Shown here piece after piece: positions 1-35,149 of a DNA stretch of 35,149 nucleotides (the stretch's first letter is position 1; each line of letters opens with the position of its first letter). The notes under the pieces were generated by a model. It had not been told where the DNA came from, did no database searches, and was given only the letters and a program-made list of their open reading frames with translations. The translations under genes were made by a program, and so were the position numbers. This DNA is from Methanomicrobiales archaeon. GTDB taxonomy: Archaea > Halobacteriota > Methanomicrobia > Methanomicrobiales > JACTUA01. The stretch lies in NCBI GenBank assembly GCA_028678665.1, contig JAJRDA010000004.1:1-35149 (forward strand), read 5' to 3'.

Positions 1-48
1 CACGCGCTTGCCGACGGTCCCGTACCCGTTGATGACTACCTTGGTCAT
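1..48 (-). CDS. gap: Glyceraldehyde-3-phosphate dehydrogenase, archaeal type II (N-terminal fragment, runs off window)
   Basis: Reverse complement of 1-48 translates MTKVVINGYGTVGKRV, the N-terminal Rossmann signature of archaeal GAPDH. Confidence 0.8.
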   Translation of the reverse strand, partial: MTKVVINGYGTVGKRV

Positions 49-150
49 GATCAAACATCACGCTCGGAGTGATAAAGGTATGCGGAATGGGACAGGGTCT
101 GGAAAGGTGCGGCGACTTCCGAGGAGGGATGATCACCCGTGACCCAGCCT

Positions 151-217
151 ACCCTCCTTGGGGGTGGGGTCGGGAAGAGGCCGGCCCCCTCCCCTCGCCC
201 TCCCCCGGTGAGGATAG
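151..217 (+). repeat. Family A intergenic repeat copy A1
   Basis: accctccttgggggtggggtcgggaagaggccggccccctcccctcgccctcccccggtgaggatag; long hairpin plus GTGAGGATA box. Confidence 0.7.
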
Positions 218-245
218 CGGCTCCAAGTCGGTTTCCGCAAGATAT

Positions 246-737
246 TTACAAGTAATCCCCCTGGATCGCCACCACCTCGGTGCTGTCCCGGGCGGTGGCA
301 TACCGCTCCAGGGGCTCGGCATTCAGCTCGAGGAAGCGTATCCCCCAGTGGTAGAGGGAGAGGATCCGCTCCGCCTGTTCCCGCTCCCCCAGGATCACAA
401 GGGCCGCGGCAAAGGCCTCCAGCGAGGAGAGGCGGAAGGGCCTCCCGTAGTTCACCGGGTTTGCCGCGAGGAGGAAGGGGAGCGCCCGCCTCCGCCGCCA
501 GGAGCGGACGATGGCCGTGTCCAGCACCGCCCAGGAGCAGTCCAGGACGGCCAGCGACGGGGCGTCCCTGTCGGGGGGGGAGAGGGCCTGCTCTGCGGTC
601 GGGTCCAGGAGGAGCGTTGATCGCGGAATCGCCCTGAGGCGGGGGAGGATCCTGACGAGGTCATACCGCTCCATCTTCTTCACCGAGCACTTGCGGGGGT
701 CGCAGGTGTTGTCCCGGTACGCGACGAGCGGCATCAT
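246..737 (-). CDS. tsr3: Tsr3-family rRNA aminocarboxypropyltransferase (DUF367)
   Basis: MMPLVAYRDNTCDPRKCSVKKMERYDLVRIL...LDCSWAVLDTA...NPVNYGRPFRLSSLEAFAAAL is typical of the Tsr3 family. Confidence 0.85.
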   Translation of the reverse strand: MMPLVAYRDNTCDPRKCSVKKMERYDLVRILPRLRAIPRSTLLLDPTAEQALSPPDRDAPSLAVLDCSWAVLDTAIVRSWRRRRALPFLLAANPVNYGRPFRLSSLEAFAAALVILGEREQAERILSLYHWGIRFLELNAEPLERYATARDSTEVVAIQGDYL

Positions 738-767
738 TGATCATCTCAGGGGTGCCACCCGCTATCA

Positions 768-1622
768 ATGTACGTCCTCGTCTGCCCCTGCATCGCCGAC
801 CCGTCGCTTCGGGCCCGGGGGATCACGTCGGAAGGGGACCGAGCGGCCTTTACCCGGGCACTGGAGCGGTGCCGGGAGTTCGGGGTGGAACCGGTCCTCC
901 TCCCCTGCCCCGAGACCCTGTACCTGGGCCGGGACCGGGAGCCTGGCCCGTTCCACCCGAGGCTGGATACTGCGGAGTTCCGGGCCCTCCTGGATCGGCT
1001 GGAGGCCGGCGTGCGGAAGGGGATCCAGCGGCGGGGAGAGGCCCCCCTCTGCATCGTGGGCGTGGACTCCTCGCCCTGTTGCGGGGTGGGGGGGCATCAT
1101 TTCGAGACGATCGAGGGGACGCCGTCCCGCCGCCCCGGCCGGGGGGTGTTTCTCTCCCGGTTCCCGGAGATCAGGGCGGTGGAGGTGAAGGACTTTGCCC
1201 GGTACCGGGTCTACCTGGCCGGCCCGCTCTTCTCCGAAGCGGAACGGGTCTTTAACCGCACGGTCCGGGATCTGCTGGAGGCCCACCTGTTCCGGGTCTA
1301 CCTGCCCCAGGAGGCGGCGGAGGCGCCGGGCCGGGAGCCGGATGCAGACAGGTCTATTTACACGGGGCACGTCGCAGCCCTCCGGGACACCGACGTGGTG
1401 GTGGCCGTCTGCGACGGTCCGGATGCCGACAGCGGCACCGCATGGGAGATGGGGTACGCGTCAGCGCTGGGGGTCCCGGTGATAGCCCTCCGGACCGACT
1501 CCCGCCGGTTCAGCGCGGAACGGCGGCTGAACCTGATGCTGGAGCGTTCGGCCCGGCTGCTCACGGCACCGGGGATGCTCCCGGCCGCTCTCCGATCCCC
1601 GTTCTGTGAACCGGAGACCTGA
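768..1622 (+). CDS. Two-domain protein: Cys-rich DUF523-like N-terminus fused to nucleoside 2-deoxyribosyltransferase-like C-terminus
   Basis: N-term MYVLVCPCIADPS...VGVDSSPCCGVGGHH; C-term YRVYLAGPLFSEAE...DVVVAVCDGPDADSGTAWEMGYASALGVPVIALRTDSR. Confidence 0.75.
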   Translation: MYVLVCPCIADPSLRARGITSEGDRAAFTRALERCREFGVEPVLLPCPETLYLGRDREPGPFHPRLDTAEFRALLDRLEAGVRKGIQRRGEAPLCIVGVDSSPCCGVGGHHFETIEGTPSRRPGRGVFLSRFPEIRAVEVKDFARYRVYLAGPLFSEAERVFNRTVRDLLEAHLFRVYLPQEAAEAPGREPDADRSIYTGHVAALRDTDVVVAVCDGPDADSGTAWEMGYASALGVPVIALRTDSRRFSAERRLNLMLERSARLLTAPGMLPAALRSPFCEPET

Positions 1623-1649
1623 ACCGGGGAGATATTCTGTGCATACACG

Positions 1650-1693
1650 ATGGAGGGGCAGAGCCCCCTCCCGGCCCCACCCTAGGGAGGATA
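1650..1693 (+). repeat. Family A intergenic repeat copy A2
   Basis: tggaggggcagagccccctcccggccccaccctagggaggataa. Confidence 0.65.
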
Positions 1694-1807
1694 ACCCGCC
1701 CCGGCACTGCCCCTCACCACCGCTGGAGGGTAAATCTACGTCACCCACTCCTTCTGAAATAGGAGAAGATCTATACCCAATCGGGTTCCACATCTCATCC
1801 GGAAGCA

Positions 1808-2740
1808 ATGGCCAGGAGATCCTCAGCCACGGAGGTACGGGCGCGACCCTTCCTGAAATGGGCCGGGGGTAAGACCCAGCTGCTGCCGGAGTTCGCGGCC
1901 CGGTTCCCGCCCGGCATCCGGCGGGGCGATATCCGGCGCTACGTCGAACCGTTCGTGGGCGGAGGGGCAGTCTACTTCATGGTCGCGGGCTCGTACCCGA
2001 TCCGGGAGTCCCTGATCTGGGATGCGAACCCGGATCTTGTCACTGCATATGCGGTCGTGAAAGGGGATCCCGACGGGCTGATCCGGAAGCTCCGGAACCT
2101 GGACTCCCGCTACCGGTCCCTCGGGGAAGAGGAGCGGAAGGCCTTCTATTATCGGGTCCGGGAAAGGTTCAACCAGCTGCCACGGAAGGGTTTCCCGGGA
2201 TCGGATGATCCCCGGGCCGTGAGGGCCACGGCGGACCTCATCTTCCTGAACCGGACCTGCTACAACGGGCTGTACCGGGTCAATTCCTCCGGCGGGTTCA
2301 ATGTACCATTCGGGAAGTACCGGAATCCCCGGATCCTTGACGAGGCAGGCCTTCGGGCAGCGTCCGCCGCTCTGGGGAACACCGGTGTGAACCTGGGGGA
2401 TTTCACGGCATGCGCCCCGTTCGTCGATGACCACACCTTCGTGTACCTGGACCCCCCGTACCGGCCCCTCAGCCGGACCTCGTCCTTCACTTCCTATGCT
2501 TCCGGGGGGTTCGGGGATGAGGACCAGCGGAGGCTCGCGCAATTCTTCCGGGAGCTGGATCGCACGGGGGCACAGCTCATGCTCTCCAACTCGGACCCGG
2601 TGAGCCGGGATCCCGGGGACCGGTTCCTGGAAGATCTCTACCAGGGATATCGGATCGAACGGGTGCCGGCGCGGCGTGCCATCAACTCGGTGGGAGGGGC
2701 ACGGGGCCGGATCACCGAGCTCGTCATCACCAACTACTGA
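1808..2740 (+). CDS. D12-class DNA adenine N6-methyltransferase (Dam family)
   Basis: FLKWAGGKTQLLPEF, YVEPFVGGGAVYF and DPPYRPLS motifs. Confidence 0.9.
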   Translation: MARRSSATEVRARPFLKWAGGKTQLLPEFAARFPPGIRRGDIRRYVEPFVGGGAVYFMVAGSYPIRESLIWDANPDLVTAYAVVKGDPDGLIRKLRNLDSRYRSLGEEERKAFYYRVRERFNQLPRKGFPGSDDPRAVRATADLIFLNRTCYNGLYRVNSSGGFNVPFGKYRNPRILDEAGLRAASAALGNTGVNLGDFTACAPFVDDHTFVYLDPPYRPLSRTSSFTSYASGGFGDEDQRRLAQFFRELDRTGAQLMLSNSDPVSRDPGDRFLEDLYQGYRIERVPARRAINSVGGARGRITELVITNY

Positions 2741-2765
2741 GGGGCCGAAAGGTGCGGGGAGCGCC

Positions 2766-3698
2766 TCACGCCGCATTCCCGGGCGAGAGGGCATTCGCCA
2801 CCTTCAGGGACTTGTACAGGAAGTACCCGACGACCCCAAAGGTGATGACAGGTGAGAGCCAGGGGGGAGTGGGGAACCCGAAGGCATCGGCAAGCATGAT
2901 GACCCCCAGGCCGAGGATGGAGTACATGGCCCCGTTCTTCAGGTAGATGTACCGCTTGATCCGGTCAATATTGCCGACAGTGACCTGCCGCACCACGATG
3001 GCCCCGAGGCCGTTTCCGAGGATGATCAGGGGCACCGAGAGGGTGAAGGCAAAGGCCCCGATGACCCCGTCGATGGAGAAGGTGGCATCGATCACCTCCA
3101 GGTAGAAGATCTTCGAGAGGTCCGAAAGGTTCGGGTCCTTCAGTCTTGCCTCCTGGAGTTCCGCGTTCTGCCGGAACCCGTGGACGATAAAGAACGCCGT
3201 CGAGCCGACCACGGTGCCGAAGGCCATGAGCGGATTCACCGGGAGGGCAAGCCAGACCAGCACCGCAAGGAGGATGGAGACCACCGCGTAGAACCAGACC
3301 CCCTTCTCCTGGATGTACCGCTCCCCCCTGAGCCCGAAGTGCTTGGGCTCGATGAAGAGCCAGTGGAAGAAGAGGAAGACGAGGAACGTGCCCCCGAAGG
3401 CGAGCAGCATGGGGGCAGAGGCCTCGATGGCCTCCATCACCGCGGGATCGCTGGAGAATGTGGCGGTGAGGGCTTCGATGGGCCCGAGGGATGGGGTGGA
3501 GAGCCAGACGATGAGCCAGGGAAGCAGGCCCCTCACCAGGAAGACCGCGATGAAGAGGCCCCAGACCAGGAACCAGCGCCGGTACTTCTCCTGCATGGTG
3601 GAGAGGACCTCGGCATTGATGATGGCGTTGTCAATGCTGGAGATGGTCTCAAAGAGGCAGAGCCCCGCGACAATCAGGATGCCCGAGAGGAGGTCCAT
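2766..3698 (-). CDS. DUF475/TerC-like integral membrane protein
   Basis: MDLLSGILIVAGLCLFETISSIDNAIINAEVLSTM...; multiple TM segments; FSIDGVIGAFAFT motif. Confidence 0.8.
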   Translation of the reverse strand: MDLLSGILIVAGLCLFETISSIDNAIINAEVLSTMQEKYRRWFLVWGLFIAVFLVRGLLPWLIVWLSTPSLGPIEALTATFSSDPAVMEAIEASAPMLLAFGGTFLVFLFFHWLFIEPKHFGLRGERYIQEKGVWFYAVVSILLAVLVWLALPVNPLMAFGTVVGSTAFFIVHGFRQNAELQEARLKDPNLSDLSKIFYLEVIDATFSIDGVIGAFAFTLSVPLIILGNGLGAIVVRQVTVGNIDRIKRYIYLKNGAMYSILGLGVIMLADAFGFPTPPWLSPVITFGVVGYFLYKSLKVANALSPGNAA

Positions 3699-3952
3699 GC
3701 GCGGATCCAGCGTGCGATGAGCGGGGTGATAAGGGTAACTTCCCGTGATTTCAAGCTCCGCGGGGGCTTGTGGCGGTTGGGGCGGACGCTGCCCAATACC
3801 TCCGGCAGGAGGGATTCAGGCGGATGGAACACCCATGACATTCTCCCTGGGGTGGCATACAACGTCCTCCCGCCGGCAACCTGAATAAAGCCCGGCAGAT
3901 CCGGCAGGCCTGCGGGGTGGGATTTAATTATTCCCCGCGGTCAGGTACCGGT

Positions 3953-5452
3953 GTGAGGCGGCAGATCGGGATTCTCGTCGGGATCGGCGTCTTCCTCGTC
4001 CTGATGCTGGTCCCCGCAGGAATTTCTTCACCGATCCGGGCGGTCGCGGCCGTTACCTCCCTGATGGTGATCTGGTGGATCACCGAAGCGATTCCCCTGG
4101 AGGCCACCGCGCTGGTACCGGTGGTGGCCTTTCCCCTCCTCGGGGTCCTCACCCCGGCAGAGGCCACCGCCCCCTACGCGGACCGGGTGATCTTCCTCTT
4201 CCTGGGAGGCTTCCTCATCGCCGCGGCGATGGAGCGGTGGAACCTGCACCGCCGGATCGCCCTTTCCATCATCTCCCGGGTCGGCACCAGGCCCCGGCAG
4301 CTGGTGCTGGGGGTGATGGTCGCCACCGCGTTCATCTCCCTCTGGATCTCCAACACGGCCACGGCCATGATGATGATCCCCATCGCGCTGGCCCTGGCGG
4401 GGGCAGTCCACGAGGGAAGTCCGGGAGACATGCTCCCGGCCGTTCAGAAGGTCTTCGGCAAGTGCCTGGTCCTCTCGGTGGCATACGGGGCGTCCATTGG
4501 CGGGATGGGAACGCTCATCGGCAGCCCGCCCAACGGCATCTTCGCCGCCCAGGCAAGGATCCTCTTTCCCGGGGCCCCCACCATTGATTTCTTCTCCTGG
4601 CTCCTCTTCGGCATCCCCTTTGCCGCCATCCTTCTCTGTCTGGCCTGGCTCTGGCTCACCCGCGGGGTCTTCCGGGAGATGCCTGACACAATCCCCCTGG
4701 CAGGGGAGACCATCCGGAAGGAGAAGGATGCGCTGGGCCCCCTCTCCCGGGGTGAGCAGTGGACGCTCCTCGTCTTTCTCCTGGTGGCAGTGGCGTGGAT
4801 CCTGCAGGATACGAAGCAGGTGGGAGATCTGGTGATACCCGGTATCGACACCATCCTGCCCGGCATCTCCGATGCATCGATTGCCATCGGGGGAGCGCTC
4901 CTTCTCTTCCTCCTCCCCGTGGACAGCAAGAAGGGGATCTTCACCATGGACTGGGAGCACGCAGTGAAGATCCCCTGGGGGATCCTGATACTCTTCGGGG
5001 GCGGCCTCTGCCTCTCGGTGGCGTTCCTGAAGAGCGGCCTTGCCCAGGGCCTGGTCCCGTACTTCGGGATCCTCCATGGCCTGCCGGTGGTCCTGGTGGT
5101 CGCAATCATCGCCACGGCGGTCTGCTTCCTCTCCGAGATTACTTCCAACACCGCCATTGCCTCGATCATGATGCCTGTCATGGCGCTCACCGCGGTTGCC
5201 ATGGGGATCCACCCCTTCCTCCTGATGGCGACGGCGGCCATCGCATCGTCGATGGGGTTCATGCTGCCGGTGGCGACGCCTCCCAATGCCATCGCGTTCG
5301 GGACCGGCGTCGTGTCCATGCGTGAGATGGTGCGATCGGGATTTGCCCTGAACCTGATCGCCATCGCCCTCTGGACGGTCTTCTCGGTGACCGTGGTCCC
5401 GTGGGCGCTGGGGATCACCCCGGCGCTTCCGGGGTGGGCGGTGGCCCCGTGA
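3953..5452 (+). CDS. SLC13/DASS-family sodium-dependent anion transporter
   Basis: WWITEAIPLEATALVPVVAFPLLGV, FLGGFLIAAAMERWNLHRRIAL, SEITSNTAIASIMMPV. GTG at 3953 preferred over the track start at 3917. Confidence 0.85.
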   Translation: MRRQIGILVGIGVFLVLMLVPAGISSPIRAVAAVTSLMVIWWITEAIPLEATALVPVVAFPLLGVLTPAEATAPYADRVIFLFLGGFLIAAAMERWNLHRRIALSIISRVGTRPRQLVLGVMVATAFISLWISNTATAMMMIPIALALAGAVHEGSPGDMLPAVQKVFGKCLVLSVAYGASIGGMGTLIGSPPNGIFAAQARILFPGAPTIDFFSWLLFGIPFAAILLCLAWLWLTRGVFREMPDTIPLAGETIRKEKDALGPLSRGEQWTLLVFLLVAVAWILQDTKQVGDLVIPGIDTILPGISDASIAIGGALLLFLLPVDSKKGIFTMDWEHAVKIPWGILILFGGGLCLSVAFLKSGLAQGLVPYFGILHGLPVVLVVAIIATAVCFLSEITSNTAIASIMMPVMALTAVAMGIHPFLLMATAAIASSMGFMLPVATPPNAIAFGTGVVSMREMVRSGFALNLIAIALWTVFSVTVVPWALGITPALPGWAVAP

Positions 5453-5552
5453 GGGGGCCGAGATCATGCAGGAGCCTGGATCATCCTGATTTCATGAATA
5501 TTGTTATTTATGATGGTGTGGACTTACAGATCAAGATATGGGGGCATGATCC

Positions 5553-6014
5553 ATGGCAGCAACACTTGAAGATAACATTGGCTATCACTTCAGGGAGCAG
5601 ACCCTCCTCACTCGGGCCCTGACAAGAAGAGCCTTTGCGAACGAGGAGCGGCAGCAGGGCAGGCACCACGAGGACCAGGAAGTCCTTTGTACCCTGGGGG
5701 ATGCGGTGCTCAAAGCGGTCTTCGTGGAGCTCATGATCCGAGCCCATTATCCCACACCTGACGCAATCACCCAAGAAAAGAAAAACCTGGAACGAGAGGA
5801 ATCCCTTGCCGACGTTGCCAGTCAGATGGAAGTAGGACCCTCCATACGGTTCAATGCAGGAGAGATAAAGCAGGGGGCAGAGAAGGAACCCTACGTCCTT
5901 GCCGAAACTCTGGAAGCTATCCTTGGAGCTATCTATTTAGATGGAGGTTTCGGAGCCGCGAGAGAGACGGTCATTCGATGGTTTAGCCATAACATCAAAC
6001 CCTATGGCGGGTGA
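5553..6014 (+). CDS. Standalone RNase III catalytic-domain protein (no dsRBD)
   Basis: EVLCTLGDAVLKAVFVELMI resembles ERLEFLGDAVL; AETLEAILGAIYLDGGF resembles ADTVEALIGAIYLD. Confidence 0.8.
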   Translation: MAATLEDNIGYHFREQTLLTRALTRRAFANEERQQGRHHEDQEVLCTLGDAVLKAVFVELMIRAHYPTPDAITQEKKNLEREESLADVASQMEVGPSIRFNAGEIKQGAEKEPYVLAETLEAILGAIYLDGGFGAARETVIRWFSHNIKPYGG

Positions 6015-6062
6015 ACCACTTTCAAACCTCATTCTGGTGGCCCGGGCCGGGCATTGCCCCCT

Positions 6063-6515
6063 TTACGGCAGGACCCGGATATCACCCCTCGCCTGTACCA
6101 CGATCTCCTTCTCCCCCAGATAGGTCTGCACTGTGCCCAGCACGGCCACCCGGTCCCCCTCGAGAATCTGGAAATCCCCCCGGGCAGAGGCCGGGATAAA
6201 GACCGGGATTCCGTCCACGCGGAGGATCTGGTGGTTCCCGGACTCCGTGATGGTGACCCGCTCCACGGTCCCCTGAAGAGAGACGAGGTCCCCCTCCCGC
6301 GACTGGGTGGAGTAGGGGGAGGCAAAGGCTGCCTTCCCGATACCGGTGAGCACCAGGTGGGCTCCGGCCACGATCAGGCACACCGCCAGCAGGAGAAGGA
6401 AGGCGGTGCGCTCCTGCGGTTCCAGCACAGTGGGGAAGGTGATCGCTGACTCACTTAAATCTATAGGGTATGATGCCGCGACGATACGCGGCAACGGCGG
6501 CTGCACTCCTTCCAT
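6063..6515 (-). CDS. Membrane-anchored OB-fold-like hypothetical protein
   Basis: One TM helix (FLLLLAVCLIVAGAHLVLTG) followed by a beta-rich segment with OB-like pattern; start codon uncertain. Confidence 0.55.
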   Translation of the reverse strand: MEGVQPPLPRIVAASYPIDLSESAITFPTVLEPQERTAFLLLLAVCLIVAGAHLVLTGIGKAAFASPYSTQSREGDLVSLQGTVERVTITESGNHQILRVDGIPVFIPASARGDFQILEGDRVAVLGTVQTYLGEKEIVVQARGDIRVLP

Positions 6516-6559
6516 TTCTTGACGTGGGGCGGAACGGTCTATCCTCGTCCTTTTCCGGT

Positions 6560-6612
6560 ATGCTCAGCAGGAGGGGGCAGGCCCCCTCCCGGACCCACCC
6601 CCGTGAGGATAG
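6560..6612 (+). repeat. Family A intergenic repeat copy A3
   Basis: tgctcagcaggagggggcaggccccctcccggacccacccccgtgaggatag. Confidence 0.7.
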
Positions 6613-6694
6613 CCCCTTCTTCGGGGTCCTTCGTAGACAAAGTGGTTTCGGAAAAGGGGAGGATCCTCCGGACGGACTGGGTCCCGGACAGCAT

Positions 6695-8365
6695 TCACCG
6701 CCGCCGGACCAGGTACAGCCCCAGGAGCAGGCAGATGACCAGGAGTGCCACCGCCCCGCGGAGGATTTCCGTGTTCCCGGTGACGGGTCCTCCGGCAGCC
6801 CGGTTCCAGTCCTGCACGAATGCTTCTGTGTAGTATCCCGCCACCCCGGGATGCTCCAGGATCACCCCGGCCTCCCGGTTGAAGGAGGGGGAGTTCTCGT
6901 TCCAGTTGATGGAGGAGACGAGCACCCGCTCAGCGTCCACGATCGCCCCCTTATTGTGGATGCACCGCACGCCAAGGTCATCAGGCCACCCCACCCGGAC
7001 CTCCAGCGGCAGCCCCTCCCGGCGTGCAATGCCCGCGATCGTCGTCGCCATCTCGTCATTGTCCTCGGGGTCGCCGGTGCCATAGAGGGAGCCGTCCAGC
7101 AGGATCCGGACCGCCACGCCCCGACGGGATGCCTCTATCGCCGCCAGGAGGTACGGATTCAGCCGATCGCCGGTGCTGTTGCGGATGGAGGCCACCTCGA
7201 TATCCACCGAACGGACCGCTCCTGCGATCAGGTCCTCGACGAGAAACGCGGTGTCGGGGGCCAGGACCGGTGTCACCGTGGCGTTTCGGAAGATCCGGGG
7301 TGCCAGGTCGGGGGTAAGCGACTCTTCCCGGGCTCCCTGCTCCCAGAACAGTACCTCCCCCGCCAGGGTGAAGGGCAGGATGTCTCCCCCGGCCCGGTCG
7401 TGCAGGAACATCCCGTGGAAGTAGCGGGCGGTTTCCGGATCGTCGATGAGAACACCCCACCCCCGGTTTCCTGTCCCGCCCACCGGCGGGTAGCCGGTCG
7501 GGTTCAGGTTCTCGGTCCCCAGGACCAGGCGGGAACCGTCCAGCACCACCACCTTGGCATGGGTGAACCGGTAGCGGGCGTGGGCGGTATCGGTGGAGGC
7601 CATCAGGTACACGGGGATACCGGACTGGTTCAGGAGGAGGCAGGCCCCCCGCCCGGCCGGGGAGATCCCGCCGGCAGGTCCTCCTTCCAGGAGCACCTCC
7701 ACACGGACCCCTCTCCTGTGGGCTGCCGAGAGCTCGCGGGCAATCCCCGCATCCTCCAGCTCGTAGGCGCTGATCAGGATCTCCTCTGTGGCATTCCGGA
7801 GGGCCCCGATGAGAACCCCCCGTGCCCCCTCCGGCGAGACGAAGGCCGTGAGGGTGACGTTCAAAAAGGCGGCCGGGGTGAACCGTGACTGGCCGGGGAA
7901 CCGGGGCCTGGGATCCCAGGTCCCGTTCTCCAGGTAATGGATCTGCCCCTCCCGGGCCGTCACGTCCTCCGGCCAGCGGACCTGCTGGAGCACCCGGTTC
8001 CCCTGCAAGAGGACCAGCTGGTCGGCACGGTTCGCCATGGCAAACATCCCCTGGTGGCGCATGTCAGGGATTCCGGCCGTGGCATTCCGGATCTCGAAAT
8101 CCGGGAGGGTCCCGTACGTGGAGAGGAATGCAGGCCCTTCCTCGGCGATGGTGATCCGGCCGTTGATCCGGGTGCCGGGGGGAAATGCCAGGACCCCCTC
8201 GCCGTCGTCGATGGTGATCCCGTCCAGGGAACCGGAACCTTCGATCACGAGGAAGGCATCCCCTTCCCCTCTCAGGTAGGGGTCCGGGCAGAACTCCACG
8301 ATCTGCAGCCCCGCCGATGGGACTGCCAGGAGAACGAGGATGAGGAGGATCACAGGGGCCCGCAT
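6695..8365 (-). CDS. Secreted/membrane-anchored phospholipase D-family protein
   Basis: Signal peptide MRAPVILLILVLLAVPSAG, two HxKx4D motifs (HAKVVVLD, HNKGAIVD), C-terminal TM plus RRR. Internal start chosen over the 775-aa ORF. Confidence 0.85.
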   Translation of the reverse strand: MRAPVILLILVLLAVPSAGLQIVEFCPDPYLRGEGDAFLVIEGSGSLDGITIDDGEGVLAFPPGTRINGRITIAEEGPAFLSTYGTLPDFEIRNATAGIPDMRHQGMFAMANRADQLVLLQGNRVLQQVRWPEDVTAREGQIHYLENGTWDPRPRFPGQSRFTPAAFLNVTLTAFVSPEGARGVLIGALRNATEEILISAYELEDAGIARELSAAHRRGVRVEVLLEGGPAGGISPAGRGACLLLNQSGIPVYLMASTDTAHARYRFTHAKVVVLDGSRLVLGTENLNPTGYPPVGGTGNRGWGVLIDDPETARYFHGMFLHDRAGGDILPFTLAGEVLFWEQGAREESLTPDLAPRIFRNATVTPVLAPDTAFLVEDLIAGAVRSVDIEVASIRNSTGDRLNPYLLAAIEASRRGVAVRILLDGSLYGTGDPEDNDEMATTIAGIARREGLPLEVRVGWPDDLGVRCIHNKGAIVDAERVLVSSINWNENSPSFNREAGVILEHPGVAGYYTEAFVQDWNRAAGGPVTGNTEILRGAVALLVICLLLGLYLVRRR

Positions 8366-8599
8366 GGGTGCGGGAGGATTGGCACCATGGGAGAAGAAGG
8401 CTGCGGAGTGGTGCTCCCCTTGTGGGAACAGCTGACTTCCAGTGGAAATAAAGGGGTCTATGGTGGCAGGGGCCGGTATCAATAGAGATCCCGGATCCTC
8501 TCTGGTGATCTCTGGATTCCCTGATCCCTTACCCTTTCCTGCCACTGCACCACACCGGCTGCCGTCTCCTTTATCACGGCCGGGCACTATCACTTCCGC

Positions 8600-9190
8600 A
8601 TGCCTGCCGGCGCGGTGGTGAAGGTTGGGGGGAGCCTCTTCTCCGAGGTGCCCCGCCTGGTGCAGGAGATTCGCAGTGTGACCCGACCGGTACTCGTCGT
8701 GCCCGGCGGCGGGCAGTATGCAGACCTGGTCCGTATGCTCTCGCTCCCCGAAGAGCAGTCCCACTGGATGGCGATTGCAGCCATGGAGCAGTACGCGTGG
8801 TACATCGCGGTCCACGGGATGGAAACGATGGATGGGATCGCCCCTCCGGAAGGAATCCGGGTTCTCCTCCCGTACCGGGTGATGAGAGTCGAGGATCCGC
8901 TCCCCCACACCTGGGATGTCACCTCTGACTCCATCTCGGCGTGGGTGGCATACCGGCTGGATCTGCCGCTCCTCCTCCTGAAATCCGTGGACGGGCTCAC
9001 CCGCGATGGCCGGCTCCAGCACCGCGTCAGCAGGGCCTTCCCGTGCGGAGAGGTGGACCCGTACTTCCTTCCCTTTGTGCTCTCCCGAGGGGTACCGGTC
9101 ACGGTGGCGAACGGCAGGGTGGCGGGGAGGGCTGCCGCCTGGCTCCGGGGAGAGGAGGTGTCAGGGACCGTCATCGGGCCAGAAGGGTAG
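8600..9190 (+). CDS. mfnE: Amino acid kinase family, MfnE-like (methanofuran biosynthesis kinase)
   Basis: VVKVGGSLFSEV, VVPGGGQYADLVR, TSDSISAWVAYRL, LLLKSVDGL. Confidence 0.75.
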   Translation: MPAGAVVKVGGSLFSEVPRLVQEIRSVTRPVLVVPGGGQYADLVRMLSLPEEQSHWMAIAAMEQYAWYIAVHGMETMDGIAPPEGIRVLLPYRVMRVEDPLPHTWDVTSDSISAWVAYRLDLPLLLLKSVDGLTRDGRLQHRVSRAFPCGEVDPYFLPFVLSRGVPVTVANGRVAGRAAAWLRGEEVSGTVIGPEG

Positions 9191-9261
9191 GACTCGACGG
9201 AGTATCAGGTCTGGCAGGGGAAGTGGATTTGAGAGTATTTCCCTGCGTCTCTTCCCGCGTG

Positions 9262-9312
9262 CACTCAGCGGGAGGGGGAGACCCTATCCCGGTCCCACCC
9301 CCATGAGGATAG
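9262..9312 (+). repeat. Family A intergenic repeat copy A4
   Basis: actcagcgggagggggagaccctatcccggtcccacccccatgaggatag. Confidence 0.65.
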
Positions 9313-9455
9313 TCCCTGCAACGGTGATTCCTCTCTCTCTGATCGGGCTCATGCGCAAAGCCAGGATCGGGCCGGACTCTCCGCCCGTTCCACGGAACAG
9401 AGATATTAAGTGCCGCGCGGAGAGACACTATAGAACATTCCACGGGAGTTTCGAG

Positions 9456-9617
9456 ATGGAAATCAGTAACTGTACCTCCTGCAATGCACCCCTCGCAGAG
9501 CAGGGGGCCACCGAATTCGGGTGCCCGCAGTGCGGCACTGTCGTCCGCCGCTGCTACCGGTGCCGCATGCAGACTGTAGCCTACATCTGCCCCAAGTGCG
9601 GGTTCTGGGGGCCGTGA
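9456..9617 (+). CDS. Small zinc-ribbon protein
   Basis: MEISNCTSCNAPLAEQGATEFGCPQCGTVVRRCYRCRMQTVAYICPKCGFWGP, four CxxC pairs; directly upstream of aEF-1beta. Confidence 0.85.
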   Translation: MEISNCTSCNAPLAEQGATEFGCPQCGTVVRRCYRCRMQTVAYICPKCGFWGP

Positions 9618-9621
9618 TCCG

Positions 9622-9882
9622 ATGGGCAAGGTGGCCGCCGTCCTCCGGATCATGCCCGAGTCGGCAGAGGTGAACCTGAAGGATCTGGAACAGAGCATCC
9701 GGAAGAAGGTGAAGGGCATCCAGGACGTGGCCACCGAACCCATCGCCTTCGGCTTGCAGGCGCTCAAGATAGCGGTGGTGGTGAGCGATGACGAGGGCGG
9801 GACCGATATGATTGAAAAAGCCCTCTCGGAAGTACCCCAAGTGGGACAGGTAGAAACGATTGCGGTCAACCGGATGATCTGA
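9622..9882 (+). CDS. ef1b: Translation elongation factor aEF-1 beta
   Basis: MGKVAAVLRIMPESAEVNLKDLEQSIRKKV...IAFGLQALKIAVVVSDDEGGTDMIEKAL. Confidence 0.9.
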   Translation: MGKVAAVLRIMPESAEVNLKDLEQSIRKKVKGIQDVATEPIAFGLQALKIAVVVSDDEGGTDMIEKALSEVPQVGQVETIAVNRMI

Positions 9883-9897
9883 ATTCCGGCCCGGCCG

Positions 9898-10851
9898 TCA
9901 GTCCCCGATTTCCAGTTTTTCGAGAACCGTCCCGGTGATGGTCCGTATCTTCTCCACGGACTCCTGGAATGCGCGGACCTCATTGTCCTCGATCCGGATC
10001 GGCACCGGGAACGCGCCGTTCCGGTTGATTCTCGCGGGAACGCCGATGCAGACATCCCCGATCCCGTGCACCTCCTGACGGATGTAGCTGGAGACCGTGA
10101 GGATCCGGTTCTCGTCCCCGAGGACCGTGCGCACGAGAGTGGCAATGGCCTCGCCGGGCCCGTACGTGGTGGCCCCGCGTTTCCGGATGATCATCTCACC
10201 CGAGGTCTTCACCGTGTTGATCATCTCTTCCATGGGGATCTGGGTGAAGGCAGGCAGGTTGTTGATGGTGATGCCGCCCACCGTGGTCGCAGACCACAGC
10301 GGAACCATGGAATCCCCGTGCTCCCCGATGATCCGGGTGTGGACCTCGGAGACGTGGACCCGGAAGAAGTCGGCAAGGAGCGATTTCAGCCGCATGGAGT
10401 CCAGGTGGGTGCCCAGTCCGAAGACATGCTCCGGCCGCATGCCGGAGTACCGGAGGGCCACCGATGTCATCACGTCCACGGGGTTCGTCACCATGAAGAT
10501 GATGGCCTCGGGAGCGACACGGCCGATGGTCTCGGCTGCAGGTGCCACGATCCTGCCATTCTGGAGCGCAAGGTCCAGGCGCGCCTGCCCTGGCTGCCGT
10601 GCGATCCCCGCGGTGCAGACCACGATATCCGATCCCCGCACGTCGTCCATCTCCACCGACCAGCTGATCCGGGTATCCGTTCCCCGGGCGGCGAAGGAGT
10701 CCCCCAGGTCCCGGGCCAGGCCGTCCAGCTGATCCTCTGAGCCGGCCCTGCCGATGAGCAGGAGGTCGTCAACGTGGGGGTCATGGGAGATGGCATGGGC
10801 TGCAAACGATCCGATTCTGCCTGAAGCACCAATGATGGCTACGGTTGCCAT
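9898..10851 (-). CDS. mdh: Malate/lactate dehydrogenase family protein
   Basis: MATVAIIGASGRIGSFAAHAI, VTNPVDVMTSVALRYSG, IIGEHGDSMVPLWS. Start moved to 10851 because the longer ORF runs into the SRP RNA. Confidence 0.85.
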   Translation of the reverse strand: MATVAIIGASGRIGSFAAHAISHDPHVDDLLLIGRAGSEDQLDGLARDLGDSFAARGTDTRISWSVEMDDVRGSDIVVCTAGIARQPGQARLDLALQNGRIVAPAAETIGRVAPEAIIFMVTNPVDVMTSVALRYSGMRPEHVFGLGTHLDSMRLKSLLADFFRVHVSEVHTRIIGEHGDSMVPLWSATTVGGITINNLPAFTQIPMEEMINTVKTSGEMIIRKRGATTYGPGEAIATLVRTVLGDENRILTVSSYIRQEVHGIGDVCIGVPARINRNGAFPVPIRIEDNEVRAFQESVEKIRTITGTVLEKLEIGD

Positions 10852-10856
10852 GGAAT

Positions 10857-11180
10857 GATCACGTGGGGACACGTCCTCGGTCGGCACCACGTTCCGCCGG
10901 TATCGCGTGCGTCCCTCCTCCACCCCGCAACCCCGTGGGCGCCGTACGTCCACGGTAGGTCTGCTCCCTTCCGGGCCTGAACCGGTCCCCGCGGCACCAG
11001 GTCTCCACCCCCTCCGGGGATTCGATCCCTGTCCGCCGGCCTCACAGGACGAGGTTTCTCAGTCAGGATATACGCAAGTTCCGATGGCCGACTGTGTCTT
11101 CCTCAGACTTCGCCCCCCGCGTACCGGCGGTTTCGGGTAACAGGTGACGTCGAACCACCCGGGCTAGTCCCCGGTGATCC
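10857..11180 (-). ncRNA. ffs: Signal recognition particle RNA (archaeal 7S RNA)
   Basis: Minus strand has domain IV GGTTCAGGCCCGGAAGGGAGCAGACC, archaeal 5' domain GACTAGCCCGGGTGGTTCGACGTCACCTGTTACCCGAAACCGCC, and GATCAC/GTGATC plus GGGGA/TCCCC helix 1 end pairing. Ends approximate. Confidence 0.92.
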
Positions 11181-11194
11181 TTGGGGCGCTGAAA

Positions 11195-11205
11195 GGATAA
11201 AAACT
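11195..11205 (-). promoter_or_regulatory. TATA-like box for SRP RNA
   Basis: AGTTTTTATCC on minus strand, about 15-25 nt upstream of the inferred SRP RNA 5' end; overlaps the stop codon of the upstream CDS. Confidence 0.5.
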
Positions 11206-12238
11206 AGGGGATGAAGGCCTCCCCCCCCACCCTCTCCCGCCATTCCTGCAGGATCCGGCGGTTCGCCTCGGGATCCGACTTCCGGAAGAGGTCAATCACG
11301 GTAAGGAGGGGCTTCTCCTTCGGGATCACTGCACCCAGCCGCCGGTAGTCTCCCTGGTACACCTCGATCTTCTGCGCCCCCTCCGCCTCGGCCACCTTCA
11401 GGGGCTCCTCCATGACCGGGTGCTCCTGGAGCTCGCGGTACTCCTTCAGGAACCGGACCGGTTCGACGAGCAGGTGCTCCCGGTTCACCTCCACGTTATA
11501 GGCTGACCAGTAGGCAGCGGCGTACCAGGCATCGTTCAGGATCACGTGGCGCACGCCGCTGATGGCGCCCAGGATCCCCAGGGTCCCGACCCCGGAGGAA
11601 GCGTCCACGAAGACCCTGGGCATGGCGTGGCGCAGCTGGACGCTGACAGAGACGATCTTGGGATCATACCCCCGGGGGAACTCGATGTGGGTGAGGGACT
11701 GCTGCTTGTAGAGGACCACCGGGCTGTGCTGGGTGTAGAAGATGTCCGCCCGCACATCGCACCCGGCCAGGAGCTCGTAGTTCCGCGGGGGTGTGACCAG
11801 GTCCACGTCGACTGCCCCCGGGGTGAACTCCCCGCATTTCACCACGCCCCGAAGCTCCGGCACCTCCCGCATCAGCTGTTCTGCGGTCTTTTTATCGACA
11901 TGGCGGGAGAGGAGGAGGAGGGAGTTCCGGGGAAGATAGGGGGGCTGGTTCATGGCGAAGCCGGGGTGGACAAGAGGGATACCGGCCTCACGGAGGGGGC
12001 TGCCCCGGTTGAGAAGCCCCTCCTGCACCATGAGGGTGTAGATCTCGAGAAAGACGTTGTCGATGAAACGTTTCTCGCAGGTGCAGGCCTCCATGATCCC
12101 GAGATCGGCGGGAGGGGGCATCTGCTTGTCCAGCATCCGGGGCGTGCAGGCAGGGCAGGGGGAAAAGACGGTATCCAGGGTATCCAGGAGCTCGTGCGCG
12201 TACTGCACGCAGTCCTCACCGCAGACAGGGCACTTCAT
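11204..12238 (-). CDS. Conserved methanogen-type protein with N-terminal zinc-binding motif and Rossmann/methyltransferase-like core
   Basis: MKCPVCGEDC...CPACTPRML...ACTCEKRF N-terminus; VFVDASSGVGTLGILGAISGVRHVILNDAW. Start at 12238 avoids the tRNA. Confidence 0.6.
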   Translation of the reverse strand: MKCPVCGEDCVQYAHELLDTLDTVFSPCPACTPRMLDKQMPPPADLGIMEACTCEKRFIDNVFLEIYTLMVQEGLLNRGSPLREAGIPLVHPGFAMNQPPYLPRNSLLLLSRHVDKKTAEQLMREVPELRGVVKCGEFTPGAVDVDLVTPPRNYELLAGCDVRADIFYTQHSPVVLYKQQSLTHIEFPRGYDPKIVSVSVQLRHAMPRVFVDASSGVGTLGILGAISGVRHVILNDAWYAAAYWSAYNVEVNREHLLVEPVRFLKEYRELQEHPVMEEPLKVAEAEGAQKIEVYQGDYRRLGAVIPKEKPLLTVIDLFRKSDPEANRRILQEWRERVGGEAFIP

Positions 12239-12240
12239 CA

Positions 12241-12315
12241 TGGGCCCGATGCGATTTGAACGCATGACCGCCCGGTTATGAGCCGGGCGCTCTCACCGGA
12301 CTAAGCTACGGGCCC
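12241..12315 (-). tRNA. tRNA with CAU anticodon, probably tRNA-Ile2
   Basis: GGGCCCGTAGCTTAGTCCGGTGAGAGCGCCCGGCTCATAACCGGGCGGTCATGCGTTCAAATCGCATCGGGCCCA folds as a cloverleaf; elongator Met is the alternative. Confidence 0.9.
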
Positions 12316-12328
12316 GGAGAAAGCAGAG

Positions 12329-12401
12329 CGCCGCCAACAGGACTCGAACCTGTGACATGCTGGTTAACAGCCAGCCACTCTACCAACTGAGTTATGGCGG
12401 C
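12329..12401 (-). tRNA. tRNA-Asn (GTT)
   Basis: GCCGCCATAACTCAGTTGGTAGAGTGGCTGGCTGTTAACCAGCATGTCACAGGTTCGAGTCCTGTTGGCGGCG. Confidence 0.93.
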
Positions 12402-12553
12402 ATCAGGCGATATGCTTTATTACATCTTCGCGGTGGTTTATGAAACTTTGGAACAGGGAATCCTCGAGGGTTTGAGACCCCCGCAGGCCCCGTAAAATCT
12501 CCCGTTCCCCCACTGGAAAACGGGGCGTCCCCCCCTCTCCCCTGTTTTCACCG

Positions 12554-12847
12554 TCAGTGTTTTTTCAGGGCCTGGATCTGCCGGATCAGCTCGTCCAGTT
12601 CCCTGTCGACCTTTCCGAGGAGCATCTGGGCCTTGGGGGTCGCCATGGCACCGGAGGGGGAGGCACGGATATAGCCGAGATGCTCCAGGATCCGGAGGGA
12701 GTACCGGATCCGGTGGTAGGGGAGATCCAGGAGGAGGGAGAGCTTCATGATGCCGATGGGTTCATGCTCCACCACCGTTGTGAGCACCTGCAGGTGCCTC
12801 CCCAGCAGGTCCACCTCCCCCTTCAGCTTTGCGAGCATCCCTGACAC
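12554..12847 (-). CDS. Winged-helix DNA-binding protein
   Basis: VLTTVVEHEPIGIMKLSLLLDLPYHRIRYSLRILEHLGYIRASPSGAMATP, wHTH-like pattern. Confidence 0.7.
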   Translation of the reverse strand: MSGMLAKLKGEVDLLGRHLQVLTTVVEHEPIGIMKLSLLLDLPYHRIRYSLRILEHLGYIRASPSGAMATPKAQMLLGKVDRELDELIRQIQALKKH

Positions 12848-12870
12848 TCCATTACCGGTGGCATGCTACT

Positions 12871-13167
12871 TCAATCTGTCCGTTCCCTGCCGGCCCCTGC
12901 CGCATCTCCGCCATCCCCGCGGGGTTCGACGATGCCCTTCCGGTGCTCCTCGTCCAGCCACTGTTTGGTCCGCCGGTACAGCCGCATGAAATACAGGAAA
13001 AGGCCGGCCGCGGCTGCGAGGGAGACTACGATCGCCACCCGTCCTGCGGGGGTGGGCATCCAAAAGTACAGGAGCACGGCAACGGCAATGAGGATCAGGA
13101 TGGCGTTGAGGAGAACGATGAGCTTGATGAACCGGAACCTGAGATCACCCTTGGCCGCCTCATCCAT
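12871..13167 (-). CDS. Small membrane protein, two predicted TM helices
   Basis: FIKLIVLLNAILILIAVAVLLYFW and VAIVVSLAAAAGLFLYFMRLY. Confidence 0.6.
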   Translation of the reverse strand: MDEAAKGDLRFRFIKLIVLLNAILILIAVAVLLYFWMPTPAGRVAIVVSLAAAAGLFLYFMRLYRRTKQWLDEEHRKGIVEPRGDGGDAAGAGRERTD

Positions 13168-13227
13168 GGGAAATCATGGAACGCAGGGATAAAAGTACTT
13201 GTGGGTTCAGCACCCAGATCCCTGAGA

Positions 13228-14355
13228 ATGGAACCACTGGACCGGGCAATCCGTGCCGCGGGAGCTGCAGCCTACGTGGCGTACGCATCCTCGGCCGACG
13301 CGGACATGCTCTACCTGACCCGGTTCCGCACCACAGACCCCATCGTGTTTCTGAAGAAGCCGGGCGAACGGGGGACCATCGTCGTCTCCCAGATGGAGTA
13401 CGAGCGGGGCGTCCGGGAATCCACCGCCGCGGTGATGACCCGGGCAGATGCCGGCCTCCCGGAGATCCTGAAGGAAGAGAAGGATCGCACGAGGGCGTAC
13501 GCCCGGATGATCGCAGGGCTCAGTCCCGGCAAAATACTCGTGCCGCCGCAGTTCCCGCTGGGCCTTGCCCGGGAACTGGAGCAGTTCCACCCCGTGGTCG
13601 TGGACCGGGGCACGGTGGCTGCCAGGCGGGCGGTGAAGCGGACCGAAGAGGTGCGGGAGATCCGGAAGGTACTCCTGGCCGCGGAAGCGGCAGTCTCGAT
13701 GGCGATCCGGATGATCGCACGAGCCAAGGTCACCGGCGGCATCCTGCACCGGGACGGGAAGCCCCTCACGTCTGAGGCGGTCCGGCAGGAGATGCACATG
13801 CTCCTCCTGTCCCGGGGGTGCCGGGCCCAGGACACCATCGTGGCCTGCGGGCCGGACTCGGCGGTGCCCCACCTCCGGGGAGAGGGACCCCTGCGGGAGG
13901 GGGAGCCCATCATCATCGACCTCTTCCCCCGGGACGAGGTCAGCGGGTACTGCGCTGATCTCTCCCGCACGGTGGTGAAGGGTGAGCCGGATACGAAGGT
14001 GGGAGAGATGTACCGGGCGGTCCGCGATGCGAAACGCCTGGCCGCCGCCCGGGCAAAACCCGGCGTGGAGGGGGCTGCCCTGCACCAGGCCGTCGTGGAA
14101 TTCTTTGCAGAACAGGGGTTCGAGAGCAACACCCGTGGCTTCATCCACAGCCTGGGCCACGGGATCGGTCTCGAGGTGCACGAGGACCCATCCCTCGGTC
14201 CCGGCGGGGGCCCGCTCGCCGCCGGAAACGTCTTCACGCTGGAACCGGGCCTGTACTACCCGGAGGTGGGGGGAGTGCGCCTGGAGGACATGGTGCTCCT
14301 GACACCGCGGGGCTGCACCCTCCTCTCGAAACTGGGGGAGCGGCTGGGCGTATGA
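13228..14355 (+). CDS. M24-family Xaa-Pro aminopeptidase
   Basis: IIIDLFPRDEVSGYCADLSRTVV, HSLGHGIGLEVHEDPSL, FTLEPGLYYPEVGGVRLEDM. Start moved from 12829 to ATG 13228. Confidence 0.88.
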   Translation: MEPLDRAIRAAGAAAYVAYASSADADMLYLTRFRTTDPIVFLKKPGERGTIVVSQMEYERGVRESTAAVMTRADAGLPEILKEEKDRTRAYARMIAGLSPGKILVPPQFPLGLARELEQFHPVVVDRGTVAARRAVKRTEEVREIRKVLLAAEAAVSMAIRMIARAKVTGGILHRDGKPLTSEAVRQEMHMLLLSRGCRAQDTIVACGPDSAVPHLRGEGPLREGEPIIIDLFPRDEVSGYCADLSRTVVKGEPDTKVGEMYRAVRDAKRLAAARAKPGVEGAALHQAVVEFFAEQGFESNTRGFIHSLGHGIGLEVHEDPSLGPGGGPLAAGNVFTLEPGLYYPEVGGVRLEDMVLLTPRGCTLLSKLGERLGV

Positions 14356-15227
14356 ACGACGAGATCCTGGAGTCGTACCGGGAAGCCGGCAGGGTGGCCT
14401 CCCGGATCCTGCGGGAGGGGGCGGCCATGGTGCGGGTGGAGGCGTCCCTCCTCGAGGTGGTGGAAGCGGTGGAGAGCCGGGTCCGGGAGGAGGGGGCCGG
14501 ACTCGCGTTCCCCCTGAACCTCTCCCTGAACGAGGATGCGGCACATGATACGGCCACACCGGGAGATACCCGAACCTTCCGGAAGGGGGACATGGTGAAG
14601 CTGGACCTGGGCGTGCAGATGGACGGGTACATCGCCGATACCGCTGCGACGGTGGACCTTGGCGATCACCCCCTGCTGGTGGAGGCCTCCCGGGAAGCCC
14701 TGGAGGCGGCCATCGGGCGGGTGCGCCCCGGGGTCACCACCGGTGAACTGGGGGCAGTGATCCAGCAGGAGATCGAGGGGCGGGGCTACCGCCCCGTGGC
14801 AAACCTCACCGGCCACGGGCTGGACCGGTACCGGATCCATGCACCCCCCACCATCCCCAACATCGCCATCCAGGGCGGGGCTGTGCTCCAGGAAGGGATG
14901 GCATTCGCCATCGAACCCTTCGCTTCCACCGGTACCGGCATGGTGAGCGACGCGCCGCGGATCCAGATCTTCCAGCAGATCGCTGAAAAACCCGTCCGCC
15001 TGGCCGCGGCGAGGGAGATCCTGGCCAGGGTGAAGGACCGGAACGGCCTTCCCTTTGCCCGGCGCTGGCTGGACGGTTCACGGGTGGAGATCGGTCTCGC
15101 CACCCTGGTACGGGCGGCCGTCCTCCACGCCTACCCGGTCCTGCACGATCGGCCCGGATCCCTGGTCTCCCAGGCAGAGCATACCCTGATCGTGACCGCG
15201 GACGGGGCTCTCGTCACCACCCGCTAG
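14352..15227 (+). CDS. map: Methionine aminopeptidase, type II
   Basis: AFPLNLSLNEDAAHDTATPGD, VKLDLGVQMDGYIADTAATV, NLTGHGLDRYRIHAPPTIPN; 4-nt overlap with upstream M24 gene. Confidence 0.92.
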   Translation: MNDEILESYREAGRVASRILREGAAMVRVEASLLEVVEAVESRVREEGAGLAFPLNLSLNEDAAHDTATPGDTRTFRKGDMVKLDLGVQMDGYIADTAATVDLGDHPLLVEASREALEAAIGRVRPGVTTGELGAVIQQEIEGRGYRPVANLTGHGLDRYRIHAPPTIPNIAIQGGAVLQEGMAFAIEPFASTGTGMVSDAPRIQIFQQIAEKPVRLAAAREILARVKDRNGLPFARRWLDGSRVEIGLATLVRAAVLHAYPVLHDRPGSLVSQAEHTLIVTADGALVTTR

Positions 15228-15271
15228 GAAACCATTATTGGAGCCCGGGTGAAAGAGTACCGGTTACACCA

Positions 15272-16549
15272 ATGACCCCCGATGCCGCCCCCGAGACCCT
15301 GCAGGTAATGGAGGTCCTCCTCACGGCCGAGGTCTTCAACACCACCCCGCAGCTGGATGCGAATGACTTGAATCCCCTCTGCCGGCGCATCTTCGGCGTC
15401 GGCCAGGGCGTGGACCAGGTGAAGCGGCCGGTCGTGGTACCGGAAGCGGTGCTGCGGGAGGTGCTGAAGATCACCGGGTCCATTGACAAGGTGAAACAGC
15501 ACCCCTTCGTGGAGCAGGAGGCCCTGGGGAAGCGCCTCCGGATCTCGGCCCTGGAACCGGCCGCCCGGTGGTTCCTCTCCCACGGGGGCAAGCCCCGCAT
15601 CAGCGGCAACCCGGCCCTCTCCTGGTTCTTCGAGCACTTTGACTCGGCCTCGGCGGATTACCGGGCGGCACGGGAGGCCAACCCACGGATAGAGGACACC
15701 CGGCCCTACCTGGACGCAAGGGTATCGCGGGCCATCGCGGAGGACGAATCCCTGCGGTCTTCCATGGAGCTCCTGATCGTGAGCGCCCCGGAAGAGGTGG
15801 AGCAGGCCCTCCCGCGCCTGGTGATTACCGATGGGCAGCGCCGGGTCATTGCCAAGATACGGGCCGCCATGGAGCACCGGGACTACCTGATCTCCCGGCA
15901 GATCCTGGAGGTGGGGAAGCTCCTCTTCATCGGGCCGCCGGGCACGGGGAAGACTTCCCTCGCCCTCGCCCTCTCCCGGGAGCTCCACCTGCCGGTGCTG
16001 GAGGTCCGGCTCTCCATGATCACCTCCCAGTACCTGGGGGAGACCTCCAAGAACATCGACCGGATCTTCCAGTTTGCCCGGAAGCTGGCCCCGTGCATCC
16101 TCTTCATCGACGAGTTCGACTTTGTCGCGAAGAGCCGCATCACCGATGACCACGGCGCCATGAAGCGGGCGGTGAACATGCTCCTCAAGAACATCGACCG
16201 GGTGAACCTGGTGCGGGACCGGGTGCTCCTGATCGGCGCCACCAACCACCCCCAGCTGCTGGACGAGGCGGCCTGGCGCCGGTTCGACGAGGTGGTGGAG
16301 TTCCCGCTCCCGGACGAGGCGATGCGGCGGGAGATACTCGTGTCCGTCACGTCATCCCTGGAGTGCAAGGGCGACCTCTCCGCCCTCGCGGGCCGCACCG
16401 AGGGGTTCTCCGGCGCCGACCTCCGTGTACTGGTGCGGGAAGCCCTCCTCTCGGCCCTGGTACGCGGGGACCGCTCTATCGGCGAGGCGGACCTGGAGAG
16501 TGGCATCCGGCTCGTGCAGGGGAGGAATCACCTCCGCGGTACAGAATAG
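15272..16549 (+). CDS. AAA+ ATPase with about 200-aa uncharacterised N-terminal region
   Basis: Walker A GPPGTGKTS, Walker B CILFIDEFD, SRH LLIGATNHPQLLDEAAWRRFDEVVEF. Confidence 0.85.
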   Translation: MTPDAAPETLQVMEVLLTAEVFNTTPQLDANDLNPLCRRIFGVGQGVDQVKRPVVVPEAVLREVLKITGSIDKVKQHPFVEQEALGKRLRISALEPAARWFLSHGGKPRISGNPALSWFFEHFDSASADYRAAREANPRIEDTRPYLDARVSRAIAEDESLRSSMELLIVSAPEEVEQALPRLVITDGQRRVIAKIRAAMEHRDYLISRQILEVGKLLFIGPPGTGKTSLALALSRELHLPVLEVRLSMITSQYLGETSKNIDRIFQFARKLAPCILFIDEFDFVAKSRITDDHGAMKRAVNMLLKNIDRVNLVRDRVLLIGATNHPQLLDEAAWRRFDEVVEFPLPDEAMRREILVSVTSSLECKGDLSALAGRTEGFSGADLRVLVREALLSALVRGDRSIGEADLESGIRLVQGRNHLRGTE

Positions 16550-16550
16550 C

Positions 16551-17270
16551 ATGCTTCTCACCCTCCTGGGGTCCGGTGATGCGGTGGGGACACCCAAGGT
16601 GGGGTGCCGCTGCCCGGTCTGCACCGAAGCGGTCCGTTCGGGCAGGCAGCGCCTCCGGACCTCGCTTCTCGTACAGCACGGCGGAAAGACCCTTCTCGTG
16701 GACAGCACTCCTGACATGCGGCAGCAGCTCCTGGCTGCCGGTGGCCCGGCCGTGGACGCGGTGATCTGGACCCATGGTCACTATGACCACTACACCGGTT
16801 ACGGCGACTTCTATAGGGTCCAGGATCCTCCCCCTGTCTATGCAGATCCCCGGACTCTCGGCTACGCAGCAGAGTACTTCAGTTTTCTCTCCTTTGCCCG
16901 CCATCCGCACGAACCCTACCGGCCTTTCGACCTCTTCGGTATCACGATCACCTTCGTCGAGATGAACCATCCCCCCGCGTACGCCTGCGGCCTGGTGCTG
17001 GAACACGAAGGATTCCGGGTCGGGTACACTTCCGATACCCTCGCATCCATTCCTGAAAGGAGCAGGAAGCTCCTCACAGGCATGGACCTGCTCTTCGTCG
17101 ACGGCATCGCCCCGCCCGAGATCCGGCTCCACAAGCACATGAACTACGAGGAGGCGTGCCGGCTCGCGGAGGAGGTGGGGGCAAAGGATTTCCGGTGCGT
17201 CCACCTCTCCCACCTGATTCCCTGGGAGATGCCCCACCAGGGAAGGGACATGGAGTCCTTTAAGTTCTGA
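16551..17270 (+). CDS. MBL-fold metallohydrolase, PhnP/RNase Z-like
   Basis: MLLTLLGSGDAVGTPKVGCRCPVC, WTHGHYDHYTGYGDF, GYTSDTLASIPE, VHLSHL. Confidence 0.85.
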   Translation: MLLTLLGSGDAVGTPKVGCRCPVCTEAVRSGRQRLRTSLLVQHGGKTLLVDSTPDMRQQLLAAGGPAVDAVIWTHGHYDHYTGYGDFYRVQDPPPVYADPRTLGYAAEYFSFLSFARHPHEPYRPFDLFGITITFVEMNHPPAYACGLVLEHEGFRVGYTSDTLASIPERSRKLLTGMDLLFVDGIAPPEIRLHKHMNYEEACRLAEEVGAKDFRCVHLSHLIPWEMPHQGRDMESFKF

Positions 17271-17310
17271 TGAAGGGTTGGCTCACCTGTTCCCTGTTGG
17301 TAATGATGAC

Positions 17311-17355
17311 GGGAGGGGGCTGGAGCCCCCTTCCGGGCCTTCCCCTACGAGGATA
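17311..17355 (+). repeat. Family A intergenic repeat copy A5 (left part of composite 1)
   Basis: gggagggggctggagcccccttccgggccttcccctacgaggata. Confidence 0.7.
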
Positions 17356-17403
17356 GACGGATCTTCGGTTGACGAGACAGTGTCATCTTCCCGTCCCTGA
17401 AAA

Positions 17404-17483
17404 CCGGCGGAGGGTGCCCACGCGGCGGGGGCGGTGAGCCCCCGAGAGCGTCTCACCAGTAGCCAGCGTATACGGAATACCGT
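17404..17483 (+). repeat. Family B intergenic repeat copy B1 with conserved 3' tail
   Basis: cggcggagggtgcccacgcggcgggggcggtgagcccccgagagcgtctcaccagta followed by a tail ending gaataccgtc, shared with B3. Confidence 0.8.
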
Positions 17484-17568
17484 CGCCTCACCTTCCAGGC
17501 ATGCTTCTCCCGCGGGTCGCGGCCGGCCCGGTTCCCTTTTTATATTCAGCCCTCCATGTACAAACGGC

Positions 17569-17835
17569 ATGGAGATCAAGATCCTCGAACTGCGGGCGGA
17601 CCAGGCACGGATCGTGCTCAAGGGCGAGGGGCACACTTTCCTGAACCTGCTCACCGACGAGATTTTAAAGGATCCGTCGGTGGACGTCGCGCGCTACCTG
17701 ATGGAATTCCAGTTCTCGGACCCCGAGCTCCTGATCACGACAGACGGGAAGAAGGGGCCCATCGAAGTGCTCCGCGAGGCCTGCGGAAGAATCTCCGGTC
17801 ACTGCGACGAGCTCTTGAAGGACCTGAAGGCCTGA
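17569..17835 (+). CDS. rpoL: DNA-directed RNA polymerase subunit L
   Basis: MEIKILELRADQARIVLKGEGHTFLNLLTDEILKDPSVDVARYLMEFQFSDPELLITTDG; upstream TTTTTATATT TATA-like box. Confidence 0.9.
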   Translation: MEIKILELRADQARIVLKGEGHTFLNLLTDEILKDPSVDVARYLMEFQFSDPELLITTDGKKGPIEVLREACGRISGHCDELLKDLKA

Positions 17836-17940
17836 AACATCCCCCCTTTTCTTCCCGGCCTGGTGGTCGGCTCTTCTGAAAGAGGAGGGATATCTTTCCC
17901 CGCTCCGGGCATATCTCCGAAAACCCGGAGAAACCGCTTG

Positions 17941-18015
17941 GAGGGGACTGTCCCCGAGGGGTGGGGTCGGGAGGGGGCTCTGCCCCCTCCTATCGCCCTC
18001 CCCCGGTGAGGATAA
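17941..18015 (+). repeat. Family A intergenic repeat copy A6 (both arms present)
   Basis: actgtccccgaggggtggggtcgggagggggctctgccccctcctatcgccctcccccggtgaggata; near-complete inverted repeat. Confidence 0.75.
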
Positions 18016-18103
18016 GCGGATCGGACTGACAGCCATCTCACTTCTCTGAAAGGCAATGACGTGAGAAAAAAGCGGGAGAGAGATGACGGCAACAGATGGC
18101 TCT

Positions 18104-18715
18104 CTACGCCCGCTCGGTGAATCCCACCGGTCCCACGATTCGGGTGATGCGGATCTTCACCTTGTCCTTGGGCTTGGCCCCCGCCACGTAAAGGGTGTAT
18201 TTGCCCAGGCGCACGACACCGTCCCCCCGCTTGGAGATGGACTGGATCTCCACGTCCAGGACCGCCCCTTCCTCCAGCCGGTCGGAGGCAGGCTCCGTCC
18301 TGGCCTTCCGCTTCTTCACGGGCCGGTGCCCCCCGCAGGCGTCGCACCGCAGCACCGGGATCCTGCCGTCCTTCACGAGCCGGGTGTCGGGCCGCCCGCA
18401 CTCCGAACAGATCACGTAATCCTCGACGTAGTGCCGGATCAGGCCGTTCACCATCCCCTGCTCGAACTTGCCGTTGAAGACTGCCCGGTTTCCGTCGATC
18501 TTACCCGCGGTGCCCAGCTCCCCCACCAGGTACTTCATCAGGTCGTCCCTGTCCCGGTTCAGGATATCCGCGATCTCGGCAAAGTTCTCGAGGACGGTGG
18601 TCTTCCCCTCGATGAAGGCCTTGGCCACCGGGATCTGGAACCGCTCACCGGTTCCCGTGACCTCCGTGATCTGGGAATAGGCCTTCTTCAGGAGATCCTC
18701 GTACGATTCCGCCAT
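18104..18715 (-). CDS. eif2b: Translation initiation factor aIF2 beta with C-terminal TRAM domain
   Basis: [55 protein letters not shown]...[12 protein letters not shown], then TRAM-like [47 protein letters not shown]. Confidence 0.88.
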
Positions 18716-18806
18716 GGGTATCCATGGGATGGCCGGGGTGTTAAAGGATATCCCCGGGGGCGGACCGGCGGGTTTTATGGAGCCGCATGGGCATACCATT
18801 CCGTAC

Positions 18807-20879
18807 ATGCTGTCGTCCGAGGATCTGGCGCACCTCCGGCGTGAGCTGGGGCGGGATCTCACCCCGCTGGAAACCGCCTGCTTCGAGAACCTCTGGAGCG
18901 AACACTGCAGCTACCGCTCCACCCGGAAGCTGCTGGCAACGCTGCCCACCACCGGCCCGAACGTGATCGTCGGTCCCGGTGACGATGCGGCGGTGGTCCG
19001 GTTCTCAGAGGATCTCGCTGTCGTCGTGGGAATGGAGAGTCACAACCACCCCAGCTACGTGGATCCCTACCACGGCTCGGCGACCGGCGTCGGGGGCATC
19101 GTCCGGGACGTGGTCTCCATGGGGGCCCGGCCCATCGCCCTCATGGATCCCCTCTATTTCGGCACGCTCACCGACGAGAAGAACCGGTATCTCTTCGAGC
19201 ACGTGGTGGCGGGCATCGGGGACTACGGGAACTGCATCGGCGTACCGGTGGTCCGCGGGGAGGTGGTGGTGGACCCCTCCTACCGCGGTAACCCTCTCGT
19301 CAACGTGGTCTGCGTGGGGATCGTGCACCCGGACCGGTACCTGCTGGCCCGGGCCAGGGAGCCGGGCAACCCCCTGCTCCTGGTCGGTTCCTCGACGGGG
19401 AGGGACGGGATGGGCGGGGCGTCCTTCGCCTCCCGGGACCTCTCCGAGGACTCGGAGGCCGAGGACAGGCCCAGCGTCCAGATCGGGGATCCCTACACCG
19501 AGAAGCTGATCATCGATGCGGTGCTGGAGATGGCGGAGACCGGTACGGTCCTCTCCTGCAAGGACCTGGGTGCGGCGGGGCTCGCCGGGGCCTCCAGCGA
19601 GATGTGCAGCACCTTCGGTGCCGAGATCCACGCGGACCGGGTCCGGCAGCGGGAAGCGGGAATGACGCCCCCCGAGATCATGCTCTCCGAGTCCCAGGAA
19701 CGGATGCTGATCGAGACCCGGGCCCGGGACGTCCCGGCCCTCTCCCGCATCGCCGAGAAGTACGACCTCACCTGGAGCGAGATCGGGAAGGTGATCCCGG
19801 AGCCCCGCTACCGGGTCCTCTTCCACGGGAAGGTGGCCTGCGATCTCCCCATCCGGCTCCTCACCCACGGTGCCCCCCTCTGCCAGTGGGAGACGAAACC
19901 CCGCCACCTCGCCCGGCCGTATGCCCGTCCTGCCGCAGACCTCGCGGCCCTCGCGGCACTCGTCCTCTCCCACCCCGAAGTGGCAGGAACCGAATGGGTC
20001 ACCGAGCAGTACGACCACGACGTGCAGCTCCGCAGCGTCTCGCTGGCCCGGGACGCGGCGGTGCTCCGGCTGGATGGGGCTGCACTCGTCCTCTCCTGCG
20101 GGTGCAACCCCAGGCAGATCGCCATCCGGCCGTATGAGGGGACCGCCAACTCCCTGTACGAGAATGCCGCCAACCTGGCGGTGGTGGGTGCAGAGCCCCT
20201 CTGCATCGTCAACTGCCTGAACTTCGCGAGCCCCGTCCACCCGGAGATCTGCTGGGAGCTGGAAGAGTGCATCCGGGGACTGGGGGACATGGCCCGCCGG
20301 ATGGGCGTCCCGGTGGTGGGGGGCAACGTCTCCCTGTACAACGAGAGCGACGAGTTCGGGACCCAGATCCGGCCCACCCCCTCCATCGGCCTGGTCGGGA
20401 AGGGGGATGTCCGCACCTGGCAGCCTGCGCCGGAAGGCGCATTGCTGGCCCTCGTGGGGGAGACCCGGGCGGAGTTCGGCGGTTCCGTGCTGGATGCGGT
20501 GACCGGCTGCGGGGGGGATGCCCCTGCACTCGCCGATATCGCGGTGCTCGCACGCATCCGTGAGCTCGTGAACTCCGGGTCATGCCTGGCGGCCACCGAC
20601 CTCTCCCAGGGCGGCCTTCTCGCCGCCCTCGCCGCCCTCTCCCCTGACGCCATGGTGGAAGTGGAGGGCGATCCGGTGGCAGGGCTCTTCTCGGAGACCT
20701 GTGGCCGGTTCCTGGTGGCGGTCCGCGACGAATCGCGGCTGAAGGGCCTCCCCTTCCGGATCCTCGGGGAGGCGGGTGGTGACGGACTCCGTATCACCGC
20801 GGGGAAGGAACGGCTGGTCCTCACCGCGGAGGAACTGCGCCGCTATGAAGGGACGGTCACCGCCCTGATGCGGGGCTGA
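18807..20879 (+). CDS. purL: Phosphoribosylformylglycinamidine synthase subunit PurL
   Basis: [66 protein letters not shown]. Start 18807 preferred over 18714, which overlaps the aIF2beta start. Confidence 0.93.
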
Positions 20880-20946
20880 AGAAGCGGAATATCACCTTTT
20901 TCGGCCGTACAACATCATCCCAATCGGAAGAAACCGATGGAGAGGA

Positions 20947-20993
20947 CTATCCTCGCGGGGGTGGGAACGGGAGAGGGCCGGCCCCCTCCCGTC
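20947..20993 (-). repeat. Family A intergenic repeat copy A7 (inverted)
   Basis: actatcctcgcgggggtgggaacgggagagggccggccccctcccgt. Confidence 0.7.
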
Positions 20994-21048
20994 ATGCAGT
21001 ATCAGGTCAGCGGATGGAGATTTCCGGCTCATTCATCAGAATGATACG

Positions 21049-21108
21049 TCCAGTGGGACGCTCCCGGGGGGCTTTCGCCCCCCCGCCGCGTGGGCGCCCC
21101 CCCGGGTG
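21049..21108 (-). repeat. Family B repeat copy B6 (inverted, variant loop)
   Basis: Minus strand GGGGGGCGCCCACGCGGCGGGGGGGCGAAAGCCCCCCGGGAGCGTCCCACTGGA; same core as B1-B3 with a GAAA loop. Confidence 0.7.
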
Positions 21109-21141
21109 ACGGGTGGATCATCGGTTTTGCCGATGGAAGGG

Positions 21142-21202
21142 ACTATCCTCATGCGGGGGATGCCGCAGCGGCGGGGACGGCAGCCCCCAAGAGCGTCCTA
21201 TG
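21142..21202 (+). repeat. Degenerate A-left-arm/B chimeric copy B5
   Basis: actatcctcatgcgggggatgccgcagcggcggggacggcagcccccaagagcgtcctatgg. Confidence 0.55.
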
Positions 21203-21232
21203 GAACAGGAAGTAATCTGTGATCCGCTCCCT

Positions 21233-21718
21233 TCACCCCTGCCCCGCCGATTGCTTGACGGCAGAGACCAGTTCCGCCATCTTCTGCTCGTCAGTGAGAT
21301 CCCTGGGTGCGAATGCGAAGGTGCCCACGACGTCCACGCCCCGGGCTAAGAGGGCTTCCTTCATCATGGCCAGGGTCTCGCCGGGTTTCCCGCCACAGGT
21401 GGCAAGGACGATCCCCTTCTTCCCCTCGCATCCCCGGAGGGCTGCGATGGCGGCGTTGGCGGCCGGGGTCGGGGACCAGGCCCACACCGGGGAGCCGACG
21501 ACGATGAGGGTATGGCGGGATACGTCGATGGCCGCAGGCTCAATCCGTGCCAGTTCCCTCCGGCGCGCCCTGGCGGAGCCCAGCAGGTACATGGTGATTT
21601 TATTGTACCCTGTGCAGTCCTTCACCGGGATCAGCTCGCCTCCGGTGGCGGATGCGATGCGCTTCGCCACCCCTTCGGTGTTCCCGGTCTCACTGTGATA
21701 GACTATGGCAACAGACAT
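21233..21718 (-). CDS. Flavodoxin
   Basis: MSVAIVYHSETGNTEGVAKRIA (FMN phosphate loop), LIVVGSPVWAWSPTPAANAAI. Confidence 0.88.
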   Translation of the reverse strand: MSVAIVYHSETGNTEGVAKRIASATGGELIPVKDCTGYNKITMYLLGSARARRRELARIEPAAIDVSRHTLIVVGSPVWAWSPTPAANAAIAALRGCEGKKGIVLATCGGKPGETLAMMKEALLARGVDVVGTFAFAPRDLTDEQKMAELVSAVKQSAGQG

Positions 21719-21801
21719 GCCGGGAGGATGGGTGCGGGTTTCACATAAGATATGGCATCTGCCCGGGTTAGTTCGGCCAGAAGGTTATCCCGCAGGATGG
21801 T

Positions 21802-21848
21802 GCGGGAGGGGGCAGAGCCCCCTCCCGGGCCCTCCCCCGTGAAGATAG
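21802..21848 (+). repeat. Family A intergenic repeat copy A8 (left part of composite 2)
   Basis: gcgggagggggcagagccccctcccgggccctcccccgtgaagatag. Confidence 0.75.
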
Positions 21849-21898
21849 CCTGCCGTTCAGTGGTTGCCAGGAACCGGGGACACCTGGCGTGAGAAAAC

Positions 21899-21957
21899 TG
21901 GCGGGGGGTGCCCACGCGGCGGGGGCGGTGAGCCCCCGAGAGCGTCTCACCAGTACC
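21899..21957 (+). repeat. Family B intergenic repeat copy B2
   Basis: ggcggggggtgcccacgcggcgggggcggtgagcccccgagagcgtctcaccagtac; identical to B3 across this stretch. Confidence 0.85.
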
Positions 21958-22079
21958 ACACAGCTGCATGACACCGCCATGTCGCGTTCAATGAAATCCG
22001 CAGGCGCCGCGGCAGGAGGGAACGGGCCCCGGGCTTCAGGGAACTACTGCAGGAAACACGGGAAAAAAGGATGGGAAGA

Positions 22080-23078
22080 TTATCTCCTGAACTGCGGCAT
22101 CAGGGCACGGATCTCCTTCCCCACGTCTTCGATCAGGTGCTCCTCGTCCGCCCGGGTGAGGGCGTTGAAGACGGGGCGGTTCACCTGGTTCTCCAGTATC
22201 CACTCCCGGGCGAACTCGCCGCTCTGGATCTCGTCGAGGATCTCCTGCATCGCCTGGTACACCTCGGGCCCGATGACCCGGGGGCCCCGCGTCAGGTCAC
22301 CGTACTGGGCCGTGTTACTGATGGCGTTCCGCATGTTGGTGAACCCTCCCTCGTAGATCAGGTCCACGATCAGCTTCGTCTCGTGGAGCACCTCGAGATA
22401 TGCCATCTCGGGGGCGTAGCCGGCATCCACCAGCGTCTCGAACCCGGCCTTGATGAGAGATGTCATCCCCCCGCAGAGCACCGTCTGCTCCCCGAAGAGA
22501 TCGGTCTCGGTCTCCTCGCGGAACGTGGTCTCCAGGACGACGGCACGGGTGGCACCGATCCCCTTCGCATAGGCGAGGGCTGTCTCCTTTGCCTTCCCGG
22601 TGGCGTCTTGGTGGATGGCGATCAGGGCAGGGACCCCCTTCCCTTCCTCGTAGGTCCTCCGGACCATGGCCCCGGGGCCCTTGGGTGCGATCATGATCAC
22701 GTCAACACCCGGGGGCGGCACGATCTGGCCGAAATGGATGTTGAAGCCGTGGGAGCAGGAGAGGGTCATCCCGTCCTCCAGATGGGGCTGGATCTCCGAC
22801 CGGTACACCCCGCCCTGGAGCTCGTCGGGGACGAGGATCTGGACGAGATCTGCCTTCTTCACCGCGTCTTTCACGGGAAAGACCTTGAAGCCGTCCCCGC
22901 TGGCTTTCTGCCAGGACTTCCCCTGCCGCAGCCCGATGATCACATCGAGGCCGCTGTCCCGCAGGTTCAGTGACTGGCCCCGGCCCTGCGAACCGTAGCC
23001 GATGACCGCGATCTGCTTTCCCTTGAGGACCGAGAGGTCCGCATCCCCGTCAAAGTAGCGTGGTATTGTCCCTTCCAT
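22080..23078 (-). CDS. ilvC: Ketol-acid reductoisomerase
   Basis: [96 protein letters not shown]. Confidence 0.95.
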
Positions 23079-23204
23079 GGCCGGTTATATCAGCGGAGGA
23101 GGACATAAATATTATATAAGGAAAGGTAAGAAACATAACCGAACCGGGGCTCTCCCCGGCACCTACTTTACCGATCGCGATATCTGACAGCCGGGAGTTC
23201 TCCC

Positions 23205-24161
23205 ATGGATTTACCTGATGTCCAGGCCACCCGTCCCGAGATCTGCATCAACCTGAGCCGGGTCGGGGTAAAAAACGTGCAGAAGCTGGTGGAAGTGGCA
23301 CGGCCCGGGAAGCGGCCGGTCATCTTCATCTCTACCTTCGATGTCTTTGTGGACCTTCCTGCGAACCTCAAAGGGGCCAACCTCTCCCGCAACTTCGAGG
23401 TGATCGACGAGGTCCTCCAGCATGCCACCGACGGGGAGGTGAAAGAGGTGGAGGAACTCTGCAGCACGGTGGCACGCCGGCTGCTGGACCGGCACGAGTA
23501 CGCGGACCGCACCGAGGTCCGTATGAAGAGCCAGTTCATGCAGAAACGGGAGACCCCCGTCTCCCACACGGCCTGCCACGAGGTCGTAATCGTCTATGCC
23601 AGGGCCGTTGCCCGCAGGAACGACTCCGAACCCTTTGTCCGCAAGGCCATCGGGGCCGAGGTGACGGGCATGACCGCATGCCCCTGCGCCCAGGACATCA
23701 TGAAGGACCGGGCCACCACGGTTCTTCAGGAGATCGGCCTCACGCGTGAGAAGATCGACAGGTTCTTCTCCGAGATCCCGATGGCCACCCACAACCAGCG
23801 GGGAAAGGGTTTCCTCTGCGTGGAGACCGACGATGACCAGCATGTCGGCCTGGAGAAGATCATCTCCATCCTGAAGGAATCCATGTCGGCACGGATCTTC
23901 GAGCTCCTGAAGCGGGGCGACGAGAGCTATGTGGTCATGGAAGCCCATAAGAACCCCCGCTTTGTCGAGGACTGCGTCCGGGAGATGGCCAAGCAGGTGC
24001 TCTCCACGTTCTCGGACCTCCCCGCCGATGCGGTGGTCACCATCAAGCAGACAAACGAGGAGTCCATCCACCAGCACGACGCCTATGCCGAGCGGAAGGC
24101 CACTCTTGCCGAACTGAAGGTGGAGATCGAGGGGGAACTGCAGGCGCCGAAGAAGTTCTGA
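23205..24161 (+). CDS. mptA: GTP cyclohydrolase MptA (GCYH-IB/FolE2 family)
   Basis: IEVARPGKRPVIFISTFDVFVDLP-type N-terminus, ETPVSHTACHEVVIVYARAVA, AIGAEVTGMTACPCAQDIM. Confidence 0.9.
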   Translation: MDLPDVQATRPEICINLSRVGVKNVQKLVEVARPGKRPVIFISTFDVFVDLPANLKGANLSRNFEVIDEVLQHATDGEVKEVEELCSTVARRLLDRHEYADRTEVRMKSQFMQKRETPVSHTACHEVVIVYARAVARRNDSEPFVRKAIGAEVTGMTACPCAQDIMKDRATTVLQEIGLTREKIDRFFSEIPMATHNQRGKGFLCVETDDDQHVGLEKIISILKESMSARIFELLKRGDESYVVMEAHKNPRFVEDCVREMAKQVLSTFSDLPADAVVTIKQTNEESIHQHDAYAERKATLAELKVEIEGELQAPKKF

Positions 24162-24368
24162 GGAGAACAGCGGAGCGCTCTCCCCCCGGGGAGATCTTCG
24201 GTGGATGATCCTTCTCTCTTTTCATGCAGTCTTGAAAACCGGAGAATGGGGAGTGAATTGCCGGCACCAGGGTATCCTTTCCGCCCGCCGGTGGAGTAGT
24301 CGGCTGAAACCATTTAATATCGTTAGAAACCAGAGAAATCTAAAATATTGTGATATTCACAATTAGTC

Positions 24369-24377
24369 ATGTTTATA
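24369..24377 (+). promoter_or_regulatory. TATA-like box upstream of the histidine kinase
   Basis: gtttatata in an AT-rich stretch; supports the downstream ATG at 24473 as start. Confidence 0.5.
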
Positions 24378-24472
24378 TACAAGCTCATCTAATTAATCCT
24401 TTACGCGTTGACGGCCCTCGTTGGGCCGCTGCCGGGTATCCCCCTGCCGGGGATGCCCGGAAGGACTACCCC

Positions 24473-26023
24473 ATGCACAATCCATCCGGAAACCGGGGAC
24501 GCATTGATCCCCCTGCCCGTGTCAGCGATGTCCTCTCGCACCAGCCGCCGGGAGGTTCCGGGGCAGGGACCGCGGTCGCGGGCGGTTCCGATCCGGTGAA
24601 CCCGGGAGAAGACCTCCGGTGCACGGTTCCGGAGCCCCTGGCAAGCCTGGTTCCAGATCTCCCGGGCCTGGTCTTCATCTGCGACGGGAATGGACGCCTC
24701 ACCGGGTTGAACCGGCGGGGCGAGATGCTGCTCGGTTCCCCTTCATCCGATCTGGCGGGCACCCGGGTGCTCGAGCTGGTGGCCGAGGAAGATCGGCCCT
24801 CGCTCTTGAGACTCCTCAGAGAGCTCCCCGACAAAGGTCCGTTTGAGGCCATAGTGCACCTGGTGGGAGGATCCGGCGGCAGGATCCCCTGTTTCCTCTC
24901 TGCATCCCGCCTCGCGATCGGGGGAATGAGCCTGACAGTGCTTCTCGGGAGCCCGGTCCCTGGCGGCCACGAAATCGATGAGGCATTGCGGGAGAGCGAA
25001 CAGCGGTTCAGGGAGTTCTCGGAGCTCCTTCCCCAGGCAGTCTACGAGACGGACGAGCAGGGGGTCCTCACCTTTGCGAACCGGCCCAGCATCGAATGCT
25101 TCGGCTACACGCCGGAGGATTTCCTCCAGCCCTTCCCGATCTTCCGGGTGATCTCGCCGGAAGAGCGGGAGAAGGCCATCCAGAACTTCCAGGGGACCCT
25201 GCGGGGGGAGAGGAATGTACCGGCCGAGTACACCGCCATCAAGAAGGACGGCACCCGCTTCACGATGATGACCTACGCCTCGCGCATCCTCCGCAACGGG
25301 AAACCCGTTGGCCTCCGTGGCCTTGCCCTCGATATCACGGAGAGGAAACGGATGGAGGAGGCCCTCCAGGCTGCGAACCGGAAGATCATGCTCCTCAACA
25401 GCATCACCCGGCATGATATCCTCAACACGGTCACAGCCCTCATGGGCTACACGGCCCTCGTGAAGGAGAGCAGCGAACCTGCAGAGATCGCATCCCTCCT
25501 CGGGAAGATCGAGAAGACCACGTACCGGATCCGGCAGCAGATCGAATTCACGAGGGATTACCAGGAGCTGGGTGTCCAGGGACCGCAGTGGCAGTCTGCC
25601 CAGGAGGTGGCCACCGCCTCCACTGCCCCGCTCAGGTCCCCGGACGTGGCGGTGGAGATCCACCTGGAGGGCCTCTCGCTCTCTGCGGACATGCTGCTCG
25701 GGAAGGTCTTCTATAACCTGATGGACAACAGCCTCCGGCACGCAGGGAGCGGACTCTCGCTCATCACCCTTACCTGGAGGGAGCACCCGGCCGGGGCTGT
25801 GGTCATCTACTCGGACAACGGCACAGGCGTTGCGGAGGATCAGAAGGAGCGGATCTTTGCCTACGGCGTGGGGAAGGGAACCGGTCTCGGTCTCTTCCTC
25901 ACGAGGGAGATCCTGTCCCTGACCGGTATCGCGATCCGGGAGAATGGTGAGTACGGGAAGGGCGCCCGTTTTGAAATCTCCATCCCCTCCGCGTGTTCCC
26001 GGTCCTCCGTGCCTGCCCGGTGA
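24473..26023 (+). CDS. PAS-domain sensor histidine kinase
   Basis: Two PAS-like segments, H-box RHDILNTVTALMGY, N-box FYNLMDNSLRHAG, G-boxes YSDNGTGVA and GTGLGLFLTREIL. Confidence 0.85.
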   Translation: MHNPSGNRGRIDPPARVSDVLSHQPPGGSGAGTAVAGGSDPVNPGEDLRCTVPEPLASLVPDLPGLVFICDGNGRLTGLNRRGEMLLGSPSSDLAGTRVLELVAEEDRPSLLRLLRELPDKGPFEAIVHLVGGSGGRIPCFLSASRLAIGGMSLTVLLGSPVPGGHEIDEALRESEQRFREFSELLPQAVYETDEQGVLTFANRPSIECFGYTPEDFLQPFPIFRVISPEEREKAIQNFQGTLRGERNVPAEYTAIKKDGTRFTMMTYASRILRNGKPVGLRGLALDITERKRMEEALQAANRKIMLLNSITRHDILNTVTALMGYTALVKESSEPAEIASLLGKIEKTTYRIRQQIEFTRDYQELGVQGPQWQSAQEVATASTAPLRSPDVAVEIHLEGLSLSADMLLGKVFYNLMDNSLRHAGSGLSLITLTWREHPAGAVVIYSDNGTGVAEDQKERIFAYGVGKGTGLGLFLTREILSLTGIAIRENGEYGKGARFEISIPSACSRSSVPAR

Positions 26024-26204
26024 GGGTTACTCTGGCACGGAGGGACCGTGGAGGGGCCTCTTCCCTGTCCTTGACAGGCATGGTCCCTTCGCTGATTCAT
26101 CCGGTTGACGGAAGAGACGGGTATCCTGTCGAAAGCCTGCTCCCCCCTTCGCCCTCGCGGGACTGTCTGGGGTGGACGTGCACTGGTGCCTGCAGGCTGC
26201 CGTG

Positions 26205-26213
26205 GAAAAAAAA
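26205..26213 (-). terminator. Poly-T tract downstream of the PEGA gene
   Basis: ccgtggaaaaaaaagggg on plus gives a T8 run on minus just past the stop codon. Confidence 0.45.
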
Positions 26214-26218
26214 GGGGA

Positions 26219-27529
26219 TTACCGGGCCCGCCAGATCAGGAAGAGGAGGAGGCCCGCCATGAGGACACCAGCGGCTGCCGCAAAGGGCGGGAGCCCGCTC
26301 TTCGTGGGGGCGGGGGTAGCCACCATCTCCAGCGAGGCCGTCACCGGAGTCGTGGTTCCGCCGACCACCTGCACCTCCATGGAGAAGTCCCGGTACCCCT
26401 GAAGCTGCACCCGGATCGTGTGGGTCCCTGCAGGGATCCCGGTGAGGGTGACCGGGGTAACGCCCCTGTACACATTGTCCACAAAGACATTGCCCCCGGA
26501 GGGCACCGAGGAGACCGAGACACCGCCGCCCTCGGGAATTGGGGTGGTCGAGGGGGTGGACTGGAGCGATGCGGTCACGTGGGTGGTGGTGCTCACCCGG
26601 ACGTTTACCGTTGTCGTGTATTCCTGGTATCCCGTGAGCTGCAGGGCGATGATGTGGTCTCCGGCAGGGACATTCTGGACGGTGTACACTCCCGAGGGCG
26701 GTGTCTGGCCCTGGACCACGCCGTCCATCCGGATGGTGGCCCCCGCAGGCGTGGACGCGACCTGGATCCAGCCGGTGGTGGACGAGGGGATAGATGAGAG
26801 GGTGGCCCGGACGGTCTGATCCGAACCCTCGGCTACGGTGACGGTGGTCTTCCAGTCATGGTAATTGCTGGCATCCAGCTCAATGGTGTGGGTTCCGGGT
26901 GATACCTTCGTAAGGGTGAGAGGGGTCCGTCCCTGGTAGTCCCCGTCCAGGTAGATGAAGGCCGACACGGGATCGGAGATGATGGTAACCGACCCGGCAC
27001 GGACGATCTTCTTCAGCGGGAAATACTCGGTGAGCTGCTGGCCGGCGACCACGGTATCGGAAGTGGAGGCGCTCTCGTAGCCCTCCAGATCTGCCTCAAT
27101 CGTGTAGGTGCCCGGCCGGACGCTGGTGATGGTGAGGGGAGCAGTGCCGCGGTAGTTGCCGTTCAGGTAGATGGCAGCGCCCGTCGGTGTGGTGGTGACA
27201 TAGATGGATCCGTACTGCTCCAGGGGCTCCAGGGAGGCGGTCACCGGCACCGTCTCTCCCACAGCCGGGTTACCCGGGAGGTTCTGGGTCCAGGTCCTGT
27301 AGCCATCCAGGGATACACTCACCGTGTGCCCCGGTGGTGAAGTGGTGTACACCTCCACCGTGACCGGTGTGGTTCCCCGGTACTGGCCATCGAAGTGGAC
27401 CTCACCACCCGAGGGATTGGAATCAATCTGGTAGTACCCGACATCCCCTCCGATGTTCTCTGCCCCGGCCCCTGCCACAAGGGGGCAGAGGAGGAGCATA
27501 CCACAGAAAAGCAGCACCGGCATCCGCAT
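26219..27529 (-). CDS. PEGA-repeat surface protein (five repeats) with signal peptide and C-terminal TM anchor
   Basis: Repeats such as SIYVTTTPTGAAIYLNGNYRGTAPLTITSVRPGTYTIEADLEGYES; C-term GVLMAGLLLFLIWRAR. Confidence 0.88.
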   Translation of the reverse strand: MRMPVLLFCGMLLLCPLVAGAGAENIGGDVGYYQIDSNPSGGEVHFDGQYRGTTPVTVEVYTTSPPGHTVSVSLDGYRTWTQNLPGNPAVGETVPVTASLEPLEQYGSIYVTTTPTGAAIYLNGNYRGTAPLTITSVRPGTYTIEADLEGYESASTSDTVVAGQQLTEYFPLKKIVRAGSVTIISDPVSAFIYLDGDYQGRTPLTLTKVSPGTHTIELDASNYHDWKTTVTVAEGSDQTVRATLSSIPSSTTGWIQVASTPAGATIRMDGVVQGQTPPSGVYTVQNVPAGDHIIALQLTGYQEYTTTVNVRVSTTTHVTASLQSTPSTTPIPEGGGVSVSSVPSGGNVFVDNVYRGVTPVTLTGIPAGTHTIRVQLQGYRDFSMEVQVVGGTTTPVTASLEMVATPAPTKSGLPPFAAAAGVLMAGLLLFLIWRAR

Positions 27530-27812
27530 CGTGGATCGTCTCTACCTGATTATTCTCCAAAATAGTATTAAAAAATTATGATTTGTCCCCCAAGAAAATG
27601 ATGCCAGTTATCATAATTTATCTGATAAATTCTGATGAAATCAGATATGGCCCCAAGAGCAGGGGAAACCGAGAGCGGCAGCTGCATCCCGGCCTCATTT
27701 CACGACGGGAGGGACAGTGTTCCTGGCAGACGGTGTGCCGCACCGTCGGCCATGGTTCGGAAGCATCGGAAATACACACATGTTCCCTGACGGGAGGTTG
27801 GGAAAAAAGGAA

Positions 27813-27820
27813 AACTATAA
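27813..27820 (+). promoter_or_regulatory. TATA-like box of the frh operon
   Basis: aactataa about 120 nt upstream of frhA. Confidence 0.45.
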
Positions 27821-27937
27821 CTAACGACAGGAGGTAACTTCCTGTTTGCGTACATGATTGTACGGATAGTGCACAGAGTGCGCTCCAAATCCAGTACCGC
27901 CCGATGAACACGTGAGCATTAAGACGAGGCGATATCA

Positions 27938-29305
27938 TTGTCGAAAGTTGTAGAGATCTCTCCAACCACCAGGCACGAAGGCCACTCCAAGCTCGTTCTC
28001 AAGATCAACGATCAGGGGATCGTGGAACGGGGCGACTGGCTCTCGATCACGCCTGTCCGTGGGGTTGAAAAGCTGGCCATCGGGAAGACGATGGACCAGG
28101 TCCCCAAGATTGCCTCGCGGGTCTGCGGCATCTGTCCGATCGCCCATACCCTTGCAGGCATCGAAGCCATGGAGGCCTCCATCAAGTGCGAGATCCCCCA
28201 GGATGCAAAACTCCTGCGGGTGATCCTGCACGCAGCCAACCGGCTTCACAGCATCGCCCTGCACAACATTCTGATCCTCCCCGATTTCTACCTGCCGGGA
28301 ACGGACACCAAGATCAACCCGTTCGCCAAGGTGGAGCCGGTGAGGAGCGTAGCCGCACGGATCATCCGGCTCCGCGAGATCGGCCAGACCATCGGCGAGA
28401 TTGCCGGCGGCGAAGCGGTCCACCCGTCCAACCCGAGGGTCGGGGGCATGTACCGCAACGTCACCGAGCGGGCCAGGATGAAGATGTACGACCTAGCCAA
28501 GGAAGGACGCCAGCTCGCCACCGACCAGATGGAGTTCATGATCGCGATCCTGCGCAACTTCCAGAAGCGTGACTATTGCGTGGTCGGCAACGCCAAGGTC
28601 CCCATGCCCAAGGACCTCGGGTACCACAATCAGGGTTACATGGCCGTGGATCCGATGTACGGGACCAACAGCCTTGCCGAGCACCCCACCTGGCAGCCCG
28701 AGCGGTGGGCCGAATCCCGCCCCTGGGACTGGTATATGGGCGAGATGGAGATCGACTTCGAGGACCCGTCCTACCCGATCGGAGGCACCACCAAGAAGGG
28801 CACCAAGGCCAACCCCCAGATGGAGGCCTGCACCGGTGTCCCGACGTACGACGGACAGCCGGTGGAAGTCGGCCCCAGGGCACGCCTGGTGAAATTCAAG
28901 GGATACGACGAGAAGGGCACCGTCGGCCAGCACATCGCCCGCCAGCTGGAGTACGTGGACTGCGTGTATGCAATCCTCAAGTCCCTGGACGCGCTGAACC
29001 CATCCGGGAAGGTCCTTGCCGATCCCATCCCGCAGGGCGACGGCTCCATGGGATGGGCCGCCAACGAGGCCCCGCGGGGCACGGACGTGCACCTGGCAAG
29101 GGTCAAGGACGGCCGCGTGCAGTGGTATGAGATGCTGGTACCCACCACCTGGAACTTCCCCACCTGCAGCCGGGCGCTCACCGGTGCACCCTGGCAGCTC
29201 GCTGAGATTGTGGTGCGCGGATATGACCCCTGCGTCTCGTGTGCAACCCACATGATCGTGGTGGACGACGACAACAGGATTGTGGCACAGAAACTCATCC
29301 AGTGA
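27938..29305 (+). CDS. frhA: Coenzyme F420-reducing hydrogenase subunit alpha
   Basis: RVCGICPIAHT and DPCVSCATH NiFe ligand motifs; TTG start. Confidence 0.95.
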   Translation: MSKVVEISPTTRHEGHSKLVLKINDQGIVERGDWLSITPVRGVEKLAIGKTMDQVPKIASRVCGICPIAHTLAGIEAMEASIKCEIPQDAKLLRVILHAANRLHSIALHNILILPDFYLPGTDTKINPFAKVEPVRSVAARIIRLREIGQTIGEIAGGEAVHPSNPRVGGMYRNVTERARMKMYDLAKEGRQLATDQMEFMIAILRNFQKRDYCVVGNAKVPMPKDLGYHNQGYMAVDPMYGTNSLAEHPTWQPERWAESRPWDWYMGEMEIDFEDPSYPIGGTTKKGTKANPQMEACTGVPTYDGQPVEVGPRARLVKFKGYDEKGTVGQHIARQLEYVDCVYAILKSLDALNPSGKVLADPIPQGDGSMGWAANEAPRGTDVHLARVKDGRVQWYEMLVPTTWNFPTCSRALTGAPWQLAEIVVRGYDPCVSCATHMIVVDDDNRIVAQKLIQ

Positions 29306-29310
29306 GCCTG

Positions 29311-29847
29311 ATGGAACACCTGTATCCCGAGATCGTGATCACCGGGTGCGGAAACCCGCTGTACGCAGATGACGGGTTCGGACCCGCAGTGGTGGAGAGT
29401 CTCAGGGCCCTCGCCCTGCCCGTGTCGGTCAAGGTGATCGATGCCGGCCTGGGCGGTCCCCATTTTGTCTTTACGATGCTCGATCCAGCCCAGACAAAGA
29501 AACTGGTAGTGGTTGACATCGCGGACTTCGGGGGAAAGCCCGGAGAGCTCAGGTGGCTCTCGGTGGAAGAGCTCCCGCCCGGCAGCTACCGGGACGCCCA
29601 CTCGTGGGATCTGACAGAACCGCTGCAGCGGATCAGGGACGAGATCAAGGTCCGGATCCTCTGCTGCCAGAAGAAGCATGTCTCTGCGCCGGAGATGGAG
29701 ATCGGGCTCACCGACGAGGTGAAGCAGGCAGTTCCGAAGGCAGTATCCGCAATACTGGAGGAGATAGGTGTGGAGTATGGGACTGTTGCAATCCTTCAAG
29801 AAGACACTCACGGGGGAAGAGCCGAAAGCGGCTGCGAAACCCGCTGA
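29311..29847 (+). CDS. frhD: F420 hydrogenase maturation protease
   Basis: IVITGCGNPLYADDGFGPAVVESL, KVIDAGLGGPHFVF; located between frhA and frhG. Confidence 0.92.
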   Translation: MEHLYPEIVITGCGNPLYADDGFGPAVVESLRALALPVSVKVIDAGLGGPHFVFTMLDPAQTKKLVVVDIADFGGKPGELRWLSVEELPPGSYRDAHSWDLTEPLQRIRDEIKVRILCCQKKHVSAPEMEIGLTDEVKQAVPKAVSAILEEIGVEYGTVAILQEDTHGGRAESGCETR

Positions 29848-30655
29848 GGTGAAGACGGAGAAAAAGGCAGAACCAAAAAAGGAGGAGAAACCTGTGGCAA
29901 ACAAGATCACGGTGGGACACGTGCACATGAGCGGCTGCACCGGGTGCCTCGTGTCCCTCGCAGACAACTACCTGGGACTGGTAAAGATCCTGGATGATTA
30001 TGCGGACCTTGTGTACGGCCTCACCCTCGCCGATGTCCGCCACATCCCGGAGATGGATGTGGCCCTCGTCGAGGGGTCGGTCTGTATCCAGGACCATGAA
30101 TCGGTGGAGGACATCAAGACCACGCGCAAGAAGGCCAAGGTCGTGGTCGCGGTCGGCGGCTGTGCGTCCTACGGCAACATCACCCGGTTCGCCCGGGGAG
30201 GCCAGGTCAACCAGCCCCAGCACGAGTCCTTCCTGCCCATCGGGAACCTGATCGATGTGGATGTGGTGATCCCCGGCTGCGCCCCGACGCCGCAACTGAT
30301 CCGGAACGTCTGTGTGATGGCGTACCTGCTGCTGCGCGGCACCGAGGAGCAGAAAGCCCTTGCCGGCAAGTACCTGAAGCCGCTGATGGCCCTCGCCAAG
30401 CGCGGCACCACCGCGTGCTTCTGCGACCTGATGAATGACGTCATCAACCAGGGGCTCTGCATGGGATGCGGCTCCTGCGCGGCGGCATGCCCGGTCCGGG
30501 CCATCACCCACGAGTTCGGGAAGCCCCAGGGCCAGCGCGATCTCTGCATCAAGTGCGGGGCGTGCTATGGGCAGTGCCCGAGGTCGTTCTACAACTTCGA
30601 AGTGATGGACGAGTTCGAGGGTATCCTGGAACTCATTGACGGAGCCATGAAGTGA
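29768..30655 (+). CDS. frhG: Coenzyme F420-reducing hydrogenase subunit gamma
   Basis: SGCTGCLVSLADNYLG, CMGCGSCAAACPVRAI, CIKCGACYGQCPRSF; start ambiguous (29768, 29777 or 29894). Confidence 0.94.
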   Translation: MWSMGLLQSFKKTLTGEEPKAAAKPAEVKTEKKAEPKKEEKPVANKITVGHVHMSGCTGCLVSLADNYLGLVKILDDYADLVYGLTLADVRHIPEMDVALVEGSVCIQDHESVEDIKTTRKKAKVVVAVGGCASYGNITRFARGGQVNQPQHESFLPIGNLIDVDVVIPGCAPTPQLIRNVCVMAYLLLRGTEEQKALAGKYLKPLMALAKRGTTACFCDLMNDVINQGLCMGCGSCAAACPVRAITHEFGKPQGQRDLCIKCGACYGQCPRSFYNFEVMDEFEGILELIDGAMK

Positions 30656-30665
30656 GGTGATGACA

Positions 30666-31535
30666 ATGGGAACTGAACTCGGCAAATACAAGGTATGCGT
30701 GTCGGCCCGGTCCACGGACAAGGAGATCATGTGGAAAGCCCAGGATGGGGGCATCGTCACCTCGCTCTTTGCATTCGCGCTGGAGCATGGGATCATCGAC
30801 GGCGCCATCGTCGCAGGACCCGGAGCCCGGCCCTGGCAGCCCCGGCCGTTCATCGCAACGACACGGGAGGAGCTGCTCTCGGCCCGCGGGACCAAGTACA
30901 ACATCAGCCCGCAGGTCTCCTGGCTCAAGGAGGCGACCCGGTCCTTCGGCCTGGACAAGGTCGGGATCGTGGGCACCCCGTGCCAGATGCAGGCAGTGAG
31001 GAAGGCCCAGCTGTACCCGGTCGGCATGCGGGACGTGCCTGACAAGGTGGCCCTCGCCATCGGCATCTTCTGCATGGAGAACTTCCCGTACAAGTCCATC
31101 CAGATGATCGTGGAGGACCACGCGGGAACGAAGCTCCAGGCAACGAAGAAGATGGAGATCGGGAAGGGCAAGTTCACGGTGATCACCGAGCGGGGCAAAT
31201 CAATAGCCCTGCCGCTGAAGATCACCCACAAGTACGAGCAGCCCGGCTGCCACGTCTGCCTGGACTACGTGGCCAACCTGGGGGACATCTCCACCGGTTC
31301 CGTCGGGAGCCCCGACGGATGGTCCACGGTCTTCATCCGCACCAAGAAGGGCGAGGAGACCTGGAACAAGGCGATAGCCGCCGGCTGCTTCGAGACGAAG
31401 CCCATCGAGCAGGTGAAGCCCGGCCTCGATCTGGTCAGCAAGCTCGCCAACGAGAAGATCTCCAAGAATAAGAAGACGGTCGAGGAGCGGGCGACCTTCG
31501 GGGTCAACAAGGCCCTGCGGAACCCCTACCTCTGA
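30666..31535 (+). CDS. frhB: Coenzyme F420-reducing hydrogenase subunit beta
   Basis: QDGGIVTSLFAFALEHGIIDGAIVA, VGIVGTPCQMQAVRKAQ, HVCLDYVANLGDISTGSVGSPDGWSTVFIR. Confidence 0.95.
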   Translation: MGTELGKYKVCVSARSTDKEIMWKAQDGGIVTSLFAFALEHGIIDGAIVAGPGARPWQPRPFIATTREELLSARGTKYNISPQVSWLKEATRSFGLDKVGIVGTPCQMQAVRKAQLYPVGMRDVPDKVALAIGIFCMENFPYKSIQMIVEDHAGTKLQATKKMEIGKGKFTVITERGKSIALPLKITHKYEQPGCHVCLDYVANLGDISTGSVGSPDGWSTVFIRTKKGEETWNKAIAAGCFETKPIEQVKPGLDLVSKLANEKISKNKKTVEERATFGVNKALRNPYL

Positions 31536-31538
31536 ACC

Positions 31539-31546
31539 TTTTTTTC
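31539..31546 (+). terminator. Poly-T terminator after frhB
   Basis: tgaacctttttttccacc immediately after the frhB stop. Confidence 0.5.
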
Positions 31547-31610
31547 CACCTCCTGATGGACAGCAGAATGAATGAGGGATGAGCGGAGTCCATCCTTGAT
31601 GCTCGCATGT

Positions 31611-31660
31611 GGCGGGAGGGGGCGAATGCCCCCTCCCGGTCCCACCCCCGCGAGAGGATG
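31611..31660 (+). repeat. Family A intergenic repeat copy A9
   Basis: ggcgggagggggcgaatgccccctcccggtcccacccccgcgagaggatgg. Confidence 0.7.
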
Positions 31661-31777
31661 GCCGCCTCAAGCCGTTCTTCCGATATCCGGATGACGGGAT
31701 TTTGCTTCCAGGAACCGGGATCGGCTCCCCCACAGAGCCCAGATTGACGGATCGTCAGGAGAAACGGTCGTAGCGAA

Positions 31778-31823
31778 TATCCTCACCGGGGGAGGGCGGC
31801 GGGAGGGGGCCGAAGCCCCCTCC
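31778..31823 (-). repeat. Family A intergenic repeat copy A10 (inverted)
   Basis: tatcctcaccgggggagggcggcgggagggggccgaagccccctcc. Confidence 0.7.
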
Positions 31824-31902
31824 TGCTCTCATGCTCCGTACCAGGCCATTCCTTATCCTCATGTACAGCCCACACCTCCAATAGGAAAGGAGCCACCACC
31901 CC

Positions 31903-32628
31903 ATGCCACCCGTCATCCAGGCAGAGCAGCTCACCCGGCGCTTTGGCGATGTCACTGCCGTGAATCAGGTCTCCCTCGACGTCCAGGCGGGGTCCCTCTT
32001 CGGTCTCCTGGGCCCCAACGGATCAGGGAAGACCACCATGATCCGGATGCTCACCGGGCAGATCCGGCCCACCTCCGGATCGGCCCGGGTCCTGGGGATG
32101 GACGTGGCCGCCGAGCCCGTCGCGGTGAGGGAAAAAGTCGGGATCATCCCCGAGCAGGAGTCCCCGCCCAGCTTCCTCACCGCCGAGGAATACCTGTCCT
32201 TCGTGGCAAAGGTGCGGAGGCTGGACGAGGGAGAGGAGAGAGCCGGGTGGTGGTTCGACTTCCTGGAGTTCGAGGAGAAGAGGGACGTGCTCTGCAAGGA
32301 CCTCTCCCGGGGGACCCGGCAGAAGCTGATGTTTGCCCAGGCATTCCTCCACCGCCCGGTGCTGGCTCTCATCGACGAACCGCTCATCAACTTCGACCCT
32401 GTCATGCAGCAGAAGGTGAAGGAATACCTGAGAGAGTACGTTCGGGACGGCGGCACCATCTTCATCTCTACCCACATCCTGGAGATCGCCGAAGAGATCT
32501 GTACCGACGTGGCCATCCTCCACCTGGGTAACCTGGTCCACGCGGGGCCGGTGGCCGGGATCCTGGCGGGGAAGAAGCACCTGACCGGGTTCTTCCTGGA
32601 GGCCGTGGGGAAGGGCGCCGATGCGTGA
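31903..32628 (+). CDS. ABC transporter ATP-binding protein
   Basis: Walker A GPNGSGKTT, signature-like LSRGTRQKL, Walker B LALIDEP, H-loop STH. Confidence 0.9.
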   Translation: MPPVIQAEQLTRRFGDVTAVNQVSLDVQAGSLFGLLGPNGSGKTTMIRMLTGQIRPTSGSARVLGMDVAAEPVAVREKVGIIPEQESPPSFLTAEEYLSFVAKVRRLDEGEERAGWWFDFLEFEEKRDVLCKDLSRGTRQKLMFAQAFLHRPVLALIDEPLINFDPVMQQKVKEYLREYVRDGGTIFISTHILEIAEEICTDVAILHLGNLVHAGPVAGILAGKKHLTGFFLEAVGKGADA

Positions 32629-34027
32629 CCTCTTCGTTGCCATGATGAAGGAGGAGTGGCGGGTCCACTCCACCATGTTCGGGAGCGTCTCCTTCGCCCT
32701 CTTCCCGGTGCTCATCGCCGCTATCGCCCGCATGGGCTCGGTCCTCCTCCCGTACCTGGCAGACACCATTCCCGGCGGACTCATCGGGTTCCTGGTCCAT
32801 GCCATGTTCCTTCTGATGGGGGCCATGGTGGGGGGGTTCGGCCTCCTGGGGAGGGAAGTGATGAACCGCCGGTTCGGCCAGGCAAGCCTGCTGGCCTACT
32901 CCTCCCGCACCCTCCCCCTCTCGGACCGGAGGATCTTTGCGGCCTTCGTTGCCAAGGACACGGTCTACTACCTTCTCCTCTGGGTGTTCCCGTTTCTCGC
33001 CGGTCTCGCCCTGGGCACTCCCCTGTCCGGGCTCCCCCCCTCCTTCGTGGGCCTCGCCGCCCTCTCGCTCACCCTCGCCTTTCTCACGGGCCTCTCCACC
33101 GTCTTCCTCCTTTCCACGCTCTATGCCCATTCCGTGAAACTCCTGGCTGCCGTCATGGGGGCCGGGGTGCTCCTGGCCATCCTCCTCACGGGCGTGGGGG
33201 GAATGAACCCGCAGTTCCTCTTCCCGCCGTATGCCCTGTTCCGGGGGTGGTCAGTGCCCCTGTTTCTCCTCTCCCTCGGCATAATCACCCTCTTCTCAGC
33301 CGTCTCCATCCAGTACCTGACCGCCGAGTTCCCGGACCGCGAGAAGAGGTTCGCGAACCGGTTCGGTCCCCTCGCCGGCCAGCTCCGCGGATTCCGGTAC
33401 GCTCCCCTCATGGCCAAGGACGTCCTGGACCTGTGGAGGAGCGGGGGCCTCGTGGGCCAGACGCTCTTCTCCTTCCTGCTCCCGATGGGGATCATCTGGA
33501 TCACCCTCTCGGTGCTGGGCCGGATCATGCCGCAGGCCCAGATCCTCGTCACCTTTGCGGGGGTCGCCGGGGTCATCGCTGCCACCATGTACACCTGGCT
33601 CACCGAGTTCGACACCCTCGGTGCCTACACGTTCCTTCCCCTGGGCACCGCGGACCTGATCCGGAGCAAGTTCGCGAGTTTCCTCCTCCTGCAGCCCATT
33701 ACGGCAGTCTCGGTGGGAGGGCTCGCCATCCTCACCGGGAATCCCGGTGCGGCCCTCCCGGCAACAGTCCTTGCCCTCTCCGTGGCGGTCTATGCCTGCG
33801 GGGTCATGATCTTCCTGACCGGCCTGTGGCCAGCGGTGATGGTGTACAGCGTGCGGGTCTTCGCTGCCTCCCTGCTCTTCACCGGGCCGGTGCTCCTCGG
33901 CCTCATTGCCCTCTCGTCGGTCTCCCTGATATACGCGTTCCTGAGCGTGTTCCTCTTCCTCCCCGCCCTCCTCCTGATCCGGCTCTCATTCAGGCGGTGG
34001 GAGACCTGGGAGAGGGCGTTTCTCTAG
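32621..34027 (+). CDS. ABC transporter permease
   Basis: Polytopic hydrophobic protein; 8-nt overlap with the ATPase gene. Confidence 0.8.
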   Translation: MRDLFVAMMKEEWRVHSTMFGSVSFALFPVLIAAIARMGSVLLPYLADTIPGGLIGFLVHAMFLLMGAMVGGFGLLGREVMNRRFGQASLLAYSSRTLPLSDRRIFAAFVAKDTVYYLLLWVFPFLAGLALGTPLSGLPPSFVGLAALSLTLAFLTGLSTVFLLSTLYAHSVKLLAAVMGAGVLLAILLTGVGGMNPQFLFPPYALFRGWSVPLFLLSLGIITLFSAVSIQYLTAEFPDREKRFANRFGPLAGQLRGFRYAPLMAKDVLDLWRSGGLVGQTLFSFLLPMGIIWITLSVLGRIMPQAQILVTFAGVAGVIAATMYTWLTEFDTLGAYTFLPLGTADLIRSKFASFLLLQPITAVSVGGLAILTGNPGAALPATVLALSVAVYACGVMIFLTGLWPAVMVYSVRVFAASLLFTGPVLLGLIALSSVSLIYAFLSVFLFLPALLLIRLSFRRWETWERAFL

Positions 34028-34109
34028 GAGCACACCCATCCGTCCTCTGAGGGGATCGACCGGGATTCTGTTTTCCCTTTCCGTGCAACTGGCGGATGCA
34101 TTGACAGGG

Positions 34110-34158
34110 TGCGGGAGGAGGCTCTGCCCCCTCCCGGCCCCTCCCCCGTGAGGATAAC
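34110..34158 (+). repeat. Family A intergenic repeat copy A11 (left part of composite 3)
   Basis: tgcgggaggaggctctgccccctcccggcccctcccccgtgaggataa. Confidence 0.75.
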
Positions 34159-34202
34159 CTGCCGTGTCGGTGTCACTCAGGAAGATCCCCAACCCCGGAT
34201 AA

Positions 34203-34283
34203 CCGGCGGGGGGTGCCCACGCGGCGGGGGCGGTGAGCCCCCGAGAGCGTCTCACCAGTACTCAGCGAATGCAGAATACCGTC
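34203..34283 (+). repeat. Family B intergenic repeat copy B3 with conserved 3' tail
   Basis: ccggcggggggtgcccacgcggcgggggcggtgagcccccgagagcgtctcaccagtac followed by a tail ending gaataccgtc, like B1. Confidence 0.85.
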
Positions 34284-34308
34284 TCCGCCTGGTTGAAGAA
34301 TACTTCCG

Positions 34309-34354
34309 AGGGGGGCGCGGCGGGGGTGGTGAGCCCCCGGGAGCGTCTCAGTAC
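34309..34354 (+). repeat. Family B intergenic repeat copy B4 (tandem, degenerate)
   Basis: aggggggcgcggcgggggtggtgagcccccgggagcgtctcagtacc. Confidence 0.7.
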
Positions 34355-34407
34355 CGGGATATGTGCGAGAAATCCTTTTTGAAATGGATCCAAAACTGCT
34401 GCAGGCG

Positions 34408-34767
34408 TCACGGGGGCGTGGTCACGTTGCCCGCCGGTGCAGGAGGCCGGAGATCCGTTCCCTCCTGCCCGGACGTGCTGCCGGGATGCGTCTCATCTCC
34501 CGCCTCCCCATCCCCCTCATCCACGGAGAGGTCCCACTCCTCCTCGTCAAACTCCAGCACCCCCTCCCCCCCGCAGACCGGGCAGGGCAGGGTCTTTTCA
34601 TGGGCACAGCCCAGGCGCACCCACTCCTCCTCGTCCTCGCATTCGTCCGTACCCGGGATACAGAAATGCTGGCGGGCGGCCGCAGACGTCATCTTCTGGC
34701 AGATCTCGTACTGGAGGTTGGGGACTTCGCCGCTCCCCTTGCACCGCCTGCAGGTGAGAACAATCAT
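34408..34767 (-). CDS. DnaJ-like CxxCxGxG zinc-binding acidic protein
   Basis: CRRCKGSGEV and CPVCGGEGVLEFDEEEW. Confidence 0.65.
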   Translation of the reverse strand: MIVLTCRRCKGSGEVPNLQYEICQKMTSAAARQHFCIPGTDECEDEEEWVRLGCAHEKTLPCPVCGGEGVLEFDEEEWDLSVDEGDGEAGDETHPGSTSGQEGTDLRPPAPAGNVTTPP

Positions 34768-34853
34768 GCTTCCCGTTTCCCGGGTAGGGATCTGCGGGAA
34801 CTGTGAAAAGGTTTATGGGACGGTGCCGGTGTATAGTCCACGTGGTGAGATCC

Positions 34854-35015
34854 ATGAAGGATGCCGAACTCAAGGAACTGATCAAGGACATCCCGGCCGC
34901 TGCCCTGAAGGATGCGGTGAAGAAGCGGGGGATCAAGATGGGCCGCTGCCCCACGAAGGCGGACTATGCGAAGAGCCTCCCCGACGATGTCCTGAAGAAT
35001 CTCGCAAAGAAGTGA
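34854..35015 (+). CDS. Small conserved-looking helical protein, possibly SAP/HeH-like
   Basis: MKDAELKELIKDIPAAALKDAVKKRGIKMGRCPTKADYAKSLPDDVLKNLAKK; TATA-like gtttatgg upstream near 34810. Confidence 0.55.
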   Translation: MKDAELKELIKDIPAAALKDAVKKRGIKMGRCPTKADYAKSLPDDVLKNLAKK

Positions 35016-35149
35016 AGAGAACATCCGCAGGGGGATATTCTCCCCCAAGTCTCCTGATCCCCCTGCCCGAATCGTGTGAGGAGGGGGTCGGCGCGTGAAA
35101 CGGCGGGGGGGAGGGGAAATATCCCCCGGTGTGCCACTCAGGAAGCCCG

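Follow-up and report, generated by a model that had tools for sequence, protein, structure and literature searches.

The five co-directional elements that occupy positions 9898–12401 on the minus strand of the window (the whole stretch of DNA analysed, 35,149 nucleotides, which is the entire contig C4 of an incomplete 1.74 Mb Methanomicrobiales genome) probably constitute two adjoining or overlapping transcription units, the first comprising tRNA-Asn (GUU), a CAU tRNA and a 344-residue ORF, and the second the archaeal SRP RNA and mdh. The original prediction, which identified the same five elements, had envisaged a single transcript mixing tRNA, mRNA and SRP RNA; since the SRP RNA has its own conserved promoter element, the array is better read as two units. 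The simplest reading of the SRP RNA–mdh junction is that mdh would be transcribed from the SRP promoter.

The elements are closely packed (Table 1), with 13 nt between the two tRNAs, 2 nt between the second tRNA and the ORF, 29 nt between the ORF stop and the SRP RNA (as delimited by the Rfam model), and 11 nt between the SRP RNA and mdh. The first two gaps agree with those predicted, whereas the latter two had been put at about 23 and about 5 nt. Processing must part at least some of the array elements, as had been proposed. The SRP RNA assignment is well above the gathering score of 96.5 and spans model positions 1–317; that of mdh exceeds the curated cut-off of 283. A convergent aEF-1beta gene lies 15 nt from the end of mdh. 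Upstream of the tRNAs there are two small minus-strand ORFs (12554–12847 and 12871–13167), which are winged-helix-like (weak HVO_A0114 match) and membrane-protein-like, respectively; families f1 and f5 alone retain them together with PepQ-like and MAP2 genes.

Table 1. Elements of the array and its putative control regions, in the direction of transcription (window coordinates).
Feature	Coordinates	Strand	Basis
Putative promoter region of the tRNA unit, elements TTTCATAAACC and GTAATAAAGCATA	12403..12450	-	Sequence and upstream comparison
tRNA-Asn (GUU), first gene of the array	12329..12401	-	ARAGORN; Rfam RF00005, 72.7 bits
CAU-anticodon tRNA, tRNA-Ile2 by elimination	12241..12315	-	ARAGORN, Rfam, tRNA comparison, TiaS gene
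344-aa ORF, zinc-ribbon-like and methyltransferase-like, uncharacterised family	11204..12238	-	ATG at 12238; stop at 11206-11204
TATA-like box TTTTTATCC, putative SRP RNA promoter	11195..11203	-	Sequence; alignment of SRP loci
Archaeal SRP (7S) RNA	10863..11174	-	RF01857, 170.4 bits, full length
11-nt spacer GTGATCATTCC, Shine-Dalgarno-like GTGATC	10852..10862	-	Sequence; SRP-mdh gap comparison
mdh, malate dehydrogenase family, 317 aa	9898..10851	-	ATG at 10851; NCBIfam NF004863, 344.6 bits

ARAGORN labels the CAU tRNA of the array as Met, an assignment that we rejected in view of the separate initiator and elongator tRNA-Met genes and its likeness to tRNA-Ile(GAU). The genome holds three CAU tRNAs, namely an initiator tRNA-Met (L130), an intron-containing elongator tRNA-Met (L142) and the array gene, which is similar to the tRNA-Ile(GAU) at L131. 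Because of these separate tRNA-Met genes and this resemblance, and because TiaS is encoded in the genome (PF08489 match, 125.1 bits), the array gene is, by elimination, predicted to be tRNA-Ile2. ARAGORN also calls a second, intron-containing tRNA-Asn (L134, on G000 C94), for which a tRNA-Tyr bearing a canonical intron is the likelier identity; on that view the array gene is the sole tRNA-Asn seen in this incomplete genome, whose tRNA places were covered apart from some of class II. In one relative (G029, L078) about 28 nt, the anticodon arm among them, are missing from the tRNA-CAU copy upstream of the ORF (GGGCCCGTAGCTGCGGTCATGCG...), which points to gene decay or to a hairpin-related assembly artefact.

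Comparison with relatives, which had been suggested as a check on the prediction, gave a positive result. The ORF was detected in 57 of 61 genomes of the order and the SRP RNA in 60, and mdh directly follows the SRP RNA in all 60 members with an SRP match, including five genomes of genus g18. The ORF stop lies 12–16 nt before the SRP RNA in 47 genomes; of the eight exceptions, the three from the window's genus have 29 nt, and in the other five the distance is 76, 84, 93 or 95 nt or 1.9 kb. Within g18 the ORF is absent or elsewhere (it was not found in three of the five genomes) and the SRP RNA remains, with four of the five having tRNA-Asn, tRNA-CAU, SRP RNA and mdh without an intervening ORF. 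Most members of families f1, f5 and f6 have at least one of the two tRNAs upstream; neither was found within 900 nt upstream in f2, f3 or f4. Judged from this retention of SRP RNA–mdh across the order, and of ORF–SRP RNA–mdh outside g18, the array is not a chance arrangement, and the predicted tie between a translation RNA and a metabolic gene is borne out by the conserved pairing of SRP RNA, a translation/secretion RNA, with mdh. Outside the order, none of the mdh-like proteins (approximately 35% identity) adjoins an SRP RNA among the compared genomes in the matches listed; the nearest case among these, in family f19, has an mdh-like gene about 2.5 kb from the SRP RNA on the opposite strand. 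The sampled order genomes also carry a second, distant (approximately 30% identity) LDH/MDH-family gene elsewhere.

Gene order is weak as proof of function because unrelated neighbours are also kept beside mdh: the genes for aEF-1beta, an MfnE-like kinase and a phospholipase-D-like protein are found there in 42–43 of 44 loci. The region is generally syntenic, and the retained order by itself does not show coupling and proves little. The junctions provide stronger evidence than gene order. Of the 54 loci in which the distance from the SRP RNA to the mdh ATG was measured, 46 have 11–15 nt, with a Shine-Dalgarno-like GAT/GTGAT in the gap. Shine-Dalgarno-like matches 4 nt or longer are present in 42 of the 54 loci, against 10.3 expected from shuffles, and the near-constant spacing together with these elements spans six families. 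The mdh promoter zone gave a mean best TATA match of 3.96 out of 8, below that of shuffles (4.36), compared with 5.51 out of 8 for the SRP zone, and no position-consistent TATA element was found inside the SRP gene across relatives. A TATA-like GCGTATATCC in the window SRP RNA (around RNA position 100) was considered as an mdh promoter and set aside, its place not being generally conserved. Archaeal TATA boxes can be degenerate, so consensus alone limits how far an mdh promoter within the SRP RNA can be excluded. Conserved co-directional adjacency combined with the lack of a recognisable mdh promoter is the pattern that we take to mark an ncRNA–mRNA dicistron.

The strongest competing explanation, which we consider unlikely, is that these are independent genes packed by genome compaction, each with its own promoter (that of mdh being cryptic within the SRP RNA), and that their order reflects general synteny. 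It would account for the high background synteny of the block, and intragenic promoters are common in archaea, with 644 primary transcription start sites lying within genes in Thermococcus kodakarensis (PMC4247193). However, it is at odds both with the finding that no TATA-like element recurs at a fixed position ahead of mdh and with the nearly constant SRP RNA–mdh distance and its Shine-Dalgarno-like elements.

Taking the two-unit reading as the working model, we infer the following sequence of events. Transcription of the first unit would begin before tRNA-Asn, where the elements found in relatives (GTTTAATA and GTAATAAAGCATA) resemble those of the window, and the transcript would carry tRNA-Asn, tRNA-Ile2 and, in the window's genus, also the methyltransferase-like ORF; the tRNAs would presumably be freed by RNase P and tRNase Z. 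The second unit would begin at the SRP RNA 5′ end, with its TATA box placed within the tail of the ORF or immediately after it, and transcription would run through the SRP RNA into mdh. Initiation of mdh translation would use the Shine-Dalgarno-like element directly behind the SRP RNA 3′ end, a position which implies that this 3′ end would come from processing or partial termination. Some members of f2 have runs of T5–T6 at the 3′ end of the SRP RNA, suggesting partial termination there, which counts to some degree against read-through into mdh; in the other families the 3′ end would need processing. The SRP RNA flanks of the window at 11175–11180 (GGATCA+CC) and 10857–10862 (GTGATC) are complementary, and base pairing between them could mask the Shine-Dalgarno element of mdh when transcription starts upstream. 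Any regulatory coupling within the array would, like the transcript boundaries and the nucleases, be a prediction of this model.

The promoter element assigned to the SRP RNA has a TTTAT-like core located 24–29 nt before the SRP RNA 5′ end in aligned members of the order, and the core is also present where the ORF end is 76 nt to 1.9 kb away. The core reads TTTAA in G049 but TTTTT in G019, and for G059 the model sets the SRP RNA 5′ end differently. At about this position genus g18 carries TTTTATT or TTTTAAC, and outgroups have a similar element before the SRP RNA in apparently intergenic DNA. In the window, TTTTTATCC begins at the base following the TAG stop, adjoining the ORF without overlap; the predicted overlap with the stop codon thus does not hold here, but most relatives do have the box inside the last codons of the ORF.

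In those 47 genomes the box is embedded in a terminal TTT-ATY-CCN-stop, encoding F-I-P. The terminal Phe codon is TTT in 47 of 47 tightly linked ORFs, compared with 207 of 618 (33%) at the other Phe codons of the same ORFs, and with 11/41, 15/42 and 0/24 at control conserved Phe positions. Counting one ORF per genus, the chance product for TTT is 1.7e-8 over 17 genera, a value that assumes an independence of genera which is only partly true. Where the box has left the ORF (G000, G001 and G002 of the window's genus, together with G006 and G019) the terminal Phe codon is TTC, and in the window's genus the box has shifted to just past the stop; in G024 and G059 TTT is kept and is followed by GTT. 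The F-I-P tail is, on the sequences compared, specific to the order, since the outgroup proteins end in IVVI, IVVV, IIVL and the like. Because the unlinked g18 copies of the ORF retain this tail, some protein-level constraint on it is likely as well.

The conservation of this box immediately before the SRP RNA bears directly on the originally predicted single polycistron, in which a long transcript running from the tRNA promoter through mdh is cut by nucleases. The tight co-directional packing in the window's genus and the lack of an obvious terminator between the parts of the array are compatible with such a transcript, as is the ability of the window flanks (GATCAC/GTGATC) to lengthen the terminal stem of the SRP RNA, which requires an upstream start. 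This flank-extended processing stem folds in the window, but relatives have it in weaker form or not at all; the whole scores a z of only -1.3, and we did not retain the stem. Moreover, the ORF and the SRP RNA have been parted in three genomes (G049, G030 and G050), yet the SRP RNA remains next to mdh. Taken with the SRP RNA's own conserved promoter element, these observations make a single polycistron improbable.

The tRNA–ORF junction, which the original prediction included in the mixed transcript, is a local feature. A gap of 2–3 nt occurs only in the window's genus g1 (G000, G001 and G002) and in G004, whereas in most other relatives that have both tRNAs a stretch of about 50–360 nt separates the ORF from the last tRNA, and a promoter-like AAAA-ATATCTATG element often lies approximately 35 nt before the ORF; for this reason the fused state looks derived. 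With its own promoter apparently lost, the ORF of the fused lineage seems to rely on the tRNA transcript. One point against this is that tRNA-Ile2 has a T-loop, TTCAAATC, which fits the TATA consensus at 6 of 8 positions, although it is too near the ORF start for normal spacing. Cleavage by tRNase Z after the discriminator base of tRNA-Ile2 would give an mRNA starting UG-AUG, which would be in effect leaderless.

The ORF protein combines N-terminal zinc-ribbon-like motifs with conserved cysteines and a Rossmann-type methyltransferase-like domain. The window protein matched no Pfam or NCBIfam family, some relatives give only weak PrmA/UPF0020 matches, and a PDB profile search returned weak matches only (E of 0.07 and above). 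Its AF2 model (pLDDT 95.6) has the RNA methyltransferases RlmCD, TYW2, Trm5 and TrmA as the closest solved folds in Foldseek, with E values of 7e-6 to 2e-3 for the best matches, yet TM-scores of only 0.3–0.5. The family is also present outside the order, in parts of families f7, f8, f14, f22 and f30, where the ORF is distant from the SRP RNA. A functional regulon, with the adjacent tRNA or SRP RNA as the substrate of the protein and with a purposeful coupling of mdh to secretion capacity, would suit the fold and the long-standing linkage of ORF and SRP RNA, but is highly improbable given the low TM-scores, the g18 genomes that have the SRP RNA and in which no ORF was found, and the separation of the two genes outside the order. 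Overlap with the promoter would account for the linkage, and shared function need not follow.

We advance tentatively, as a possibility on which we would not insist, a fuller order-wide form of the two-unit reading: the SRP RNA would be the 5′ part of the mdh messenger, its TATA box would double as the F-I-P codons of the methyltransferase-like protein and, in one lineage, the tRNase Z cut of tRNA-Ile2 would make a leaderless ORF mRNA. If true, this would be a clade-wide archaeal case of one transcript shared by a metabolic mRNA and a stable RNA of secretion. It would also be a clean instance of promoter/protein double coding that leaves its mark at the codon level, and would offer a testable route from tRNA 3′ processing to leaderless mRNA. 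The formation of archaeal SRP RNA 3′ ends has, to our knowledge, been little studied, and would become testable at this locus. No earlier description of the SRP RNA–mdh pair was found in the open-licence literature searched.

Several known systems are reminiscent of parts of this arrangement. tRNA–mRNA operons exist, for example the Escherichia coli tufB operon, and in the first unit, too, a protein gene follows tRNA genes immediately and in the same direction; it differs in that the AUG comes just 2 nt after the tRNA 3′ end, so that the mRNA 5′ end would be defined by the maturation of the tRNA 3′ end. The second unit resembles E. coli ssrS–ygfA, in which 6S RNA is co-transcribed with a downstream metabolic gene (PMC2848244): in both, an abundant structured ncRNA lies 5′ of a metabolic enzyme gene and is conserved over a large clade, with the functional reason unclear. 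Here, however, the RNA is SRP RNA and not 6S, the archaeal promoter lies inside the preceding ORF, the enzyme is another, and the dicistron is a predicted one. Linkage of an archaeal SRP RNA gene to other stable-RNA genes has a precedent in Methanothermus fervidus, where, according to the account of Haas et al. 1990 given in PMC3035299, the 7S RNA and tRNA-Ser are linked to an rRNA operon; in contrast to that arrangement, as there described, the SRP RNA here lies between the ORF and mdh, downstream of tRNA-Asn and tRNA-Ile2. An apparent class II tRNA with a GCU anticodon (tRNA-Ser), situated about 10 nt 3′ of the SRP RNA in G061 (L164), is reminiscent of the Methanothermus linkage. Finally, intragenic promoters are widespread in archaea (PMC4247193), and promoters in archaeal coding sequences are also attributed there to Koide et al. 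2009. The SRP RNA promoter would belong with these in lying within the coding region of the upstream gene, and is unlike the known examples in being order-wide, in serving the SRP RNA, and in leaving a measurable codon signature at a protein C-terminus.
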